Below, one piece after another: positions 1 through 64,000 of a stretch of DNA of 64,000 nucleotides (within the stretch, counting starts at the first letter, position 1; each line of letters starts with the position of its first letter). This stretch comes from Longimicrobium sp. (GTDB lineage: Bacteria; Gemmatimonadota; Gemmatimonadetes; Longimicrobiales; Longimicrobiaceae), in NCBI GenBank assembly GCA_036377595.1, contig DASUYB010000105.1, positions 62,001-126,000 on the forward strand, written 5' to 3'. The notes under the pieces are model-generated. The model had not been told where the DNA came from and made no database searches. It saw only the letters and a list, made by a program, of their open reading frames with translations. Made by a program: the position numbers and the translations under genes.

Positions 1-1551
1 GCCGGCGCGCTGGCGTGCGCCGCCGTGCCCGCCGTGGCGCAAACCGCGCCGCAGAAGCCGAAGCTGCTGGTGTTCATCACCGTGGACCAGCTCCGGCCCG
101 AGTACTTCACCCGCTGGCCGGGGCAGCTGAACGGCGGGCTGGCGCGGCTGTGGAACGGCGGCGCGGTGTTCACCAACGCGCACCAGGACCACGCCATCAC
201 CGAGACGGCGCCCGGCCACGCGTCGGTGATGTCGGGCCGCTTCCCGCGCGGCACCGGCATCGTCAGCAACCCGGCCGGCGTGCATCCCGACCCGCAGACG
301 CGGCTGGTGGGCTACGATTCCGTCGGCTCGTCGCCGTTCCGCTTCCGCGGGAGCGTGCTGCTCGACTGGATGCGCGTGGCCGACCCGCGCTCGCGCGCGC
401 TCTCGGTGTCGCGCAAGGATCGCGGCGCCATCCTCCCCCTGGGCCGCGCGCACCAGAGCGTCTTCTGGTACGCGCCGAACGGGTCGTTCGTCACCAGCAC
501 CTACTACGCGGATTCGCTGCCGGCTTGGGTGCGCGAGCTCAACGCGCGTCGCATCCCGCAGAGCTACGCCGGGCAGCGGTGGGACCTCGCCGCGCCCGCG
601 TCGTCCTATCCCGAGCGCGACAGCGTGCCGATCGAGAACCGCGGGCGGGACTTCACCTTCCCGCACCGCTTCCCGACCACGCCCGACAGCGCCGCGCTGG
701 TGTTCGCCTCGTATCCGGCGATGGACTCGCTGACGATGCAGATGGCGCTCAGGGGGTTGCGCACGATGCGCCTGGGCGAGGGGCCTGCGACAGACCTGCT
801 GGCCGTTTCGCTCTCCACAACCGACGCGGTGGGCCACGCCTTCGGGCCGGACTCGCGCGAGATCCACGACCAGGTGCTGCGACTGGACCGCTGGCTCGGC
901 GCGTTTCTCGACTCCGTCTACGCGGGGCGCGACCCGTCCACGGTCATCGTCGCGCTCACCGCGGACCACGGCGTGACGCCGTATCCCGAGGTGGCGGACC
1001 CTGCGCACGCCGCGCAGATGCACGTGAGCGACGAGGCACTGGTGCGGTGGACGCGCGACGCGGCCACGCGGTACGGCGTGGACGCCGGCGCGGTGCGCTG
1101 GGACGACGCCGGGCTGCTGCGGCTGGATCCGGCCGCATTGGCGCGCGCCGGACGCGACCCCCAGGCGCTCGCGCGCGAGTTCGCGGCCACCGCGCGCGCC
1201 ATCCCCGGCGTGCTGCGCGCGGACCTCGTCTCCGCTCTCGCGTCGGGCGACACCGTCGACGACGCGGTGAAGCGGCGGTGGCTGCACATGCTCCCGCGCG
1301 ACCTGCCGTTCTACGCCACGGTCACGCTTCGCCCCGGCTACGTCTGGGGAGCCAGCACGTACGCGCAGCACGGCTCGCCGTGGGACATGGACTCGCACGT
1401 TCCCATCATCTTCTACGGCGCGCCGTTCCGGCCGGGGAAGTACGACGTCTTCGCGCGCACGGTCGACATCGCCCCGACACTGGCGCGCGCGCTCGGCGTG
1501 GCGCCGACGGAGCCGATCGACGGACGCGTCCTTGCACCGGCGCTGCGGTGA
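1..1551 (+). CDS. Secreted alkaline-phosphatase-family enzyme (PafA-like), 5' end cut off by window
   Basis: The frame is open from base 1. The first codons encode an Ala-rich stretch ending PAVAQ, which looks like the tail of a signal peptide, so the true start lies just left of the window. The mature part begins with the metal-site segment FITVDQLRPEYF. It is followed by ETAPGHASVMSG, which holds the presumed nucleophilic Thr, then ADHGVTPYPE, and near the C terminus HGSPWDMDSHVP. These are hallmarks of the alkaline phosphatase/nucleotide pyrophosphatase superfamily, closest in pattern to PafA-type phosphate-irrepressible phosphatases. It probably releases phosphate from monoesters outside the inner membrane. 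A long hairpin follows the stop codon. The family is clear; the exact substrate is inferred. Confidence 0.85.
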   Translation, partial: AGALACAAVPAVAQTAPQKPKLLVFITVDQLRPEYFTRWPGQLNGGLARLWNGGAVFTNAHQDHAITETAPGHASVMSGRFPRGTGIVSNPAGVHPDPQTRLVGYDSVGSSPFRFRGSVLLDWMRVADPRSRALSVSRKDRGAILPLGRAHQSVFWYAPNGSFVTSTYYADSLPAWVRELNARRIPQSYAGQRWDLAAPASSYPERDSVPIENRGRDFTFPHRFPTTPDSAALVFASYPAMDSLTMQMALRGLRTMRLGEGPATDLLAVSLSTTDAVGHAFGPDSREIHDQVLRLDRWLGAFLDSVYAGRDPSTVIVALTADHGVTPYPEVADPAHAAQMHVSDEALVRWTRDAATRYGVDAGAVRWDDAGLLRLDPAALARAGRDPQALAREFAATARAIPGVLRADLVSALASGDTVDDAVKRRWLHMLPRDLPFYATVTLRPGYVWGASTYAQHGSPWDMDSHVPIIFYGAPFRPGKYDVFARTVDIAPTLARALGVAPTEPIDGRVLAPALR

Positions 1552-1574
1552 CGCGAAGCGAGCGAGATCGGAGA

Positions 1575-1613
1575 GAAGCCGGGGCCGGCGACGTGGATCG
1601 CCGGCCCCGCTTC
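1575..1613. terminator. Bidirectional hairpin between convergent genes
   Basis: GAAGCCGGGGCCGGCGA pairs with TCGCCGGCCCCGCTTC across a six-base loop, with one bulged C. It sits in the 83-bp gap between the stop codons of the phosphatase and rimJ, so it can terminate both. A pyrimidine stretch follows on the plus strand. Confidence 0.7.
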
Positions 1614-1634
1614 TTATCTCCCCATCGACGCCGC

Positions 1635-2213
1635 TCACATCGGGTCGGCGGCGCGCCACTCCGGGTTGGTGAGGCTGGTGAGCACGTGGTCCTCCCAGCG
1701 GCCATCGATCAGCAGGTAGTCGCGCGCGTAGCCCTCCACCTGGAAGCCGAGCGCCTTCAGCAGGTTGCCGCTGCGGCGGTTGTGCGGGAGGTAGTTGGCC
1801 ATGATGCGGTGCAAGCGCAGCTCGCCGAACACGTGGGCGATGGCCGCCGTGAGCGCCTCACGCATGTATCCGCGTCCCTCACGCGCCGCGGAGAGCCCGT
1901 ATCCCAGGTAGCACGCCTGGAACATCCCGCGTACGAACTCGCTGAAGCCGAGGTTGCCGATCACCTCGCCCGGCGCATCCCTGGGGAAGATGAAGAGGCG
2001 CAGCGAGCGGTCGTTGTCCGCCTCCTCCAGGTTGCGGCGCACCTGCTCTCCCCAGAACTCGTCCGTGAAGAAGCGCTCCGAGCGCCGCGGCTCCCAAGGG
2101 GCCAGGAACGCGCGGTTCTCGCGGAAGTAGCGCGCGATGGCGGGAACGTCGTCCAGCGTGGCCATCCGCACCACGGTGCGCTCGGTCCAGATCTGATGTG
2201 TGGAATTGTGCAT
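1635..2213 (-). CDS. rimJ: RimJ-type GNAT N-acetyltransferase
   Basis: This 192-residue protein matches E. coli RimJ along its length in order: RLxxRxxxxDD near residue 10, ENRxFLxPWEPxR at 32-44, a GNLGFSxxVRGxFQACYLGYxLS segment, GxMxEALTAAIxHxF, HRIMANYxPHNxRSGxLLxxLGF, and the C-terminal EGYARDYLLIDGRWxDHVLT. RimJ transfers acetyl from acetyl-CoA to the N terminus of ribosomal protein S5 in the cytoplasm. The length fits E. coli RimJ (194 residues). No clear Shine-Dalgarno precedes the ATG. It is transcribed alone, convergent with the phosphatase. Confidence 0.85.
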   Translation of the reverse strand: MHNSTHQIWTERTVVRMATLDDVPAIARYFRENRAFLAPWEPRRSERFFTDEFWGEQVRRNLEEADNDRSLRLFIFPRDAPGEVIGNLGFSEFVRGMFQACYLGYGLSAAREGRGYMREALTAAIAHVFGELRLHRIMANYLPHNRRSGNLLKALGFQVEGYARDYLLIDGRWEDHVLTSLTNPEWRAADPM

Positions 2214-2454
2214 TTGAGATTGATGAATGCTGTGAAGTGGCTCCCACCCTGGCTGAATATAGTTGGAGCCTCACGATGCACTGGAACTGTCGATGGATTG
2301 ACCAGATCCCGGCAGAGGAGGCATCGATGCATGCGATCGAACTCAGGGTGATCTCGGGCGGATCTGGCTCCTGACGCTGTAACCCCATTCTCGCACACAA
2401 CTTGCGCGCGGTTCCCGTCCCTCGCGGATAGAACCCGGACGCAGGAGGATGGCG

Positions 2455-2856
2455 ATGCAGGACGGCAACCAGGAGCGGATGCAGAGCAAGCCGCAGACGG
2501 AGGTGAAGCACCCGCCGGAGTGGGAGCGCGACCTGAATCCGGACCGCATGGCCGGGCAGAACATCGGCGCCGAGCCCGACCGCGAGGTGGGCTTCGCCAG
2601 CGCGCACGACATGCGTGACCTGCACCGCTCGCTCGGCCTGCCAGACGACGAGCTGAAGCGCGTGCCGGTGATCCGTCCGGGCGAGCGGCTGCAGCAGGGC
2701 GCCACCTACATGGACCTGCGCGATCCCGCGCGCGGCGAGTTCACCGCCACGGGCGACATGGCGGCAGGGCCGGGGAACGCCTACGTTGCCAAGGACCGGG
2801 TGGCGTACGACACCTGGAACCGCCTCCGCGGCATCGACGACCCGGAGCGGACCTGA
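2455..2856 (+). CDS. Hydrophilic protein of unknown function
   Basis: This is a 133-residue soluble protein with no family I recognise. It is charged and proline-rich (HPPEWERDLNPDRMAGQN near the N terminus) and has no signal peptide or membrane segment. AGGAGG at 2443-2448 directly abuts an ATG at 2449 but lies 6 bp from the in-frame ATG at 2455, so 2455 is the likelier start. A perfect 12-bp hairpin follows the stop codon, suggesting a single-gene unit. Confidence 0.7.
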   Translation: MQDGNQERMQSKPQTEVKHPPEWERDLNPDRMAGQNIGAEPDREVGFASAHDMRDLHRSLGLPDDELKRVPVIRPGERLQQGATYMDLRDPARGEFTATGDMAAGPGNAYVAKDRVAYDTWNRLRGIDDPERT

Positions 2857-2864
2857 GCGGCCAC

Positions 2865-2893
2865 GGCGCGGCGCCCTTGGCGGGCGCCGCGCC
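2865..2893 (+). terminator. Perfect 12-bp hairpin after the 133-residue gene
   Basis: GGCGCGGCGCCC, a five-base loop, then GGGCGCCGCGCC, followed by TTCT. It lies 9 bp after the stop codon at 2856 and before the next start at 2914. Confidence 0.6.
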
Positions 2894-2913
2894 TTCTCCA
2901 TCCCCACGAGACG

Positions 2914-3522
2914 ATGACGCTTCCTGCCGACACGCTTCCCGAGCTCCTGCCGCCGCGCGGCTACATCCCCGTCGCCGAGGCAACGGCGGTGGACGAGGCG
3001 CCGACGGAGCGCGCGTACGTGGAGATCGACCGCGCCATCGCCGCCGGGCTGGCGGGGGATGCCGGCCGCGCGCTGGAGCACCTGGCGGCGGCCGAAGAGG
3101 CGCTGGAGCCCCGCGACCACTTCGGACGGCTGCTGGTCCTGGCCAACCGCGCGCAGGCGCTGCTCGACGCCGGCGACCTCGACGCGGCCGTGCGCGAAGC
3201 CGCAGCCGCGCTGCGGCTGGCGCGCCGCGAGAAGCAGGACTACTGGGTGGCACTGGCCAGCCTGGGCGTGGCGCTGGCGCAGCTCGCGCGCGGCCGCCGC
3301 AACGAGGCCCGCGCGCGCCTGGGCGATGCCGCGCGGCTGTTCGAGCGCTTCGGCGAGTCGCTGCGCCGGATCCAGTGCCACTACCTTCTCGGCGAGGTGG
3401 CGTGGCTCGGCGAGGATCCCATCCGCGCGGGGAGCCACTATCGTGACGCGCTGGCGGTCGCGCGGCCGGCCGAGGCGCAGGAGTGGATCGAGCTGCTCAC
3501 CCTCCGCTTCGAGCACCGCTGA
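2914..3522 (+). CDS. Tetratricopeptide-like helical repeat protein
   Basis: This 202-residue cytoplasmic protein is built of alanine-rich helical pairs from about residue 38 to the end. The segments AGDAGRALEHLAAAEEALE, LLDAGDLDAAVREAAAALRLAR and AGSHYRDALAVARP have the spacing of small residues seen in TPR units. It has no catalytic motif and no signal peptide. TPR proteins usually act as protein-binding scaffolds; the partner here is unknown. A larger helical-repeat protein of similar style lies at 42003-42983. Confidence 0.65.
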   Translation: MTLPADTLPELLPPRGYIPVAEATAVDEAPTERAYVEIDRAIAAGLAGDAGRALEHLAAAEEALEPRDHFGRLLVLANRAQALLDAGDLDAAVREAAAALRLARREKQDYWVALASLGVALAQLARGRRNEARARLGDAARLFERFGESLRRIQCHYLLGEVAWLGEDPIRAGSHYRDALAVARPAEAQEWIELLTLRFEHR

Positions 3523-4116
3523 CGGTATACGCATCCCGCCACGACTCATTGACGCCACCGACGGACCCTATCTCCACGCGGCCACGATCACTGTACGGTT
3601 GCCACTTTCCGCGCTGGCGCGACTGATCGCCCCGTTTTTCCGCTTGATTCACCACTCAATTCCGGACAGGTCAGCCACACGGGCAATGTAAGGCGTTGTC
3701 GTAAAATAGATTGCAGGTTGCTATTTCTGAGAACAAACGTTCGCGTTGACGAGCGTGGCGTTCGCCTTTACGATTCGCCCCGCTTCACGAAGTAGACGCC
3801 GCACGGCTGCGACAGCGTCACCGGATGCCCAGGCCCGGTGATCCGCTTCTGACCACTAAAGCTCTTTTCGCCCACTAACGTGCCGCCGACTACACATCCG
3901 GCGGGGGCACGCATGAACGGGTTGCTCGATACCGGGACCACGGACGGCCCGGTGCTCCCGAGCGGGGGAGCGGACTTCATGAACCCGAACAAGGAGGAGC
4001 GAATGGCATCATCACACGACCTCCACCGCCGGCGCCCGGCCGGGCAGGCGTGAGGGAACCGACAGGTAACTCTGGGACAATCGAGATCCACACCTTCGGA
4101 CAATGGAGACACGGAG
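3523..4116. other. 594-bp spacer before the cysteine-rich peptide genes; two weak small-ORF candidates
   Basis: The part from about 3640 to 3770 is AT-richer than its surroundings and could hold promoters. Two short frames overlap on opposite strands, and I cannot choose between them. On the plus strand, 3913-4053 encodes 46 residues; an internal ATG at 4003 has a very strong AAGGAGG ribosome site and would give a 16-residue leader-like peptide just upstream of the next gene. On the minus strand, 3768-3980 encodes 70 residues ending CGVYFVKRGES, with GC-rich third positions but no ribosome site. Nothing else is evident. Confidence 0.35.
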
Positions 4117-4323
4117 ATGAAGAGAATCGTGGAAATCCTGGCGCTCACCTGCGTGATGGCGGGCGCGGCGCACCTGGGCCGGCCGCCCGCGGCGCACGCG
4201 ACGATGGCTCCGACCGCGCTCACGGGGTGGCTGTACTGCTGCTCGAGCCTCGACAAGTCGAAGTCGTGCTGCTTCTGGACCGGCTGCATGGTGACCAGCA
4301 CCTCGTGCGTGCAGATGCACTGA
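4117..4323 (+). CDS. Secreted six-cysteine peptide, copy 1
   Basis: This is a 68-residue precursor. Residues 1-29 form a signal peptide with a hydrophobic core (ILALTCVMAGAAHLG) ending near AAHAT. The mature part starts MAPTALTGWLYCC and has six cysteines in the pattern CC-x8-CC-x4-C-x6-C. It shares HLGRP, ATMxPTAx and WLYCC with the next gene, so the two are paralogues. Function is not known. The even number of cysteines and the DsbA-like gene downstream suggest a disulfide-bonded exported peptide. GGAG at 4105-4108 serves the ATG. A perfect 11-bp hairpin follows. The layout recalls NVEALA peptides beside propeller lipoproteins in Bacteroidetes, an analogy only. Confidence 0.75.
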   Translation: MKRIVEILALTCVMAGAAHLGRPPAAHATMAPTALTGWLYCCSSLDKSKSCCFWTGCMVTSTSCVQMH

Positions 4324-4330
4324 CCCTTCC

Positions 4331-4357
4331 GCGCGCCGGCGGCTTTCGCCGGCGCGC
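4331..4357 (+). terminator. Hairpin after peptide copy 1
   Basis: GCGCGCCGGCG and CGCCGGCGCGC flank a five-base loop (GCTTT), a perfect 11-bp stem. No T-run follows, so it may stabilise or attenuate the transcript rather than end it fully. It separates the two peptide genes. Confidence 0.5.
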
Positions 4358-4395
4358 CAACCCATCGAAGCATCCAGACGACGGAGAGCTCGACG

Positions 4396-4596
4396 ATGCG
4401 CAACCACATCAATCTCTTCGCGTTCGCCGCCACGCTGGCCGCCGGCGGCGCCATGCACCTGGGGCGCCCCGCCCCGGCGGGCGCCACCATGACGCCGACC
4501 GCCATCGAGTGGCTGTACTGCTGCCAGGGCGGCCAGACCAAGTGCTGCGGCAACAGCTGGTGCGCCATCACGCCGCGGGGCTGCGGCTCCGGCTGA
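4396..4596 (+). CDS. Secreted six-cysteine peptide, copy 2
   Basis: This 66-residue paralogue of the preceding gene has a signal peptide up to about residue 30 (AFAATLAAGGAMHLGRPAPAG), then ATMTPTAIEWLYCC and a cysteine pattern CC-x6-CC-x4-C-x6-C. The cysteine spacing matches copy 1 except for a two-residue shortening of the first loop. The other mature residues differ strongly, as expected when only the disulfide scaffold is constrained. GGAG lies about 8 bp before the ATG. A long GC-rich hairpin (stem 4613-4620 with 4636-4643) stands between this gene and the propeller gene. Function unknown; the Trp and Cys-Cys pairs could also be sites of further modification. Confidence 0.75.
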   Translation: MRNHINLFAFAATLAAGGAMHLGRPAPAGATMTPTAIEWLYCCQGGQTKCCGNSWCAITPRGCGSG

Positions 4597-4612
4597 CGTC
4601 ATCCGCGCGCCC

Positions 4613-4643
4613 GGACCGGGCCGTCCACGCGGCGACCCGGTCC
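4613..4643 (+). terminator. Hairpin between peptide copy 2 and the propeller gene
   Basis: GGACCGGG at 4613-4620 pairs with CCCGGTCC at 4636-4643, extended outside by CGCGC/GCGCG. There is no T-run. It could act as an attenuator that keeps peptide mRNA abundant relative to the downstream genes. Confidence 0.4.
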
Positions 4644-4702
4644 CGCGCGGGGCTGATTCCCTTCCTCGTCAATCATCCCCGGCTTGAATGGAGAGGTGAG
4701 TG

Positions 4703-5860
4703 ATGGCGATACAACGATCGACCCTCGTCCCCGCCCTCGCGGCCGGGATGCTCGTCGCCGGGTGCGGAAAGGATGCGCGCCCGCCCGAGCGGCCGCGGGA
4801 GTTCACGCAGTACCAGGCGGTGCTCCGCGCCTCGAGCCCCGAACCGGTGGAGTTCACCGCGATCTCGGGGATCGACGTGGACTCGCGCGGCAACCTGTAC
4901 GTGGCCGACGCGGTGAACGTGGCGGTGCTCTCGCCCGACGCGCGGCTCCTCCGCCGCATCGGCCGCGAGGGGAAGGGCCCCGGCGAGTTCGAGCGCGTGA
5001 ACGTCATCCGCATTCTCGCCGGCGACAGCGTGTTCGCGTTCGACGCGGGGGCGGCGCGCGTGACCGTCTTCCCCCCGGCGTCCGACCGGGCGGCATACAC
5101 CACCGGGCTGAGCACGGCCGGCCTATTCTTCCCCTACTGGGTGCAGCCGGTCCGCGGCGGCGCGCTGCTGGCCCTCTTCCGCGCGGCGTACGGTGTGGGC
5201 CCGGACGGCGGAGAGCGCGGCGTTCGCAGGGAGACGATCCGGCTGCTGAACGCGGACGCCTCGCTGCGGCAGGACTCGGTGCTGAGCTTCCCCGAGTACG
5301 AGGCCGTGCCGATCCGGCAGGGCCCGGTGCAGGGCGCGCTCTTCGACCCGTTCGGCCGGCGGATGCTGGTGGCGCTCTCCGGCGACCGCGTCTACTCCGC
5401 GTGGAGCGGCGACTGGCGCGTGGAGATGCACTCCGTCACCGGCCGGTACCTCGGCACCATCCGCCCCGGCGCGCCGCCCGAGCCGCGCCCGATCACCCCG
5501 GCGGAGCTCGACAGCGTGGTGACGCTGATGATGGAGGGGCTCCCGTTCTCGCGGGCCACCGTGCAGAGGGCGATGGAGGGCACCGGCCGCCACACCTGGC
5601 CCGTGCTGCAGGACCTGGTGGTGGACGACGGAGGACGCATCTGGCTCGCCGCCACCGGGCAGCGCGGCGAGCCGGTGCACTGGATCGCCACGGACGAGCA
5701 GGGCCGCCGCGTGGGCGCGTTCGACCTGCCCGAGAGCGTGCGCATCCACCTCATCCGCGGCGACACGGCGTACGGCGTGTCGCTGGACGACGACGACGTT
5801 CCACACGTGGCGATCTACGACCTGAAGCCCGTCACTTCCCAATCACGGGGGCGGACATGA
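4703..5860 (+). CDS. Six-bladed beta-propeller lipoprotein
   Basis: This 385-residue protein has a lipoprotein signal (STLVPALAAGMLVAGC; lipobox VAGC), so the mature Cys is lipidated. The body repeats NHL/TolB-like blades: ISGIDVDSRGNLYVADAVN near residue 55, RLLRRIGREGKGPGEFERV near 85 and IRILAGDSVFAFDAG near 103, with a last blade around VVDDGGRIWLAAT. GKGPGEF is typical of six-bladed propeller lipoproteins in Bacteroidetes and Gemmatimonadota. GAGAGG is 6 bp before ATG 4703; a GTG at 4700 is less likely. The stop overlaps the next start (ATGA), so translation is coupled to the DsbA-like gene. It is probably a periplasmic or surface binding protein; the ligand is unknown, with the neighbouring peptides as candidates. 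Confidence 0.8.
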   Translation: MAIQRSTLVPALAAGMLVAGCGKDARPPERPREFTQYQAVLRASSPEPVEFTAISGIDVDSRGNLYVADAVNVAVLSPDARLLRRIGREGKGPGEFERVNVIRILAGDSVFAFDAGAARVTVFPPASDRAAYTTGLSTAGLFFPYWVQPVRGGALLALFRAAYGVGPDGGERGVRRETIRLLNADASLRQDSVLSFPEYEAVPIRQGPVQGALFDPFGRRMLVALSGDRVYSAWSGDWRVEMHSVTGRYLGTIRPGAPPEPRPITPAELDSVVTLMMEGLPFSRATVQRAMEGTGRHTWPVLQDLVVDDGGRIWLAATGQRGEPVHWIATDEQGRRVGAFDLPESVRIHLIRGDTAYGVSLDDDDVPHVAIYDLKPVTSQSRGRT

Positions 5861-6522
5861 ACCGGAACCTGCTCTCGAACCTGGCGACCGCGGTGATGGT
5901 GATCTGCGCGCTCGCCGTCACCGGGCTGCTGGTGCGCCGCGAGTTCTTCGCTCCGCCCGGGCGCGCGGGGCAGCCGGACATGCGGCCGCGGCGGGTGGAC
6001 GACTGGGAAGCGCTGCTGGCCGCCGGCCAGTGGATGGGGCGCAGGGACGCGCCGGTGCGCATCGTGGAGTTCTCGGACTTCCAGTGCCCGTTCTGCGCGC
6101 GGGCGCAGCCGGCGCTCGACGCCGTCCGCCGGCGCCACCCGGACCGCGTGGCCGTGCTGTACCGCCACTTCCCGCTCGACGCCATCCACCCGCACGCGCG
6201 ACCCGCCGCGGTGGCGTCGGAATGCGCGGCCGCGCAGGGACGCTTCGAGCAGTTCGCCAACCTCCTGTTCGCGCGGCAGGACTCGCTGGGCGTCACGCCG
6301 TGGGCCCGCTTCGCCCGCGAGGCGGGGGTGCGCGACTCGGCCGCGTTCGAGCGCTGCTTGGCCGATCCGCGCACGATGGAGGCGGTCGACCGAGACGTGC
6401 GCGCCGCCCAGGAGACGGAGGTGCAGGTGACGCCGACGCTGATCGTCAACGGCACGCTGCGCCCCGGCGCGCTCACCGAGGCGGAGCTGGAGGAGCTGGT
6501 CGCCGATCCCGGCACCCGATGA
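5857..6522 (+). CDS. Membrane-anchored DsbA-family thiol oxidoreductase
   Basis: The protein is 221 residues. Residues 8-26 form an uncleaved-looking membrane anchor (LATAVMVICALAVTGLLVRRE). The periplasmic part contains FSDFQCPFCARAQPAL, with active-site CPFC at about residue 77, a helical insertion, and the cis-Pro loop VTPTLIVNG. This is the DsbA/thioredoxin_4 layout (PF13462-like). Such proteins oxidise or isomerise disulfides in exported proteins, or reduce them when paired with a DsbD-like partner, which is not seen here. The ATGA overlap with the propeller gene marks a coupled operon. Nearby cysteine-rich peptides are plausible substrates, which is inference. Confidence 0.85.
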   Translation: MNRNLLSNLATAVMVICALAVTGLLVRREFFAPPGRAGQPDMRPRRVDDWEALLAAGQWMGRRDAPVRIVEFSDFQCPFCARAQPALDAVRRRHPDRVAVLYRHFPLDAIHPHARPAAVASECAAAQGRFEQFANLLFARQDSLGVTPWARFAREAGVRDSAAFERCLADPRTMEAVDRDVRAAQETEVQVTPTLIVNGTLRPGALTEAELEELVADPGTR

Positions 6523-6594
6523 CGCGAGAGGAGAGATGCGAACCCATGAAACCACGCTTCCTGTTTTCCCGCCCTTTGGCGCCGTTGCATTCGC

Positions 6595-8076
6595 ATGGAA
6601 CACACAATTACGAGACGCCAGCTCCTGGCGCAGGGGGCCGCGGCAGCCGCGGTGCTGGCTGGAGCCCGGTCCATCTTCACGCCGCCAACGCGCGGCGAGG
6701 CGCAGCCCGCCCGCGTCATCGTCGCCGGCGCGGGGCTCGCCGGGCTGGCGGCGGCGTTCGAGCTGGTGAAGCGGAGGCACGAGGTGACGGTGCTCGAGGC
6801 GCGGGAGCGTCCCGGCGGGCGTGTCCACACGCTGCGCGGCGAGCTCGACGGCGGGCTGTACGTGGAGGCGGGCGCGGTGTACGTCCCCGACCACCACCAC
6901 CACACCGTCGGCTACGCGCGCGAGCTGGGGGTGGCGCTCGCGCCGGCGGGGCCGCGAGCACGGGGCGGCGGCGAGCGATACTTCGTGCACGGCCGGTCCA
7001 TCCCCATCCGCCGTGGCGAGCGCCCAAGCTGGCCCGTCGATCTCGCACCGGCCGAGCGCGGTCTCCCGCCGTGGATGCTGCTGGCGCGGTACGTCGATCC
7101 GGTGCTGGAGGAGATCGGCGACCCGCTGCATCCCGGCTGGCCGGGCGAGGCGGCGCTGCGGTACGACGGCGTCTCCTTCGCCGAGCTGCTGCGGAGCCGC
7201 GGCGCGTCGGACGGCGCCGTCTCGCTGATGCGGCTGGGCTACCTGGACGAATGGGGCGACGGGATCGACCGCGTCTCCGCTCTCTTCCTGCTGCGCGACC
7301 TGGCGCTCCGCCGCGGCGCGCGGGAGACGTACGTCGTTGCGGGCGGGAGCGACCATCTCCCCCGCGCCTTCGCGGCGAAGCTGGGGACGCGCATCCGCTA
7401 CGGCGCGGAGGTCACCGCCATCGAGCACGGCGACGAGGGCGTCCGCGTGGAGGTCGCCGAGCGCGGGGCGAGGCGGATGCTGGCGGCGGACTTCCTCGTC
7501 TGCGCGATCCCGTTCACCACGCTGCGCAGGGTGCGGGTGTCGCCGCCGCTCTCGCCGGAGAAGCGGCGGGCGACCGAGGGGCTGCGGACGACCTCGATCA
7601 CCCGCGTGTACCTGCAGGTGCGCGAGCGGTGCTGGGGAGAAGAAGGCGCCGCCATCCCCACCGATCTGCCGATCATGCACGCCGTCGACGCCTCGGTGGG
7701 ACAGCCCGGCCCCCGCGCCGTGCTGGAAGCCTTCATCTCCGGCCCGAGCGCCCGCCGCGTCGCCGCGATGGAGCCGGACGCGCGGGTGGCGTTCGCCGGG
7801 AGATACGCGGAGCAGCTGCATCCGGGAATCGCGCGCCGGTTCGAGCGCGGCGCGTCGTACTGCTGGGACGCGGACCCATGGGCACGCGGCGACTACGCCT
7901 GGTTCGCGCCCGGGGAGATGCAGGCCTTCCTTCCGCACTTGGCGCGGCCGGAGGGGCGGATCCACTTCGCCGGCGACCACACCTCCGCCACGCCGGGATG
8001 GATGCAGGGCGCGCTGGCGTCCGGCGTCCGCGCGGCCGACGAGGTGCACGCGGCGGCGGCGAAACTGGCGTCGTAG
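6595..8076 (+). CDS. Tat-exported flavin-containing amine oxidase
   Basis: The protein has 493 residues. It begins with a twin-arginine signal (TRRQLLAQG followed by an Ala-rich core), so it is exported folded with its cofactor. The FAD fold starts with VIVAGAGLAGLAAAFEL near residue 40, then VTVLEARERPGGRV. The C-terminal FAD site is IHFAGDHTSATPGWMQGALASGVRAA. These are features of the monoamine oxidase/L-amino-acid oxidase family, which oxidises amines and makes H2O2 and aldehyde; the substrate cannot be read from sequence. It starts 72 bp after the DsbA-like gene on the same strand, so it may belong to the same transcript. A run of four His near residue 100 is unusual. Confidence 0.85.
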   Translation: MEHTITRRQLLAQGAAAAAVLAGARSIFTPPTRGEAQPARVIVAGAGLAGLAAAFELVKRRHEVTVLEARERPGGRVHTLRGELDGGLYVEAGAVYVPDHHHHTVGYARELGVALAPAGPRARGGGERYFVHGRSIPIRRGERPSWPVDLAPAERGLPPWMLLARYVDPVLEEIGDPLHPGWPGEAALRYDGVSFAELLRSRGASDGAVSLMRLGYLDEWGDGIDRVSALFLLRDLALRRGARETYVVAGGSDHLPRAFAAKLGTRIRYGAEVTAIEHGDEGVRVEVAERGARRMLAADFLVCAIPFTTLRRVRVSPPLSPEKRRATEGLRTTSITRVYLQVRERCWGEEGAAIPTDLPIMHAVDASVGQPGPRAVLEAFISGPSARRVAAMEPDARVAFAGRYAEQLHPGIARRFERGASYCWDADPWARGDYAWFAPGEMQAFLPHLARPEGRIHFAGDHTSATPGWMQGALASGVRAADEVHAAAAKLAS

Positions 8077-8376
8077 TCGGTGACGGCGCGGTTCGCGACA
8101 CTCGTTGAGAATCGAGCTGCCGCCGTGCACCGGTGCCCATGGTCCCGGCGCGCCTGAGATCGCGAGAAGATCAGCGGATGATTAAGGATGGAGCCGGGAG
8201 CGGAGTGCCCGGCAACCGCACGAAGCAACGCGGCGTCGGACGAACGCACCGGACGAGGGAAGGGGGGCGAGGAGGTGAAAGCCGCACTCCTTTCACGACG
8301 GTTGTAGGTTGTGGGGCAACGAGTTAGATTGCGTTTCCCCACTCGGGCGCATTCCACGCGTTCCCAATCTCCTCGC

Positions 8377-9573
8377 ATGAAAGCACCCTTCCGTACCTTC
8401 CTGATCGGCTTCGGCGTCCTCGCGCTGGTGGTCGCCGCGTCGGCGGGGATCTACGGCCGCATCCGCGCTTCCCAATCGGCCGGCGACGACGACGAGGGCG
8501 GCTCGCCGGGGCCGCGGCCGCGCACCTCGGCGACGAGCCGGTTCAGCACCGATGTGGCCATTCCCGTGAAGGGCGTGGCCGCCGTGCGCGACACGCTGGT
8601 GGTGGCCGTGAACGCCGCCGGGCAGGCGGAGGGGTGGAAGAAGACGGTGGTGGTGGCGCAGGTGGCCGGCCGCGTGGCCAGCCTCCCCGTGCGCGAGAAC
8701 GACGCGGTGGGCGGCGGGCAGCTGCTCACGGGGATCGACGCGGCGGAGTACGGGCTGGCGGTGGAGGAGGCGCAGGCCAACCTGCGGCAGGCGCAGGCCG
8801 CCTACCGCGAGGCCACGCTGCTGGACGAGGAGATCCGCGACCCGGCCGTGCGCGCCGAGCGCGCCGCCTTCGCGCGCTCGAAGACGGGGCTCGACGCGGC
8901 CGAGGTGCGGCTGCGCAAGGCCCAGCTGGACCTGTCGCGCACGCGCATCGGGGCGCCGTTCGCGGGGCGCGTGGCGTCGCTGAAGGTGGTTCCCGGACAG
9001 TGGGTACGCGCGGGCGACGAGCTGATGACGGTGGTGTCGCTCGACCCGATCCGCGTGGAGGTGCAGGTGCTGGAGAGCGAGGTCGGCTTCCTGGCGCCCG
9101 GCCGCAAGGCGCGGGTCAGCTTCGCCGCCTTCCCGGAGCCGTTCACCGGCACGGTGGAGACCATCAACCCGGTGGTGGAGAGCGGAACGCGCACCGCGCG
9201 CGTGACGGTGGTCGTCCCCAACCCGCAGGGGCGCATCCTGCCGGGGATGTACGCGCGCGTGTCGCTCGAGGCGCGCCGCTTCGCCGACCGCGTGCTGGTG
9301 CCGCGCTCGGCCATCCTGGAACGCGACCGCCGCACGATGCTCTTCGTCTTCGAGGGACGTGACGGGCAGGGGTCTGCCAAGTGGCGGTACGTGACCACCG
9401 GCCTGCAGAACGACTCCATGGTGGAGATCGTCCCCAGCGAGGAGACCGACAGCGTGCGCCCCGGCGAGATCGTACTGACCGAGGGCCACTACACCCTCAT
9501 CCACGACGCCCGCGTGCGCCTGGTAGACGACGTGGAGGACGAGGGAGCGGGGACGAGCTCGCCGCAGCGATAG
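8377..9573 (+). CDS. RND efflux periplasmic adaptor (membrane fusion protein)
   Basis: The protein has 398 residues when started at ATG 8377 (MKAPFRTFLIGFGVLALVV), which puts a membrane anchor at residues 5-25. Two lipoyl halves are visible (VAGRVASLPVRENDAVGGGQLL and GAPFAGRVASLKVVPGQWVRAGDEL), separated by an alpha-hairpin rich in Ala, Glu and Arg. A beta-barrel domain (VRVEVQVLESEVG, FTGTVETINPVVESGTRTARVTV) follows, ending in a membrane-proximal domain. This is the AcrA/MdtA architecture linking an inner-membrane RND pump to an outer-membrane channel. No TolC-type channel gene is present here. It is the first gene of an adaptor-permease-permease set. No strong ribosome site is visible. 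Confidence 0.85.
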   Translation: MKAPFRTFLIGFGVLALVVAASAGIYGRIRASQSAGDDDEGGSPGPRPRTSATSRFSTDVAIPVKGVAAVRDTLVVAVNAAGQAEGWKKTVVVAQVAGRVASLPVRENDAVGGGQLLTGIDAAEYGLAVEEAQANLRQAQAAYREATLLDEEIRDPAVRAERAAFARSKTGLDAAEVRLRKAQLDLSRTRIGAPFAGRVASLKVVPGQWVRAGDELMTVVSLDPIRVEVQVLESEVGFLAPGRKARVSFAAFPEPFTGTVETINPVVESGTRTARVTVVVPNPQGRILPGMYARVSLEARRFADRVLVPRSAILERDRRTMLFVFEGRDGQGSAKWRYVTTGLQNDSMVEIVPSEETDSVRPGEIVLTEGHYTLIHDARVRLVDDVEDEGAGTSSPQR

Positions 9574-9630
9574 CGGAGGCCGGCGCGGTCGCGCCTGCTG
9601 GTGGCTTCACACAAATGCATGCTCAATCAC

Positions 9631-9658
9631 CCTCCCCCAGTCGGTTTCGGGGGAGGGT
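9631..9658. repeat. CCCTCCCCC...GGGGGAGGG hairpin
   Basis: CCCTCCCCC and GGGGGAGGG flank about ten bases in the 210-bp gap between the adaptor and first permease genes. It resembles the larger C/G-run palindromes at 36579-36700. It may be an intergenic repeat or weaken read-through into the permease. Confidence 0.5.
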
Positions 9659-9783
9659 CGCGCGAAGCGTGGGGTGGGCGGCGGGATGCCGCGGCTTCAC
9701 GCCGTCTCGCCCTCTCGCGGGTAGAGCGTAAGACGCAGCCGACCCCGCGGTTTCAACCACTTTCCTGAACGGGACGAGGGACG

Positions 9784-12700
9784 TTGTCGCTCCCCCGCAT
9801 CGCCATCCAGCGGCCCGTGGCGGTCGCCATGTTCTTCCTGGGGGTCGTGTTCCTGGGGGCGCTGTCGTTCGTGCGCCTGCCCATCGACCTCCTTCCCGAC
9901 GTCGCCTATCCGCGCCTGGTCGTCTACACCACCGATGAGAGCGCCGCGCCGGCCGAGGTCGAGCGCTTCATCACCGAGCCCGTCGAGCAGGCGGTCAGCA
10001 CCGTCCCCGGCGTACAGAAGGTGGAGAGCGTCACGCGCGAGGGGCAGTCGCTGGTGACCGCGCGCTTCGCGTGGGGCACGGACATGGACTTCGCCGCGCT
10101 GAACACGCGCGAGAAGCTCGACAACATCCGCGACGCCCTTCCCGAGCTGGCCGCGCGACCCGTGGTCCTCCGCACCGACCCGCGCAGCGAGCCGATCATG
10201 GCCGTGAGCGTGGCCGGCCGGCGCGACCTGCCGCAGCTGAAGGAGCTGGCCGAGGCGGTCTTCAAGCGGCGATTGGAGCAGATCGACGGTGTGGCGCAGG
10301 CGTCGGTGACGGGCGGCGTGGAGCGCGAGATCCACGTGGAGGTGGACCCGCGCGCGCTGGAGAGCTACGGGCTGACCATCGACGACGTGGCGGACGCGCT
10401 GGCGCAGGCCAACGCGAGCGCGCCGGGCGGCACCATCCGCCGCGGGCGCTACCGCTACTCGCTGCGCACGCTCGGCGAGCTGCAGTCGGTGGACGAGATC
10501 GCCTCCGTCCCCGTGCGCCGTGCGTCCGCGAACGGAGGGGGCGACTCGACCGCGCTCCCCGGCCAGGTGCTGGTGCGCGACGTGGCGAACGTGGACGACG
10601 GCTTCCGCGAGCGCGAGTCGATCGCCCGCTACAACGGGACCGACGCCGTCGGGCTGATGGTGTTCAAGAACGCCGGCGCCAACACCGTCCGCGTCACGCG
10701 CGAGGTGGAGCGGGTCCTCACGCAGCTCCGCCGCGAGTATCCCGAGGTCAAGCTCGAGGTGGCCACCAGCCAGGCCGGGTTCATCTCCGATGCGCTGTCG
10801 AACGTGGTGCAGGAGGTGATCCTCGGCGGGATCCTGGCCTTCCTCGTCCTCTTCTTCTTCCTGCGCGAGTGGCACTATCCGGTCGCGGTGGCGCTGGTCA
10901 TCCCCATCTCCCTGGTCGCTACCTTCGCGCTGCTGCAGGCGACGGGGGTGACGCTCAACATCATGAGCCTGGGCGGGCTGGCGCTGGGCGTCGGCCTGCT
11001 GATGGACAACTCCATCGTGGTGCTGGAGAACATCTTCCGGCACCGCGAGCTGGGCGCGCGCGCGGCCGTGGCCGCCGCGCTGGGGACGGAGGAGGTGCAG
11101 CGCGCGATCATCGCCTCGACGCTCACCAACATCGCCGTCTTCGGGCCCATCGTGTACATCGAGGGGGTGGCCGGGGAGATGCTGGGTGCGCTGGCGCTCT
11201 CCGTCTCCTTCTCGCTCCTCGCCTCGATCGTCGTCGCCATCACGCTCCTCCCCGCGCTGGCGGCGCGGTGGGACCACGGGACGCACGACGACGGGTCGCG
11301 CCGGCACGGCTGGCTGGCGCGGCAGCTCTCGCGGCCGCTGGACGCGTTCGAGCACGGCTTCGCGTGGGTGCTGGCGCGGTACGAGCGGGTACTGGAGATG
11401 GGGATGCGGCATCGCGGGCGGACGATGGCCGTCGCGCTGACGCTGCTGGTCGTCGGCCTGTGGATCCTCTTCTCCCTCCCCCGCAGCGTCCTTCCCGACG
11501 TCGACCAGGGGTCGTTCCGCGCGCGGCTGGAGCTGCCGCGGGGAACGCCGCTGGAGACGACGGCCGACGCGGCCGCGCGGCTGGAGCGGACGATCCGCGG
11601 CGACCGCGCGGTGGAGGCGGTGTTCACGCGCGTGGGCCGGCAGGCGGCGGTCGCGGGGATGGACGAGGGGGAGAGCGGGCTGCACACGGCGACGCTGGAG
11701 GTGCGGCTGCGCGGCGGCTCGTCCACGGCGGACGCGCTGCGGTGGCTGCGCGCGCGGCTCGACGGCTTTCCCGCGGGCGCGGTGACGCTGGAAACGGGGC
11801 AGGCCACGCAGCTCGGCCGCCTCCTGGGCGCGGGCGAGAGCGACCTGTCCGTGCGCATCCGCGGCGAGAACCTCGACGCGGCGCTGGGCTACGCCGCGCA
11901 GGTTCGCGCGCGCCTCCTCTCCGTTCCCTCCGTGGCCAACGTGCGCGTGGGGACGGAGCTGGGGCAGCCCGAGGTGCGCGTGGAGATCGACCGCGAGCGC
12001 GCGGCCGCGTACGGCATCGACCCGCGGCGCGTAGCCGAGTCGGTGGAGGCGTACATGAAGGGGAAGGAGGCCACGCAGCTGGTGGACTTCGACCGCAAGA
12101 TCCCCATCGTGGTGCGCCTTCCCGAGAACGCACGGAGATCCGCGGAGACGCTGGAGCTGCTGATGGTCGACGGCGTGCCGCTGCGCGAGCTGGTGCGCGT
12201 GCGCACCGCCAGCGGCCCGGCGGAGATCCGCCGCATCGACCAGGGGCGCGTGGTCTCGGTGCTCGCCGACGTCTCCGGCGGCGCGAGCGTCGACCGCTCG
12301 GTCGAGGCGGTGCGGAGCGCGCTGGCATCGTTGCCGCCGCCGCACGGGCTGCGCGCGGAGATCGGCGGCGAGAACGAGGAGATGCGGAAGGGGTTCCGCG
12401 ACCTGGCGCTCGCCTTCTCGCTGGCGCTGGTGCTGTGCTACATGCTGCTCGCCGCCGAGTTCGAGAGCCTGCTGCACCCGTTCATCATCCTCCTCGCCGT
12501 CCCGCTCGCGGCGTTCGGCGCGGCGGTCGCGCTCTGGGTGGGGGGATCGGGGGTGAACACGATGAGCCTGATCGGCATCGTGATCCTGGTCGGCATCGTG
12601 GACAACGACGCGGTGGTGAAGCTGGACTTCATCAACCAGATGCGCCGGCAGGGGATGAGCCGCCACGAGGCCATCCGCGCCGCCGGCCACGCGCGCTTCC

Positions 12701-13017
12701 GTCCCATCGTGATGAACACCATCACCGCGATGCTGGGGCTGCTGCCGATGGCGCTGGGGATCGGCGCCGGCGGCGAGCTGCAGGCGCCGCTGGCGATGGC
12801 GGTGTTCGGCGGCCTGCTGAGCGCCACCGCGCTGACGCTGGTGGTGATCCCCGTGAGCTACGACCTGCTGGAGGAGCTGAACGACCGCGTCAGGGCCTGG
12901 CTCCGCCGCCCGTCGGCGGACGCGTTACCCGCGCCCGCGCCGCTCCCCGCCGCCGCGTCGGAGACTGCCGACGCGCGCGAACCGGTCGCGGCGCCCGGTC
13001 TTGTGGCGGGAGACTGA
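9784..13017 (+). CDS. RND-family efflux pump permease 1
   Basis: The protein has 1077 residues, the usual RND length. The N terminus SLPRIAIQRPVAVAMFFLGV is the conserved amphipathic start and TM1. Porter-domain motifs follow, then TM4 with GVGLLMDNSIVVLENIFRHRE, and the second half repeats the fold (TM10 region VGIVDNDAVVKLDFINQMRR). TM4 has a single Asp before Asn (DN) rather than the DD pair of AcrB, and the TM10 AKNA-type Lys is replaced, a pattern seen in many HAE-like pumps outside enterobacteria. Translation seems to begin at a TTG codon, with GAGG 6 bp upstream. The C-terminal tail is Pro/Ala-rich. Exported compounds are unknown. Confidence 0.88.
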   Translation: MSLPRIAIQRPVAVAMFFLGVVFLGALSFVRLPIDLLPDVAYPRLVVYTTDESAAPAEVERFITEPVEQAVSTVPGVQKVESVTREGQSLVTARFAWGTDMDFAALNTREKLDNIRDALPELAARPVVLRTDPRSEPIMAVSVAGRRDLPQLKELAEAVFKRRLEQIDGVAQASVTGGVEREIHVEVDPRALESYGLTIDDVADALAQANASAPGGTIRRGRYRYSLRTLGELQSVDEIASVPVRRASANGGGDSTALPGQVLVRDVANVDDGFRERESIARYNGTDAVGLMVFKNAGANTVRVTREVERVLTQLRREYPEVKLEVATSQAGFISDALSNVVQEVILGGILAFLVLFFFLREWHYPVAVALVIPISLVATFALLQATGVTLNIMSLGGLALGVGLLMDNSIVVLENIFRHRELGARAAVAAALGTEEVQRAIIASTLTNIAVFGPIVYIEGVAGEMLGALALSVSFSLLASIVVAITLLPALAARWDHGTHDDGSRRHGWLARQLSRPLDAFEHGFAWVLARYERVLEMGMRHRGRTMAVALTLLVVGLWILFSLPRSVLPDVDQGSFRARLELPRGTPLETTADAAARLERTIRGDRAVEAVFTRVGRQAAVAGMDEGESGLHTATLEVRLRGGSSTADALRWLRARLDGFPAGAVTLETGQATQLGRLLGAGESDLSVRIRGENLDAALGYAAQVRARLLSVPSVANVRVGTELGQPEVRVEIDRERAAAYGIDPRRVAESVEAYMKGKEATQLVDFDRKIPIVVRLPENARRSAETLELLMVDGVPLRELVRVRTASGPAEIRRIDQGRVVSVLADVSGGASVDRSVEAVRSALASLPPPHGLRAEIGGENEEMRKGFRDLALAFSLALVLCYMLLAAEFESLLHPFIILLAVPLAAFGAAVALWVGGSGVNTMSLIGIVILVGIVDNDAVVKLDFINQMRRQGMSRHEAIRAAGHARFRPIVMNTITAMLGLLPMALGIGAGGELQAPLAMAVFGGLLSATALTLVVIPVSYDLLEELNDRVRAWLRRPSADALPAPAPLPAAASETADAREPVAAPGLVAGD

Positions 13018-13110
13018 ACGGTGCCCTGCCCGCTCGCGCCGATCACATCGAGGGAGTCTACGAATACGGACTTCCTGCGAGGGTGTTGGCGAACCTGTGG
13101 ACACCCATCG

Positions 13111-13304
13111 GGTGTCATCCTGAGGGCGCGGAGCACCGAAGTCGCGTCGACACGAAACCCTGCGCGCCCGAAGGATCTTGCATGGCGGGCAGGATGTCTG
13201 CCCGGAGGCACCAGCATCTCCGCGGGGTCGAGTAGATCCTTCGGTCGGCGCCCAGCGCTCGTGCTGACGAGAGAGCGGTGCAGCGCCTCCCTCAGGATGA
13301 CACC
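13111..13304. repeat. Large inverted repeat, GTCATCCTGAG/GAAGGATCT family
   Basis: GGTGTCATCCTGAGG (13111-13125) is the exact reverse complement of CCTCAGGATGACACC at 13290-13304. Inner arms carry GAAGGATCT and AGATCCTTC. The element lies in the 455-bp gap between the two RND permease genes. Related single arms occur at 31329-31393 and 41777-41846, and a variant pair lies at 23182-23373. Confidence 0.75.
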
Positions 13305-13365
13305 GTGTGGTTGCACACGTTCGGCTCATCCGCGCGAGCGAGCGATGGTCGATCACGTGCCGAAC

Positions 13366-13418
13366 AGCCTCGCGCAGTTTGCGAGGCTTCCCGTAGTTGT
13401 TGCCGCGGCTTCAGCCGC
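13366..13418. repeat. Double-hairpin repeat with GTTGTTGCCGCGG core
   Basis: Hairpin AGCCTCGC/GCGAGGCT (13366-13388) is followed by the core GTTGTTGCCGCGG and a second small hairpin GCGGCT/AGCCGC. A copy of the same design in the opposite orientation lies at 55273-55332. It sits just upstream of the second RND permease. Confidence 0.6.
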
Positions 13419-13472
13419 CCGTGAGATGACGGCGGACGGGCTCCCCGCTTGCGGTCTCATGGGAGCCGCGCC

Positions 13473-16400
13473 GTGATCCGCTTCTCCATCCGCCGCCCCG
13501 TCGCCGTGGCGATGGGCTACCTGGCCTTGGCGTTGCTGGGCGTGGCCAGCTGGGTGAAGATGCCCGTGGAGCTCCTTCCCGAGACGGAGCTGCCGCGGCT
13601 GCGCGTGACCGCCAGCTGGCGCGGCGCCAGCCCGGAGACGACGGAGGCGTTCCTCACCTCGCCCGTCGAGGCGGCGGTGCAGCAGGTGCGCGGGGTGGAG
13701 AAGGTGGAGTCCGTCTCCGAGGAGCGGAACGGCGCGGGCACCAGCACCGTCGACGTGCAGTTCGCGCGGGGGACGGACATGGACTTCGCGCGGCTGGACC
13801 TGTCCGAGCGCCTCTCCGCGCTCGAGGACCAGCTTCCGCAGGGCGCGCAGCATCCGCAGGTGCAGCAGTACGTCCCGCCCGAGTTCGAGAAGCAGCGCAA
13901 GCCCTTCCTTCTCTACACCATCACCGGCCCGTACACGACGGAGGCGCTGCGCCGCCACGTGGACGAGGAGATCGCGCCCGACCTGCGCCAGCTGGCCGGC
14001 GTGGCCGACGTGCGCGCCTGGGGCGGGCGCGACCGCGAGGTGGTGATCGAGCTCGACGAGGCGCGCATCCTGGGGCTCGGCCTCGACCCCGAGGACGTGC
14101 GCGCGCGCGTCTCCGGGCTGGAGTTCGTGCGCGAGGCGGGCGCCGTGCGGCAGGGGGGGATGCTGTACACGGTGGCCATCCGCGAGCGCCCGCAAACCGT
14201 AACCGACCTCCGCCGCACGCCGCTGCTGACGGACCGCGGACGGCTGGTGCGGCTGCAGGACGTGGCGGTGGTGCGCGACACCTACGAGGACCCGTCGAAC
14301 CTCTACCGCATCGACGGGCAGCCGGCGGTCTCCTTCCAGGTCTACAAGGAGGCGGGGACCAACGTCGTGGCCGTCGCCGACCGCGTGAAGGCGCGGATGC
14401 GCGAGCTGCGCGCGGCCCTTCCCGCCGGCGCCCGGGTGATCCGCGACGAGGACGAGAGCCAGGCGGTGCGCACGCAGCTCACCGACCTGCGCTGGCGCGC
14501 GCTGTCGTCGGCGCTGGTCGTCTTCCTCGTGCTGTTCGCCTTCCTGCGCTCCTTCCGCTCGGCGATGATCGTGTTCAGCAGCATCGCCTTCGCCGTCCTC
14601 ATCACCCTGAACCTGGTGTACTTCGGCGGGCTGACGCTGAACGTGCTCACGCTGATGGGGCTGGCGATGGGCTTCGGCGTGGTGATCGACAACGCCGTCG
14701 TCGTGCTGGAGAACATCTACCGCCGCGCCCGGCCGGGGGAGGATCCCGCCGCGGCCGCCGAGCGCGGCGCGAGGGAGGTCGTGCTCGCCGTCTTGGCCGC
14801 GACGGCGACGAACGTGATCGTCTTCGTCCCCTTCGTCTACCTCCAGGGCGAGGTGCGGCTCTTCTACGTCCCCCTCGCGATCGTCGTCGGATTGACGAAC
14901 CTGGCCTCGCTCCTGGCGGCGTTCTCGTTCACGCCGGCGCTGGCGTCGCGCCTCCTCGGCCGGCGCGCGCTGGCGATCCACCGCCGCGACCCCGACCGGC
15001 CGCCGTGGTACACGCGCCTCTACGCGGCGATGGTGGGGTTCACGCTGCGCCGGCCATGGCTGGCGGTGGCCGTCCCCGTGCTCCTGCTGGCCGGGTCGGG
15101 GTGGCTCTTCCAGAAGTACGTCACGCGCGGGACGCTGTGGCGGCCGTGGTGGGACGAGGACTCGTACATCCGCATCACCGTCGAGCAGCCCCGCGGCGAG
15201 GAGCTGGCCCACACCGACGCGCTGGCCCGCCAGTTCGAGCAGCGGCTGGCGGAGATGCCCGAGGTGGCGCGCTTCACCACCCGCGTGTACGCGCAGGCGG
15301 CCGACATCCGCGTCGACTTCCCCGACTCGCTGCAGGCCACGGCCATCCCCGTGGCCATCAAGGAGCAGATGGAGGCGTACAGCCACCTGTTCGGCGGCAG
15401 CGAGGTGCACGTGTACGGCTACGGGCCGTCGTTCTACGGCGGGGGCGGGTCGCCGCCCAACTACACCATCCGCGTGCTGGGCTACAACTACGAGCAGGTG
15501 CGCGCCATCGCCGACGACCTGGGCGAGCGGCTGAAGCGCTTCTCGCGCATCCAGGACGTCGACACCAACGCCAGCGGCCAGTGGTTCGACCGCGACAAGG
15601 CCACCGAGGTGGCGGTGCGCATCGACCGGCGGCGGCTGGCGATGCACGCGCTGACGGCGCAGGCCGTGGTCCGCCGCGTGGCCGCCGCCGTGGGACGCGA
15701 CAGCCGGCGCAGCTTCCTGCGGGTGGGAGATGAAGAGCTCTTCTTCTCCGTCCGCCTGGCGGGGAGCGAGACGCTGGACGTCGCCCGCTTGCAGGCGCTG
15801 GAGATCCCCGCGCCCGGCGGCGAGCCGGTGCGGCTGGCCGACGTGGCCGAGGTGGGCGAGCGCGACGTGCTCTCCCGCATCCTGCGCGAAGACCAGCAGT
15901 ACCAGCGCACGGTGGCGTACGAGTTCCGCGGCCCCACCAAGCTGGGCGACCGGGTGCGGGAGGCGGTGATCCGCTCCACGCGCCTCCCCGCGGGGTACCA
16001 GCTGGTCGGCAAGGAGGAGTGGCGCTGGAGCGACGACGAGAAGGCGCAGATCTACGGCGTGCTGGCCTTCTCGCTGATCCTGGTCTTCATGGTGTGCGCG
16101 GGGCTGTTCGAGTCGGTGCGCCAGCCGCTGTGCGTGCTGCTGACGGTGCCGATGGCGCTGATCGGCGTGTTCCTGGTGTACTTCTTCACCAACGCCAGCT
16201 TCACCCGCGAGGCGTTCATCGGGGTGATCATGATGGGCGGCGTGGTGGTGAACAACGCCGTGCTGCTGATCGACCGGGTGAACCAGGTGCGCCGCCACGA
16301 CGCCCTCCCGCTGCACGACGCCATCGTGCGGGGGACGCTGGAGCGGGTGCGGCCGATCCTGATGACCAGCGCGGTCACCATCATCGGCCTGCTGCCGCTG

Positions 16401-16613
16401 GTGCTGTTCAGCAAGGCGGCCGACGCCAACATCTGGAACGCGCTGGGCTTCTCGCTGCTGGGGGGGCTGGCGAGCTCGACCCTGCTGGTCCTCACCGTCA
16501 CCCCCGCGCTCTACCTCCTCTTCGAGCGCGGCCCGGAGAAGCGCCGCCTCGCCAGGCTCGCCGCCGCCTCCATGATCCCGGTCCCGCAGATCTCGCCCGC
16601 GGTCCAGGTCTGA
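13473..16613 (+). CDS. RND-family efflux pump permease 2
   Basis: This 1046-residue RND permease has the N terminus VIRFSIRRPVAVAMGYLALALLG, TM4 GFGVVIDNAVVVLENIYRRAR, and TM10-region GGVVVNNAVLLIDRVNQVRR. The GTG at 13473 has GGGAG about 8 bp upstream; a TTG 24 bp earlier is less likely. It is distinct from permease 1. Both lie on one strand behind one adaptor gene, as in MdtABC, so a heteromeric or two-pump system is possible, though 455 bp of repeats separate them. It likewise shows DN in TM4 and lacks the TM10 Lys. A 76-bp palindrome follows the stop. Confidence 0.88.
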   Translation: MIRFSIRRPVAVAMGYLALALLGVASWVKMPVELLPETELPRLRVTASWRGASPETTEAFLTSPVEAAVQQVRGVEKVESVSEERNGAGTSTVDVQFARGTDMDFARLDLSERLSALEDQLPQGAQHPQVQQYVPPEFEKQRKPFLLYTITGPYTTEALRRHVDEEIAPDLRQLAGVADVRAWGGRDREVVIELDEARILGLGLDPEDVRARVSGLEFVREAGAVRQGGMLYTVAIRERPQTVTDLRRTPLLTDRGRLVRLQDVAVVRDTYEDPSNLYRIDGQPAVSFQVYKEAGTNVVAVADRVKARMRELRAALPAGARVIRDEDESQAVRTQLTDLRWRALSSALVVFLVLFAFLRSFRSAMIVFSSIAFAVLITLNLVYFGGLTLNVLTLMGLAMGFGVVIDNAVVVLENIYRRARPGEDPAAAAERGAREVVLAVLAATATNVIVFVPFVYLQGEVRLFYVPLAIVVGLTNLASLLAAFSFTPALASRLLGRRALAIHRRDPDRPPWYTRLYAAMVGFTLRRPWLAVAVPVLLLAGSGWLFQKYVTRGTLWRPWWDEDSYIRITVEQPRGEELAHTDALARQFEQRLAEMPEVARFTTRVYAQAADIRVDFPDSLQATAIPVAIKEQMEAYSHLFGGSEVHVYGYGPSFYGGGGSPPNYTIRVLGYNYEQVRAIADDLGERLKRFSRIQDVDTNASGQWFDRDKATEVAVRIDRRRLAMHALTAQAVVRRVAAAVGRDSRRSFLRVGDEELFFSVRLAGSETLDVARLQALEIPAPGGEPVRLADVAEVGERDVLSRILREDQQYQRTVAYEFRGPTKLGDRVREAVIRSTRLPAGYQLVGKEEWRWSDDEKAQIYGVLAFSLILVFMVCAGLFESVRQPLCVLLTVPMALIGVFLVYFFTNASFTREAFIGVIMMGGVVVNNAVLLIDRVNQVRRHDALPLHDAIVRGTLERVRPILMTSAVTIIGLLPLVLFSKAADANIWNALGFSLLGGLASSTLLVLTVTPALYLLFERGPEKRRLARLAAASMIPVPQISPAVQV

Positions 16614-16623
16614 CGAACTGCAA

Positions 16624-16699
16624 TCTCACGCAGAGGCCGCAGAGGGCGCAGAGGAACCGAAGATCAGTCCTCTGCGCCCTCTGCGGCCTCTGCGTGAGA
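16624..16699. repeat. 76-bp palindrome, TCTCACGCAGAG family
   Basis: TCTCACGCAGAGGCCGCAG at the left is mirrored by the right arm ending CTCTGCGTGAGA. It lies between the convergent stops of permease 2 and the next minus-strand gene. Four relatives occur at 17731, 28739, 29217 and 38389, each directly after a stop codon or between genes. It could act as a bidirectional terminator. Confidence 0.75.
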
Positions 16700-16709
16700 C
16701 TTTCTGTTT

Positions 16710-17660
16710 CTACATCCCCACCATCTCGTGCTCCATCGCCGCGCCCATGATGCGCTGCATGCGGGCGAGCTGGTCCGGCTGGAGGATGCGGGCGCGCGCG
16801 GCCTCGTACCCCGTCCACGCGCGCTCGGCCGCCGCGTTCACCGTCGCCGCATCCTGGTGGCGATCGAGCGCGGCGCGGACCTGCGCCGCCTCCTGCTCGC
16901 ACGCGGCGGCGAGGAGGCGCTCCTGCCCGCCGTCGATCCGCGCGAGCTTGTCCGTGCGGCCGACCTCTGCCTGGCAGGCGCCGGAGACGAGGAGCTGGAC
17001 GCCCTGCGCCGCGGCGGCGCTCGACGCCCACGACGTCGGCAGTCCCGCGCGCAGGTACGGCAGCGCCAGGTGCTCCTGCGCGAACATCCCCTCCGGATTG
17101 TCGAGCCAGATCCAGGCGTGCACCATGGTCAGCAGCGTGCGCCCGCCGCCGGGGCCCACCTTCCCGCGGTCGATGCGGCGCTGCACCAGCCAGCGGACGA
17201 AGGGGCGCTCGGCGGTGGCGGCCTGCGCCAGCCGCACCACGTCGTGCGTGTGCCAGTGGTCGCTCGCGCCGGCGAACCCCTCGGGCACCGGCTCGCCCGG
17301 GCGGCGGTAGACGGTGTAGGCCACACCGACCAGCACCTTCCGCCCGCCGACGTCGGCGTACTGCAGCGTGGACGGGCGGCGCAGGTCCAGCGGCTGCGTG
17401 ACGAGGTCGCGGCGATACCAGTGCTCGCCCATCAGCGGCCCCTCCTGCCCGAACCGCTTGTAGCCGTCGCGCACCGCGTTGGCGTGGTCGCGGTAGCGCG
17501 CCGTCGCCGCGCGCACGGCCTCGATCTGCGCCCGCAGCTCCGCCGAGTCGCGCGCAGAGGCGGCCGCATCCGCGTGGTGCATCGCCCCATGCTCGTGCTG
17601 CGCCGCCAGGGGTGACGCGATCGCGGCGGCGAGGAGGACGAGAATGCTTGTTCGTTTCAT
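16710..17660 (-). CDS. Exported His-containing protein of unknown function
   Basis: The protein has 316 residues with a clear signal peptide (MKRTSILVLLAAAIASPLAAQ). The mature N terminus is HEHGAMHH, a possible metal-binding stretch, followed by a helical body. Readable segments include GEHWYRRDLVTQPLDLRRPSTLQYADV, GASDHWHTHDVVRLAQAA and HAWIWLDNPEGMFAQEHLALPYLRAG. The ATG at 17660 is chosen because it begins the signal peptide. I recognise no family. The histidines and the neighbouring efflux genes, which are convergent, would fit a periplasmic metal-related role, but that is speculative. A palindrome lies upstream. Confidence 0.65.
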   Translation of the reverse strand: MKRTSILVLLAAAIASPLAAQHEHGAMHHADAAASARDSAELRAQIEAVRAATARYRDHANAVRDGYKRFGQEGPLMGEHWYRRDLVTQPLDLRRPSTLQYADVGGRKVLVGVAYTVYRRPGEPVPEGFAGASDHWHTHDVVRLAQAATAERPFVRWLVQRRIDRGKVGPGGGRTLLTMVHAWIWLDNPEGMFAQEHLALPYLRAGLPTSWASSAAAAQGVQLLVSGACQAEVGRTDKLARIDGGQERLLAAACEQEAAQVRAALDRHQDAATVNAAAERAWTGYEAARARILQPDQLARMQRIMGAAMEHEMVGM

Positions 17661-17730
17661 CGATTTCGTCGGTCGGGAGATCAGGTTGCAGCACAACATG
17701 ATACACCCGTCGGGCCGCCATCGTTGGAAA

Positions 17731-17806
17731 TCTCACGCGGAGACGCGGAGACGCGGAGAACTCACCGCCGGGATGAGCTCTCCGCGCCTCCGCGTCTCCG
17801 CGTGAG
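17731..17806. repeat. 76-bp palindrome, TCTCACGCAGAG family (variant)
   Basis: The left arm TCTCACGCGGAGACGCGGAG is complementary to a right arm ending CTCCGCGTCTCCGCGTGAG. It lies between two minus-strand genes, upstream of the exported protein gene and downstream of the DUF5916 gene. Confidence 0.7.
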
Positions 17807-17834
17807 GCCATCCTTTCATCACCGAGAACACGAA

Positions 17835-17870
17835 GAAGCCGCCCCGGAGATCGCTCCCCGGGGCGGCTTC
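17835..17870 (-). terminator. 13-bp hairpin after the DUF5916 gene
   Basis: GAAGCCGCCCCGG and CCGGGGCGGCTTC form a perfect 13-bp stem 16 bp beyond the stop of the minus-strand gene at 17886. On the minus strand TTCGTG follows. Confidence 0.7.
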
Positions 17871-17885
17871 GTCATCTCCATCGCC

Positions 17886-20513
17886 CTACTTGTTCAGCCA
17901 GTACGTGGCCTTGATCAGGAAGACGTTGCGCGGGCCGCGGTCGAAGATGCCGCCCACGTGGTCGCTGAAGTTGAAGCGGCCGGCCTCGTCCACCCCGTTG
18001 CGGTCCTGCTGCCAGACGAAGAACAGGGTGGAGCCGGGCCGGTACTCCCAGCGCAGCACCGCGTTCCCGCGCAGCGACATGAAGCTGAAGTCGTCGTCCG
18101 CGCTCACCGCGTAGGGGTCGAACTCGAAGCTCCGCGGCCGCGCCAGCGAGCGGTAGTCGTGGAAGTCGTTGCTGGAGACGAACGGCTGCGCGAACAGCTG
18201 CAGCGACAGCGTGGGCGTGAACGTCCAGTCCAGCCGCGTGTCCATCGACACCTCCGTGGCGTCCACCGAGGCGAACACGTAGCGGTTGCCGTAGGTGGCG
18301 GTGGCCGTCGCGTCTTCCTCGGTGGTGATCCACTGCACCGGGTTGCGCGAGCGGGAAAGGCCCGGCGACAGGCTCAGCCGCACGGACGGGGTCGGGCGGT
18401 AGGTCATCCCCACGCCGCCGTTGCGGTTCCAGCCACCGTCGCCGTTGCTCGAGGTGCCCGCGTAGGCGTTGAACGACACCCGCTTCCGCGAGTCGGTGCT
18501 GGTGTTCAGGTTCAGGTTCCATCCCCCCGCCCGGCGGATGGCCGGCCCGCCGCGCGTGGCCCGGTCGTCCCAGCGGTCGAAGCTCACGCCCGCGCTCAGG
18601 CTGGTGTACCAGAAGTTCTTCCACCCCGCCTGCAGCCCGGTGCCGATGCCGTTGTAGATCACGTCGCCGCCGAAATTCCACGCGGCGTTGTGGTAGATGT
18701 ACATGGTGCGGTTGCGGAACGGCCCCGTGGGATTGTTCATCCGCTGCCCCGCGAAGGTGCTGAACGCGCGGTAGTCGCCGCGGTTCATGAAGCCGATGTC
18801 GTTGGTCTCGAACCCGGGGCTCACCTCCACGTAGGTGGCCGACGCGTCCCACTTGCCGCTGTGGCTGAGCGACAGCCCCGCGTTGTGCCCGGAGAGCGCC
18901 GTCCGCGTGGGGTCGTACTCCAGGTAGTCGGCGTCGGGACGGTTGTAGTAGTGCGCCGCGCCGCGCTGCGTCCGCGCGATCGCGTCTTCCGAGCCGCTCA
19001 CCCGCGTCCCCGCCAGGTAGCCCGTGAGCGTCCAGTCGCGGTTGTGCCAGGCGTGCGAGCCGTCGATGCCGAACATCGCCGCGCGCGAGCGCAGGTACGG
19101 GTCGAACTCGTCGCCCTTGAGGTCGCGCCCCACCCCGGTCACCATCCCGCCGAGCACCGTGGCGCCGCGGTTGAAGTCGCGGCGGACGCGCCCCACGAAG
19201 TAGTTGGTCAGCGGCTCCACCGGGTAGCGCCCGTCCACCCCGTCGATGCGGTAGTCGCCGCTCTCGCGGTTGGTCAGCGCGTCCATCAGCCCGATCGACC
19301 ATCCCCCCAGCTTTCCGCTCACCTTGGCGGCGCCCAGGATCGTGGTCGCGTCGGGCATGTGCTCCTCGTCCACGTCGTCCAGCCGGATGGCCCCTTGCGG
19401 CAGCCGGCCGATGCGGCGCGAGTAGAAGAACTGGGTGAAGCCGTAGCTGTTGAAGGTGCTGAGGCTGCCGAACTGGAAGATGTCGGCGCCCTCCATGAAG
19501 AACGGCCGCCGCTCGGGGAAGAAGGTCTCGAACGCGGAGAGGTTCACCACCGCGGGGTCCACCTCCACCTGCCCGAAGTCGGGGTTGATCGTCGCCGAGA
19601 GGGTGAGCCCGCCGGGGAGCCCGGCCTTCAGGTCCGCGCCCATCCCCCCGGCGAAGTTGCTGGCGCCGGTGAAGTGCGTGCGGTCGGCGCTGGGAACGCG
19701 GTCGAGCCTGCTGCTGACGTAGGGCAGCACCTCCAGCCGGTGCGCCTGCCGCATCCCCTGCAGCCCCTCCAGCTCGCCGAAGAGCGAGACGAAGGCGTTG
19801 GAGTTGGGGGGGATGGGGGCCCAGAAGTCTACCTCGCCGTGGCGCGCCAGGTAGCGGCGGAAGTTCAATCCCCACCGCCCGCCCGCGTTCACCGTGGCGG
19901 CGTTGAAGCGCAGCTGCGAGAGGGGGATGCGGAACTCGGCGGTCCACCCGGCGCTGTCCACGTGGGCGGCGCCGTCCCACACTGCGTCCCAGTCGAAGTC
20001 GACCCCCTCGCCGTCGTTGTAGCGCAGGAAGTCGTCCTTCACCCCGCGCGGGTTCAGCCCGAAGACGAACGCCGTGCGCTTGTCGTTGTAGCTGTCGATG
20101 AACACCCGCGCGCCGTCGGACTCGGAGCCCTGGTCGCGCCGGGTGAGCTGGGCCATGATCGAGTCGGGATGCGTGTCGTGCATCCGCATCCCCACGTACA
20201 CCGCCTCGCCGTCGAACAGGATGCGCGCCTCGGTGCGCTGCGTGGCGGGCTGCCCCTCGTTGGGGCCCTGCTGGATGAAGTCGCCCGCGGCCGTGGCGGT
20301 GGCCCAGGCCTCCTCGTCGAGCTTGCCGTCCACGTGGATCTGGATGGCGGCCGCGGCGCGCAGCGAGCGCTGCGGGTTGCCGGCCGAGCCCGCGGCCCGC
20401 GCCGGCTGCGAGTCGGTGCTCGCCGCCGAGGTGATCTGCGCGGCCGCCGGACGGGCCGCCAGCAGCGCCGCGACGGCCAGGAGCCCAAGGCGCGGCAGGG
20501 TGCGTTCGAACAT
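17886..20513 (-). CDS. DUF5916 outer-membrane protein with CBM9-like domain, copy 1
   Basis: The protein has 875 residues and a signal peptide ending AAAQ near residue 26. A carbohydrate-binding family 9-like domain comes next (IQIHVDGKLDEEAWATA near 58, then ARILFDGEAVYVGMRMHD and RVFIDSYNDKRTAFVFGLNPRGVKDD). A long beta-strand-rich domain follows with FGQVEVDPAVVNLSAFETFFPERRPFFMEGADIF, the DUF5916 signature. The C terminus (NVFLIKATYWLNK) ends in alternating hydrophobics, as expected for an outer-membrane barrel. Its function is unknown; a glycan-related role is often guessed from the CBM9 part. A 901-residue paralogue is at 38493. A BlaI-like operator lies about 400 bp upstream. Confidence 0.85.
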   Translation of the reverse strand: MFERTLPRLGLLAVAALLAARPAAAQITSAASTDSQPARAAGSAGNPQRSLRAAAAIQIHVDGKLDEEAWATATAAGDFIQQGPNEGQPATQRTEARILFDGEAVYVGMRMHDTHPDSIMAQLTRRDQGSESDGARVFIDSYNDKRTAFVFGLNPRGVKDDFLRYNDGEGVDFDWDAVWDGAAHVDSAGWTAEFRIPLSQLRFNAATVNAGGRWGLNFRRYLARHGEVDFWAPIPPNSNAFVSLFGELEGLQGMRQAHRLEVLPYVSSRLDRVPSADRTHFTGASNFAGGMGADLKAGLPGGLTLSATINPDFGQVEVDPAVVNLSAFETFFPERRPFFMEGADIFQFGSLSTFNSYGFTQFFYSRRIGRLPQGAIRLDDVDEEHMPDATTILGAAKVSGKLGGWSIGLMDALTNRESGDYRIDGVDGRYPVEPLTNYFVGRVRRDFNRGATVLGGMVTGVGRDLKGDEFDPYLRSRAAMFGIDGSHAWHNRDWTLTGYLAGTRVSGSEDAIARTQRGAAHYYNRPDADYLEYDPTRTALSGHNAGLSLSHSGKWDASATYVEVSPGFETNDIGFMNRGDYRAFSTFAGQRMNNPTGPFRNRTMYIYHNAAWNFGGDVIYNGIGTGLQAGWKNFWYTSLSAGVSFDRWDDRATRGGPAIRRAGGWNLNLNTSTDSRKRVSFNAYAGTSSNGDGGWNRNGGVGMTYRPTPSVRLSLSPGLSRSRNPVQWITTEEDATATATYGNRYVFASVDATEVSMDTRLDWTFTPTLSLQLFAQPFVSSNDFHDYRSLARPRSFEFDPYAVSADDDFSFMSLRGNAVLRWEYRPGSTLFFVWQQDRNGVDEAGRFNFSDHVGGIFDRGPRNVFLIKATYWLNK

Positions 20514-20980
20514 CGGAAGTACTCCGAAGGAGAGGGTTTCGAGGCGGCCATGACCGCGGCGCGCCTGCGGGGTCCGGCTCTGTGGTAACTACGGTTGTTT
20601 GCGGCTCTGCCGCGTACGTGCGGTGACGGCGTTTGGATTCACCGTTTCCGCGAAAGGTTGTAAGCAGCGGGCGGAGACGGATGGGCGGGTCGGCCTCGCG
20701 GCCTTCCGCGCCCACCCGCCGGGGCGGCCACCCTCCAGGGACCGCCGCCGGGCTCCCTCCGCTGTGCGGAAGGAGCGGAAATCCGCCGCCATTCGCAACT
20801 TCGGTGGGCCGGGCGGCACGTCCGCCGTGACGAGCGGGCCCTGCGGTGTGACGCCCCGTCGCGGCTCCGCGTTTACCGGCAACGGTGGACGCCGCGCACG
20901 CCTAATCCCGCGCTAATATTTTAGCACCCTGGGCGACGAAACCGCCGGTGTGGGTCCGGCGGGATCGTGTCACGGAGGGA
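20514..20980. other. 467-bp spacer upstream of DUF5916 copy 1
   Basis: The spacer contains the 16-bp BlaI-like motif at 20911-20926, about 400 bp before the start of the minus-strand DUF5916 gene, and otherwise GC-rich sequence. Open frames on both strands here have no ribosome site or family match and are taken as chance. If the promoter is at the motif, the DUF5916 mRNA would have an unusually long leader. Confidence 0.4.
20911..20926. promoter_or_regulatory. BlaI-type operator candidate (CGCTAATATTTTAGCA)
   Basis: Inner palindrome GCTAA/TTAGC. Three further copies of the pattern (G-C/T-TAA...TAGCA, 16 bp) lie before blaI (23041) and before the second DUF5916 gene (41342 and 41379). The AT-rich context within GC-rich DNA supports a promoter. 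Confidence 0.5.
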
Positions 20981-22609
20981 TCAGGCCCCGCCGGTGTCGT
21001 CCGCGTTCTCGCCGTCGTGCGCCGCGGCGATCTCGCTCACCGCGCCCAGGATGCGCAGCCCCAGGTCGGTCTTCTGCTGCCGGCGCATCGCCACGCGGCG
21101 GGCGTTCTCCGTCTTCCGCTGCAGCGAGTTGCGGGTGGCGCGCGACTTCGGGCAGGAAGTGTCCGCGGGCGCCAGCGCCGAGGCCAGCGCCTTCAGGTCC
21201 GCGTCGATCCGCAGCTGCCCGCGCGAGGTCACGGCGCGCACGCCGTGACCCTCGAAGCGCACCTCCACGCCGTTCCCCACGCGGATGCGCGCGTGGACTT
21301 CGCTCCCGTCCACCGTCGCCACCACGGCGCCGTCGTTCGAGGCCAGGCGCACCGGCTCCTCGCGCCGCGGCTCCGTCCGCGGCGTGCGGGCCGCGGCGGA
21401 GGTGTGCCCGGACGGATGCGCGGCCGCGTGCGCGTTTCTCCGCGGCGCCGACGTCCGCGGCGCATCGGAGACGCGCTGCGCGGGGAAGACCTGGTAGGTG
21501 CCGTGGATCGACGGCTGGCGCTCGGTGACCCAGCTCTCGCCGGGGCGGACGTTCCAGCTGCGCGCCTCGGGCATCTTCCACGCGATCACCCGCGTCTCCG
21601 CGCTCGGGGACGGGGCCTGCGCGCGCTCCGACGGCGCCACGGCGGCCAGCGGGAGCGAGGCGAGGAGGACGGCGCCCGCGCAGACGGCGGCGGTGCGGCG
21701 GGTGACGGCGCGGCGGTCGCGCGTGGCCTCGAGCACGGCGCGCACGCGGCCCTCCAGGTGGCTCGGCCGCGCCATCGCGATCGCCGCGGCCAGCGCCGGC
21801 GCGCGGTACGTCCGGGCGACGTCGAGGAGGTGGCCGGCATACTCCGACGCGCGCGCGCCCGCGGCGAGGACCAGGTCGTCGCACGCCTGCTCGCGCTCGA
21901 TCCGCATCTTCCGCGCGGCCCACCAAGCGCCGGGATGGAACCAGTAGAGCGCGCAGCAGATCTCGGCCAGCAGCTGCATCAGGCAGTCGCGCCGGGCCAC
22001 GTGCGCCAGCTCGTGGAGAAGGACGACGCGCCGCCGCTCCGGCCCCCACCCGTCCGCCTCGGCGGGAAGGAGGACTGCGGGGCGGAAGGCGCCCCAGGTC
22101 AGCGGCATGGCCGCGTCGCGGCTGCGCAGGAGGACCACGGGGCGGCGCACGCCGACGGCCGCGCCGAAGCGCTCGAGGAGATCCGTCCACGCGGGATCGG
22201 TCACCGGCTCGGCCCCGCGCGCGAGCCGGGCCACGCCGCGCAGCCCGATCGCCAGCCGCGCGAGCACGACGATCGTCCCCGCCGCCCAGACGGCCAGGAA
22301 GAGCAGGACGACGGGATGAATCGCCGAGCCGCTCATGACCACGTCGCCCCCCGTCTCCGAAGCCGCGGCGGCCGCGGGGCGGAGGAAGGCGAGGAGCTCC
22401 GGCTTCCAGTCGGGGAGGAGGATGGCGAGCGCGGGGAGCGCCAGCAGCCCGCCCAGCCCCAGCGTCCACACCAGGTGGCGAGCCGCAGCGGAGCCCCGCC
22501 GCAGCAGGCGCGCGCCCCCGGCGGCCGCGCCCAGCAGCAGCGTGGACTTGGCCACGATCAGGGCGGCGGACGCCAGCGCGGGCGCCCAGGCGGCGGGGGC
22601 TGCGGTCAT
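20981..22609 (-). CDS. BlaR1-type M56 membrane metallopeptidase sensor
   Basis: The protein has 542 residues. The N-terminal half has several membrane segments and a cytoplasmic zinc protease domain with VVLLHELAHVARRDCLMQL (HELAH, HExxH) followed by a downstream Glu in EREQACDDLVL. A further membrane segment (VCAGAVLLASLPLAAVA) leads to an extracytoplasmic C-terminal domain of about 230 residues. It lacks the penicillin-binding fold of classical BlaR1, so the ligand is unknown. In this family, sensing activates the protease and leads to removal of the BlaI repressor. It begins 2 bp after the blaI-like gene ends, a tight operon. Confidence 0.85.
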   Translation of the reverse strand: MTAAPAAWAPALASAALIVAKSTLLLGAAAGGARLLRRGSAAARHLVWTLGLGGLLALPALAILLPDWKPELLAFLRPAAAAASETGGDVVMSGSAIHPVVLLFLAVWAAGTIVVLARLAIGLRGVARLARGAEPVTDPAWTDLLERFGAAVGVRRPVVLLRSRDAAMPLTWGAFRPAVLLPAEADGWGPERRRVVLLHELAHVARRDCLMQLLAEICCALYWFHPGAWWAARKMRIEREQACDDLVLAAGARASEYAGHLLDVARTYRAPALAAAIAMARPSHLEGRVRAVLEATRDRRAVTRRTAAVCAGAVLLASLPLAAVAPSERAQAPSPSAETRVIAWKMPEARSWNVRPGESWVTERQPSIHGTYQVFPAQRVSDAPRTSAPRRNAHAAAHPSGHTSAAARTPRTEPRREEPVRLASNDGAVVATVDGSEVHARIRVGNGVEVRFEGHGVRAVTSRGQLRIDADLKALASALAPADTSCPKSRATRNSLQRKTENARRVAMRRQQKTDLGLRILGAVSEIAAAHDGENADDTGGA

Positions 22610-22611
22610 GG

Positions 22612-23004
22612 TCAGCGTCCCTGCTTGCGTGCTTCGTCGATGAGCCGCGACAGGCGGTCGAGCTCGTCCTCGGAGAGCCCGTTCTCCGGCAGCTCCAGCA
22701 GCGCGGCCACGGCGGCCTCGGCGCTGCCGCCGAAGAAGGTGCGCACCAGGTGCGACAGGGCGTCGCTCTTCACCGCGTCGCGCGGCACGGTGGGCAAGTA
22801 CAGATAACGGGGGCCGTCCTGCTCGTGTTTCAGGTGGCCCTTCTCTTCGAGGATGCGCATCAGCGCGCGGACGGCCGAGTAGCTGGGCGGGTCGGGAAGG
22901 CGCTCGAGCACGTCGCTCACGCTGGCCTTCCCCATCCGGTAGACCACGTCCATGATCTGCCGTTCCCGGCGGCTGAGCTGGGAGAGCGCGGTGTTCCGGT
23001 TCAT
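22612..23004 (-). CDS. BlaI/MecI-type repressor
   Basis: The 130-residue protein has the BlaI length and layout. A winged helix occupies residues 5-75 (LSRRERQIMDVVYRMGKASVSDVLERL, then YSAVRALMRILEEKGHLKHEQDGPRYLYLP). A C-terminal dimerisation segment follows (DALSHLVRTFFGGSAEAAVAALLE, LSEDELDRLSRLIDEAR). It binds operators as a dimer and is inactivated by its BlaR1 partner, encoded immediately downstream. A perfect inverted repeat at 23041-23056 lies 36 bp upstream of the start codon, so autorepression is likely. The same motif upstream of two DUF5916 genes suggests these are its targets. Confidence 0.88.
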   Translation of the reverse strand: MNRNTALSQLSRRERQIMDVVYRMGKASVSDVLERLPDPPSYSAVRALMRILEEKGHLKHEQDGPRYLYLPTVPRDAVKSDALSHLVRTFFGGSAEAAVAALLELPENGLSEDELDRLSRLIDEARKQGR

Positions 23005-23040
23005 CTGGGGCTGTGATTCCGAGGAGGCAGCGGGTCTCGC

Positions 23041-23056
23041 TGCTAAAACTCTAGCA
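23041..23056. promoter_or_regulatory. BlaI-type operator (TGCTAAAACTCTAGCA)
   Basis: Inverted repeat TGCTA-N6-TAGCA, 36 bp upstream of the blaI start codon in an AT-rich patch of otherwise GC-rich DNA. It matches in length and ends the motifs at 20911, 41342 and 41379. Confidence 0.6.
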
Positions 23057-23181
23057 CTCGGAATGAATACCCCTCCCCACCCGCCCCGTCAAGCATCGCG
23101 ACGAAGAACGCGGAGTGGAGATGGGTTCTGACGATCCTCACGAATCCTTTACAGGTGAGTCCGAACGACGAAGCAAATGCC

Positions 23182-23373
23182 TGTCATTCCGAGCGCCGCC
23201 GCATGCTGGATATTGCGTCCGCACCGATGTCTGCGCGGCGGCCGAGGAATCTGTGGCCGAGGTACGTGCCGACCCTCGTATGTCGTTGCGTGGACAGGCT
23301 ATAGATTCCTCGGGAGCCGCCCGGATGATCGTCACTTCGCCGGTTTGGCGCGGCGGCTCCGCTCGGAATGACA
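23182..23373. repeat. Large inverted repeat, variant GTCATTCCGAG/GAGGAATCT
   Basis: TGTCATTCCGAGCG (23182-23195) is mirrored exactly by CGCTCGGAATGACA at 23360-23373, with inner GAGGAATCT and AGATTCCTC. It has the same layout as the pair at 13111-13304 with altered core words, so it is a related element. It fills most of the 450-bp gap between blaI and namZ. Confidence 0.7.
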
Positions 23374-23454
23374 TCGCTTTGGATCGTCCTCAAACGAAGA
23401 AGGACACGGGGCGATGCGGCTCCGTGTCCTTCTCGAAATCTTCCGATCTGCAGG

Positions 23455-24786
23455 CTACTCGGCGGGATACAGGCGGTACGGGGCGATGGTGCGCTCCCAC
23501 TGCGCGTCCTCGCGCTGCCAGCGGGCGAAGATGGCGCGCGGGTCGTCGCCGCGGCGCACGGCGGCGGGCGCCCACTCGCTCCCCAGCATCTGCCGCATCG
23601 AGCCCATCCCCAGCGCCTCGGGATACATCTTCCGCAGCTCGACCAGGAAGACGAGCGCGGTCAGCACCGGCTGGTACGCCTCGCGGTCGATGATGACCAG
23701 GCGCACGCCGTGGCAGCGCCGCCCGGGGAACTGCATCCAGCCGACGCCGCGCGGCGTCCAGTCCGCCTGCTCGAAGCGCACGCCCGGCAGGTCGTAGGCG
23801 CGCACCCGCCGCAGCAGCGCCGCGCCGTCCACGTAGGGCGCGCCCACGTAGCTGAACGGCGCCTCGGTGCCGCGGCCCACGTTCAGGTTCGTCGTCTCCA
23901 GCATCACCAGCCCGCTGAAGCTGAGCGCCGCGTCGAGCGAGCGGATGTTGGGCGACGGGTTGATCCACGGCAGCCCCGTCTGGTCGAACCAGCTGTTCCC
24001 CCGCCACCCGGCGACGGGCACGACCTTCAGCTTCACGCCCAGCCGGAACTCGCCGTTGACGTAGCGCGCCAGCTCGCCCGCGGTCAGCCCGTGGCGCAGG
24101 GGGACCGGGTACGCGCCGGTGATCAGCGGTCCGTGCGTGCGCATCTCCCAGTGCATCAGCGGGCCTTCCACGCGCGCGGTGACCGGGTTGGGGCGATCGA
24201 GAACGATGAAGGGGAGGTTGCGCCGGGCCGCCTCCTCCATCGCGAAGGTCATCGTCCACACGTAGGTGTACGGCCGCGCGCCGATGTCCTGGATGTCGAA
24301 GAGGAGCACATCCACGTCGCGCAGCATGGCGCCGGTGGGCCGCTCCGTGGCGCCGTAGAGCGAGTAGACGGGGACACCGGTGCGCGCGTCGCGGCCGCCG
24401 GCGATGTGCTCGCCCCCGTCGATGTTGCCGCGGATGCCGTGCTCGGGCCCGAACAGCGCGGTCAGCCGCACGCCCGGCGTCCCGAACAGCACGTCCACGT
24501 CGCTGCGCCCGTCGCGGGTGACGGCGGTGTGGTTGGTGATGAGCCCCACGCGCTTCCCCCGCACCAGGTGCAGCGAGTCGCGGATCAGCACCTCGATCCC
24601 CGGCAGCGGCGCCAGCGCGTCCGGGCCGGACGACGCCCGTTCCGGCGCGGTCGCGAACGCGCGCGGCAGCTGGACCGGCATGGAGACGGCGACGTCGTGC
24701 GCCACCATCGGCCAGGCGAGGGCGGCCGCGAGCGCGGCGGCGGGCACGGCCGCGGCGGCGGCGCGGGAAAACGGAAACGTCGGCAT
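23455..24786 (-). CDS. namZ: DUF1343 exo-beta-N-acetylmuramidase (NamZ type)
   Basis: The protein has 443 residues with an N-terminal export signal. DUF1343 motifs appear in order: RVGLITNHTAVTRDGRSDVDVL near residue 78, LTALFGPEHGIRGNIDGGE near 110, PVYSLYGATERPT, LLFDIQDIGARPYTYVWTM, IVLDRPNPVTA, and later GWRGNSWFDQTGLPWINPSPNI. Characterised members (NamZ, GH171) remove MurNAc from the non-reducing end of peptidoglycan fragments, so the role is likely cell-wall recycling or scavenging in the periplasm. It is transcribed divergently from the M28 peptidase. A leftward repeat follows its stop. The family is certain; the enzymatic role is inferred from it. Confidence 0.85.
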   Translation of the reverse strand: MPTFPFSRAAAAAVPAAALAAALAWPMVAHDVAVSMPVQLPRAFATAPERASSGPDALAPLPGIEVLIRDSLHLVRGKRVGLITNHTAVTRDGRSDVDVLFGTPGVRLTALFGPEHGIRGNIDGGEHIAGGRDARTGVPVYSLYGATERPTGAMLRDVDVLLFDIQDIGARPYTYVWTMTFAMEEAARRNLPFIVLDRPNPVTARVEGPLMHWEMRTHGPLITGAYPVPLRHGLTAGELARYVNGEFRLGVKLKVVPVAGWRGNSWFDQTGLPWINPSPNIRSLDAALSFSGLVMLETTNLNVGRGTEAPFSYVGAPYVDGAALLRRVRAYDLPGVRFEQADWTPRGVGWMQFPGRRCHGVRLVIIDREAYQPVLTALVFLVELRKMYPEALGMGSMRQMLGSEWAPAAVRRGDDPRAIFARWQREDAQWERTIAPYRLYPAE

Positions 24787-25174
24787 GGTGCTGCGCTGGT
24801 GCGGGTTCTACGGGCGGAGCGACGGAAGCTCGCGGTCGCGGTCCGTCGCGACACGCCGGGCGCGGGTGGAAGGGTCGGGTTGTGCGTGGGGGGGTGACGC
24901 GCGGGGCGAATCCGGCTTCGACCACTTCTACCGTCCGGCCCGGTCGATTGATCCAGCGCCGTATCAACAACTTCGGTATACGATACCCCGCCGCGCAACC
25001 GTGCCGCTCGGACGTCCTTGCGCGTCGCCGCGGCGATGGCGGCTGGATCGTGGCGGGATCGCCCTCTCGATCGCCGCGACATCGCCGGCCGCGCACTTTC
25101 GCCCATCCTCGTGCACCCGGCATATTCCGGGCATCTCCGCTCTCGCCGTGACGCAATCGAACCGGGACCACCGC
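24787..25174. promoter_or_regulatory. 388-bp divergent promoter region, namZ / M28 peptidase
   Basis: The region separates two divergent genes and must hold both promoters. A palindrome GGTATACGATACC at 24975-24987 lies in its only AT-rich patch and could be an operator. No sigma-70 pair with normal spacing stands out. No gene is visible. Confidence 0.4.
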
Positions 25175-26275
25175 ATGCGCGCATCGCCGTCCATCTCCCT
25201 CCGCCATCTCCCCCTGCTCGTCCTAGCGATCTCGCCCGCCGCGTGCGCGCGCGGGACTGCCCCCGGGCCGGCGACCGGGCCCGCCACGGCGGTGATCCCG
25301 GCGCGCACGACGGAGGCGGAGGTGCGCGCGGAGGAGCTCGCGCTGTCGGACGACTCGATGTCGGGGCGCTTCACCGGCACGCCGGGGATGCACCGCGCGG
25401 CGCGCTATCTGGCCGGCGTCTTCCGCCAGATCGGCCTGGAGCCGGCGGGCGACGACGGCTACCTGCAGCGCATGCCGCTGGCGTGGCGCTCCGCCGGCGG
25501 GACGCGCGTTCCGCGGCTGCTGGCGTCGTGGGCGGACACGACCGGCGTGGCCGCAGGCGATCGCGGCGTCGGCGTGAACGTGGTCGGCATCCTGCGCGGC
25601 AGCGACCCCGAGCTGCGCAACCAGGTGGTGCTGGTGGACGCGCACTACGACCACATCGGCACCGCGCGCCTCGGCGCCGGCTGCCGCGCGATGGGCGCGG
25701 ACACCATCTGCAACGGCGCCGACGACGACGCGTCCGGGGTGGTGACCGTGCTGGAGATCGCCCGCGAGCTCAAGCGCGGCCCGGCGCCGCAGCGCACCGT
25801 CGTCTTCCTGCTCACCACGGGCGAGGAGGTGGGGCTGCTGGGGACGAGCTGGTACATCCAGCATCCCGTGGTCCCGCTGGAGCGGACGGTCGCGAACCTG
25901 GAGATCGAGATGATCGGCCGCCCCGACCCGCAGGCCGGTGGCGCGGGGAAGGCGTGGCTGACCGGATACGAGCGCTCGACGATGGGCGACATGCTCGCCT
26001 CCGCGGGGATCCCCATCGTGGCCGACCCGCGGCCCGACCAGCAGTTCTTCGAGCGCAGCGACAACATCGCCTTCGCGCGGCGCGGAATCCCGGCGCATAC
26101 CCTCTCCACCTTCAACCTCCACGACGACTACCACACCGCCGCCGACGACGCGACACGCATCGACTTCGCGCACATGACCGAGGTGATCCGCGCCGCCGCG
26201 CGGGCGACACGGATGCTCGCGGACGGCCCCGCGCCGGTGTGGAAGCCCGGCGGCCAACCGCCGGCGCGCCCGTGA
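25175..26275 (+). CDS. Secreted M28-family zinc aminopeptidase
   Basis: The protein has 366 residues. The N-terminal hydrophobic stretch (LRHLPLLVLAISPAACARG) is a signal peptide, possibly of lipoprotein type, though Pro precedes the usual lipobox. The peptidase core shows the five zinc-ligand regions of M28: VLVDAHYDHIG, GADDDASGVVTVLE, LLTTGEEVGLLG (catalytic Glu plus ligand), NLEIEMIGRPD and FNLHDDYHTAADD. It likely trims peptides in the periplasm. ATG 25175 is chosen because the signal starts there. Its TGA overlaps a GTG (GTGA), so it may be coupled to the ABC genes. Confidence 0.85.
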   Translation: MRASPSISLRHLPLLVLAISPAACARGTAPGPATGPATAVIPARTTEAEVRAEELALSDDSMSGRFTGTPGMHRAARYLAGVFRQIGLEPAGDDGYLQRMPLAWRSAGGTRVPRLLASWADTTGVAAGDRGVGVNVVGILRGSDPELRNQVVLVDAHYDHIGTARLGAGCRAMGADTICNGADDDASGVVTVLEIARELKRGPAPQRTVVFLLTTGEEVGLLGTSWYIQHPVVPLERTVANLEIEMIGRPDPQAGGAGKAWLTGYERSTMGDMLASAGIPIVADPRPDQQFFERSDNIAFARRGIPAHTLSTFNLHDDYHTAADDATRIDFAHMTEVIRAAARATRMLADGPAPVWKPGGQPPARP

Positions 26276-27072
26276 GCGTCCCCTTCGACGCGATGCACGG
26301 CGCCGCTCCCGATCCGCCGCCGGTGATCGAAATCGCCGGCCTCTCCAAGCACTACGGCGACCGGGTGGCCGTGGACGGGCTCACCTTCTCCGTGCCGCCG
26401 GGCGAGATCGTGGGCCTCGTGGGCCCCAACGGCGCGGGGAAGACCACCACGCTGCGAGCCATCGCCGGCATCCACCCGCCCAGCGCGGGAACGGTGCGCG
26501 TGGCCGGCTTCGACGTGGTCCGCCAGCCGGTGGAGGCGCGGCGGCGGCTGGCGATGGTGCCCGACGAGCCCGCGCTCTTCGCGTCGCTGACGGTGTGGGA
26601 GCACCTGGAGTTCACCGCGCGCATCTACGGCGTGCGCGAGTGGCAGGGGCCCGGCGCCGCGCTGCTGGACGAGCTGGAGCTGGCCGACCGCCGCGGCTCG
26701 CTGGCCGACGAGCTGTCGCGGGGGATGCGGCAGAAGGTGGCCGTGGCCTGCGCGCTCCTGCACGAACCCGCCGCGCTCCTCTTCGACGAGCCGCTGACGG
26801 GGCTGGACCCGCGGGGGATCCGCACGCTCTACGACGCCATCCGACGGCGCGCGGCGGCGGGCGCGGCGGTGCTCCTCTCGAGCCACCTGCTGGGGCAGAT
26901 CGAGGGGCTGTGCACCGGCTTCGCGGTGATGCGGCAGGGGCGCCTCCTCTTCGCCGGGCGGCGCGAGGAGATGCGCGAGCGGTACGCGGACGTGGGCGGC
27001 TCGCTCGAGGAGGTGTTCTTCCACCTCACCGAGGGCCCGGCCGCCGCGCCCGCGGAGACGGCGGCGCGGTGA
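26272..27072 (+). CDS. ABC transporter ATP-binding protein
   Basis: The protein has 266 residues from GTG 26272, which overlaps the preceding stop as GTGA; ATG 26293 is an alternative. Walker A is VGPNGAGKTTTL near residue 45, the signature is ELSRGMRQKVAVACALL near 145, and Walker B is ALLFDEPLTGLDPRG, with the switch His in LLSSHLLGQIE. The short form and the EVFFHLTEG ending fit ABC-2-type exporter ATPases. It is followed with a 4-bp GTGA overlap by its membrane partner. The exported substrate is unknown. Confidence 0.9.
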   Translation: MSVPFDAMHGAAPDPPPVIEIAGLSKHYGDRVAVDGLTFSVPPGEIVGLVGPNGAGKTTTLRAIAGIHPPSAGTVRVAGFDVVRQPVEARRRLAMVPDEPALFASLTVWEHLEFTARIYGVREWQGPGAALLDELELADRRGSLADELSRGMRQKVAVACALLHEPAALLFDEPLTGLDPRGIRTLYDAIRRRAAAGAAVLLSSHLLGQIEGLCTGFAVMRQGRLLFAGRREEMRERYADVGGSLEEVFFHLTEGPAAAPAETAAR

Positions 27073-28712
27073 ACCCCGGGCTGCGGCTGCTGGCGCTGCG
27101 CCTGGCGCGCGGCCGCCTCCGCCGCATCGGGCGGCGGATGAAGACGGTGCGCGGCGCGCTCGGCGTGGGCGCGACCGTGCTCTTCCTCCTCGGCTTTGCG
27201 GCGCTGCAGCTCTGGCGGGCGATCGACCCCGAGATGCGCGGCGGCACCCCGTCGCCCGGGTCGCTGCGGACCTTCGTTCCCGCGATCGTGACGGTGCTGA
27301 CCGTGATCGCCGCGGTCAGCGAGCGCGGCCTCTACTTCACGCCGCCGGAGATCGCCTTCCTCTTTCCAGCACCCGTCGGCCGGCGAGAGCTCCTCCTCTA
27401 CAACCTGGTGACGCGCCTGGGCGTGCAGGTGCTCTCCGGCCTCTGGGTGTCCGTCTACACCGTCCTTTACGCGCCGCTGCCGCTGGCCGGGTTCGCGGCG
27501 GTGATGCTGGCGTTCGTGTTCATGTACGTGGCCGCGCAGGCGCTGGCCCTCGGCGCCACGGCCGCGGAGGCGTACCTGTCGCCCGTGGCGCGGCGGCTGG
27601 CGCGTACGGCGCTGATCGCGGGCATCGTCCTCGTCGTCGCCTCCGCGGCGATGGGCGCGGCGCCAGGGGCGACGGGAGAGAGATTCCGCGCGGTGCTCGA
27701 CTCGCCCGTGGTGCGCGTAGCGTCGATCGCCGCGCGGCCATTGGGCGAGCTGTTCGCGGCGGAGACGGCGGGCGCGGCGGTGATGTGGGGGCTCGCGTCG
27801 GCGGCGATCGTGGGGATCGCGGTGACGCTCGTGCTCTCGTTCGACGTGGCGTACACGGAGCGTTCGCTGGCGGTGGGACGGCGCGTGCAGCAGCGCCTGA
27901 GCCGGATGCTCTCCACGCGCGGGGACGGGGAGGGGAGCGACGCGCCGCCGCCGCGCTTCCGCCCGCGCGCGCCGCGGCTGCCGCTCCCCGGGCGCGCGGG
28001 GCCGCTCGCGTGGCGCCAGCTGACCGAGCTGCTGCGGACGCCGCGGGCCATGCTGTCGCCGCTGGTGTTCGGCGCGGTGTGGCTGGTGGCGATGTTCGGG
28101 GGGATCCGCGCGTCGGGCGGGGGATCGGAAGCGATGCAGTCGTCCGTCCTGGCCACGGCGCTGCTGATGCCGGTGATCTTCGGCAACCCGCTGCCCTTCG
28201 ACTTCCGCCGCGACCTGGACCGCATCGCCTTCCTGCGCTCGCTGCCGCTACGGCCCTTTGCCGTCGCCGTGGGACAGGTATTTCCGGCGGCGGTCTGCTT
28301 CGCGCTGTTCGAGGTGCTGGTGCTGGTCGGCGCGGCGGCGCTCACCGGCGCGGTGCCGGCGGGGTGGATCGTGGCCGCGGCGGTGCTGACGCTTCCCATC
28401 GCCTGGTGCACGGCGGCGCTGGAGAACCTGCTCTTCCTGTGGATGCCGTACCGCGTGGGCCCCGACGGCCGCGCCGGCGCGCAGTTCCTGGGCAAGGCGC
28501 TGCTGCTGATGCTGATGAAGATGGTGGCGCTGGCGGTCCTCGCCACGGCGGGGATCGGCACGTGGTGGGGGCTGCGCCTCGCCGGCGCGTCCGCGCCTGT
28601 CGCCATCGTCGCCGCCGCGGTGGCGATGGCGGTCCCCTGCGCGCCGCTGACATGGCTGGTCGGCCGCACCTTCGCCCGCTTCGACCTCACGCGCGCCGCG
28701 GCGGCGCCGTAG
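27069..28712 (+). CDS. ABC exporter membrane protein
   Basis: The protein has 547 residues from GTG 27069, overlapping the ATPase stop. It has about ten hydrophobic segments in two groups, split by a charged cytoplasmic loop at residues 275-320. Segments such as YFTPPEIAFLFPAPVGRRELLLYNL and NPLPFDFRRDLDRIAFLRSLPLRPFAVAVGQ are typical of the putative ABC exporter family found beside such ATPases. It probably forms a homodimeric permease with the upstream ATPase. A 73-bp palindrome follows the stop. Substrate not predictable. Confidence 0.8.
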   Translation: MNPGLRLLALRLARGRLRRIGRRMKTVRGALGVGATVLFLLGFAALQLWRAIDPEMRGGTPSPGSLRTFVPAIVTVLTVIAAVSERGLYFTPPEIAFLFPAPVGRRELLLYNLVTRLGVQVLSGLWVSVYTVLYAPLPLAGFAAVMLAFVFMYVAAQALALGATAAEAYLSPVARRLARTALIAGIVLVVASAAMGAAPGATGERFRAVLDSPVVRVASIAARPLGELFAAETAGAAVMWGLASAAIVGIAVTLVLSFDVAYTERSLAVGRRVQQRLSRMLSTRGDGEGSDAPPPRFRPRAPRLPLPGRAGPLAWRQLTELLRTPRAMLSPLVFGAVWLVAMFGGIRASGGGSEAMQSSVLATALLMPVIFGNPLPFDFRRDLDRIAFLRSLPLRPFAVAVGQVFPAAVCFALFEVLVLVGAAALTGAVPAGWIVAAAVLTLPIAWCTAALENLLFLWMPYRVGPDGRAGAQFLGKALLLMLMKMVALAVLATAGIGTWWGLRLAGASAPVAIVAAAVAMAVPCAPLTWLVGRTFARFDLTRAAAAP

Positions 28713-28738
28713 CGCGGACCTGACTCGGAAGAAGAAGG

Positions 28739-28811
28739 CTCTCACAGAGGGCACAGGGAACACAGAGGAGTTCGTTGCTGTTCTCCGTGACCTCTGTGCC
28801 CTCTGTGAGAG
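28739..28811. repeat. 73-bp palindrome, TCTCACGCAGAG family (variant)
   Basis: CTCTCACAGAGGGCACAG is mirrored exactly by CTGTGCCCTCTGTGAGAG. It lies between the ABC exporter stop and the ribosome site of the next gene on the same strand and could terminate exporter transcription. Confidence 0.75.
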
Positions 28812-28847
28812 AACTCCAGGATCGCCTGATCTTCGACGGAGGTGGAG

Positions 28848-29210
28848 ATGACGGAGCTATCGACGGGGAAGTGCGAGCCGTGCCGCAAGGGCGCGCCCAC
28901 GGTGACCGACGCCGAGGCGGCGGAGCTGATCGCGCAGCTGCCGGACTGGGGGATCGTGGACCGCGAGGGGATCAAGCGGCTGGAACGCGTGATCGCCTTC
29001 CCCGACTTCGCGTCGGCGCTGGCGTTCACCAACCGCGTCGGGGAGATCGCGGAGGAGGAGGGGCATCACCCCGCGCTGCTGACCGAGTGGGGCCGCGTGA
29101 CGGTGACCTGGTGGACGCACAAGATCCGCGGCCTGCATCGCAACGACTTCATCATGGCCGCGAAGACGGACGAGGCGCTGCGCCACATGGAGGAGACGCG
29201 CCGGGAATAG
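28848..29210 (+). CDS. phhB: Pterin-4a-carbinolamine dehydratase
   Basis: The protein has 120 residues. The core [58 protein letters not shown] carries the EEGHHP motif, and the later [12 protein letters not shown] completes the family pattern. It dehydrates 4a-hydroxytetrahydropterin, recycling the cofactor of aromatic amino acid hydroxylases. No such hydroxylase is in this window. GGAGG at 28838-28842 lies 5 bp before ATG 28848; a GTG six bases earlier overlaps that site and is unlikely. An N-terminal KCEPC pair is an extra feature seen in some bacterial homologues. Confidence 0.88.
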
Positions 29211-29216
29211 AATCCA

Positions 29217-29291
29217 TCTCCACGAAACTCGGCAGGGTCAGCGGAGAAACCGGCTGCGGTTCTCTGCTGACCCTGCTGACTCTGCGTGAGA
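29217..29291. repeat. 75-bp imperfect palindrome, TCTCACGCAGAG family
   Basis: The left arm contains CAGGGTCAGCGGAGAA and the right arm TTCTCTGCTGACCCTG, then CTCTGCGTGAGA. The left outer end has decayed. It lies between the convergent stops of phhB and the lipoprotein gene. It shares the CAGGGTCAGC word with the copy at 38389. Confidence 0.65.
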
Positions 29292-29313
29292 CCTGCCGTT
29301 TCTGACGGCTTCC

Positions 29314-29727
29314 TCAATCCCTCACGGTGACGTTCTGGTCGAGCACCGTCACGGTGCTCCCGGAGGTGCCGTCGGTCAGGATCAGGTGATAGGTGCCGCC
29401 GGACGGAACCGCCATCCGCGCGAAGTAGGTGAACCAGCGCGTGCCGCCGGTGCAGGCGCCCGTGGAGCCGCGGTTGATGGAGATCCGCAGGTCGTTGCCG
29501 GAGCGGTTGCCGTTGATGCGCACGCCCTGGTCCGCGCACGGCGTGTTGGCGTCGCCACGGACCACCACCAGCCCCGAGGTGTCGGTGTTGATGGTGGCGG
29601 GCGCGGGCGGCGTGGGCGCCGCGTCCAGCGGGGTGGCCGAGAACGAGAACTGGAAGGCGTCGCTGTCGGTGATGCTGCAGGCGGCGGCCGCCACCAGGCA
29701 GCCGAGCGCGAGGATGAGCTTCTTCAC
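29314..29727 (-). CDS. Small lipoprotein of unknown function
   Basis: The protein has 137 residues from GTG 29727 (KKLILALGCLVAAAAC), with GGAG about 7 bp upstream. The lipobox AAAC predicts lipidation at about residue 17. The rest is beta-rich, with GLVVVRGDANTPCADQGVRIN, GNDLRISINRGSTGACTGGTRWFTYFARM and a C-terminal STVTVLDQNVTVRD. Two further cysteines could form a disulfide. No known family is recognised. It lies downstream of an outer-membrane barrel gene on the same strand, separated by a hairpin. Confidence 0.65.
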   Translation of the reverse strand: MKKLILALGCLVAAAACSITDSDAFQFSFSATPLDAAPTPPAPATINTDTSGLVVVRGDANTPCADQGVRINGNRSGNDLRISINRGSTGACTGGTRWFTYFARMAVPSGGTYHLILTDGTSGSTVTVLDQNVTVRD

Positions 29728-29802
29728 GGAATCGCTCCGGATCGCATGGGCGGAGTCGCACGGCGGTGGATTTCGCCGCGAGTACACCCGGGGGCAAGAG
29801 GA

Positions 29803-29831
29803 GTGCCCGGCCGCGAGCCACGGCCGGGCAC
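29803..29831 (-). terminator. Hairpin between barrel and lipoprotein genes
   Basis: GTGCCCGGCCG and CGGCCGGGCAC form an 11-bp stem with a seven-base loop, 22 bp beyond the minus-strand stop at 29854. A pyrimidine-rich stretch follows. Confidence 0.6.
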
Positions 29832-29853
29832 GTGAATCTAAGGCACAGAACGC

Positions 29854-30603
29854 CTAACGCACGCCCACCGAGACACCCACGTGGAAGGTCAGCAGGTTGG
29901 TCTCGCTCTCCACCGGGTGCAGGGTGATGGAGCCGTCGGGGTTGTCGGTGATGTCGCCGTGGCGCAGGTACCGCGCGACGCCGTTGTGGCGGTAGGTCAG
30001 CCCCAGGTCGACGGAGACCGGGTTGCTGCGTCGGCTGACGGGGATGTACAGCCCCGCCCCGCCGCCGTACGCGAACGACGCGTCGTCGAAGTTCGTGGTG
30101 CTGGCGAAGCTCTCGCCGCTCGAGGTGCCGGCCACGCGCGACTCGGTGAAGATGTAGCTCACCCCCGCGTAGCCGTTCGCATACGGCCGCAGCGCGCCGG
30201 TGGGCAGCCCGATCTGCGGCCCCACGCCCACGAAGGCGATGTTGTTGTCGGTGACCAGGTCCACGCTCACCCGCCCGCCGATGGTGGGGCTCAGCAGCAC
30301 CCGCTGCCGCTCGTGCCCGTAGTTCACCAGCCCGGCGTCGGCGCGCAGCCCCAGCCACCCGCCCTGGTCCAGCCGCAGCAGGTAGTGGATGCTGCCGCCC
30401 CATCCCTCGTCGATGAAGTTGCTGAACTCGCCCTGCGGCTGCGCGAAGGTCAGCTCGCCGCCCAGGTAGCTGCGCGGCAGGCCCAGCTCGCGGTAGTCGC
30501 GCTCGTCGTCGCGGTCGTGGTGGTGATGTCGGTGCTGCGCCGCCAGCGGGCGCGTAACCAGCGCCGCCGCGGCGGCAACCAAGAGGAGGTTCCGGATGCG
30601 CAT
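29854..30603 (-). CDS. Outer-membrane beta-barrel protein
   Basis: The protein has 249 residues with a signal peptide (RNLLLVAAAAALVTRPLAAQ) followed by a His-rich linker (HRHHHHDRDDERD). The body alternates polar and hydrophobic residues with many aromatic strand ends (YLGGELTFAQPQGEF, WGGSIHYLLRLDQGGWLGLRADAG, SVDLGLTYRHNGVARYL) and ends TFHVGVSVGVR, as in OmpA/OmpX-like eight-stranded barrels. GAGG lies about 7 bp before ATG 30603. The role is unknown; the histidine cluster could bind metal. Confidence 0.7.
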   Translation of the reverse strand: MRIRNLLLVAAAAALVTRPLAAQHRHHHHDRDDERDYRELGLPRSYLGGELTFAQPQGEFSNFIDEGWGGSIHYLLRLDQGGWLGLRADAGLVNYGHERQRVLLSPTIGGRVSVDLVTDNNIAFVGVGPQIGLPTGALRPYANGYAGVSYIFTESRVAGTSSGESFASTTNFDDASFAYGGGAGLYIPVSRRSNPVSVDLGLTYRHNGVARYLRHGDITDNPDGSITLHPVESETNLLTFHVGVSVGVR

Positions 30604-30889
30604 GATCGGCCTCGTGTCGTTCGGTGTGGCGTCGCGGGCCCGGGGACGGCCCGCTCTGGAGGATGATTGCGAGCAACCGCGGTGCCTCGCGCGTACCGGA
30701 TTGCATGCGATTGCGCCGCATCCACTTAGCTTGCGGACGGCGGAAGGGCGGGGGGATGGAGATGACCGCGCGGGAGGACACTTCGCCGTCCGTTCCAAGG
30801 ATGCGGCGGGACGGCCGGCGGCGGTAGATTGAGGAAGATCTGATTCGGCCCGCGGAGATCAGCGGGCGTCACGCGAATGGAGGATGGCG

Positions 30890-31300
30890 ATGGCGGTGGA
30901 GATCAGCGGCACCTACACGGGCAACCTGAAGATGGAGCTGACGCACGGGCCCTCGGGCACGCCGCTGGTGACGGCGGCGCCGCGCGACAACATGGGCGAC
31001 GGCAGCTCGTTCTCACCCACCGACCTGCTGGCGGCGTCGCTGGGGTCGTGCATGGTGACGACCATGGCCATCGTCGCGCGCCGCGAGGGCATCCCCTTCG
31101 AGCGCGCGGACTTCGTGCTGCAGAAGCACATGACGCCGCAGCCGCCGCGCCGCGTAGACGCCATCCCCGTCACCATCCGCCTTCCCGCCTCGCTCACCCC
31201 CGAGCAGCGCGCGAAGCTGGAGGAGGCCGCGCGCACCTGCCCGGTGCACCGCAGCCTCCTCCCCGAGATCCGCCGCGAGGTCGAGTTCGTCTACGAGTAG
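30890..31300 (+). CDS. OsmC-family peroxiredoxin-like protein
   Basis: The protein has 136 residues from ATG 30890; GGAGG at 30879-30883 is 6 bp upstream but abuts an earlier ATG at 30884. Family features are DGSSFSPTDLLAASLGSCMVTTM with the first reactive Cys near residue 54, and ARTCPVHRSL with the second near 116. OsmC/Ohr proteins reduce organic hydroperoxides through this Cys pair in the cytoplasm. The EIRREVEFVYE end is typical of the YhfA-like branch, so peroxidase activity is inferred rather than certain. Confidence 0.85.
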   Translation: MAVEISGTYTGNLKMELTHGPSGTPLVTAAPRDNMGDGSSFSPTDLLAASLGSCMVTTMAIVARREGIPFERADFVLQKHMTPQPPRRVDAIPVTIRLPASLTPEQRAKLEEAARTCPVHRSLLPEIRREVEFVYE

Positions 31301-31328
31301 AGCCGTCTACGCGTGGAGGCCCGCCCGA

Positions 31329-31393
31329 CGTCATCCTGAGGCCGGCCAGGCCGTAATCGGCGTCGGCACAAGAGCTTGCAGGCCGAAGGATCT
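31329..31393. repeat. Single arm of GTCATCCTGAG/GAAGGATCT repeat
   Basis: CGTCATCCTGAG at 31329-31340 and GAAGGATCT at 31385-31393, with the spacing of one arm of the element at 13111. It lies between the convergent OsmC and mutY genes. Confidence 0.6.
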
Positions 31394-31450
31394 ATCGCCG
31401 CGCCGGCACGGGATTCTGCGAAGCGGCGCCGAATCTCCCGCCGGCACCGG

Positions 31451-32602
31451 TCACGCCGCGCTGGCGCCCGCCATCTGCGCGATCGCCAGCGCGGCGATCC
31501 GCTGCTGGGCTTTCGGCAGCGCGTACCTCACCACCTCGTCCGGCGCCGCCCAGGCGAACCCGTCGTAGCGCAGCGGCGCCGGCTCGCCGCCGGTCCACGC
31601 GCAGCGCACGGCGTGATACGTCGCGCGCACGTGCGTGAAGACGTGGTCCACCGTCCCGATCTCCTCCCTCGCGGCGACGGCGATCCCCAACCCCTCGCGC
31701 GCGGCGCGCCCCGCGGCATCCGCCACCGTCTCCCCGCGATGGCGGACGACGTGGGGGAACGCCCACATCCCACCCAGCCGCACGTCCACGGGGCGGCGGA
31801 CGAGCAGGAGCCTCCCCTCGTGCTCGACGACGGCGACGGCGGTGTCCTCGTGCGGCAGCGGCTTCGCCTTCTTCGGCGCGGGCCGCTGCTCCTGCGTCCC
31901 CCGCATCCGCGCGAGGCAGAGGCTGGCTACGGGGCACGTGCCGCACGCCGGCTTGCGCGGGGTGCAGACGGTGGCGCCCAGCTCCATCAGCGCCTGGTTC
32001 AGATCCCCGGGTGCGTCACCGAGCGAAACCATCTCCGCCGCCATCCCCCAAAGCTCCGCGTCCGTGGGCTCGGCGAGGTCCATCCACCGCGCGAACACGC
32101 GGCGCACGTTGCCGTCGACGACCGGCTCCGCCCGGCCGAACGCGATCGACGTCACCGCGCCCGCCGTGTACCGCCCGACGCCCGAAAGCGCGCGGAAGGT
32201 CGCCGGATCGCCGGGGACCTCGCCGCCGTGCCGGGCGACGACCTCCTGCACCGCGCGGTGGAAGTTGCGGGCGCGCGAGTAGTAGCCGAGGCCCTCCCAC
32301 TGCTTCAGCACGTCGTCGAGCGGCGCGCCGGCCAGCGCCCGGAGCGTGGGGAAGCGCTCCAGCCACCGCGCGTAGTAGCGCAGCACCGTCTCCACGCGCG
32401 TCTGCTGCAGCATCACCTCCGACAGCCACACGTGGTATGGGTCCGGCGCCTCCCCGACACCCGCGCGCCACGGCAGGTCGCGGCGGTGCGCGCGGTACCA
32501 CGCCAGCAGCCGCGCACGCAGCTCGGCGAGGGCTTCACCGGCAGAGAGATCGTGCTCGGCAGAGGGGGTCGTGCCGCTCTTTTGTGGAATCGAACGAGTC
32601 AA
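31451..32602 (-). CDS. mutY: A/G-specific adenine glycosylase MutY
   Basis: The protein is about 383 residues. It has the HhH-GPD glycosylase fold with WLSEVMLQQTRVETVLRYY (catalytic Glu), the hairpin LSGVGRYTAGAVTSIAFG, and VVDGNVRRVFAR with the catalytic Asp. The 4Fe-4S site is C-x6-C-x2-C-x5-C (CTPRKPACGTCPVASLC). A Nudix-like C-terminal domain (LLLVRRPVDVRLGGMWAFPHV) recognises 8-oxoG. It removes A opposite 8-oxoG. No ATG or GTG precedes the domain in frame; a TTG at 32602 without a clear ribosome site is the best start, so the N terminus is uncertain. Confidence 0.9.
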   Translation of the reverse strand: MTRSIPQKSGTTPSAEHDLSAGEALAELRARLLAWYRAHRRDLPWRAGVGEAPDPYHVWLSEVMLQQTRVETVLRYYARWLERFPTLRALAGAPLDDVLKQWEGLGYYSRARNFHRAVQEVVARHGGEVPGDPATFRALSGVGRYTAGAVTSIAFGRAEPVVDGNVRRVFARWMDLAEPTDAELWGMAAEMVSLGDAPGDLNQALMELGATVCTPRKPACGTCPVASLCLARMRGTQEQRPAPKKAKPLPHEDTAVAVVEHEGRLLLVRRPVDVRLGGMWAFPHVVRHRGETVADAAGRAAREGLGIAVAAREEIGTVDHVFTHVRATYHAVRCAWTGGEPAPLRYDGFAWAAPDEVVRYALPKAQQRIAALAIAQMAGASAA

Positions 32603-32632
32603 GAGAATGCGGATGCCGTTTGCTGCCTGAGA

Positions 32633-33430
32633 TCACGCGTCGCGACGCAGTCGTTCGGTGATCTTCGCGTCCACCGCCGCGAGCGTAGCCGGATCGATCG
32701 TGACGTCGGTGAGCTCGATTTGCTTCCCGAGCCACGTCAGCGGGTTCCGGCTCTTCTTCCATTCCTCCGTAAGAGAGATGACGGCAGCGGTTTCCAACAG
32801 GGGTACGGAGAGGGGAAGCGAGTCGAACCACGGTTTGCGTTCGGGAAGCACATCCCATTCGGTGACTTCGAGCTCCTCGATTCCCCCTGCCGTGGCAACG
32901 AGACGATCGACCACCGGCACGACCACCTGGAATCTGCGCTGGCGGCTGTAGCCGTGCGAGGTGAGCACGACCCCGAACCGGAAGCCGGCCTCATGATCCA
33001 CGACGCGCGCCAGGCGTCCACGTACGCTTCCATCACCCGGCTCGGCGATTCCCTCCCCGATGCCCACCGCCTGAAGCACGCTGCCGCGAACCGAGCGCAC
33101 ATGATCGGTGCAGGAAAACTGCGATGTCTTCAACAGCCCGGCGAGCTGAGGGACGAGCCGGCTGGTGATCACATAGCTGGCATGGTCCCTCGGCTGCGAC
33201 CTGTCCTGGAGCACGTAGCCCGCGCAGCCGTACACGGTCAGCTCGGTCGCCTTCGTGCTCATGTGGGCCAGCGTTCCCAACACGTGCGGATCCGCAGTGG
33301 GATCGCAGCGATTCACCAGGAAATGAGGCCGGTTCTTCAGGTCGTCGCCAGGGCGCTCCACTCCGGGGATGAAGAAGATGTGCCCGGCCGGACGCGTCTG
33401 CATTTCCGAGAAGATGCTTCCGGGTCGCAT
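32633..33430 (-). CDS. Protein of unknown function upstream of mutY
   Basis: The protein has 265 residues; ATG 33430 has GGAGG 5 bp upstream. There is no signal peptide. The N-terminal part (PAGHIFFIPGVERPGDDLKNRPHFLVNRCDP) faintly recalls the MazF/PemK barrel start (a short strand, P-G, then RPxLVV). The total length is more than double that of a MazF toxin and the C-terminal half (VVVPVVDRLVATAGGIEELEV, SLTEEWKKSRNPLTWLGKQIELTDV) is unfamiliar. It ends 30 bp before mutY on the same strand. Its codon use is less GC-skewed than the neighbours, a hint of acquired DNA. No function is assigned. Confidence 0.6.
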   Translation of the reverse strand: MRPGSIFSEMQTRPAGHIFFIPGVERPGDDLKNRPHFLVNRCDPTADPHVLGTLAHMSTKATELTVYGCAGYVLQDRSQPRDHASYVITSRLVPQLAGLLKTSQFSCTDHVRSVRGSVLQAVGIGEGIAEPGDGSVRGRLARVVDHEAGFRFGVVLTSHGYSRQRRFQVVVPVVDRLVATAGGIEELEVTEWDVLPERKPWFDSLPLSVPLLETAAVISLTEEWKKSRNPLTWLGKQIELTDVTIDPATLAAVDAKITERLRRDA

Positions 33431-33458
33431 GTGGCCTCCCCGATCTGGAAATGAAAAC

Positions 33459-33483
33459 GGCCGGGATCGAGATGATCCCGGCC
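33459..33483 (-). terminator. Rho-independent terminator on the minus strand
   Basis: GGCCGGGATC pairs with GATCCCGGCC around a five-base loop, and on the minus strand GTTTTC follows. It separates the 62-residue gene (33510-33698) from the 265-residue gene downstream, so the two are probably not one strong operon. Confidence 0.65.
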
Positions 33484-33509
33484 ATGTCGATATCGAGCTC
33501 GTCGCGCAG

Positions 33510-33698
33510 CTATCGCTTGCGCCTTGGCCGGTTCGCATGGTACGCACGCAGATGCGCGAACGCCTCCTTCTGCGCGGCGTAGAAGGCCTGAATCTCCTCC
33601 GGCGAAACCTCGGTTTCCTGTTCCGCCGTCACAGCCATTTTCCCAGCCACGGGATCGGAGGATGGCGGAGACATGGGCGGGGATTCGATCGGCTTCAT
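33510..33698 (-). CDS. Small hydrophilic protein
   Basis: The protein has 62 residues; GGAG lies 6 bp before ATG 33698. The first half is Pro/Ser-rich (IESPPMSPPSSDP). The second half is a charged helix (SPEEIQAFYAAQKEAFAHLRAYHANRPRRKR) with a very basic end. It has no known family. Its position before a 265-residue gene with weak MazF-like features invites a toxin-antitoxin reading, but an intervening terminator argues against it. Confidence 0.5.
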   Translation of the reverse strand: MKPIESPPMSPPSSDPVAGKMAVTAEQETEVSPEEIQAFYAAQKEAFAHLRAYHANRPRRKR

Positions 33699-33777
33699 CG
33701 ATACTCCAGAATGCTCGTGGTACACAGAATGAACATAATACCACCTCTCGTGGCTGGTCAACCGGCAGCGGAGACGG

Positions 33778-35031
33778 CTACCGCGCGTTGGCCAGCTCCG
33801 GCACGCGCCACGCGGCGAACAGCAGGATCGCGGCGAGCAGCACGGCGCCCATCTGCAGCTCGCCGGGGGCGCCGATCCACTTCGACACCGCGCCGGCCTG
33901 CAGCGCACCCAGCGGCGCCGTCCCCACGAACATGAAGATGTACACCGACATCACCCGGCCGCGCAGGCGGTTGGGCACGATGGACTGCAGCAACGCGTTC
34001 GCGTTGGCGTTGTTCAGGATCATCGTGAACCCCACGAACGCCAGCAGCGCCAGCGACAGCGCGAACGAGCGGGAGAGCGAGAACGCGAAGATCGCCGCGC
34101 AGAAGCTGAGCGATCCACCCAGCATCACCCGCCCGCGGCGGAAGCGGTCGCCGATGGCGGCCAGCACCAGCCCGCCGACCAGCGCGCCCGCTCCGGTGGC
34201 CGCCAGCAGCGCGCCGAGGCCCTTCGCCCCCACGTGCAGGATGTCGCGCGCGAACACGGGCATCAGCATCACGTACGGGAAGCCGAGCACCGACATCGCC
34301 GCGATCAGCCACACTAGCGTGCGGATCACCCGCACCGAGCGGATGTAGGCCAGGCCCTCGCGGATCGTCTCCAGCGTGCCCTCGCGGCGCTCCGGCGCGC
34401 GGAACGCGGGAAGGCGGATCGCCATCAGCCCGGCGATCACGAACACGTACGACGCGGCGTTCGCGTAGAAGCACGCCGCCGTCCCCGCGATCCCGATCAC
34501 CCACCCCGCGATGGCCGGGCCCATGATCCGCGTGGCGTTGAACTGCGCCGAGGTCAGCGCGATCGCGTTCGGCAGGTCCTCCCTCCCCACCAGGTCCACG
34601 AAGAACGACTGGCGCGTGGGCACCTCGAAGGCGTTCGCCGTCCCCAGCGCGAACGAGATCGCCAGCAGGGCGGGATAGGTGATCCACTCCGTCGAGGTGA
34701 GGACGCCCAGCAGCAGCGCCAGGATGCCCGCGATCGCGTTGGCCCAGACGATGATGCGGCGCTTGTCGGCGCGGTCGGCCACGGCGCCGGCGTAGAGCGA
34801 GAACAGGAAGGTGGGAAGCGAGCCGACGGCGGTGACCACGCCCAGCAGCAGCTCGGAGTTGGTCAGGTTCAGCACCAGCCACCCCTGCGCCGTGGACTGC
34901 ATCCACGTGCCGACCAGGGACAGGAACTGCCCGGCGTAGAAGAGCTGGAAGTTGCGGTGCCGCAGCGCCGCGAACGCGCCCGCACGCACCGGCGCCTCGG
35001 CCGGCTCCGCGGGCGCGTCGGGAAGCGCCAC
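33778..35031 (-). CDS. MFS transporter, EntS/DHA3-like
   Basis: The protein has 417 residues with about twelve membrane segments. The start FAALRHRNFQLFYAGQFLSLVGTWMQSTAQGWLVL is the MFS_3 (PF05977) signature. The A-like loop GAVADRADKRRIIVWANA lies between TM2 and TM3, and TTLETIREGL-type and NNANANALLQSIVPNRLRGRVMSVY segments match the family. It likely exports small molecules by proton antiport. Translation appears to begin at GTG 35031. It is monocistronic and divergent from the VWA gene. Confidence 0.85.
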   Translation of the reverse strand: MALPDAPAEPAEAPVRAGAFAALRHRNFQLFYAGQFLSLVGTWMQSTAQGWLVLNLTNSELLLGVVTAVGSLPTFLFSLYAGAVADRADKRRIIVWANAIAGILALLLGVLTSTEWITYPALLAISFALGTANAFEVPTRQSFFVDLVGREDLPNAIALTSAQFNATRIMGPAIAGWVIGIAGTAACFYANAASYVFVIAGLMAIRLPAFRAPERREGTLETIREGLAYIRSVRVIRTLVWLIAAMSVLGFPYVMLMPVFARDILHVGAKGLGALLAATGAGALVGGLVLAAIGDRFRRGRVMLGGSLSFCAAIFAFSLSRSFALSLALLAFVGFTMILNNANANALLQSIVPNRLRGRVMSVYIFMFVGTAPLGALQAGAVSKWIGAPGELQMGAVLLAAILLFAAWRVPELANAR

Positions 35032-35196
35032 GGGCGGCGACCTCTCGGGGCCACCGTCCGCAAGGAGATCGAAGTCAGGCAGGGCCGCGTCCGCGCGCCC
35101 CTGCTCGTCGTAGTCCGCCAGGATGCCTCACTTCAACACTGCGGGAACGGGGCTTATCTTACCAAGACGAGACCCTTCCGCGCCACCGGAGGCCGC

Positions 35197-36495
35197 ATGC
35201 GCTTTACCCGTTACGGCAAGTACACCGGGAACCTGGCCGACGCGCTGAACCTGCAGTCGCTGCTGGACCAGCTGTCGGACTTCCTGCTGCAGAGCGGCTT
35301 CGCGGGCGGGCAGATGTACCACCCGTACTGGGGCGAGTTCGGCGACGACGACGACCGCTCGCTCGACTCGCTCAAGGACGCGCTCCTGCACGCGCTGCTG
35401 GAGAGCGGGATGCTGACGCCCGAGATGGTGGACCAGCTGCGCGGCGACGCCGAGCCCGACGAGGAGGTGCGCCAGCAGATCGCCGACCTGCTCGACCGGC
35501 TGATCGAGCGGATGGTGGAGGAAGGCTACCTCAAGCTCGACGCGCCCCCGCAGATGCCCGGCGCGTACGAGGAGATGGAGCCCGGGCACGGCAAGCTCGA
35601 CGACGCGCGCGAGGCGGCGCGGCAGGTGGAGTTCAGTCTGACGGGGAAGGGGATCGACTTCCTCGGCTGGCGTACGCTGCGGCACCTCCTCTCCGCGATG
35701 GGGAAGAGCAGCTTCGGCTCGCACGAGACGCCGCACCTCGCCACGGGGGTGGAGGTGGAGGCCGCCAGCCGCCCGTACGAGTTCGGCGACGTGATGAACC
35801 TCGACATCCCCGCCACCCTCAAGAGCGCGCTGGCGCGCGAGGGGCTGCGGGGGGATGGGACCATCCCGCTGGAGTACGGCGACCTGCACGTGCACCAGGC
35901 CGAGTACCGCTCCAGCTGCGCCACGGTACTGCTGCTGGACACCAGCCACAGCATGATCCTGTACGGCGAGGACCGCTTCACGCCGGCCAAGAAGGTGGCG
36001 CTGGCGCTCACGCACCTGATCCGCACGCAGTTCCCCGGCGACACGCTGAAGGTGGTGCTCTTCGGCGACGACGCGCACGAGATCCCCATGGGCCAGCTTG
36101 CGCACGCGCAGGTAGGTCCGTTCCACACCAACACCGCGGCGGGGCTCAAGCTGGCCCGGCGGCTCCTCCTGGCGCAGAACAAGGACATGCGCCAGATCGT
36201 GATGATCACCGACGGAAAGCCGTCGGCCATCACCATGGGCGACGGGCGGATCTACAAGAACTCGATGGGGCTGGACCAGCTGGTGCTGCGCGAGACCTTC
36301 CGCGAGGTGGGCGCCTGCCGCAAGAGCGGGATCCTGATCAACACATTCATGCTGGCCCGCGACCCGTACCTGGTGGCGTTCGTCAACCAGGTGTCGGCCA
36401 TCGCGCGCGGGAAGGCGTACTTCACCAGCACGATGACGCTCGGCCAGTACATCATGCGCGACTTCCTCCGCCGCAAGACGCGCCGCGCGGGGTGA
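35197..36495 (+). CDS. VWA-domain protein
   Basis: The 432-residue cytoplasmic protein has GGAGG 5 bp before ATG 35197. The first 240 residues are helical and acidic (DDDDRSLDSLKDALLHALLESGMLTPEMVDQL). The C-terminal von Willebrand A domain begins SSCATVLLLDTSHSMILYGEDRFTPAKKVAL with a MIDAS DxSxS (DTSHS) near residue 250, and has VMITDGKPSA as the later MIDAS Asp. Relatives usually act with a MoxR-type AAA+ ATPase, which is absent here. It may bind a metal-dependent partner. Function unknown beyond the fold. Confidence 0.8.
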   Translation: MRFTRYGKYTGNLADALNLQSLLDQLSDFLLQSGFAGGQMYHPYWGEFGDDDDRSLDSLKDALLHALLESGMLTPEMVDQLRGDAEPDEEVRQQIADLLDRLIERMVEEGYLKLDAPPQMPGAYEEMEPGHGKLDDAREAARQVEFSLTGKGIDFLGWRTLRHLLSAMGKSSFGSHETPHLATGVEVEAASRPYEFGDVMNLDIPATLKSALAREGLRGDGTIPLEYGDLHVHQAEYRSSCATVLLLDTSHSMILYGEDRFTPAKKVALALTHLIRTQFPGDTLKVVLFGDDAHEIPMGQLAHAQVGPFHTNTAAGLKLARRLLLAQNKDMRQIVMITDGKPSAITMGDGRIYKNSMGLDQLVLRETFREVGACRKSGILINTFMLARDPYLVAFVNQVSAIARGKAYFTSTMTLGQYIMRDFLRRKTRRAG

Positions 36496-36578
36496 GAGGA
36501 GATCGGGATTCGGGCCCCGGCGGATTCATCACCGCCGGGGCTTGTTGCGTTCGGCCTGCATCCGCGCGGCCGCGGGCG

Positions 36579-36705
36579 GCCCCCTCGCCCCGACCCCCTC
36601 TCCCCCGCTGCGCGGGAGCGGGGGAGCACTCCGCGCCTGATTCAGACACTGCACTGAGTTCTCCCCTCCCCTGCGCAGCGGGGGAGGGGCCGGGGGAGGG
36701 GGCCA
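36579..36705. repeat. C-run/G-run palindromic repeat block
   Basis: It contains CTCCCCCGCTGCGCGGGAG with GCGGGGGAG, then CTCCCCTCCCCTGCGCAGCG with GGGGGAGGGG. These nested inverted repeats of C and G runs fill part of the 425-bp gap between the VWA gene and the decarboxylase. A shorter relative is at 9631 and a fragment (CCCCCGCTGCGCGGGGG) near 46699. The rest of the gap shows only a small hairpin near 36764 (CTCTCCCGGTACGGGAGA). Confidence 0.65.
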
Positions 36706-36920
36706 CAGCCGGCGGCCACGCGAAGTCCCGCCACCCGCACTGATGCCTGTCCGGCTACCTCTCCCGGTACGGGAGAAGTGGACGGCCTAAGCCGGCCGGA
36801 GAGGGCGCGCACCATCCACCGCAACATCCGGGTGGCCGCCTCCGCTCGCGTCGCGTACTCTACGCGCTCGCCCGCGGCATCCCTCCGCGCCCGCTCTCCG
36901 CCCGACTCCCGCGCGACGCG

Positions 36921-38387
36921 ATGAACGACGAATCTCCCGAGCACACCCTCGATCCCGCGGACTGGGACGAGTTCCGCGTGCTCGCGCACCGCATGGTCGA
37001 CGATACCGTCACCCATCTGTCGTCGCTCCACGACCTCCCCGCGTGGAAGCCGATGCCCGACGCGGTGCGCCACTCCTTCCCCGAGCCGCTGCCGGTGGAG
37101 GGCGAGGGCGCCGCGGCCGCGTACCGCGACTTCGTGGAGCGCGTGCGCCCGTATCCCAACGGCAACCTGGGCCCGCGCTTCTGGGGATGGGTGCAGGGGA
37201 ACGGCACCCCGCTGGCCATGATGGCGGAGATGCTGGCCTCCGCGCTCAACCCGCACCTGGCCGGCTTCGACCAGGCGCCCGCGCTGGTCGAGAAGCAGGT
37301 GATCGCCTGGCTGGCGGAGCTGATGGGCTTTCCCGCGGACGCGTCGGGCGTGCTCGTGGCCGGCGGCACCATGGCCAACATCCTGGGTCTCGCCGTGGCC
37401 CGCCACGCGAAGGCGGGCTTCGACCTGCGCGCCGAGGGGCTGCAGGGCGGCCGCCCGCGCATGACCGTCTACGGCTCGGCGGAGACGCACGGCTGGATCA
37501 CCCGCGGCGTCGAGCTGCTCGGCCTCGGCCGCGCCTCGTTCCGCGCCATCCCCGTCGACGCGGCCGACCGCGTCGACGTGGACGCGATGCGCGACGCCAT
37601 CCGCGCGGATCGATCCGCCGGCCATCACCCGTTCTGCGTGATCGGCACGGCCGGGACGGTCAACACCGGCGCCATCGACGATCTCCGCGCCCTCGCCGCG
37701 CTCTGCCGCGAGGAGGGGCTGTGGTACCACGTCGACGGTGCGTTCGGCGCGCTGGTCCGCATCTCCCCCGATCTCGCGCCGCTGGTGGCGGGGATGGAGG
37801 AGGCGGACTCGCTCGGCTTCGACCTGCACAAGTGGATCTCGCTCCCCTTCGAGGCCGCCTGCGTGCTGGTGCGCGACGCGGAGGTGCACCGCGACGCCTT
37901 CTCCCTCACCGCCAGCTATCTCGCGGAGACGGCGCGCGGGGCCATCGCCGGCGGGCTCCCGTTCGCCGAGCTGGGGGTGGACCTCACGCGCAGCTTCAAG
38001 GCGCTGAAGGTGTGGATGTCGCTGAAGGCGCACGGCGTGCGCGCGCACGCGCGGCTGATCGAGCAGAACGTCGCCCAGGCGCGCTACCTGGCGGACCTGG
38101 TCGAGGCGGACCCGTCGCTCGAGCTGCTGGCGCCGGTCGCGCTGAACGTGGTCTGCTTCCGCTACGCGCCCGCGGGCATGCCCGAGGAGCGATTGAACGC
38201 CGTCAACGAGGAGATCCTGCTGCGCGTGCAGGAGGCGGGGATCGCGGTGCCGTCGGGAACGCTGGTGCGCGGCCGCTACGCCATCCGCGTGGCCAACGTG
38301 AACCACCGCAGCCGCCGCGCCGACTTCGAGCTCCTCGCGCGCTCCGTCGCCCGCATCGGCCGCGAGGTCGTCTCAGCGGAGACATAA
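36921..38387 (+). CDS. Group II PLP-dependent decarboxylase / aminotransferase-fold enzyme
   Basis: The 488-residue protein is of the pyridoxal-dependent decarboxylase family (PF00282). Visible features: WGWVQGNGTPLAMMAEMLASALNP near residue 90, a GVLVAGGTMANILGLAVAR phosphate-binding loop, SAETHGWITRG, CVIGTAGTVNTGAIDDL, WYHVDGAFGALV (Asp contacting the pyridine N) and SLGFDLHKWISLPFEAA, with the Schiff-base Lys near residue 305. It probably decarboxylates an aromatic amino acid or glutamate-like substrate in the cytosol; specificity cannot be told. No clear ribosome site precedes the ATG. An 89-bp palindrome follows the stop. Confidence 0.85.
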   Translation: MNDESPEHTLDPADWDEFRVLAHRMVDDTVTHLSSLHDLPAWKPMPDAVRHSFPEPLPVEGEGAAAAYRDFVERVRPYPNGNLGPRFWGWVQGNGTPLAMMAEMLASALNPHLAGFDQAPALVEKQVIAWLAELMGFPADASGVLVAGGTMANILGLAVARHAKAGFDLRAEGLQGGRPRMTVYGSAETHGWITRGVELLGLGRASFRAIPVDAADRVDVDAMRDAIRADRSAGHHPFCVIGTAGTVNTGAIDDLRALAALCREEGLWYHVDGAFGALVRISPDLAPLVAGMEEADSLGFDLHKWISLPFEAACVLVRDAEVHRDAFSLTASYLAETARGAIAGGLPFAELGVDLTRSFKALKVWMSLKAHGVRAHARLIEQNVAQARYLADLVEADPSLELLAPVALNVVCFRYAPAGMPEERLNAVNEEILLRVQEAGIAVPSGTLVRGRYAIRVANVNHRSRRADFELLARSVARIGREVVSAET

Positions 38388-38388
38388 C

Positions 38389-38477
38389 AGATTTTATCTC
38401 ACGCAGAGTTAGCAGGGTCAGCAGAGAAGCTGCAGCTTTTCTCTGCTGACCCTGCTGACTCTGCGTGAGATAAATCT
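38389..38477. repeat. 89-bp palindrome, TCTCACGCAGAG family
   Basis: This is the longest member. AGATTTTATCTCACGCAGAG at the left is mirrored by CTCTGCGTGAGATAAATCT, and inner arms AGCAGGGTCAGCAGAGAA and TTCTCTGCTGACCCTGCT pair. It lies between the convergent stops of the decarboxylase and DUF5916 copy 2. Confidence 0.75.
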
Positions 38478-38492
38478 TCTAAAGACCCAGGC

Positions 38493-41198
38493 TCAGAGAT
38501 TCAGCCAGTAGTTGAACTTCACCAGCAGCACGTTGGTGCCGGGCGAGCGGGCGCTGTCGAACAGCCGGCCGAAGTCGCGCCCGAAGCGGAAGCGGCCGCT
38601 GGGCTCGAAGTTCTCGCGCCCATGGCTCCACACCACGTAGAACGTCGAGCCGGGGCGGTACTCCCAGCGCAGCACCGTGTTCGTGCGCAGCGCCTTGTAG
38701 TTGAAGTCCGGCTGCCCGAATGAGAAATCCGCCGTGCCGTCGCCGTCGCGGTCCACCGAGTAGACGCCATCCTCCAGCGACAGCGCGCTGCCGAACATGC
38801 TGAAGCGGTCGTCGAAGTCGTGCGCCTTCGGGTCCGTCACCTCCTTCAGCCCGCCGTACTCGCCCGTGGCCACGAACGGCTGCGCGTAGAAGTCCAGCGT
38901 CAGCTTGGGCGTGAACGCGTAGCTCGCGCGCGTGGTCAGCGACACCGAGTGCTGGCGGATGTCGGAGAACACGTAGTGCGGATCGCCCGCGTCGTCGAGC
39001 GCCGTGGCCACGTAGATCCACGGGTCGCGCCCCCAGCTCACGCTCGGGCCCGCGGACACGCGCAGCCGCGCGCCGGCGCGCAGCGTCAGGTCCGTTCCCA
39101 CGCTCCAGTTCTTGCCCACGGTGCTCCACTCGTTGTAGCCGTCGAACCAGATGTCGCCGGAGATGCGCTTGCGGCCGTCGCTGTTGATCCCCGCGTTGTA
39201 GTGCGTGTACGCCGGCCCGATGAACGCCGGCCCGCCGCGCAGGATGTCGGTGCGCAGCGCGGGGAACTCGGTGTCGTTTCCCCACCAGGCGCTCCAGTTG
39301 TTCTGCAGCGCGAAGAAGCCGTTGGTATTCATCCCCGTGGTCAGCCGCTCGCCCGCGAAGTTGTAGCCGTTCCAGGCGTTGAAGTTCACGTTCCAGTTGC
39401 GGAACACCTTCCCCGGCTCGAAGTGGTTCCACCCGATCCATCCCCCCTGCAGGAACCAGTTGGTGCTGCGCTGGAACCCCAGGTCGTTCATCTCCAGCCC
39501 CGGCGAGCGCGCGTGCGCGTACAACCCGCCGCGCAGGTGGCCGCCCGCCTCCTTCTCGACCTTCACGTCCGCCAGCCACCCGCCCAGCGAGGTGCGCGTG
39601 GGGTCGAACTGCACGTCGCTGGCGTCCGGCCGCTGGAAGTAGTGCCCGGGCGAAAGCTGGATGCGCGAGATGGCGTCCGTGCTCCCCCGCACCAGCGTGC
39701 CCAGCACCGACGCCCGCACCTCGTAGTTGCCGCCGCCGAAGCGGTGCCGCCCGTCTACCCCGGCCAGGAACGCGTCGCGAGTCAGGAGAGAGAGCCGCGA
39801 ATCGCTCCCGTCCAGGTCGCGCGCCGTGGCGGTGACGATGGCGCCCACGGCGCTCTGTCCCCCATGGAAGTCCTGGATCACCCGGCCCACGAAGTAGTTG
39901 GTCAGCGGCTCGACGATCGCGCTGCGCTCGCTCCCGCCCGCGTCCATGAAGCGCGTTTCCTCGCGCGCGGTCAGCGCGTTCAGGATGCCGATGGAGAGCC
40001 CGCCGGCCGTCTTTCCGCTGATCTTGGCGGCGCCCAGGATGGTGGTGTTCTGCGGCCGCTCCGACCAGTCGGCGGCGGGGTCGGCGGCCTGCGGCGCGCG
40101 CCCCAGCCGCCGCGAGTAGAACGGCTGGTCGTTGCCGAAGCCGCCGCTGCGCACCCAGTAGGGGAAGCTCACCCCGAAGCGGAAGATGTCGGACCCCTCG
40201 GTGAAGAACGGCCGCCGCTCCGAGAAGAAGGTCTCGAACGCGGTCAGGTTCACCTGGCTGGGGTCGGCCTCCACCTGGCCGAAGTCGGGGTTGATGGTGG
40301 CCGTCAGCGTCAGGTTCGAGGTCAGCCCGTACTTGATGTCGGCACCCATCCCGCCCACGGCCTGGTTGCTCGAGTAGAACGGGTCGCCCGGACGGTTGGG
40401 CGCGCGCGTCAACCGGCCCAGCGTGTACGGCAGCACCTCGAGGCGGCGTCCGGAGTGGAGGCCGGTGATCCCGCTCACCTCGCCGAACTGCGACACGAAG
40501 CCGTTGCGGTCGGGGCGGACCGGCGCCCAGTCGTCGGTCTCGCTGCGCCGCGCGATGTCGCGGATCACCTGGAACCCCCACGTCTGCCCGGCGTCGCCCC
40601 CCGCGCGGGAGCTGAAGCGAAGCTGCGACAGGGGGATGCGGTACTCGGCCGACCATCCGGCGCTGTCCACCTTCGTGGCCACCTCCCACACCGCGTCCCA
40701 CCCCACGTCCTCGTTGTAGTCGTTGGAGTGGAACACGTCCTTCTGCACGCCGGCCGGGTTCGCCGAGAAGCGGAAGGCCGTCCGCTTGTCGTTGTAGCTG
40801 TCGATGATCACGTGGATCCACTCGCTCGACACCCCGCCCAGGTCGCGCCGGCCCACCGGCGCCACGATCGAGTCGGGGTGGGGATCGAACGCACGGACCG
40901 CCACATAGATGGCCGCATCGTCGTACGCCACCCGCGCCTCGGTGCGCAGCGTGGCGGGCGCACCGGGGTTCGGTCTGCGCTGGATGAAGTCGCCGAGCGG
41001 CTGCGCCTGCGTCCACGCCGCGTCGTCCAGCACGCCGTCCAGCTTTGGCGCCTCGCCGGTGATGCGCAGCGCCGTCGCGGGCTTGCGCGCCTCGGCGGCG
41101 GCCGTCGCCGTTGTGCGCGCGGCCTGCTGCGACTGCGCGGCCACGATCGCGGGAGTGTAGAGGAGGAGCAGCGCGGGGAGGGCAATTCGGAACCACAT
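38493..41198 (-). CDS. DUF5916 outer-membrane protein with CBM9-like domain, copy 2
   Basis: This 901-residue paralogue of the gene at 17886 starts at ATG 41198, which has GGAG about 8 bp upstream and begins the signal peptide MWFRIALPALLLLYTPAIVAAQ. It shares the order of CBM9-like segment (RITGEAPKLDGVLDDAAWTQA, ARVAYDDAAIYVAVRAFD, IIDSYNDKRTAFRFSANPAGVQKD), FGQVEADPSQVNLTAFETFFSERRPFFTEGSDIF, and the barrel-like C terminus ending LLVKFNYWLNL. Located in the outer membrane by inference; function unknown. Two BlaI-like motifs lie 144-196 bp upstream. Confidence 0.85.
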   Translation of the reverse strand: MWFRIALPALLLLYTPAIVAAQSQQAARTTATAAAEARKPATALRITGEAPKLDGVLDDAAWTQAQPLGDFIQRRPNPGAPATLRTEARVAYDDAAIYVAVRAFDPHPDSIVAPVGRRDLGGVSSEWIHVIIDSYNDKRTAFRFSANPAGVQKDVFHSNDYNEDVGWDAVWEVATKVDSAGWSAEYRIPLSQLRFSSRAGGDAGQTWGFQVIRDIARRSETDDWAPVRPDRNGFVSQFGEVSGITGLHSGRRLEVLPYTLGRLTRAPNRPGDPFYSSNQAVGGMGADIKYGLTSNLTLTATINPDFGQVEADPSQVNLTAFETFFSERRPFFTEGSDIFRFGVSFPYWVRSGGFGNDQPFYSRRLGRAPQAADPAADWSERPQNTTILGAAKISGKTAGGLSIGILNALTAREETRFMDAGGSERSAIVEPLTNYFVGRVIQDFHGGQSAVGAIVTATARDLDGSDSRLSLLTRDAFLAGVDGRHRFGGGNYEVRASVLGTLVRGSTDAISRIQLSPGHYFQRPDASDVQFDPTRTSLGGWLADVKVEKEAGGHLRGGLYAHARSPGLEMNDLGFQRSTNWFLQGGWIGWNHFEPGKVFRNWNVNFNAWNGYNFAGERLTTGMNTNGFFALQNNWSAWWGNDTEFPALRTDILRGGPAFIGPAYTHYNAGINSDGRKRISGDIWFDGYNEWSTVGKNWSVGTDLTLRAGARLRVSAGPSVSWGRDPWIYVATALDDAGDPHYVFSDIRQHSVSLTTRASYAFTPKLTLDFYAQPFVATGEYGGLKEVTDPKAHDFDDRFSMFGSALSLEDGVYSVDRDGDGTADFSFGQPDFNYKALRTNTVLRWEYRPGSTFYVVWSHGRENFEPSGRFRFGRDFGRLFDSARSPGTNVLLVKFNYWLNL

Positions 41199-41341
41199 GG
41201 TCACATCTCCAACGCTGGGGAGTGGACCCGCCCGATCCGCGTCCGCGGAGGGGGCGATAGGGAGGGTGGGCACCACGACTGGTGCGGTTTGGATGCGCGA
41301 CGCCCGCGCAGGGTTGGAATCCTGGGTGGACGTGGTTGATG

Positions 41342-41394
41342 ATGTTAATTTTCTAGCAGAGAAAGCGCCATTAGGACGACGTTAAATTCTTAGC
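41342..41394. promoter_or_regulatory. Pair of BlaI-type operator candidates
   Basis: TGTTAATTTTCTAGCA at 41342-41357 and CGTTAAATTCTTAGCA at 41379-41394, 37 bp apart, both in the same orientation. They share the frame of the motif before blaI (23041) and that before DUF5916 copy 1 (20911). Confidence 0.5.
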
Positions 41395-41411
41395 ACCTTC
41401 TGGAGCGCCAA

Positions 41412-41428
41412 TTGAGAACCTCTCTCAA
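41412..41428. promoter_or_regulatory. 17-bp palindromic operator, site 1
   Basis: TTGAGAACCTCTCTCAA, 4 bp upstream of a candidate -35 (TTGTCA) for the DUF1540 gene. It differs at two central bases from the site at 41974-41990, so both probably bind the same unknown regulator. Confidence 0.5.
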
Positions 41429-41511
41429 GTGCTTGTCAAACCGTTGTTTACGGGAATATTGGTCCAGATGTTGCTCTACTGCTGGCCGAACTCTCAACCG
41501 AGGAGGCTCGG

Positions 41512-41694
41512 ATGCAGAACCCCCAGGAACGTCCGCAGGCGCACACTTCGGTGGTCGGTGCATGCACGGTGACGGACTGCCGGTTCAACGAGAACCATGA
41601 GTGCCACGCCGGCCAGATCGAGGTGCGCGTGGGCCCCGACGGCGCCCATTGCGCCACCTACACCCCCGAAGCCTCCAACCGCCCGCGCCCGTAA
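41512..41694 (+). CDS. DUF1540-type small four-cysteine protein
   Basis: The 60-residue protein has AGGAGG 5 bp before the ATG. The core is CTVTDCRFNENHECHAGQIEVR, ending with HCATY, giving four Cys in the order C-x4-C-x7-C-x14-C. This is the DUF1540 pattern, usually taken as a small metal-binding module. It is cytoplasmic, with no signal. Function is unknown in the family. A strong Rho-independent terminator follows 24 bp after the stop, so it is monocistronic. A palindromic operator upstream is shared with the gene at 42003. Confidence 0.8.
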   Translation: MQNPQERPQAHTSVVGACTVTDCRFNENHECHAGQIEVRVGPDGAHCATYTPEASNRPRP

Positions 41695-41718
41695 CGGCAG
41701 CATCGGTTGATCGGGATC

Positions 41719-41748
41719 AGGGCCCTCGTCCGAGGGCCCTTTCGTTTT
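41719..41748 (+). terminator. Rho-independent terminator after DUF1540 gene
   Basis: AGGGCCCTCG, a two-base TC loop, CGAGGGCCCT, then TTCGTTTT. Confidence 0.85.
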
Positions 41749-41776
41749 GTGGGATGGATCATGGCCCCCGACAAGA

Positions 41777-41846
41777 CGTCATCCTGAGGGAGGCGCCGCC
41801 CCACCATCGGCGCCCATACCGAATCCTGGCGCCGACCGAAGGATCT
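41777..41846. repeat. Single arm of GTCATCCTGAG/GAAGGATCT repeat
   Basis: CGTCATCCTGAG at 41777-41788 and GAAGGATCT at 41838-41846, inside the 308-bp gap between the DUF1540 gene and the next gene. The rest of that gap holds a palindromic operator close to the downstream start. Confidence 0.6.
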
Positions 41847-41973
41847 ATAACCGCGTCAACACGATAGCCAGTCATCCCGCGCCCGGTTCCCAGTGTCGGA
41901 CGAAATCGCGTCGATTGCGATCGAGAATCCCAACCTCAACCCTTACGTGAGACTCTCATCTCCATTAGATTCT

Positions 41974-41990
41974 TTGAGAACCGTTCTCAA
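41974..41990. promoter_or_regulatory. 17-bp palindromic operator, site 2
   Basis: TTGAGAACCGTTCTCAA, perfect seven-base arms around CCG, ending 12 bp before the start codon at 42003. A protein bound here would block ribosome access or promoter clearance, so a repressor is likely. Confidence 0.55.
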
Positions 41991-42002
41991 CAGCATACCT
42001 AA

Positions 42003-42983
42003 ATGAGCCTCCAGACCGCGGCGAGCACCTTCCGGCAGATCTCCGAGATCGAGCGGGGCGAGCGCGCCCGACGCGCGGCCACGGGGGCGCTGGCGCTCGC
42101 CTGCGTGGAGCGCGCGCGCGCCGGCGAGCTCGACGAGTTCAGCCTCCTCCGCGCCCGCCGCGAGGCCGAGGTGCTGGAGAAGTCGCCCGAGAAGTCGATC
42201 CTCCTCCGCCTGCTGATCCTGGCCGAGGCCGCCGAGCTCGACCAGCCGCGCGTGGCCAGGTCGCTCGTCTCGTACGCCTGCGAGTTGGAGCGCACCCGCC
42301 GCCTTCCCGAGGCCGATGCGGCGGTCACGCTGGCCTTCGCGCTGGACGGCGCCGGGTCTTCTACCGCACTCCACGCCGCCCGCCTCGCCCGCAAGCTGGG
42401 TGACCGCGAGCGGGCGCTGGCGCTGTACTGCGCTGCGCGCGAGCTGGACGGCGGCAGCGGCGCCATCGCGCGCCTGGCACACGTGGGCGAGGCGGTCGTA
42501 TCGGACGATCCCGTGCGCGCGCTCGGCCGCGCCATCCGCCGCGCGCTGCAGGCGGGCGACGCGGAGGCCGCCGCCGTCGGGCTCGAGGAGCGCGCCGCCG
42601 CCCGCCGCAGGGCGGGGGACCGCCGCGGCGCCGCGCGCGACCTGGTGCTGGCCGCCGCACGCTTCGCCGACGCCGTCGACCGCGCGCGCGTGGCCCACGA
42701 CCTCGCCGGCGTGACCCTGGCGTCCGGCGATGCCGCCGCGGCCGGCGAGGCGCTGCAGCTGGCCCTCGCCTGGGGCGACGCGCCGCAGCAGGACCACGCC
42801 CGCACGCGCCTGCACACGCTCGCGCGCGACCTGGGCGACCAGGTGGGGATGCGCCGCTGGCGCTCGTTCAAGCGCCCGCCGCTCGTCTCCATGTCCGCGT
42901 ACCGCCCGGCGCCCACCGCGCGCTCGCTCGCCCCGCGCCTCCTGCGCTGGCGCGAGTCGCTGGAGATGGCGAACGCGGGCTGA
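42003..42983 (+). CDS. Alpha-helical repeat (TPR-like) protein
   Basis: This 326-residue cytoplasmic protein is all helical and Ala/Arg-rich, with repeat-like segments (RRLPEADAAVTLAFALDG, RKLGDRERALALYCAARELDG, GDAEAAAVGLEERAAARRRAGDRRGAARDLVLAA, SGDAAAAGEALQLALAWGD). TPR-type packing is likely; there is no catalytic motif. The last 40 residues (RRWRSFKRPPLVSMSAYRPAP) are basic and not repeat-like. No ribosome site precedes ATG 42003, but an operator palindrome does, 12 bp upstream. A T-rich terminator follows. Function unknown. Confidence 0.65.
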   Translation: MSLQTAASTFRQISEIERGERARRAATGALALACVERARAGELDEFSLLRARREAEVLEKSPEKSILLRLLILAEAAELDQPRVARSLVSYACELERTRRLPEADAAVTLAFALDGAGSSTALHAARLARKLGDRERALALYCAARELDGGSGAIARLAHVGEAVVSDDPVRALGRAIRRALQAGDAEAAAVGLEERAAARRRAGDRRGAARDLVLAAARFADAVDRARVAHDLAGVTLASGDAAAAGEALQLALAWGDAPQQDHARTRLHTLARDLGDQVGMRRWRSFKRPPLVSMSAYRPAPTARSLAPRLLRWRESLEMANAG

Positions 42984-43009
42984 CGGACGCCGCCGGCACG
43001 ATCCTCTTG

Positions 43010-43037
43010 GCGCGGGAGCGATCCCGCGCTTTTCTTT
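43010..43037 (+). terminator. Rho-independent terminator after the 326-residue gene
   Basis: GCGCGGGA, loop GCGA, TCCCGCGC, then TTTTCTTT. It ends 5 bp before the ATG of the next gene, so that gene's message must start at or beyond the hairpin or be translated from read-through. Confidence 0.85.
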
Positions 43038-43042
43038 GTTGC

Positions 43043-43954
43043 ATGCTCTCCATCCAGCCCGCCCTCGGCGACACCGATCTCCCGACTGAGCCCGGCCCAC
43101 CCGCGCGCCCGCAGTCCTGGCCCGCGTGCGACGCCGACGTCCGCGCGTGGGTCGATGCGACTGTCGACGCGCTGCGCCGCCATCTCGCCCGCGAGCTGAC
43201 CGGCATCTACCTTCACGGCTCGCTGGCCACCGGCGCCTACCGCCGCCCCAAGAGCGACGTCGACCTGATCGTCATCGTCCGCGAGCATCCGGACGACGAT
43301 CGGCTCCGCGCGCTCGCCGGCGAGCTGGCCGCGCTGCACGAGCGCCGCCCGAGCACCGGCGAGCTCGAGCTGCGGATCGTCCGTGACGCCGACGTCCGCC
43401 CGTTCGCCAGCATGGCGCCCGGCTTCCTCGCCTTCAGCCCCGGCCGCGGCGACTGGATCGGCCGTAACGAGGTGCCGCAACCCGGCCTCCCGAACCTGGA
43501 GCTCGCCTCCGTCGCCGCCGCGGCGCGCGAGCGCGGCATCGCGCTGCACGGCCCGCCGCCGCGCGAAGGAATCGCGCCCGTGCCGTGGGCCGCGTACGTC
43601 GCGTCGGTGATGGACGACTTCGCGTGGATCGTGGAAGGCGAGCACGTGCTGGTCACCCCGTTCTACGCGGTGCTCAACCTCTGCCGTACGCTCGCGATGC
43701 TGACGGAGGGGGAGGGAAGCCTTCTCGTGGACAAGGAAGAGGGCGCGCGGTGGGCGCTCGCGCATCTCCCGCCCGAGCATCACCCCGTCATCTCCCGCGC
43801 GCTCGCCGCCTACGTTTCGAGCGACGAGGTCACGGCCGAGCAGCGCCGCACCGCAGGGCTGCGCTGGGACCGCGCGCCGCTCCTCGCGTTCCGAGACTTC
43901 GCGGCGGCCGAGGCTGCGCGCCTCGGCTTCTCGTCATATCTCAACCAGGGATAG
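43043..43954 (+). CDS. Aminoglycoside nucleotidyltransferase-like protein (AadA/ANT fold)
   Basis: The protein has 303 residues. The nucleotidyltransferase core is LTGIYLHGSLATGAYRRPKSDVDLIVIV near residue 55, with GS and DxD metal ligands. A C-terminal helical DUF4111-like domain follows (PFYAVLNLCRTLAMLTEGEGSLLVDKEEGARWALAHLPPEHHPVISRALAAY), the arrangement of AadA-type adenylyltransferases. Whether it modifies an antibiotic or another small molecule is not known. The ATG at 43043 lies 5 bp after a terminator and has no ribosome site, so a leaderless or later start is possible. A small membrane protein gene follows after 3 bp. Confidence 0.75.
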   Translation: MLSIQPALGDTDLPTEPGPPARPQSWPACDADVRAWVDATVDALRRHLARELTGIYLHGSLATGAYRRPKSDVDLIVIVREHPDDDRLRALAGELAALHERRPSTGELELRIVRDADVRPFASMAPGFLAFSPGRGDWIGRNEVPQPGLPNLELASVAAAARERGIALHGPPPREGIAPVPWAAYVASVMDDFAWIVEGEHVLVTPFYAVLNLCRTLAMLTEGEGSLLVDKEEGARWALAHLPPEHHPVISRALAAYVSSDEVTAEQRRTAGLRWDRAPLLAFRDFAAAEAARLGFSSYLNQG

Positions 43955-43957
43955 ATC

Positions 43958-44116
43958 GTGGAGAAACTCTTCTGGTTCATCGGCGCCTCGCTCGGCGGGT
44001 GGCTTGGCTGGGTGCTCGGCGAGCGGATGGGGATCATGGCCGCGGTGCTGCTCAGCGCCGTCGGGACGGGCGTTGGCATTTATGCCGCCCATCGTATCAT
44101 CCGTGACTACTTCTGA
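43958..44116 (+). CDS. Small two-helix membrane protein
   Basis: The protein has 52 residues from GTG 43958, 3 bp after the nucleotidyltransferase stop, with AGGG about 8 bp upstream. The sequence is almost all hydrophobic: KLFWFIGASLGGWLGWVLGE, a short RMG turn, then AAVLLSAVGTGVGIYAAH, ending RIIRDYF. The glycine-rich helical hairpin with a basic tail is typical of small inner-membrane proteins. Function unknown. It is likely cotranscribed with the gene before it. Confidence 0.6.
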   Translation: MEKLFWFIGASLGGWLGWVLGERMGIMAAVLLSAVGTGVGIYAAHRIIRDYF

Positions 44117-44161
44117 AGCTGAGATGCTTGGCCGAGCCAATGATCTTTTTCTTAGAAGCAG

Positions 44162-44192
44162 TAACGGCGCACGTCCTTGGGGTGCGCCGTTA
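44162..44192. terminator. Bidirectional hairpin between convergent genes
   Basis: TAACGGCGCAC and GTGCGCCGTTA form a perfect 11-bp stem with a nine-base loop, midway between the stops at 44116 and 44221. Confidence 0.7.
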
Positions 44193-44220
44193 TCCGTAAC
44201 TTCCCTTGTAAGTCTAGAGC

Positions 44221-44505
44221 TTACCGCTCAACCTGCACGCCTCGCCAGAACGCGATGTGTCCGGCGATGTTGCTCGCCGCGAGCTTCGGATCTGGATAAT
44301 ACCACGCTGCGTCCTTGTTCTCGCGTCCGTCTACCACTACCGAGTAGTAGCTCGCCGTGCCCTTCCACGGGCAGATGGTGTGCGTCTGGCTCTCCCGCAG
44401 GTACTCGCGCTTCACCGCATCTTCAGGGAAGTAGACGTTTCCCTCGACCACCTCGTATTCGTCGCTCTCGGCGATCACCGCGCCATTCCAGCTCGCCTTC
44501 GCCAT
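44221..44505 (-). CDS. DUF427 domain protein
   Basis: The protein has 94 residues; GGAGG lies 4 bp before ATG 44505. DUF427 features: WNGAVIAESDEYEVVEGNVYFPEDAV at the N terminus, THTICPWKGTASYYSVVVDG in the middle and DAAWYYPDPKLAASNIAGHIAFW near the end. The family is a small beta-rich fold of unknown biochemical role. It begins 11 bp after the upstream gene stops, so the two are cotranscribed. The length is normal for a single-domain member. Confidence 0.85.
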   Translation of the reverse strand: MAKASWNGAVIAESDEYEVVEGNVYFPEDAVKREYLRESQTHTICPWKGTASYYSVVVDGRENKDAAWYYPDPKLAASNIAGHIAFWRGVQVER

Positions 44506-44516
44506 CACGCCTCCGT

Positions 44517-45251
44517 TCAGGGGTTGCCCACGATCCGCCCGGCCGTCGCCACCGCCGAGTCGAGCGCGGCGTACGGCCGCACCGTTCCCGACGGATCCAG
44601 CACGAACGCGCGCTCCGGCATCGGCGCGTCTCCCTGCTGGAGCTGGACGGCTGTCGCAACCAGTGAGCCATCGGGTTGCCCGGCCCAGTCGCGGAGCTCG
44701 AAGCCGTCCGGCAGCACCCGGCGCAGCCCGCGGCCGTCGAGCCCCGTCACGTACAGGCTGCGCCGGTCGCGGTCGTCGACGCGGCGGTCGCCGTTCGCGT
44801 CCTCCATCGCCGCCTCGTAGACGATCCACCGCAGCGAATCGTCCGACATGCCGTCGCCCGGAAAGCGTACGTGCGCGAGGTACCCGGGCCGGTCGAGCAG
44901 CAGCCGCGCGCCATCCCCATCCAGGAATGCGACGTTCACCGCCGGGGCCTCCGCCGCGCGCGTGCTCGACGACGTGTTGCGGTAGGTGTATCCCGTTCCC
45001 CGCCGGATCACGACGATGCGCGTCGCCGACCCGCGGACCGGCTGCGGCGGATCGTAGCGCAGCGGCGCGCGCTCGTCCTTCGCCTCCGTCCGCGATGCCG
45101 GAGCGGAGTCCGCCTTCCCGCCGCCCATCCCGGCAAGCCCGGCGACGAGCGCGAAGACACCGCCGGTCACGAGCATCGCCAGGAGAACGACGCCGTTGAT
45201 CAGCCACACCCAGCGCAGCCATCGGTCGACGCGCGGCGTCATCTCAGGCAT
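44517..45251 (-). CDS. Membrane-anchored protein of unknown function
   Basis: The protein has 244 residues. Residues 12-42 form a membrane anchor (WVWLINGVVLLAMLVTGGVFALVAGLAG), followed by a Gly/Ala/Ser linker and a beta-rich extracytoplasmic domain. It contains DANGDRRVDDRDRRSLYV, an EF-hand/dockerin-like calcium loop (DxNxDxxxDxxD) near residue 150. A propeller-like repeat SLYVTGLDGRGLRRVLPDG follows. No known family. The gene precedes DUF427 by 11 bp. Confidence 0.6.
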   Translation of the reverse strand: MPEMTPRVDRWLRWVWLINGVVLLAMLVTGGVFALVAGLAGMGGGKADSAPASRTEAKDERAPLRYDPPQPVRGSATRIVVIRRGTGYTYRNTSSSTRAAEAPAVNVAFLDGDGARLLLDRPGYLAHVRFPGDGMSDDSLRWIVYEAAMEDANGDRRVDDRDRRSLYVTGLDGRGLRRVLPDGFELRDWAGQPDGSLVATAVQLQQGDAPMPERAFVLDPSGTVRPYAALDSAVATAGRIVGNP

Positions 45252-45299
45252 TCGGAGTACCGTTGCGGCTCGGGAGAGGAGAATCGATGGGGAAGGGGA

Positions 45300-46052
45300 T
45301 TACAACCCGCTCGGGTGGTCGATGAACGTCCACTCGAAGCCGAACTTTTCCGCCAGGTGCGCCGCCAGCGCGCGCACGCCCCACGTCTCGGTGGCGTAGT
45401 GCCCGCCCAGGAGCAGGTTGATCCCCCCCTCCTCGGCGTCGAAGAAATTGTGGTGCCGCGCCTCGCCGGTCAGGAACGCGTCCAGCCCGGCGTCCGCCGC
45501 GGCCGCGATCTCGTCCGCCCCGCCGCCGGTGATCACCCCCGCGCGGCGGATCCGCTCCGGGCCACCGGGCACCAGCTTCACCGGCCCGCCCAGCGCGCGT
45601 TCCGCCCGCTCGCGCAACTCGTCGCGGGTGACGTCCAGCTCGCCCCACACGCCCACCGGCGTCCCCTTGTACTCGCCGAACGTGCCGCGCGGCTCGATCC
45701 CCAGCTCGCGCGCCAGCACGGCGTTGTTGCCGACCTCCGGGTGCACGTCCAGCGGCAGGTGCGCCGCGTATACCGCCAGCTCCGCGTCCAGGATCGCCTT
45801 CAGCCGCCGGTAGCGCCGACCCGTCACCGGCCGGTTTCCGTCCCAGAACAGCCCGTGGTGCACCAGCAGCAGGTCCGCGCCCCACGCCACCGCCGCGTCG
45901 ATCGACGCCTGCGCCGCGTCTACCGCGCACGCCACCCGCCCGATCTCCCGCGGCGAATCCACCTGCAGCCCGTTCAGCGCGCCGCTCCAGTCCGGCACCT
46001 CGCGGACGCGCAGGTAGGTGTCGAGATAGTCCGTAAGCTCGTCCAGTCGCAT
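45300..46052 (-). CDS. Nif3-like dinuclear metal-centre protein
   Basis: The protein has 250 residues, the bacterial single-domain Nif3/YbgI length. Motifs: WSGALNGLQVDSPREIGRVACAVDA near residue 22, GADLLLVHHGLFWDG (metal-binding HH) near 58, VYAAHLPLDVHPEVGNNAVLARELG with further ligands, and C-terminal VITGGGADEIAAAADAGLDAFLTGEARHH and GGHYATETWGV with the last ligands. The family forms hexameric toroids with two metal ions; its physiological role is unsettled. ATG 46052 is chosen as the conserved start (MRLDELTDYLD). DnaA-box-like repeats lie just upstream. Confidence 0.88.
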   Translation of the reverse strand: MRLDELTDYLDTYLRVREVPDWSGALNGLQVDSPREIGRVACAVDAAQASIDAAVAWGADLLLVHHGLFWDGNRPVTGRRYRRLKAILDAELAVYAAHLPLDVHPEVGNNAVLARELGIEPRGTFGEYKGTPVGVWGELDVTRDELRERAERALGGPVKLVPGGPERIRRAGVITGGGADEIAAAADAGLDAFLTGEARHHNFFDAEEGGINLLLGGHYATETWGVRALAAHLAEKFGFEWTFIDHPSGL

Positions 46053-46087
46053 GCGGCGCTTGAGGTATGGGTGCTTCCCACAAACAG

Positions 46088-46187
46088 GTGGAAAACTCGG
46101 GTGGAAAACCCGCCCCGGCACCTGCGGAAAACGCCCAACCCGCTGCTACGTCACGAGTTGGGCGATCCGGGCGTCGATGTGGAAAAC
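46088..46187. repeat. Four GTGGAAAAC (DnaA-box-like) repeats
   Basis: GTGGAAAAC occurs at 46088-46096, 46101-46109 and 46179-46187, with GCGGAAAAC at 46124-46132. With one upstream base the last reads TTTTCCACA on the other strand, a match to the relaxed DnaA consensus TTWTNCACA. The cluster lies between the Nif3 and bactofilin genes, about 12 kb from dnaA. Confidence 0.5.
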
Positions 46188-46648
46188 TACGACCACGATT
46201 GTGGACTATCCGTACCCGTGGCGGCGGGAAGGGCGCGCTGCGCGGCCTGCTCGTCGCCCAGCATCTGCACCTGCCCGTTGAAGCGGCACCCCTCCTCCAG
46301 CACCAGGTGCTGCGCCCGCGCGGAGATCTGCCCCTCGATGCGCGCCGTGGCCTGCAGCTCCAGCCGGCTCTCGGCCACCACGGTGCCCTGCACGTGCCCG
46401 CCGATCACCGCGTCCTGCGTCAGCACGTCGCCCACCACCTCGCCTTCCTTGCCGATCACCACCGCCTTCCCGGCGCGGATCGTTCCCTCGATGCGCCCCT
46501 CCACCCGCACCGTCCCCTCCGTCACCAGGTCGCCGGTGATGCGCATCCCCGCGCCGATGATCGACATCGAGGCCTCGTTGGCCACGGCCCGCAGCACCGG
46601 GCTCCCCTTGTCTCGCGCCACGTCGTCTTTCCCTCGAAAGATCCCCAT
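46187..46648 (-). CDS. bacA: Bactofilin (polymer-forming cytoskeletal protein)
   Basis: The protein has 153 residues; GGAG lies 6 bp before ATG 46648. It starts MGIFRGKDD with a disordered tail, then a right-handed beta-helix core of about 100 residues: SIIGAGMRITGDLVTEGTVRVEGRIEGTIRAGKAVVIGKEGEVVGDVLTQDAVIGGHVQGTVVAESRLELQ, with glycine turns every 17-18 residues, the DUF583 pattern. It self-assembles into membrane-associated filaments that shape cells or organise ParAB/parS. Its position beside parAB and parS fits this second role, known in myxobacteria. Confidence 0.88.
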   Translation of the reverse strand: MGIFRGKDDVARDKGSPVLRAVANEASMSIIGAGMRITGDLVTEGTVRVEGRIEGTIRAGKAVVIGKEGEVVGDVLTQDAVIGGHVQGTVVAESRLELQATARIEGQISARAQHLVLEEGCRFNGQVQMLGDEQAAQRALPAATGTDSPQSWS

Positions 46649-46880
46649 CTCGCTCTCCACAGGCGTTCCCGGACTGCAACGGCAACCCCGGGCTTGGGCG
46701 TGTCCCCCGCTGCGCGGGGGCCGGGCTGCGCGCGCGGTAGGGCACGATACTACTGTGCCCAACCGCGCCGGGCCACCACCGCGCCGAGCATCCGCGCAGA
46801 TATCCGGCGACGGAGCGCGCGCGGCGGCGTCCCGGCCCTGCGGGCGCGCATCCCTCACGCGTCGGCGCGGAGGACGGGGT

Positions 46881-47324
46881 CTACCGCTTCGCCGAGTCGC
46901 CCTGCGCCGCGTCCGTCGCCGTGGTATCGGGCGGCGGGGCGGTGGTGTCGCCTCGGGTGGTGCCGCCGGCGGCGCGCGTCTGCGCGTCGATGCTGTCCAG
47001 CGGGGGCAGCTCGCCCTTCAGCATCACCCGGATCTGCTCGTACGTCGCCTGCATCCGCGCCAGCTGCCGGGCGAGCCGCTCGCGCTCCTGCCGCTCCTTC
47101 TGCAGCTCCCTCACCTGTCGCTCCAGGAACGGCACCCGCGCCGCCTGCGCGCCCACCCAGATATAGCTGGCCGCCATCACGAAGATCAGCGCCGCCACCA
47201 CCATCGCGGCGATCACCGCCATCCGCAGCCGGCGGTACGAGATCTCGTACGAGCGCGTGCTCAGGTCGCCCGACCCGCCGTGGGGGACGACGACGAACGT
47301 CATCCGCCGCTCGTCACGCGCCAT
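46881..47324 (-). CDS. Membrane coiled-coil protein resembling the N terminus of M23 peptidases
   Basis: The protein has 147 residues. Residues 1-30 (DERRMTFVVVPHGGSGDLSTRSYEISYRRLR) look like the cytoplasmic head of membrane-bound M23 endopeptidases. One membrane helix follows at 34-58 (MAVIAAMVVAALIFVMAASYIWVGAQ), then a coiled coil (RQVRELQKERQERERLARQLARMQATYEQIRVML) and a low-complexity Thr/Pro tail. The peptidase domain is absent. It may be a truncated M23 protein or a regulator. It lies between parB and bactofilin on the same strand, so it may take part in envelope or chromosome-pole organisation. Confidence 0.65.
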   Translation of the reverse strand: MARDERRMTFVVVPHGGSGDLSTRSYEISYRRLRMAVIAAMVVAALIFVMAASYIWVGAQAARVPFLERQVRELQKERQERERLARQLARMQATYEQIRVMLKGELPPLDSIDAQTRAAGGTTRGDTTAPPPDTTATDAAQGDSAKR

Positions 47325-47390
47325 CATTACCCCGCGGGTGGTGAGAGGCGGACGCACCCCCGGCCATCATCTCCGTCTCCGCCGGCCGGA

Positions 47391-48317
47391 TCACGCCCGC
47401 TCGGCCTCGGTGCCCAGGATCAGCTCCAGCACCCGGTCGAAGTCGTCGGCGTTGTAGAAGGGGATCTCGATACGCCCGCTCTTCCCGCTCGCCACCCGGA
47501 TCCGCACGGGCGTGCCGAGCGCGCGCTGCAGCTCCGCCTCCAGGTGCCGCACGTGCGGGTCGTCCATCGCCTCGCGCACCCCGGCCATCGTCGACCGCGG
47601 CGAGGCGGCCGGGGCCCCGGGCCGCAGCTGCCGGACGCGCTCCTCCACCGTGCGCACCGACATCCCCGCGTCCGCGGCCTGCCGCGCGAGCTCGGCCATC
47701 TCCCGCTCGCTCTCCAGCCCCAGCAGCGCGCGCGCGTGCCCCATCGACAGCTCGCCCTCGTTCACCATCCGCTGCACGGTGGCGGGGAGCGACAGGAGGC
47801 GGAGGAGGTTGGCCACGGTGGAGCGCTCGCGGCCTACGCTGTCGGCCACCTCGGCCTGCGTGTAGCCGAACTCGTCGATCAGCTGCCGGTATCCGGCCGC
47901 TTCTTCGAGCGGGGAGAGCCCGGCGCGCTGGACGTTCTCGACGATGGCGAGGACGAGCATCGCGCGGTCGTCGATCTCCCGCACGACGACGGGCACCTGC
48001 GGCCAGCCCAGGCGGCGCACGGCCCGCCACCGCCGCTCCCCCGCGATCAGCTCCCACTCCGCGCCGTCCGGCGTCGCGTCCGTCCGCGGGCGGACCACCA
48101 GCGGCTGCAGCAGCCCGTTCTTGCGGATCGAGTCTTCGAGCTCCGCCAGCTGCTCGGCGCTGAACTCCCGGCGCGGCTGGAACGGGTTGGGCGCGATCCG
48201 GCTCGTGGCCACCTCGCGCACCCCCTCGCCGGTGGCGATGGCCTGCTGCGTCTCGGCCGAGAAGTCGCCGAGGAGCGCGCTCAGCCCCTTCCCCAGGCGG
48301 GGCTTGCGGGACGACAC
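47391..48317 (-). CDS. parB: Chromosome partitioning protein ParB
   Basis: The protein has 308 residues. The N-terminal LGKGLSALLGD motif contacts ParA. The CTPase domain has LIAGERRWRAVRRLG (GERRxRA) and the ENVQRAGLSPLEEA segment. A helix-turn-helix follows (YTQAEVADSVGRERSTVANLLRLLSLP), then the C-terminal dimerisation domain (RIEIPFYNADDFDRVLELI). It loads on parS as a CTP-dependent clamp and spreads. Two parS sites lie nearby at 49232 and 51256. It starts 3 bp after parA ends, in a tight operon. Confidence 0.93.
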   Translation of the reverse strand: MSSRKPRLGKGLSALLGDFSAETQQAIATGEGVREVATSRIAPNPFQPRREFSAEQLAELEDSIRKNGLLQPLVVRPRTDATPDGAEWELIAGERRWRAVRRLGWPQVPVVVREIDDRAMLVLAIVENVQRAGLSPLEEAAGYRQLIDEFGYTQAEVADSVGRERSTVANLLRLLSLPATVQRMVNEGELSMGHARALLGLESEREMAELARQAADAGMSVRTVEERVRQLRPGAPAASPRSTMAGVREAMDDPHVRHLEAELQRALGTPVRIRVASGKSGRIEIPFYNADDFDRVLELILGTEAERA

Positions 48318-48320
48318 GGA

Positions 48321-49148
48321 CTACTCTCCCCCGGCCGCGGCGGCGGGGGCCGCCTCGATCTCCGCCGCGCCGCGGCCGCCCTTCCCCCGCTTCGCGATCA
48401 CCTCCTTCGCGAGGGAGAGGTAGCTCTTCGCGCCCACGGAAAGGATGTCGTAGAGGACGATCGGCTTCCCGAAGCTCGGCGCCTCGGCGATGCGCACGTT
48501 CCGGGGGATGGTGGTCTTGTAGACCTTGGGGCCGAAGTACTCCTTCGCCTCGTCGGCCACCTGGCGCGAGAGGTTGAGGCGCCCGTCGTACATCGTCAGC
48601 AGCACCCCCTCGATCTGCAGCGCGGGGTTCAGGTTCTTCTGCACGATGGTGACGGTGTTCAGCAGCTGCGACAGCCCCTCGAGCGCGTAGAACTCGCACT
48701 GGATGGGGATCAGCACCGAGTCCGACGCCGCCAGCGTGTTCAGCGTCAGCAGCCCGAGCGACGGCGGGCAGTCGATCAGGATGAAGTCGTAGCGGTCGCG
48801 CACCGCCTCGATGGCGCGGCGGAGGATAATCTCGCGCCCCTTGCGGTTCACCAGCTCCACCTCGGCGCCCACCAGGTCGCGCGTGGCGGGCACCACGTCC
48901 AGGTAGGGGAAGTGCACCTCGCGGACGATCACGTCCTCGATCGGCGCCTCTTCGATCAGGACGTCGTAGATCGACTTCTCGACCTCGTCCTTGTCGATGC
49001 CCAGCCCGCTGGTGGCGTTCCCCTGCGGATCGGTGTCGATGACCAGCGTGCGCTTTTCGGCCACGGCCAGGCATGCGCCCAGGTTGATGGCCGTGGTGGT
49101 CTTGCCGACGCCGCCCTTCTGGTTCGCGATGGCGATGATGCGCGACAC
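48321..49148 (-). CDS. parA: Chromosome partitioning ATPase ParA
   Basis: The protein has 275 residues. Deviant Walker A is [17 protein letters not shown] (residues 8-24), with [15 protein letters not shown] after it and Walker [19 protein letters not shown]. ParA binds DNA non-specifically as an ATP dimer and pulls ParB-parS complexes. Translation likely begins at GTG 49148, which has AGAGGA 5 bp upstream; no ATG is available. A Glu/Ala-rich tail of about 20 residues ends it. It is followed directly by parB. Confidence 0.93.
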
Positions 49149-49231
49149 GCGTCCTCTGCGTTGGGATGGGGAGATGGGGTCCGGGGAATCTACACGGCGG
49201 GCCCTACTTCGTCCAGAAAACGAGGCGGGAA

Positions 49232-49247
49232 TGTTCCACGTGGAACA
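49232..49247. other. parS site 1
   Basis: TGTTCCACGTGGAACA is a perfect 16-bp palindrome that matches the bacterial parS consensus TGTTTCACGTGAAACA with symmetric changes at two positions. It lies in the 125-bp gap between mnmG and parA. Confidence 0.92.
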
Positions 49248-49273
49248 TCTGAATGCGCGATCAATCGCTCCCG

Positions 49274-51169
49274 TCAGGCACCGACGGCCGCGCCACGGCG
49301 CTTCCGCACCTCCATCACCAGGTTCTGCAGGTCGCTCGGGCTCACACCCGGGATGCGCCCCGCCTGTGCCAGCGTCGCCGGGCGTACGCGATCCAGCTTC
49401 TGACGCGCCTCGTAGCTCAGCGTCGCCAGCGCGGAATAGGGAAGGTCCGCCGGAAGGGCGAAGTCCGCCTGCCGGCGCAGCGTCTCCGCGCGCTCCCGCT
49501 CGCGCGCGAGGTAGCCCTCGTACTTGAGTTCCATCTCCGCCGACACGAGCGCCTCCGCGACGGCGGCTTCGTCCTCCCCCTCCACCGGCGCACTGCCCAC
49601 CGCCTCCGCCAGCGCCTCGGCGGTGACACCGGGGCGCTTGAGAATGGCCGCCAGCCGCGTCGGCTCCCGCAGCGGCTGCGAGTTGGCCGACCGCAGCAGA
49701 TCGTCGACCTGCGCCGGCGCCGCGTTGGTGCTCCGCAGCCAGCCGTCCAGCCTTGCGGCAAGATCGAGCCGGTGATCGAGCACCGCGCGCTGCTCCTCCG
49801 TCAGCAGCCCGCGCTCCGCGGCGATCGGGCCGAGGCGGTGCAGGGCGTTGTCCTGGCGCAGCACCAGCCGGAACTCCGCGCGCGAGGTGAAGAGGCGATA
49901 CGGCTCGTCCGTCCCCTTCGTCACCAGGTCGTCCACCAGCACGCCGATGAAGGCCTGGTCGCGCTCCAGGAGCAGCGGCTCGCGGCCGAGTGCGTGGAAC
50001 GCGGCGTTCGCCCCGGCCACGATCCCCTGCCCGGCGGCCTCCTCGTACCCCGTGGTCCCGTTCACCTGGCCGGCGAGGAAGAGCCCGCCCAGCGCCTTGC
50101 ACTCCAGCGTCGGGCGGAGCTGGTGCGGAGGATAGTAGTCGTACTCGATCGCGTAGCCGACTTTCGTCATCCGCGCGTTCTCCAGCCCCGGGATGGAGTG
50201 GAGCATCCGTAGCTGCACGTCCGCGGGGAGCGAGGTGGAGAGGCCGTTCACGTACAGCTCCGTCGTCTCCAGTCCCTCCGGCTCCAGGAATACCTGGTGC
50301 CGCGGGGCGTCGGGGAACTTCACGATCTTGTCCTCGATCGACGGGCAGTAGCGCGGCCCGCGCCCCGAGATCTCCCCTCCGTAGAGCGCGGAATCGCTCA
50401 GGTGGTCGGTGACGAGGTCGCGCAGCGGCTCCCCGGTCCACGTGATCCAGCACGGCCGCTGGGGGAGAAGGGGTGCACGCTCCCACACAGAGAGGCGATA
50501 CTCCGGCATCTCCCCCGGCTGCACGTCCGTCCTGGAGAAGTCGACCGAGCGCCCGTCGATCCGGGGCGGCGTGCCCGTCTTGAAGCGCGCGACCTCCAGC
50601 CCCAGCACCTCCATCTGCTCGGCGAGGCGAACGGACGGCGGATCCCCCGCGCGGCCGGCGGGCACCCCCGGCGCCCGGCCGACGTGGATGCGGCCGCGCA
50701 GGAAGGTGCCGGTGGTAAGGACGACGGCGCGCGCGCGGAACTCGAACCCGTTCTCCGTCCGCACGCCCGCGACGCGGCCGCCCTCCAGGATCAGCGAACC
50801 GACCATCCCCTGGAAAAACTCCAGGCCTGCGTACCGCTCCAGCAGCGCCCGAGCGGCGCGGGGATACAGCCCCCGATCGCACTGCGCGCGCGGGGCCCAC
50901 ACGGCGGGGCCCTTGGAGCGGTTCAGCATGCGGAACTGGATGCGCGCGCGGTCCGTGGCGAGACCCATCACCCCGCCGAGCGCATCCACCTCGCGCACGA
51001 CCGTGCCCTTGGCCACCCCACCGATCGCGGGATTGCAGCTCATCTGGCCGATGGCCTCGAGGTTGGCCGTCACCAGCAGCGTGCGCGCACCCGCACGCGC
51101 CGCGGCGGCCGACGCCTCCACGCCGGCATGCCCGCCCCCCACCACGATCACGTCGAACACGCTCGTCAT
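49274..51169 (-). CDS. mnmG: tRNA uridine-5-carboxymethylaminomethyl modification enzyme MnmG
   Basis: The protein has 631 residues, the usual length. FAD binding is [21 protein letters not shown] at the N terminus. [50 protein letters not shown] and the [15 protein letters not shown] insert are MnmG signatures. The C-terminal MnmE-interacting helices end [12 protein letters not shown]. With MnmE (53865-55238) it makes cmnm5U34 in tRNA anticodons using glycine, FAD and methylene-THF. It is followed by parAB, the common oriC order. Confidence 0.95.
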
Positions 51170-51255
51170 CCGATCGATCCACTCCGAAGTCGCAGGTACA
51201 GATCTTCAATATATAACAATGTCAGGCGCGCATCCGAGGCCGTGTACGCTACGAA

Positions 51256-51271
51256 TGTTCCACGTGAAACA
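51256..51271. other. parS site 2
   Basis: TGTTCCACGTGAAACA differs by one base from the canonical parS. It lies 86 bp upstream of the mnmG start, in the mnmG/YqjD-like divergent region (51170-51407). Confidence 0.92.
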
Positions 51272-51407
51272 TTTTCTCCGGTCTTCCCAGATCCCCCGGC
51301 GCAGTTCTCCCCGTCGTCGTTCACATGGCCGGTACATGGCACACCCATTGCACCCCCGCGCTTCTCCCATACGGACGGGAACCCTTTCGAGCGGAGGAGG
51401 CATAGCC

Positions 51408-52232
51408 ATGTCAGACGGGACTTTCGGCGCCGGGGGCACCGGCGGCGGAGCAGGGGAGACCGGCCGCAGCTCGGGTCTGGGGGATGGCTCGCCCAGCCTG
51501 GGGAGCACGGGCAGTGGGACGGGCGGGCTCGGCGCAACGGGCGGCAGCAGCGGACAGGGCGGCACCTCCAGCGGTCTCGGCACCACGGGCACCGGCTCGA
51601 CCGGTGGCCTGGGCGCGACCGGCGGGAGCGGGCTGGGAGGGAGCACGGGGAGCAGCAGCAGCCTCGGCGGCTCCACCAGCGGTCTCGGCGCGACCGGCAC
51701 CGGCTCGACGAGTGGCCTGGGCGGCACCGGCGGGAGCACCGGTTCCACGAGCGGACTCGGCACGACGGGAAGCAGCGGCCTCGGGAGCAGCAGCACCGGC
51801 CTCGGCGGCGGCAGCGAGTTGGGTGGGAGCACGGCGGGCTCGGCCAACCGGCCGGACTTCGGCGGTTCGACCGGCACGGCCACGGGCACTCCAAGCCGCC
51901 TGAGCGGCGCCGGCGGCGGTCTGGCCGACACCCTGGAGGAGCTGCAGGGGCGCGCCGACCAACTCATGGACGAGGCGGCCGACCAGCTGGAGAGCGTGGC
52001 CGAGCGCATCGACGGGCTGTCGGAGCGGGTGCCGCAGCGGGGGATCGGCGCGCGCGCCGCGGGGCTGACCTCGGGCGCGGCCGACACGCTGGAGAGCGTC
52101 GCGCGCTTCCTGCGCGACAACGACGTGAACACGCTGCAGCGCGACCTGGGCCGCATCGTTTCCGAGCACCCCATCCAGGCGGTGCTGGCCGCGGTGGGCG
52201 CCGGCTACATCGTCGGCAAGGTCCTGCGCTAG
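51408..52232 (+). CDS. Gly/Ser/Thr-rich protein with YqjD (DUF883)-like C terminus
   Basis: The protein has 274 residues; GGAGG lies about 8 bp before ATG 51408. Residues 1-165 are low complexity, mostly Gly, Ser and Thr in GLGxTG- and GST-like runs, and probably disordered. Residues 170-255 are amphipathic helix (LADTLEELQGRADQLMDEAADQLESVAERIDGL, then TLESVARFLRDNDVNTLQRDLGRIV). The end HPIQAVLAAVGAGYIVGKVLR is a membrane anchor of DUF883 style. In E. coli, YqjD-type proteins tether ribosomes to the inner membrane in stationary phase. The long N-terminal tail is unusual. It heads a three-gene unit. Confidence 0.65.
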   Translation: MSDGTFGAGGTGGGAGETGRSSGLGDGSPSLGSTGSGTGGLGATGGSSGQGGTSSGLGTTGTGSTGGLGATGGSGLGGSTGSSSSLGGSTSGLGATGTGSTSGLGGTGGSTGSTSGLGTTGSSGLGSSSTGLGGGSELGGSTAGSANRPDFGGSTGTATGTPSRLSGAGGGLADTLEELQGRADQLMDEAADQLESVAERIDGLSERVPQRGIGARAAGLTSGAADTLESVARFLRDNDVNTLQRDLGRIVSEHPIQAVLAAVGAGYIVGKVLR

Positions 52233-52242
52233 GGAGGAAATG

Positions 52243-52710
52243 ATGGCGGATCGAGTTCACACCCCGCCGGTGGTCACGGCGGTCTCCGGTGACGGCCGCG
52301 CCTCCACGGCCGAGCCGCAGCTCGGCGACCTGTTCCGGCAGCTCGCGCAGGACAGCGCCACGCTCGTCCGCCAGGAGATGGCGCTCGCCAAGGCCGAGCT
52401 GCGGGAGAACGTGAAGAGCGTGGCGCGCGACACGGCCAAGATCGCGGTCGGCGCCGTGGTCGCGGCGGTCGGCTCGCTGGTGCTGGTGCTCTTCCTGGTG
52501 CTGCTGCTGGGCGACGCGCTGGGCAAGTACTGGCTGGGCGCGCTGATCGTGGGCGTCCTGTTCGTGGCCATCGGGGGCTTCCTCGCCATGGGGGCGATGA
52601 AGCGCCTGAAGAAGGATTCCATCACTCCGGACCAGACTCTCCAGACCCTGAAGGAGGACAAGCAATGGCTGCAGAGCGAGATGAAGCAGGTTCGACGGGA
52701 CCTGGCCTGA
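52243..52710 (+). CDS. YqjE-like Phage_holin_3_6 family membrane protein
   Basis: The protein has 155 residues; GGAGG is 5 bp before ATG 52243 (an ATG 3 bp earlier is too close). A helix (LGDLFRQLAQDSATLVRQEMALAKAELRENVKSVARDTAKIAVGA) leads into two membrane segments (AVVAAVGSLVLVLFLVLLLGDALG and WLGALIVGVLFVAIGGFLAMGAM). This is PF07332, found in E. coli YqjE, and despite the name is not a phage lysis protein. It overlaps the next gene by 46 bp in a different frame, which implies coupled translation. Confidence 0.8.
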   Translation: MADRVHTPPVVTAVSGDGRASTAEPQLGDLFRQLAQDSATLVRQEMALAKAELRENVKSVARDTAKIAVGAVVAAVGSLVLVLFLVLLLGDALGKYWLGALIVGVLFVAIGGFLAMGAMKRLKKDSITPDQTLQTLKEDKQWLQSEMKQVRRDLA

Positions 52711-53414
52711 GCGGCACCGGGCGCGACCACGCGGGCCTGGAGGCGGGAACCACCCGCTCGATGGCGATGGGTGACGCGCCGGGGAGCGCCGACGTGCACG
52801 CGGGGATCGCGTTCAACCCCCAGCAGGACGAGGGCGTGCGCGAGCGCACCGTCAGCCGGGTGAAGGACGCGGCGGGAACGGTGGCCGACACGGCCGCGGG
52901 GCTGGGGCACCGCGCCCGCACGCTGGCCGGTGACGTGGCAGAACGCGCCGGCGACGTGGCGTCGCGCGCGAAGGACCGGGTGGGCGCGATGACGGACCGC
53001 GCGCAGTCGGCGCTCGAGGAGCGCGGCTGGCTGGAGCGCCTGCGCGAGAACCCGCTTCCGGCGCTGGGGGTGGCGTTCGGGGTCGGCTTCCTGCTGGCGG
53101 GCGGCGGGCGCGGCGGCACCCGCGCGGGCCGCGTGCGCGGCGAGCTGCGCAGCGCGCTGGCGGCCGGGCTGTCGGCGGGGCTGGCGCAGGGCGCGCGCGC
53201 GTTCCTCCGCAACGCCGGCGCCGAGGACGGGGTGATCAACTCCCTGATGCAGAACATCCCCGGGCTCGGCGGCGAGGCGGAGTACGGCGGCGGCGGGCGC
53301 ACCACGACCGCGCGGAGCTCGTCGACGAGCGGCCGCACGACGGCGGGGAGCACGAGCGGCTCGTACGGCGGGGGCACGCGCCACCGCGAGCCCAGCCACC
53401 GGGAGAACCTCTGA
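52665..53414 (+). CDS. YqjD/DUF883-like membrane-associated protein
   Basis: The protein has 249 residues; AAGGAGG lies about 7 bp before ATG 52665, inside the end of the YqjE-like gene. A repeat-like amphipathic helix runs from about 60 to 120 (VKDAAGTVADTAAGLGHRARTLAGDVAERAGDVASRAKDRVGAMTDRAQSALEERG). The membrane segment PLPALGVAFGVGFLLAGG follows, then an Arg/Gly region and a Ser/Thr-rich tail. The helix pattern resembles YqjD and LEA/CsbD-like stress proteins. It completes the YqjD-YqjE-like operon and probably acts at the inner membrane under stress, which is inference. Confidence 0.65.
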   Translation: MAAERDEAGSTGPGLSGTGRDHAGLEAGTTRSMAMGDAPGSADVHAGIAFNPQQDEGVRERTVSRVKDAAGTVADTAAGLGHRARTLAGDVAERAGDVASRAKDRVGAMTDRAQSALEERGWLERLRENPLPALGVAFGVGFLLAGGGRGGTRAGRVRGELRSALAAGLSAGLAQGARAFLRNAGAEDGVINSLMQNIPGLGGEAEYGGGGRTTTARSSSTSGRTTAGSTSGSYGGGTRHREPSHRENL

Positions 53415-53418
53415 CCCG

Positions 53419-53691
53419 ATGGGCGAGGCCGGGTTCCGCGTGACGGGACGGGTACAGGGCGTGGGCTTCCGCTGGTGGGCCCGCGCCCAGGCCGCCGGGC
53501 TGGGCCTGGTCGGGACGGTGCGGAACGCGGCCGACGGATCGGTGGAGGTGCAGGCGCGGGGACCCGACCACGCGCTCGCGGAGTTGGAGCGGCTCCTCGC
53601 CGAGGGGCCGCCCCACGCCCGCGTGGCGGTGGTGGAGCGGATCCCCGTCACGCTTTCGTCCAGCGCGGCCGGATTCGAGATCGTGCGGTGA
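53419..53691 (+). CDS. acyP: Acylphosphatase
   Basis: The protein has 90 residues, the family length. The phosphate-binding loop is VTGRVQGVGFRWWAR with the catalytic Arg, followed by GLVGTVRNAADGSVEVQARG with the catalytic Asn. Acylphosphatase hydrolyses carboxyl-phosphate bonds such as acetyl phosphate in the cytosol. It starts 4 bp after the YqjD-like gene, so it is the last gene of that operon or benefits from its promoter. Confidence 0.92.
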   Translation: MGEAGFRVTGRVQGVGFRWWARAQAAGLGLVGTVRNAADGSVEVQARGPDHALAELERLLAEGPPHARVAVVERIPVTLSSSAAGFEIVR

Positions 53692-53812
53692 CTTCCCGAA
53701 TTTTAACCGAAGAAAACCGGCTTCGCCATTTCGCGCAGGCCGCGTAAACGCGCGTGGGCGAGGGTAGCGGGTGCTCCCCCCATCCCAAAATCGATCCTGA
53801 GCGAAAAGAGAC

Positions 53813-53830
53813 CGGGGTTTTTGATCCCCG
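53813..53830 (-). terminator. Weak hairpin after mnmE
   Basis: CGGGG and CCCCG flank an eight-base loop 35 bp past the mnmE stop; on the minus strand GTCTCTTTTC follows. The stem is short. Confidence 0.4.
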
Positions 53831-53864
53831 ATCTCCCGAAATCCTGTCGAACTCGGGTCAGTGT

Positions 53865-55238
53865 CTATTTCCCGACGCAGAAATCTCCGAACACCCGGTC
53901 GAGCACGTCATCGACGCTGACGACGCCGATCAGGTCCTCCAGTGCATCGGCGGCGGCGCGGAGGTGTGTGGCGGCGAGCTCCATCGGGACCAGCTCGTCG
54001 AGCGCGAGTGTGAAGGATGCGATCTCGTCGCGGGCACGGCGGATGGCACGGGCATGGCGCTCCCGCGTGACCAGCGGCGCCTCGCCGGGATCGCCGAGGA
54101 TGTGGCCGAAGACGAGACGCAGGAGCACGTCCCGCAACTCGGGAATCCCCGAGCCCTCCGTCGCCGCGACGTGCACGGAGGGGAAGGGATCCGCGTCCGA
54201 CTCATCCTCGCTCGCGTGCAGATCCACTTTCGTGCGGACGACGACAGTGCGGCCGGGATCACGCTCTGTGAGGAAGGCGCGCTCGTCGTCCTCCAGCGGC
54301 CGGCCGGCTTCGATGCAGAAGAGCACCAGCTCGGCCGCGGCCAGGTAGCGCCGTGCGACCTCGATCCCGATCCCCTCTACCCGGTCAACCGTCTCCCGCA
54401 GCCCGGCGGTGTCGACGAGGCGGAATGGGTAGCCGTCAAGGGTGACGGCGGCCTCGAGCGCGTCGCGCGTCGTCCCGGGGATCTCGGTGACGATCGCGCG
54501 CTCGGTGCCCAGCAGCGCGTTGAAGAGCGACGACTTCCCCGAGTTCGGCCGCCCGGCGAGCACGGTGAGCGCGCCCTCGCGCAGGAGCTCGCCCTCGGGG
54601 GCGGTGGCCAGGAGCGCGTCGATCCTCCGCAGCACGTCGTCCACGGCGGCGCGGACGCGCTCGGGTGGGACGGGGGGCTCGTCCTCTTCGGGAAAGTCGA
54701 TCGAATAGGCGATCAGCGACTCGGCGCCGATCACCGCGCTGCGCAGCTCCTCGATTCGCCGCGAGAGGCCACGCTCCATCTGGTGCACGGCCGCGCGGTG
54801 CAGCGCGCGCGACCGCCCGTCGATCAGGTCGGCGACGGCCTCGGCCTGCAGCAGGTCGAGCTTGCCGTTCAGGTACGCCCGCCGCGTGAACTCGCCCGGC
54901 TCGGCCGCGCGCGCGCCGGCGGCCAGCAGCGCGTCGAGCACGAGCTGCGGGGTGAGCACGCCGCCGTGGGTGGAGATCTCGACCGTGTCCTCGCCGGTGT
55001 AGCTGGCCGGGGCGGGGAAGACGGTCACCAGCCCGCGGTCCAGCACCTCGCCCGTCTCCGGATGCCGCAGCGCGACGAGGCGCTGGATCCGCGGCGCGCT
55101 CCCATCGACAGCCGGCGCGATGCGTCGCAGCACGTCGATCGCGCCGGGGCCGGAGACGCGCAGCAGCGCGACGGCGCCGCGCCCGGGCGGCGTCGCGATC
55201 GCGGCGATGGTGTCGGCGGGGAGCGGAGAGACGGACAT
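53865..55238 (-). CDS. mnmE: tRNA modification GTPase MnmE (TrmE)
   Basis: The protein has 457 residues from ATG 55238 (SPLPADTIAAIATPPGRGAVALLRVSG). The N-terminal THF-binding domain is followed by a helical domain with an inserted G domain: GRPNSGKSSLFNALLG (P loop), TEIPGTTRDALEA, DTAGLRETVD and RTKVD. The C terminus is FGDFCVGK, with the conserved Cys of the C-[IVL]-G-K motif. It works with MnmG on U34 of tRNA. It lies downstream of yidC in the conserved rpmH-rnpA-yidD-yidC-mnmE order. Confidence 0.95.
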   Translation of the reverse strand: MSVSPLPADTIAAIATPPGRGAVALLRVSGPGAIDVLRRIAPAVDGSAPRIQRLVALRHPETGEVLDRGLVTVFPAPASYTGEDTVEISTHGGVLTPQLVLDALLAAGARAAEPGEFTRRAYLNGKLDLLQAEAVADLIDGRSRALHRAAVHQMERGLSRRIEELRSAVIGAESLIAYSIDFPEEDEPPVPPERVRAAVDDVLRRIDALLATAPEGELLREGALTVLAGRPNSGKSSLFNALLGTERAIVTEIPGTTRDALEAAVTLDGYPFRLVDTAGLRETVDRVEGIGIEVARRYLAAAELVLFCIEAGRPLEDDERAFLTERDPGRTVVVRTKVDLHASEDESDADPFPSVHVAATEGSGIPELRDVLLRLVFGHILGDPGEAPLVTRERHARAIRRARDEIASFTLALDELVPMELAATHLRAAADALEDLIGVVSVDDVLDRVFGDFCVGK

Positions 55239-55272
55239 GCGGGGGAGAATGGGGCTGGGCCGCTTCACGAGC

Positions 55273-55332
55273 AACCGCCGACGGGCGGTTGAAACCGCGG
55301 CAACAACGGCCCGAAGTCCGCCTTCGCGGACT
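55273..55332. repeat. Double-hairpin repeat with CCGCGGCAACAAC core
   Basis: Hairpins AACCGCC/GGCGGTT (55273-55290) and AGTCCGC/GCGGACT (55315-55332) flank CCGCGGCAACAAC, the reverse complement of the core at 13366-13418. It lies between yidC and mnmE. Confidence 0.6.
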
Positions 55333-55375
55333 CCCCTGACGGGCATCTTCGCGGAACGTCGAGATCTTCATCTCC

Positions 55376-55413
55376 AAAAAGAACGCCCGCCTCTCGCGCG
55401 GAGTGGCGGGCGT
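55376..55413 (-). terminator. Rho-independent terminator after yidC
   Basis: On the minus strand ACGCCCGCC and GGCGGGCGT pair, followed by TCTTTTT. It separates yidC from mnmE. Confidence 0.8.
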
Positions 55414-55438
55414 GGGTCCATCCTACGACGACACCGTT

Positions 55439-57175
55439 CTACCGGCGGCGCGGCGCCTCCTTCGCAGGACTGGGCCGCTCCTTCTTCTTTGCCGCGTCCT
55501 TGGCCTTCTGCGCTTCCATCGCCACGCGACGCTCCTTCGCGATCAGCACCTGCTGCGGGAGCGAGGCCAGGTTCGAGCTCACGTAGTACAGGTTCAACCC
55601 CGACGGCATGAACCAGAAGAAGATGCCCATCATCAGCGGCATCGTGTACATCATCGTCTGCGCCTGCGCGTTCTGCTCCATCCCGCTCAGCTTGGTGCTG
55701 ATCCACTGCAGCGCGAACATCGACACCACCAGCAGGATCGGCAGCAGGTAGAGCGGGTCGCGCAGCGACAGGTCGGGAAGCCACAGGAACGACGTGCCGC
55801 GGAACTCGATCGCCCCCTGGAACACGAAGAACAGGGTGATGAGCACCGGCATGGGGATCAGCATCGGGAGGCAGCCTGACATCATGGAGAAGGGGTTCAC
55901 CCCCAGCTCCTGGTACATCTTCATCATCTCCTGCTGCTGCCGCTGCGGATCGTTGGCCCAGCGCTGCTGGATCTCCTTCATCCGCGCCTGCATCACCGGC
56001 TGCACCGCCATGTTCTTCATCTGCGACCGCATGGCGCGCGCGTTCAGCGGCCAGGTGACCAGCCGCACCAGCACGCCGAAGACGATCAGCACCCACCCGT
56101 ACGGCAGCGCCAGCGTGTCGTGCATGGCACGCAGCGCCCACAGCACCACCGCGGCGATGGGGCGGACGACCGGGCGCAGCCAGCGGTAGCCGTACGGGTT
56201 CACCTCCTCGAGCTGGTTGCCGACGGCCACGAGCCGGTCGTGCTCCAGCGGGCCCAGGTAGGCCCGGTAGGCGAAGGTGCCGTCGGTGCCGACGGGGAGC
56301 GAGACGACGCCCAACGCGCGCGGCGACGTGAGCGTCTCGTCCTCCACCCGGTAGCTCTCGTCCCGCTGGTTGGTGGCGACCAGGCGCGTGAACTGGCGCC
56401 CCTGCGGGAGGAGCGCCATCAGGAAGTAGCGGTCGCGGATCCCCGCCCAGGCCAGCGGGCCGGGGATGGTGTCCGTCGCCTTCACCTTCTGCAGGTAGTC
56501 GCGCTCCACGCGCCGCCCGTTCCACGCGACGAAGGAGAGCTCGCGCGCGGTGCCGTGGTCCTTGGCGTCGTGCGGCGCCAGCCCGGTGCCCAGGCTGGTG
56601 ACGAGCGTGCCCGCGCCGCCCAGCCCCAGCAGCCTGCCGCTGACGTCGACCACGTAGTCGTTCGGGCGGAAGGTGTAGGTGACCTGGGCGACGGGTACGC
56701 CGCCCTGCGTGGCGGTGAAGGTGAGCGCCTTCGGCCCGTCGCCCGCGCGCAGGTCGAGACGATCCGCGCTCGGCTGGAAGTCGGCGGCGCGCAGGTCGAG
56801 CGTGCGGCCGGCGGACGTGGCCACGCCGGAGAGCACATCCGCGGCGCCGCGCGGGACCAGCTGCACGTGCTCGCCGCGGTGGACGTACGAGGGGTACTGG
56901 AGCAGCTCCGCCCAGGTGAGCGCCGCCCCGCGGGTGGAGAAGCGGTACTCGTACAGCGGCGAGCGCACCGTCACCGTCCGCGCGGGGGCGACGGCAGCCG
57001 GTGCTGCCGCGGCCGCCGTCGGCGCGGCGGCAGGTGCCGGCGCGGGACGCGAGGCGGCCGCCGCGCTGTCCGCGCCACGGCCGGCGGGCGGCTGGGTGAC
57101 CGGGGGAAAGAAGGTCTGCCAGACGATCAGCAGCACCGCCGTGAGCACGAACGCGAGCGCGAGTCGCTTTTCCAT
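55439..57175 (-). CDS. yidC: Membrane protein insertase YidC
   Basis: The protein has 578 residues with the Gram-negative long form. An N-terminal helix (LALAFVLTAVLLIVWQTFFPP) and Ala-rich linker precede a periplasmic beta-supersandwich domain (about 70-340). The conserved insertase core follows with YGWVLIVFGVLVRLVTWPLNARAMRSQMKNMAVQPVMQ (groove Arg in TM2 region), NPFSMMSGCLPMLIPMPVLITLFFVF, and a last pair of helices. It inserts inner-membrane proteins alone or with Sec. The long periplasmic domain is evidence for a diderm organism. A terminator follows. Confidence 0.95.
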   Translation of the reverse strand: MEKRLALAFVLTAVLLIVWQTFFPPVTQPPAGRGADSAAAASRPAPAPAAAPTAAAAAPAAVAPARTVTVRSPLYEYRFSTRGAALTWAELLQYPSYVHRGEHVQLVPRGAADVLSGVATSAGRTLDLRAADFQPSADRLDLRAGDGPKALTFTATQGGVPVAQVTYTFRPNDYVVDVSGRLLGLGGAGTLVTSLGTGLAPHDAKDHGTARELSFVAWNGRRVERDYLQKVKATDTIPGPLAWAGIRDRYFLMALLPQGRQFTRLVATNQRDESYRVEDETLTSPRALGVVSLPVGTDGTFAYRAYLGPLEHDRLVAVGNQLEEVNPYGYRWLRPVVRPIAAVVLWALRAMHDTLALPYGWVLIVFGVLVRLVTWPLNARAMRSQMKNMAVQPVMQARMKEIQQRWANDPQRQQQEMMKMYQELGVNPFSMMSGCLPMLIPMPVLITLFFVFQGAIEFRGTSFLWLPDLSLRDPLYLLPILLVVSMFALQWISTKLSGMEQNAQAQTMMYTMPLMMGIFFWFMPSGLNLYYVSSNLASLPQQVLIAKERRVAMEAQKAKDAAKKKERPSPAKEAPRRR

Positions 57176-57221
57176 CTATCGTCCAGATCCGTTCAGATCT
57201 CGTGTATGTCGAACCCGGCCC

Positions 57222-57434
57222 TCAGGGTACCGGGTCGTAGCCGCCGCGGGCGAACGGCTGGCAGCGCGCCAGCCGCTTGAGCAGCAGCCAGGTGCCCTTG
57301 CCGGCGCCGTACTTCTCGATGGCCTCGAGCCCGTACGCCGAGCAGGTGGGATAGAAGCGGCACACCGGCGGCTTCAGCGGGCTGATGGCCCGGCGGTAGA
57401 AGCGGATACCGGCGGTCAGGGCGCGCGCGAGCAC
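57222..57434 (-). CDS. yidD: Membrane protein insertion efficiency factor YidD
   Basis: The protein has 70 residues from GTG 57434, with GGAGG 5 bp upstream. The typical YidD sequence [50 protein letters not shown] is complete, including the three conserved cysteines. It is a peripheral inner-membrane protein that aids YidC-dependent insertion. The start lies 19 bp inside the end of rnpA in another frame, so the two overlap. Confidence 0.92.
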
Positions 57435-57802
57435 AGTACCTCCGCAAGCTCGGCCAGCTCCTGGCGCAGCTCGTCGAAACCGGCGGCGTACGCCTCGGGG
57501 CGGGCACGAATGAGTACGTCCAGCGCCGCCCCGGAGTTTCTCAGCATGGGCAGGACCACGGTGCGCCCCAGCTCGCGGAGGCGCCGCTTGACGCGGTTGC
57601 GCTCCACGATGTCGTGCTTGTGCTTGGGCACCACCACGCCCCACCGGGCAAACGCCACGGGGGAAGGGGAGACGAACGCGTCCAGGTGACGCGTCTTGCT
57701 CCTCTTCCCCCGTCTGAACAGCGCCCGGATCTCGGCCGAATGCGTGATCCGCGCCGCCCGCGGCAGCGCGAACCCCCGCCGGGCGGGCCCTTCGGCGTCC
57801 AC
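57416..57802 (-). CDS. rnpA: Ribonuclease P protein component RnpA
   Basis: The protein has 128 residues from GTG 57802; a shorter start is possible because no ATG is in frame. Core: [32 protein letters not shown], then [28 protein letters not shown], the RNR RNA-binding motif. It binds RNase P RNA and supports tRNA 5' maturation. It begins 23 bp after rpmH ends and overlaps yidD. The conserved basic helix is intact. Confidence 0.92.
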
Positions 57803-57825
57803 CGGCGTGCGGCCCCGGCCGCGGG

Positions 57826-57975
57826 TTACTTGCCCGCGATCTTGACCGTCAGCCGGTGACGGCCCTTGCGCCGGCGCGCGTTCAGGACCTCGCGGCCGCC
57901 CTTGGTGGCCATACGGGCGCGGAACCCGTGCTTGTTGATCCGCTTGCGGTTGCGCGGACGATAAGAAGGCTTCAT
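57826..57975 (-). CDS. rpmH: 50S ribosomal protein L34
   Basis: The protein has 49 residues: [42 protein letters not shown] is the near-universal L34 sequence, with a short TVKIAGK tail. It sits at the head of the rpmH-rnpA-yidD-yidC-mnmE set. A good sigma-70-type promoter is 58-86 bp upstream. It is divergent from dnaA. Confidence 0.96.
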
Positions 57976-58032
57976 CGGTACCCCTTCGGGTGCAGCGCGT
58001 AAGTCGTTGGTCCGGGTGCGGCAAAGACAAGT

Positions 58033-58061
58033 AAGATAGCCATCTTGCGCGCTCCCGTCAA
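58033..58061 (-). promoter_or_regulatory. Sigma-70-type promoter of rpmH
   Basis: On the minus strand TTGACG (58061-58056) and TATCTT (58038-58033) are spaced by 17 bp, upstream of rpmH. It is the best promoter match I see in the window. Confidence 0.65.
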
Positions 58062-58370
58062 CCGAGGGGCCATCAGTCGCGGTCAGGAGGACGAGTGGTT
58101 TCGACTTCGTCAACAATATTCGTGGTGTCAGCTTTCTCACCACCCTGCCGGTGGACAGGCGTGACAGACGTCGACGCCTGCCATCTGCATCCTGCTCCCG
58201 GTGCCGTGACGAGTATCCAGTTCGGCGGCGTCCTCTCCACACAGGTCTTCTGGTGATACACCCCGGCGGAGCACTCCGGGAAACAAACCATCTATAGTCT
58301 CCCTACACTCATGGACGCGGCTGCGCAAGGGGAGCTAAACCGAAGAAAATCCAGCATTCATGCGGGTTCC

Positions 58371-58399
58371 TTGACTTATCCACACCCCCCGCCTAGGTT
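58371..58399 (+). promoter_or_regulatory. dnaA promoter candidate overlapping a perfect DnaA box
   Basis: TTGACT at 58371-58376 and TAGGTT at 58394-58399 are 17 bp apart, 48 bp before dnaA. TTATCCACA, the exact DnaA-box consensus, occupies 58376-58384, overlapping the -35 by one base. DnaA binding there would repress its own gene. The -10 match is weak. Confidence 0.5.
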
Positions 58400-58446
58400 G
58401 CGCCGTTACCGTTTCCGAAGGCTTCGACGATCCCGCCACAGAGGTC

Positions 58447-59859
58447 ATGGAGCACACCGCAGGGGAGGTCTGGTCGCGCATCCTCGACGCCGCGAAGGCT
58501 GCGCTGCCCGAACAGGCGTACCGGACCTGGCTGGCCCCGACCGAGGCGGTTGCGATCTCGCAGGACCTGCTGGTGGTGTCCACTCCCAACCCGTTCGCGG
58601 TGGAGTGGGTGGAGAAGCAGTACGCCGCGATGCTCACCGGTCTCGGCGAGTCGCTCTTCGGGCGGCGCTTTACGCTGTCGGTCCAGTTCCAGGCGAACGG
58701 CAAGCCGGCCGCCGTCCCACCCACCCCCCTCGAGATCGCGCCCCCGCCCGTGCCCGCCGCCGCGCCCGCGCAGGCCTCCGCACCCCCGTCCGCCGCGCAC
58801 TCCGCGCCGGGGATGCGCACGGTGCCGCTCAACCCGCGGTACACCTTTCCGCGCTTCGTCATCGGCAACAACAACCAGCTTGCCGCCGCGGCCGCGCACG
58901 CCGTGGCCGAGGCGCCGGCGAAGCACTACAACCCGCTGTTCATCTACGGCGGCGTGGGGCTGGGCAAGACGCACCTGATGCACGCCATCGGCCACGCGAT
59001 GCTCGACCGCGAGCCGGGGAAGCGGGTGATGTACCTGTCGTCGGAGCGCTTCACCAACGAGCTGGTGTCGGCCATCCAGGAGGGCTCGATGGCCGAGTTC
59101 CGCCGCCAGTACCGGCAGATCGACCTCCTCCTGGTGGACGACATCCAGTTCCTGGAGGGGAAGGAGCGCACGCAGGAGGAGTTCTTCCACACCTTCAACG
59201 CGCTCCACGACGCCCAGCGCCAGATCGTGCTCACCTCCGACCGGCCGCCGAAGGAGATCGGGCTGGAGGACCGGCTGGTCTCGCGCTTCGAGTGGGGGCT
59301 GGTGGCCGACATCAAGGCGCCCGACTTCGAGACGCGGATGGCCATCCTGCGCCGCAAGGTGGAGGAAGACGGGCTGGTGATCCGCGACGCCGAGGACGTG
59401 CTGACCTTCATCGCCCGCAACCGCACGTCGTCGGTGCGGGAGATCGAGGGCGCGGTGATCAAGCTGCTGGCCTACTCGTCGCTCACCGGCCGGCCGATCG
59501 ACATCTCCCTTGCCCAGGAAGCCCTGGGCGGCGCGCTGCGGCCGGGCGGCGCCGGCGGAGGAAACGGCGCGGCGGAGATCTCGCCCGAGCGGGTGCGCGA
59601 CAAGGTGGCCGAGGCGTTCGGCACCACGGCCGAGGCGCTGCAGTCGAAGAAGCGCACCAAGGACCTGACGGTGCCGCGCCAGGTGGCCATGTTCCTGACC
59701 CGCGAGCTGTTCGACCTGCCGCTGGTGGAGATCGGCAAGCTGTTCGGCGGGCGCGACCACTCCACCGTGATCCACTCCATCAGCAAGGTGGAGGAAGACA
59801 TGGCGGCGGACGCGGGGTTCCGGCAGCGTGTGGACACCCTGCGGGCGTCCTTCCGCTGA
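58447..59859 (+). CDS. dnaA: Chromosomal replication initiator DnaA
   Basis: The protein has 470 residues. Domain I is at 1-85 (VWSRILDAAKAALPEQAYRTWLAPTEAV), followed by a Pro/Ala-rich linker. AAA+ domain III starts YTFPRFVIGNNNQLAAAAA and has Walker A YGGVGLGKTHLMHAIG, Walker B LLLVDDIQFLEGKERTQEEFFHTFNAL, and ISM/arginine-finger segments (SDRPPKEIGLEDRLVSRFEWGL). Domain IV ends with the DnaA-box-binding motif GGRDHSTVIHSI. It opens oriC and loads the helicase. It is convergent with nothing and followed by the origin. Confidence 0.96.
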   Translation: MEHTAGEVWSRILDAAKAALPEQAYRTWLAPTEAVAISQDLLVVSTPNPFAVEWVEKQYAAMLTGLGESLFGRRFTLSVQFQANGKPAAVPPTPLEIAPPPVPAAAPAQASAPPSAAHSAPGMRTVPLNPRYTFPRFVIGNNNQLAAAAAHAVAEAPAKHYNPLFIYGGVGLGKTHLMHAIGHAMLDREPGKRVMYLSSERFTNELVSAIQEGSMAEFRRQYRQIDLLLVDDIQFLEGKERTQEEFFHTFNALHDAQRQIVLTSDRPPKEIGLEDRLVSRFEWGLVADIKAPDFETRMAILRRKVEEDGLVIRDAEDVLTFIARNRTSSVREIEGAVIKLLAYSSLTGRPIDISLAQEALGGALRPGGAGGGNGAAEISPERVRDKVAEAFGTTAEALQSKKRTKDLTVPRQVAMFLTRELFDLPLVEIGKLFGGRDHSTVIHSISKVEEDMAADAGFRQRVDTLRASFR

Positions 59860-60251
59860 CGTGTTCCGCGCGGCTCCTTGACAGGCGCGGGGGGCGGCGC
59901 GTATTTGCGCGCGTCTCCACTCCGGTTGCTTGCACCCCCGCGCCCCGCGTGTCCGGACCGTTACAGGGGTGTGGAAACGGACTGGGGAAAGGGCGTGGAA
60001 AGTTTGTGGGTAACCGCCGCGTTCTGTGGGGATGTGGAGTCCGTGGAGAACCGGCGAGTTCCCCACATCTCCCGTCCACAGGTGGGAAAGCCCGCAAATG
60101 GTTGCGGGACAGCGGGATGAGGGTTGCGGGAGAGAGCTTTCCACACTTCCACACCCTCTACTACTACGACTGAGATTTGTAACTCTCTCGTCATTAGTAA
60201 GTATTCCGGTGGAAAAGGACCGGTCACTCCAGCCTGGGCTGTGGACACCGT
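59860..60251. other. Replication origin (oriC), dnaA-dnaN spacer
   Basis: This 392-bp spacer carries at least nine sites with the TGTGG/CCACA core of DnaA boxes, including 59970-59978, 60005-60013 (reverse complement TTACCCACA, one mismatch to consensus), 60025-60033, 60058-60066, 60137-60145, 60145-60153 and 60240-60248. Two abutting boxes at 60137-60153 are followed by CTACTACTA at 60158-60166 and then an AT-rich stretch (60171-60205, with TCATTAGTAAGTATT) that could be the unwinding element. A box before dnaA (58376) adds to the set. Confidence 0.85.
60158..60166. promoter_or_regulatory. DnaA-trio-like CTA repeat beside DnaA boxes
   Basis: CTACTACTA begins 4 bp after the second of two abutting boxes (CTTTCCACA, ACTTCCACA). 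On the other strand it reads 3'-GAT-5' repeats, the DnaA-trio described in Bacillus origins, and an AT-rich region follows. Confidence 0.55.
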
Positions 60252-61361
60252 ATGCGATTCACCATCACGCGTGAGAACCTCCAGCAGGGGCTGGGCGCGG
60301 TGGCCGGGAGCATCCCGACGCGCACCACGCTGCCGGTGCTCTCGAACATCCTGATCGAGGCCGAGGACGGCGCGGTGCGGATGAGCGGCACCGACCTCGA
60401 CACCGCGGTGAGCGTGCGCGTGCCGGCCGACGTGGCCGAGCCGGGCGCCATCACCGCGCCGGCCAAGAAGCTCCAGGAGATCGCCCGCGAGCTCCCGGGG
60501 GCCACGGAGATCAGCACGCAGGGCGACTCGATCTTCATCAGCAGCGGACGCAGCCGCTTCAAGCTGAACGGGCTGCCGAGAGACGAGTTCCCCGCCTTCC
60601 CCAGGGTGGACTTCACCGAGAGCTGGCGGGTGACGGGGGCCGACCTGCAGCGGCTGATCACCCACGTCTCGTTCGCGGCGTCGACCGAGGAGACGCGGCC
60701 GATCCTGAACGGCGTGCTCTGGCAGCTGCACGACGGCGAGATGCGGATGGTGGCCACGAACGGCCATCGCTTGGCGAAGATGACGCTGCCGGTCGAGGCC
60801 GGGTCCCCGGTGCCCGCGGCGGACCTGATCGTGCACCCGCGCGCGCTGGCGCAGGTGCAGCGCCTGTTCGCGTCCGACACGCCGGTGGAGGTGGCGCGCT
60901 CGGAGAACCACATCGGCTTCCGCAGCCCCGAGGTGCAGGTGTTCACGCGGCTGATCGAGGGGCCGTATCCCAACTACGAGCAGGTTATCCCCAAGGACAA
61001 CGACAAGACGATGGTGGCGGAGAAGGCGGCGCTGACGGCCGCCGTGCGCCGCATGGCCATCGTCGCCAGCGACCAGACGCACCGGATCCGGCTGTCGCTG
61101 GGCGGCGCGTCCCTCAAGTTCAGCGTGGAGAGTCCCGACCTGGGCGCCGCCAACGAGGAGCTGGAGGTGGAGTACGACGGCGATCCGCTGGAGATCGGCT
61201 TCAACGCGCAGTACCTCCTCGAGCTGTTGCGCTACATGCCGACGGACGAGGTGCGGATGACCTTCAAGGCGCCCGAGCGCGCGGCCACCATGCAGCCGCT
61301 GGGGAACGAAGACACGCCCGACTACCTCTGCCTGGTGATGCCGCTGCGTCTGCTGAGCTGA
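60252..61361 (+). CDS. dnaN: DNA polymerase III beta sliding clamp
   Basis: The protein has 369 residues, the clamp length with three similar domains. MRFTITRENLQQGLGAVAGSIPTRTTLPVLSNILIEA is the canonical start. EETRPILNGVLWQLHDGEMRMVATNGHRLAKM opens domain 2 and the C terminus is YLCLVMPLRLLS, which resembles the conserved clamp ending P-M-R. It encircles DNA and tethers polymerase III. recF and gyrB, usual next genes, do not follow; instead a Tn7-like element begins 16 bp after the stop codon. Confidence 0.96.
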   Translation: MRFTITRENLQQGLGAVAGSIPTRTTLPVLSNILIEAEDGAVRMSGTDLDTAVSVRVPADVAEPGAITAPAKKLQEIARELPGATEISTQGDSIFISSGRSRFKLNGLPRDEFPAFPRVDFTESWRVTGADLQRLITHVSFAASTEETRPILNGVLWQLHDGEMRMVATNGHRLAKMTLPVEAGSPVPAADLIVHPRALAQVQRLFASDTPVEVARSENHIGFRSPEVQVFTRLIEGPYPNYEQVIPKDNDKTMVAEKAALTAAVRRMAIVASDQTHRIRLSLGGASLKFSVESPDLGAANEELEVEYDGDPLEIGFNAQYLLELLRYMPTDEVRMTFKAPERAATMQPLGNEDTPDYLCLVMPLRLLS

Positions 61362-61377
61362 CGGCACGTCACCACGG

Positions 61378-61445
61378 TGTCCCAAACAAATAAGGTTGGT
61401 AACTGAAAAATAAAGTTGGTAACTCAGAAATAGAGTTGGTAACTC
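61378..61445. mobile_element. Tn7-like transposon end with three TnsB-type binding repeats
   Basis: The proposed terminus is TGT at 61378, 16 bp after the dnaN stop. Three direct repeats follow at exact 20-bp spacing: AAATAAGGTTGGTAACTG (61388), AAATAAAGTTGGTAACTC (61408) and AAATAGAGTTGGTAACTC (61428). Closely packed repeats inside a TGT end, next to tnsA, match the right end of Tn7. The 5 bp before the terminus, CACGG, would be the target duplication. The far end is outside the window. Confidence 0.75.
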
Positions 61446-61466
61446 GCCGGGGTGACTCCTCGACGA

Positions 61467-61508
61467 ACGGGTCCGCTCCCTTAGTGGGGATGGACCCGTG
61501 TCTTTTTG
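61467..61508 (+). terminator. Rho-independent terminator inside the element end
   Basis: ACGGGTCC and GGACCCGT form the outer stem, extended inward by CCC/GGG pairs with mismatches, followed by GTCTTTTT. It would stop read-through from dnaN into tnsA. If the terminus is right it belongs to the transposon. A weak promoter candidate follows (TTGGAT 61524, TATTCC 61546). Confidence 0.7.
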
Positions 61509-61664
61509 GCTCCACGCTTTGGGTTGGATCACACAATGGCCGAACTATTCCGGTCTTGGACCGAACCAGCTAAGTCCCGGTTCAGGTCCTTCTCGCTACG
61601 ATTCGAGAGGAGTCGCCCGTGCGACATCTCTCTCCTGGATCTGTGACGAGGCCGGACAGCGGCT

Positions 61665-62438
61665 ATGGACAAGTGGAACTCGGAACTCTGTGGGGCGGAT
61701 TACAGACCGGCGCTGACGGTTCGGAGCTTCGGCTCCCGCGGCAAATCCATCCGTATCGCCGGCCACACGACCGGTCGCGTCCACCACTTCTTCAGCATGG
61801 TGGAGGAATCAGCCTTCCTGCTCTACGACTGGCTTCCCGACGTATCCGATATCCGCGAGCAGTACGCGCTCGAGCTGGACGTCACCCAGGCGATCGCGTT
61901 CGAGCTCGGCATCGCCCATATCACCGACCGGAAGAGCGGCAAACCACATCCGGTCACCACTGACCTCGTCCTGAGTCGGCGCGTCGGGAGCGGCGAGGTC
62001 ACTCAGGTCCGGTCCTGCAAGCGGAGCGGTGATCTGGGCGGGAGCCGCACGCTTCAGAAGCTCGAGATCGAGAGGCAGTACTGGCTGCGGCGCGGGATCG
62101 AGTGGAAGCTAGTGACCGAGCGGGATCTCCCGGATCCGCTGATCAGGAATCTCCGATGGCTGCATCCCTTTGTTCAACCGTCCTCTGTGGGCATCGCGTC
62201 CGAACACCTCGCCTACCTCATCAAGAACCTACATCGCCGGATCCAGGACCAGCGCGAGAAATCTCTCGCCTACATCTGCACCGAGTGCGACAGGAGCCTC
62301 GGGACTGAGCCAGGTGGCCACCTCGCCCTCGCTCGCCACGCGGTGGCGAGCCGGCAGTGGCGTGTCGACCTACACGCCGAGATCGATCCCTCGCGGCCCC
62401 TCCTCCTTCGGGACGATACCTCGACGGAGGCATCATGA
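61665..62438 (+). CDS. tnsA: TnsA-like transposon endonuclease
   Basis: The protein has 257 residues. The N-terminal PD-(D/E)xK domain aligns with Tn7 TnsA: SMVEESAFLLYDWLPDVSDIREQYAL (catalytic Glu in VEE, about 47-48), HPVTTDLVLS (Asp100) and VRSCKRSGD (Lys119). The spacing is close to Tn7 Glu63, Asp114, Lys132. TnsA cuts the 5' ends so the element leaves the donor fully. The C-terminal domain, which in Tn7 contacts TnsC, here contains C205-x2-C208-x10-H219-x5-H225, a zinc-finger-like set that Tn7 TnsA is not known to have. ATG 61665 is the only start after an in-frame TGA at 61644. It overlaps tnsB (ATGA). Confidence 0.85.
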   Translation: MDKWNSELCGADYRPALTVRSFGSRGKSIRIAGHTTGRVHHFFSMVEESAFLLYDWLPDVSDIREQYALELDVTQAIAFELGIAHITDRKSGKPHPVTTDLVLSRRVGSGEVTQVRSCKRSGDLGGSRTLQKLEIERQYWLRRGIEWKLVTERDLPDPLIRNLRWLHPFVQPSSVGIASEHLAYLIKNLHRRIQDQREKSLAYICTECDRSLGTEPGGHLALARHAVASRQWRVDLHAEIDPSRPLLLRDDTSTEAS

Positions 62439-64000
62439 TGACGCTGCTGGTCAACCAGATACTGATGTGCACAGAGTCCGAGCGGGATCCGGTGCGCGTC
62501 CTCTGGCTTGAGCCGGCACATCTGGCGGCACGGCGGGTTGCGGTCATTCGGCTGGCCCGCGACGAGAGAATCCCGGAGTGGGAGGATCTGGAGGCACTCA
62601 CAGCGGCGGTCGACAACGGGGTTTACGTCATCGCCTCCGTCGACACTTTCGCGCCCCGAGCCTCGCTCGAGGAAGACCTCACGGAGGTAGAGCGGCGCGT
62701 GCGGGACGCCCGGTACGGGATCATCAGACCGCTCGTCGAGGACCCGGAGCAGAGCATCCTGTACGAGGACCTGCGTGGGCCGCTGATCAAGTCGGCCGCC
62801 GAGCAGAGCCACACGAGCAGGAAGAACGTCTACCATCTGCTGGGGCTCTATTGGCGGGGAGGACAGACGCCTAATGCTCTCGTTCCCGCTTACGTCAACT
62901 CCGGCAGGTCCGGTTCCCGGATCACCGCCGGCGCCGACACCACCACCAAACGCGGGCGGCCGAGAAAACCGGTTCCCGGCAAGGAGCACATCGTAGGAAT
63001 CAACGTCAATGAACGCACCCGGAAGCTGCTTCTGCTGGGCGCCAAGGAATTCCATGAGAAAGGCGGGATGCCGCCGAAGGAAGCGTACGACGCGACGATC
63101 AAGACCTACTTCGCCTGCGGCTACGAAGTTGCTGCCGATGGAACCCTCGAACCGATCATCCCAGCGGAGGACGACCGGCCGTCCTTCGGCCAGTTCTGTT
63201 ACCACTACGGCGCCGAGCGGGATAGCCGTCGCGCGCTCATCACGAGAAAGGGCCACAAGCGTTTCCTGCTGGAGAACCGGCCTGTCCTGGGCACCTCGTA
63301 CCACCTCGGACCGGCACCCGGCGCGCTGTACCAGATCGACTCGACCAGGGCCGACATCTCTCTCCGGAGCTCGCTCCGCGCTTCCAGGAAGATCGGGCGC
63401 CCCATCATCTACGTCGTGCGAGACCTGTTCAGCCGGATGATTGTGGGGTTTCACATCGCTCTCGAGGGTCCCAACTGGCTGGGGGTTCGTTCCGCGCTGC
63501 AGTCAGCGTTCATGGACAAGGTGGCCTTCTGCGCACGTTTTGGCAGGGTCATCGCGGCGGAGGACTGGCCCTGCTTGAATGTCCTTTGCGACGAAATCCT
63601 TGGTGATCGCGGACCAGCCGAGATCCTTAGCAAGAATGCCGATTTCCTGATCAACAGCTTTCGGGTTCGGGTGAGCAACGCTGCCCCGAGCCGGCCGGAC
63701 TGGAAAGCGGTGATCGAACGGGTCTTCCCGCTCTACCATCACGCGTATTCATGGGAGCCGGGCGCGGTTCATGGCCCTCGCGAACGGGGAGAGCCTGATC
63801 ACCGTCTCGACGCGGTGCACACCCTCTCCAGCTTTACGCGGCTCTTCCTCGAACTGACCCTCCAGTTCAACAACTGCACCTGGCTGGGCGCCTACGATCC
63901 CGACGCCGACGTGCTGCGCGACGAGGTTCCCTTGATTCCCCGGGAGCTGTGGAACTGGGGGATTCATAACCGGCAGGGGGCGCTCCGTCCCGTGAGCGAT
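62435..64000 (+). CDS. tnsB: TnsB-like DDE transposase, truncated by window edge
   Basis: 522 codons are visible with no stop, so the gene continues past base 64000. ATG 62435 overlaps the tnsA stop (ATGA), with GGAGG at 62426-62430 spaced 4 bp; a second ATG follows at once. A DNA-binding part at about 110-180 has HTSRKNVYHLLGLYWRGGQTPNALVPAY then TKRGRPRKP, typical of TnsB. The RNase H-like catalytic residues are Asp302 (LYQIDSTRADI), Asp391 (EILGDRGPAEI) and Glu428 (KAVIERVF); spacing of 89 and 37 is close to Tn7 TnsB. TnsB cuts 3' ends and joins them to target. tnsC and tniQ are expected to the right. Confidence 0.88.
   Translation, partial: MMTLLVNQILMCTESERDPVRVLWLEPAHLAARRVAVIRLARDERIPEWEDLEALTAAVDNGVYVIASVDTFAPRASLEEDLTEVERRVRDARYGIIRPLVEDPEQSILYEDLRGPLIKSAAEQSHTSRKNVYHLLGLYWRGGQTPNALVPAYVNSGRSGSRITAGADTTTKRGRPRKPVPGKEHIVGINVNERTRKLLLLGAKEFHEKGGMPPKEAYDATIKTYFACGYEVAADGTLEPIIPAEDDRPSFGQFCYHYGAERDSRRALITRKGHKRFLLENRPVLGTSYHLGPAPGALYQIDSTRADISLRSSLRASRKIGRPIIYVVRDLFSRMIVGFHIALEGPNWLGVRSALQSAFMDKVAFCARFGRVIAAEDWPCLNVLCDEILGDRGPAEILSKNADFLINSFRVRVSNAAPSRPDWKAVIERVFPLYHHAYSWEPGAVHGPRERGEPDHRLDAVHTLSSFTRLFLELTLQFNNCTWLGAYDPDADVLRDEVPLIPRELWNWGIHNRQGALRPVSD

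Follow-up and report, generated by a model that had tools for sequence, protein, structure and literature searches.

The window, that is, the whole 64-kb stretch of DNA analysed here, stems from a genome assembly of 7,204,191 bases in 208 contigs and contains dnaA for the initiator protein (58447-59859, plus strand), identified as an open reading frame, by Pfam and by its match to B. subtilis DnaA (8btg, E 1.5e-121), followed by dnaN for the sliding clamp (60252-61361, plus strand; open reading frame and Pfam). The closest named matches of dnaN come from Gemmatimonadetes MAGs and Longimicrobium sp. YPbin7, with 84-88% identity for the top five. The region between both genes features three upstream DnaA boxes on the minus strand (GTTTCCACA, 59970-59978, two mismatches; TTACCCACA, 60005-60013, one mismatch; TTCTCCACG, 60042-60050, two mismatches) and one on the plus strand (TTCCCCACA, 60059-60067, two mismatches). 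Further downstream, a tandem pair of plus-strand boxes, the distal CTTTCCACA (60137-60145) and the proximal ACTTCCACA (60145-60153), is followed on the same strand by the C-rich spacer CCCT (60154-60157) and by a DnaA-trio array CTA CTA CTA CGA CTG (CTACTACTACGACTG, 60158-60172), the contact strand of which is the bottom strand. The array stands at the start of a stretch of weak duplex, the presumed unwinding element (60158-60207), and an inverted DnaA box (TTTTCCACC / GGTGGAAAA; 60208-60216, minus strand) faces this opening from the far side. A preliminary description of this DNA had placed the order box-spacer-trio-AT-rich tract between dnaA and dnaN, and all of these elements are present there, including the short C-rich spacer and the AT-richer stretch that extends from the trios to 60207. 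Some details have to be adjusted. The two boxes face in the same direction but do not abut; rather, the 9-mers are placed 8 bp apart and have one base in common. The CTA run consists of five trinucleotide units instead of three, and the range originally proposed, 60137-60205, stops just short of the conserved reverse box.

The co-oriented box pair, with two and three mismatches, agrees with the published rule for basal unwinding systems (BUS), which allows up to two and up to four, and CCCT corresponds to the short, GC-rich spacer of about 4 bp on average that is expected between proximal box and trios. Trios are defined as at least three consecutive units with a middle adenine, 3'-NAN-5' (PMC8287927, available part). 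Three consecutive canonical trios (CTA) are found here, just the published minimum, followed by CGA as unit 4, which violates the middle-adenine rule, and then CTG. The trios sit in a thermodynamically weak region, as is typical of BUS: the GC content of 60158-60207 is 38% versus 71% across the window, by nearest-neighbour energy, the 50 bp from 60158 onward form a weaker duplex than 99.97% of all 50-bp windows, thus belonging to the weakest 0.03%, and the minimum for the intergenic region is reached by the 50 bp from 60156 onward. The sequence CTACTACTA occurs once in the window, as does the box-box-spacer-trio pattern when up to three mismatches are allowed, and both were absent from 100 dinucleotide shuffles each. 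The exact 49-mer of this site is present as a single copy in the whole genome assembly.

For comparison, 111 loci were collected; 96 reached the cut-off for both genes, and 86 remained as distinct dnaA-dnaN intervals. Within the 300 bp preceding dnaN, we scored the 14-mer that fits (CTA)n best and set the cut at 11/14 or better. On the forward strand 78 of the 86 loci reached this value, on the reverse strand two did, and in 77 loci the run had a shuffle p≤0.01. Shuffles generated within our scripts were first-order Markov samples and not exact dinucleotide shuffles. The cut was missed by eight loci, clearly so by one (L032, 9/14). The CTA repeats, whose absence from relatives would have refuted the proposal according to the preliminary description, are therefore conserved. 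When anchored on the trios, CCACA cores (up to one mismatch) occur at -9 in 60 and at -17 in 48 of the 78 loci, the places of the proximal and distal box, respectively, and at few other offsets; the 8-bp box spacing and the 4-nt spacer are thus nearly fixed across the phylum. This trio-anchored test was substituted for a published-style BUS scan with up to three mismatches to TTATCCACA, which matched 48 of the 86 loci and outperformed every one of 20 shuffles in 40, a weak yield because the boxes in many distant loci deviate from the E. coli consensus. A class-wide pattern search proved useless, its backwards control matching far more often than the pattern itself.

Among the residues of B. 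subtilis DnaA that capture or flank trio bases (roles according to the available part of PMC10721633), E183, N187, I193, R202, K222, E223 and E228 are identical in the DnaA encoded here, and I190 is replaced by Val. The dinucleotide-pocket residues N, V, I, R and E are found at positions 204, 207, 210, 219 and 245 of this protein. The equivalent of N196, which contacts the third base in B. subtilis, is Gly. The genome also encodes a second DnaA-like AAA+ protein that falls below the family cut-off (L159, G000:C113:42918-43637).

Only two 16-mers in the 7.2-Mb assembly are within two mismatches of the parS consensus, and both reside on the contig of the window (C105:111232 and C105:113256, corresponding to 49232-49247 with two mismatches and 51256-51271 with one mismatch), about 9-11 kb from the trios (C105:122158). 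Open reading frames at 47391-48317 and within 48321-51209 encode proteins that we take to resemble ParB and ParA. These parS-like sites provide independent support for an origin at this place. GC skew was dropped as an origin marker because it is uninformative: it is flat and shows no inflection on the own contig (241,715 bp), and it is equally flat on a 232-kb contig from the same genus (G017 contig C7) and in 20 samples of 20 kb from the complete chromosome of a relative (CP070716.1). A CTA repeat that arose by chance or has nothing to do with initiation, the DNA actually opening at another site, would fit the flat GC skew and the fact that not all trios are canonical, but this very improbable reading is strongly disfavoured by conservation, position and spacing of the array across the phylum and by the proximity of parS. 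Given the conserved array, the kept pocket residues and the nearby parS-like sites, we consider it highly likely that 60137-60216 represents the unwinding core of a chromosome origin operated by a DnaA-trio BUS. The locus is most likely the replication start of the chromosome of this soil-type bacterium, and since the assembly consists of 208 contigs, a second origin could be located elsewhere. The initiation site suggested in the preliminary description thus gains support from the conservation of the CTA repeats and from the parS-like sites. Very probably, we are dealing with a DnaA-trio origin of known kind; our searches of the open-licence literature yielded no account of one for Gemmatimonadetes. 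The DnaA-trio module would hereby be extended to a phylum for which we found none described, by conservation data and not by a single motif match.

To our knowledge, the B. subtilis origin is devoid of an inverted DnaA box beyond the opening, whereas such a box is present here and the genome contains DciA. Features shared with the B. subtilis BUS (boxes 6/7 and trios) are two co-oriented boxes, a GC-rich spacer, trios of the 3'-GAT-5' type, a weak duplex and the DnaA pocket residues. Differences concern the five units with CGA at the fourth position, Gly in place of the third-base contact N196 and the spacer, 4 nt here versus a 5-mer in B. subtilis (available part of PMC10316083). The term Bacillus-like, which had been applied to the module, is therefore appropriate for the box-box-spacer-trio order and for the DnaA pocket but not for the inverted box at the far side, and it probably does not extend to helicase loading because the genome has DciA. 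Helicobacter pylori oriC2 likewise combines a trio array with adjacent DnaA boxes (available part of PMC10316083), but the H. pylori origin is bipartite, follows another box consensus and has a longer and more AT-rich trio run. In Thermotoga maritima oriC (DnaA-trio plus eTrio), three tandem TAG are the essential single-strand contact, according to the available part of the published account, and three tandem TAG adjoin the boxes here; in T. maritima, however, the TAG run comes only after an AAA-TAA stretch and, rather than standing across the opening, the inverted box is part of the box cluster.

Counted from the first base of the trios, the inverted box begins at exactly +50, and it lies 36 bp ahead of the start codon of dnaN. 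In the 21 loci with at least 67% dnaN identity, the best reverse box is located at +50 in 17 cases, at +49 in two and at +48 in one; for the remaining locus, the scan picked a tie at +18. Mean pairwise identity amounts to 0.71 for boxes plus spacer, 0.73 for the trios, 0.41 for the linker, 0.75 for the inverted box and 0.36 for the sequence after it, all calculated without gaps for 21 loci picked for the +50 spacing, such that the value for the inverted box is somewhat flattered. For a wider sampling of the own order, 117 genomes were searched. A GTGGA core at +35 to +75 is present in 17 of 19 loci of family f1, four of seven of family f2 and 17 of 34 of family f3, compared to 0.8, 0.4 and 0.7 loci expected from shuffles, and 36 of 39 core occurrences fall between +47 and +53 from the first trio. 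A forward-facing core was not found in the far-side interval of any of the 60 loci from these three families. The count for f1 covers 19 of 21 genomes and omits G008, whose dnaN is broken, and G015, whose piece of sequence gave no dnaA match; for these two, inspection by eye revealed a degenerate box at +49 and a box at +50, respectively. That for f2 covers seven of ten loci, leaving out L160 with GTGGA at +49, L167 with none and the unreadable L161, and for f3 54 genomes (34 plus 20 with variant trios) were read out of 81 with dnaN, chosen to span genera. In the same 60 loci, the distance from trios to dnaN start ranges from 69 to 152; the position of the box therefore follows the trios, not dnaN. 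Among 65 loci with less than 67% dnaN identity, only L036 and L013 contain a reverse box with up to two mismatches, and both match f2 members of the own order (L168 and L166), which makes an opening bracketed by facing DnaA sites look like a trait of this Gemmatimonadota order. Many of the loci L015-L081, all with less than 67% dnaN identity, have a TCCACA-type site in forward orientation directly ahead of dnaN, at a distance of about 45-47 or 55-59 bp from the trios; these two classes are about one helical turn apart, a grouping confounded with how far away dnaN starts.

In E. coli oriC, both DnaA arrays reside on one side of the unwinding element, whereas the facing DnaA sites bracket it here. 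Two oppositely facing DnaA assemblies as such are also a feature of E. coli (available part of PMC5043019). We recognised no case of DnaA boxes flanking an unwinding element on both sides in the open-licence literature, including the available parts of PMC10316083, PMC5043019 and PMC6669920, and the order-specific bracket thus appears to be new.

From these features we infer binding, unwinding and helicase loading to proceed as follows. DnaA would bind the tandem boxes at 60137-60153 as duplex, as judged from their sequence, and an ATP-DnaA filament would extend from there across CCCT onto the bottom strand 3'-GAT GAT GAT GCT GAC-5'. Capturing two bases per protomer, it would open the weak 50-bp stretch, as suggested by the structure from B. 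subtilis and by the conservation of the pocket in DnaA. DnaA on the reverse box would most likely mark the far boundary of the bubble. It is conceivable, and we put this forward tentatively, that it secures this distal end, limits melting to about 50 bp and possibly bridges to the DnaA platform opposite. This is consistent with the near-constant distance between trios and box, with conservation of the box but not of the linker sequence, with its reverse orientation in every family of the order and with the lack of opposite-strand trios: a second trio array was not found beside the inverted box, and only two of 86 loci reach the cut at any position of that strand. The intact GTGGA core is, however, absent from 17 of the 34 f3 loci, several of which contain degenerate forms.

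More speculatively, DnaA on the reverse box could serve as docking point for the helicase of the strand opposite the trios, i.e., recruit DnaB together with DciA and thereby enable bidirectional replication without DnaD. Orientation and place of the box opposite the trio platform agree with this idea, as does the presence in the own genome of DciA, an ancestral helicase operator studied with a data set that includes Gemmatimonas aurantiaca (available part of PMC5109545). For B. subtilis, the second helicase has been proposed to arrive via DnaD on a strand-specific element that also serves the strand opposite the trios (available part of PMC10201434). Still, the helicase-docking role derives purely from inference, and relatives outside the order lack the inverted box and would nevertheless be expected to replicate bidirectionally; we regard it as somewhat unlikely. 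Rather less likely is a two-sided origin in the whole order, in which the strand of the first helicase is specified by the trios and that of the second by the single inward-facing box about 50 bp away, combined with a more permissive trio code. If true, it would be a DnaD-free solution for loading two helicases in opposite directions. A function of the inverted box in the control of dnaN transcription by DnaA, unrelated to unwinding, is improbable. The box does stand close to the gene, 36 bp ahead of its start codon, but what stays constant is the spacing to the trios, whereas that to dnaN varies.

Two genera of the own order, g12 and g27, make up a special case because the CTA trios are replaced by (C/T)TATGATGACGA or close forms while the box-box-spacer frame is intact. 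These variant trios, (C/T)TA-TGA-TGA-CGA, retain the three-nucleotide repeat and break the published NAN rule. They are present in 19 of 20 g12 genomes and in the sole g27 genome, i.e., in 20 of 21 overall (loci L196, L197, L201, L203, L204, L208 and L210-L223), and ten of these 20 loci feature a reverse GTGGA core at +57 or +58. In DnaA of the variant clade, the pocket residues are unchanged where read and flanking ISM residues are changed. The position of B. subtilis N196 is occupied by H, Q or N in the clade and mostly by G or R elsewhere. We rejected this residue as determinant of the trio switch: the exceptional G091 and its neighbour G073 combine canonical trios with N, and a clean DnaA determinant is thus not apparent. 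Both genomes are nonetheless placed inside the variant clade in a DnaA tree of 52 sequences (support of 0.77 for the clade), which means either that the trios change easily or that this part of the tree is incorrect. The variant clade represents a natural experiment on the sequences tolerated by the DnaA pocket, and trio rewriting with unchanged pocket residues, if true, would mean that the trio code is less strict than now assumed. DnaA from G091 (L230), the only g12 genome with canonical trios, sits on a long branch and carries Val where B. subtilis has E183, a change also seen in G027 (L247).

On the other side of dnaN, a Tn7-like transposon starts 16 bp past the stop codon, spans 61378-64000 of the window and continues into L116 (1-12300). 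Its end is marked by TGT at 61378 and three 20-bp repeats (61388-61447). TnsA was identified by Pfam (PF08722/PF08721) and was not found in the loci of relatives examined. The open reading frames after tnsA presumably encode TnsB, TnsC and TniQ, the TnsB-like one having no Pfam match. For such an element, a target site at dnaN, some 1.2 kb away from the origin, would be unusual. The cargo of the element appears, by our assumption, to resemble methyltransferases and McrBC-type defence genes.

Follow-up and report, generated by a model that had tools for sequence, protein, structure and literature searches.

Does a Tn7-family transposon use dnaN, which encodes the DNA sliding clamp, as its attachment gene? 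The gene is universal and essential, usually present in one copy and located beside the origin, and Tn7-type homing relies on a TnsD protein that reads codons evolution cannot change. The question is raised by a 64,000-bp stretch of a Longimicrobium genome (the window; positions 62001-126000 of contig C105, genome G000). As first noticed in the initial annotation, the end of such an element starts in the window 16 bp after the dnaN stop codon (stop at 61361, TGT at 61378).

Gene set and extent of the element

The Tn7-family element is 43,271 bp long and extends from window position 61378 to the window-equivalent position 104648 (C105:123378-166648). Coordinates on the onward contig stretch, L002, are converted to window positions by adding 58000 (Table 1). 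The tnsA end faces dnaN, and tnsA and then tnsB follow on the dnaN strand (61665-62438 and 62435 onward), as had been described; the tnsC, tnsD, cargo and mirrored far end that were predicted to lie beyond the window were all found there. The core genes are arranged in the order tnsA-tnsB-tnsC-tnsD, and the cargo behind them includes restriction/methylation, SIR2 and RES genes. The E/D/K catalytic residues of TnsA align with those of Tn7 TnsA, TnsB matches the Tn7 protein over its full length with the DDE residues aligned, and the CCCH zinc residues of TnsD (C124/C127/C152/H155) are invariant. No TniQ-family protein other than this TnsD was found in the genome; tnsB is also single-copy, and that copy adjoins the 3' side of dnaN, not glmS. 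The GC content is 64.0% inside the element versus 71.1% in the 20 kb beyond it, and the shift falls at the far end. A Pfam scan of the main cargo frames found no TnsE-type protein, and no Cas proteins were found among the scanned cargo proteins. Judged from its genes and termini, the element is a real, intact and complete Tn7-family transposon, and it is presumably still active.

Table 1. Features of the dnaN locus and of the element (window positions unless marked L002 or C105)
Feature	Position	Strand	Basis or remark
dnaN, proposed attachment gene, intact, 369 aa	60252..61361	+	Open frame; 83-92% identical orthologues in several congeneric/family genomes
Proposed TnsD recognition site, dnaN codons for PDYLCLVMPLRL	61315..61350	+	Inferred by analogy with the 36-bp site of Tn7 (PMC2918618)
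Direct repeat CCACGG, dnaN-side flank	61372..61377	.	Identical 6 bp past the far end, C105:166649-166654
In-window portion of the element	61378..64000	.	Rest runs to window-equivalent 104648 (C105:166648)
dnaN-proximal end, TGTCCCAAACAAATAA and three TnsB-type sites 20 bp apart	61378..61447	+	Mirrored at the far end
TnsB-type sites, dnaN-side end	61388-61404, 61408-61424, 61428-61444		Core [AG]GTTGGTAACT
Terminator-like hairpin with T-run inside the dnaN-side end	61484..61499	+	Consensus scan: 1 found versus 0.4 expected
tnsA, endonuclease, 257 aa	61665..62438	+	Pfam PF08722 2e-16, PF08721 5e-16; PDB 1f1z 4.6e-30
tnsB, DDE transposase, 726 aa	62435..64000, on to window-equivalent 64615 (C105:126615)	+	PDB 7pik (Tn7 TnsB) 2.9e-78
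tnsC, AAA+ regulator	L002 6612-8102		Pfam TniB/AAA_22; Tn7 TnsC structure 4e-86
tnsD, TniQ-type target selector	L002 8102-10003		PF15978 2.3e-43, PF06527 8.8e-18; matches Tn7 TnsD structure

The genes after tnsD code for an HTH-like protein, a D12 adenine methylase, an Eco57I-like methylase, an McrB-like AAA protein and an McrC protein. Further cargo comprises a DsbA-like protein with an outer-membrane barrel, a lamin-tail/metallo-beta-lactamase protein, TPR proteins and a SIR2-TPR protein, with a RES protein adjoining the far end. Defence-rich cargo is known for Tn7-like elements (PMC8649781), and this cargo fits. The DsbA/outer-membrane-protein pair, which is common to G006, was considered as the right flank and dropped: it lies inside the element, and the proteins are 46% and 30% identical. 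Between tnsD and the HTH-like gene (L002:9990-10125), a decayed copy of a piece of tnsB (87% over 55 bp) is found together with a decayed copy of what seems to be the start of the HTH-like gene, the trace of a duplication within the element. Cargo repeats, 77-81% identical over 130-440 bp, are also present (L002:17011-17451, L003:16154-16590 and L136 at about 5300-5460), and suggest that the cargo grew by duplication or nested acquisition.

Element ends and flanking repeat

Both termini have the form TGT-N13-[AG]GTTGGTAACT, with further inverted TnsB sites, and at either terminus the TGT is exactly 16 nt ahead of the first TnsB site. On the dnaN side, the sequence 16 bp past the stop codon is TGTCCCAAACAAATAAGGTTGGTAACT, and two further TnsB-type sites come after it at intervals of 20 bp. 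The three regularly spaced repeats noted before (61388-61444) hold up, and two instances of the double-repeat pattern are present in the window, against none in 100 shuffled windows. The far-end terminus reads AGTTACCAACTTTATTTCCCTGGCACA/CCACGGTGG, with mirrored TnsB sites at 46622, an exact match, and at 46553 and 46498 (continued L002 coordinates). It was located by scoring the remaining contig with a matrix built from the three left sites. Earlier searches, over 40 kb or through the whole genome with the fixed 20-bp double-repeat pattern, had found no mirrored end, because the far sites are spaced by 69 and 55 bp and lie about 43 kb from the dnaN end.

A second copy of the flanking repeat had been anticipated, and CCACGG indeed abuts both ends; the repeat is 6 bp long, or possibly a 5-bp duplication if the register is shifted or one end is one base longer. 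The hairpin inside the dnaN-side end may stop dnaN transcripts from entering the element. A strong terminator-like hairpin, compared with which the one in the element end is weaker, is found about 120 bp beyond the far end, suggesting that the element may have separated dnaN from its own terminator. An E. coli plasmid element (L161) was tried as a control for the ends and dropped, since IS26 disrupts the region upstream of its tnsB.

The interval behind dnaN in related genomes

The closest relative, the congeneric genome G003 (DnaN identity 92%), lacks the element, and its copy of the gene block that flanks the far end starts 139 bp after dnaN. That dnaN and the far-flank gene are only 138 bp apart in this genome identifies the element as an insertion. 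Past the far end, the gene order of G000 matches that of G003 over about 17 kb, with 75-90% identity at the DNA level; from the far end to the SEC-C gene, G000 is about 800 bp longer than G003, and the intergenic DNA is unalignable at the base level. Tns proteins were found behind dnaN in none of 29 other relatives. The element, its two ends, the flanking repeat, the gene set, the orientation, the distance to dnaN and the uninterrupted congeneric neighbourhood are all established at the sequence level.

The suggestion that the element separates dnaN from recF/gyrB was not sustained. A SEC-C gene, the first of the host genes past the far end in G000, is found near dnaN in G003, G001 and G015, at a spacing that varies between relatives, and other genes are found there in other congeneric genomes. 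The GyrB signature GDSAGG, in a crude motif test, was absent from C105:62001-241715 and from the 20 kb around dnaN in six relatives. The gene content of the interval 3' of dnaN differs among G001, G003, G004, G006, G007 and G015, and because of this variation the interval resembles an insertion hotspot. In G006, a 95-bp copy of the dnaN 3' end, 93% identical, lies 1.4 kb behind dnaN (G006:C105:136065-136154; L039), and may be a scar left at dnaN by a past insertion or recombination. As a copy of an att site the fragment was rejected: it ends 16 nt before the stop and no element end adjoins it.

Geometry of the junction and comparison with known elements

The TnsD of Tn7 occupies the final 36 bp of glmS, and the transposon inserts about 25 bp downstream of them, with the tnsA end toward the 3' end of the essential gene (PMC2918618). 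The element at dnaN is alike: its tnsA end faces dnaN, the TGT is about 25 bp past the last codon of the conserved DnaN VMPLRL motif, and 303 bp separate the stop from the start of tnsA. In glmS-adjacent relatives tnsA starts 174-330 bp after the glmS stop and the TGT is, in most, 24-27 bp after it, so that the TGT at dnaN is 9 bp nearer the stop; in all of them the recognised coding end is on the tnsA side at such spacing. The initial annotation likened the arrangement to Tn7 at glmS and proposed dnaN as a homing site; the element, the orientation and the spacing support this in part, but no repeated use of dnaN was found (see below). It had also held the 3' end of dnaN to be conserved. At the DNA level this is only moderately so: in 30 relatives, the 36-bp window at Tn7-like spacing (61315-61350) has a mean column identity of 87% versus an average of 81%, and ranks 50 of 354 windows, above average and not exceptional.

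The element also shares with Tn7 the four core genes in order, the TGT ends and subterminal TnsB sites whose sequences fall in nearly the same class. It differs in its location at dnaN rather than glmS, in that no TnsE was detected, in a TnsB only about 30% identical (phmmer alignment), and in a flanking repeat of 6 bp instead of 5. Other attachment genes of Tn7-like elements and CASTs are parE, tRNA genes and comM (PMC11406308, PMC10293859); the likeness here is that a changed target selector gives a new safe site beside a conserved gene. Unlike in CASTs, CRISPR-Cas genes were not seen among the scanned cargo proteins.

A related element is carried by the uncultured Gemmatimonadetes AVDCRST_MAG68 (G005), of the same genus, at loci L184 and L056. 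Its TnsB is 40-42% and its TnsD2 34% identical to those of the dnaN element, and its end layout (TGT, 16 nt, AGTCGG) is alike; glmS-adjacent relatives share the layout TGT-16-nt-AGTTGG. In contrast, the G005 element lies 24 bp after glmS, with a 5-bp repeat, ACAGA, and has two TnsD-type genes where the dnaN element has one. Since the flanks of L184 and L056 share ACAGA, the two loci probably represent opposite ends of a single glmS insertion that has two TnsD genes. One of these genes lies beside tnsA and the other near the far end (L184:7480-14450 and L056:4900-8160), and a Salinibacter element (L185) also has two TnsD-type genes. In a TnsD tree, the TnsD of the dnaN element is on a long branch and groups with G005 TnsD2 and the Salinibacter TnsD at 99% SH-aLRT. 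Thus, a same-genus relative is found at the standard glmS site while the G000 element is at dnaN.

Surveys for other insertions at dnaN

No preference for dnaN across genomes was detected. A TnsD alignment scan of genome contigs gave 80 TnsD-bearing loci, the closest TnsD being 34-35% identical; about 16 of these adjoin the 3' side of glmS and none has DnaN nearby. A single-protein TnsD scan of genome contigs and an alignment scan of viral contigs returned no relatives. Surveys with TnsA, covering Gemmatimonadota and the phyla of the Blastocatellia, Scytolyngbya, Anaerolineae and Sulfobacillus loci, produced, together with one further search, 39 further loci; 11 of them are behind glmS, and DnaN was found within about 1.5 kb upstream of tnsA at none. 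Among 395 sampled Gemmatimonadota genomes, the TnsA_C domain (PF08721) was matched in G000 only. In four Bacillota elements (L065, L081, L084 and L087), one shared protein of about 160 aa is encoded 320-380 bp upstream of tnsA; it may represent another recurrent attachment gene or an element-borne gene. We found no report of dnaN as a Tn7-like site in searches of the open literature, and dnaN is unnamed in the main text of PMC10293859 and PMC8649781. As no second dnaN insertion was found, a preference for dnaN rests on one insertion and its geometry.

Proposed homing to dnaN and other explanations

We consider it quite likely that the location of the element is best explained by TnsD-directed homing of an intact Tn7-family element to the 3' end of dnaN. 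An insertion near oriC that was untargeted, or directed by replication in a TnsE-like manner, could also have fallen just past the stop codon by chance; such a landing would agree with the single known insertion and with surveys that gave no second one, and, the site being next to the origin, a replication-linked event is conceivable. However, a full-length TnsD is present, no TnsE-type protein was seen in the scanned cargo frames, and both orientation and distance match TnsD homing. The chance that a random insertion falls 10-30 bp behind, and facing, a universal gene is about 0.0003 (some 200 such genes assumed), and by the same rough estimate about 0.009 for any gene. We regard this explanation as unlikely.

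Conceivably, dnaN is only a bystander and TnsD reads some other sequence close to the junction, perhaps in the intergenic stretch or the right flank. Within the genus, the DNA behind dnaN varies and takes in other genes, and the 36-bp window is not the most conserved part of dnaN. Yet in every glmS-adjacent relative it is the tnsA side that carries the recognised coding end, at the same spacing, no tRNA or Rfam RNA that could serve as an alternative anchor was found near the junctions, and the length of the dnaN-to-SEC-C spacer is not conserved, all of which makes a bystander role for dnaN very improbable. That a rearrangement or misjoin brought the element end next to dnaN might be suspected in a draft of 208 contigs, but we give it hardly any credence: both ends, the matching CCACGG flanks and the collinear host genes are on one 241-kb contig, and the GC shift coincides with the far end.

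We infer that TnsD, rather than another selector or chance, chose dnaN, which is a probable new attachment gene (n=1). Homing to dnaN could have proceeded as follows. An intact, cut-and-paste Tn7-family transposon would have entered the Gemmatimonadota chromosome from outside. Its TnsD, with a TniQ domain, a CCCH zinc site and a long C-terminal DNA-binding part, probably bound the dnaN 3' codons for YLCLVMPLRL and would then have recruited TnsC. Insertion by TnsA and TnsB would have followed about 25 bp past these codons and 16 bp past the dnaN stop, an outcome that would place the tnsA end toward dnaN and keep dnaN intact. On balance, we also lean towards a joint reading in which a diverged TnsD redirected a Gemmatimonadota lineage of Tn7-family elements from homing at glmS to homing at dnaN, which encodes the sliding clamp and lies next to the replication origin; the diverged TnsD lineage would be the one that supplies the second TnsD of the closest relatives.

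If TnsD reads dnaN, the gene would be a new, naturally occurring safe site at which large cargo can land. It would also provide a second well-defined codon motif, besides that of glmS, from which to learn how TnsD chooses its DNA, and the glmS-located relative in the same genus would make a ready pair for domain comparison.
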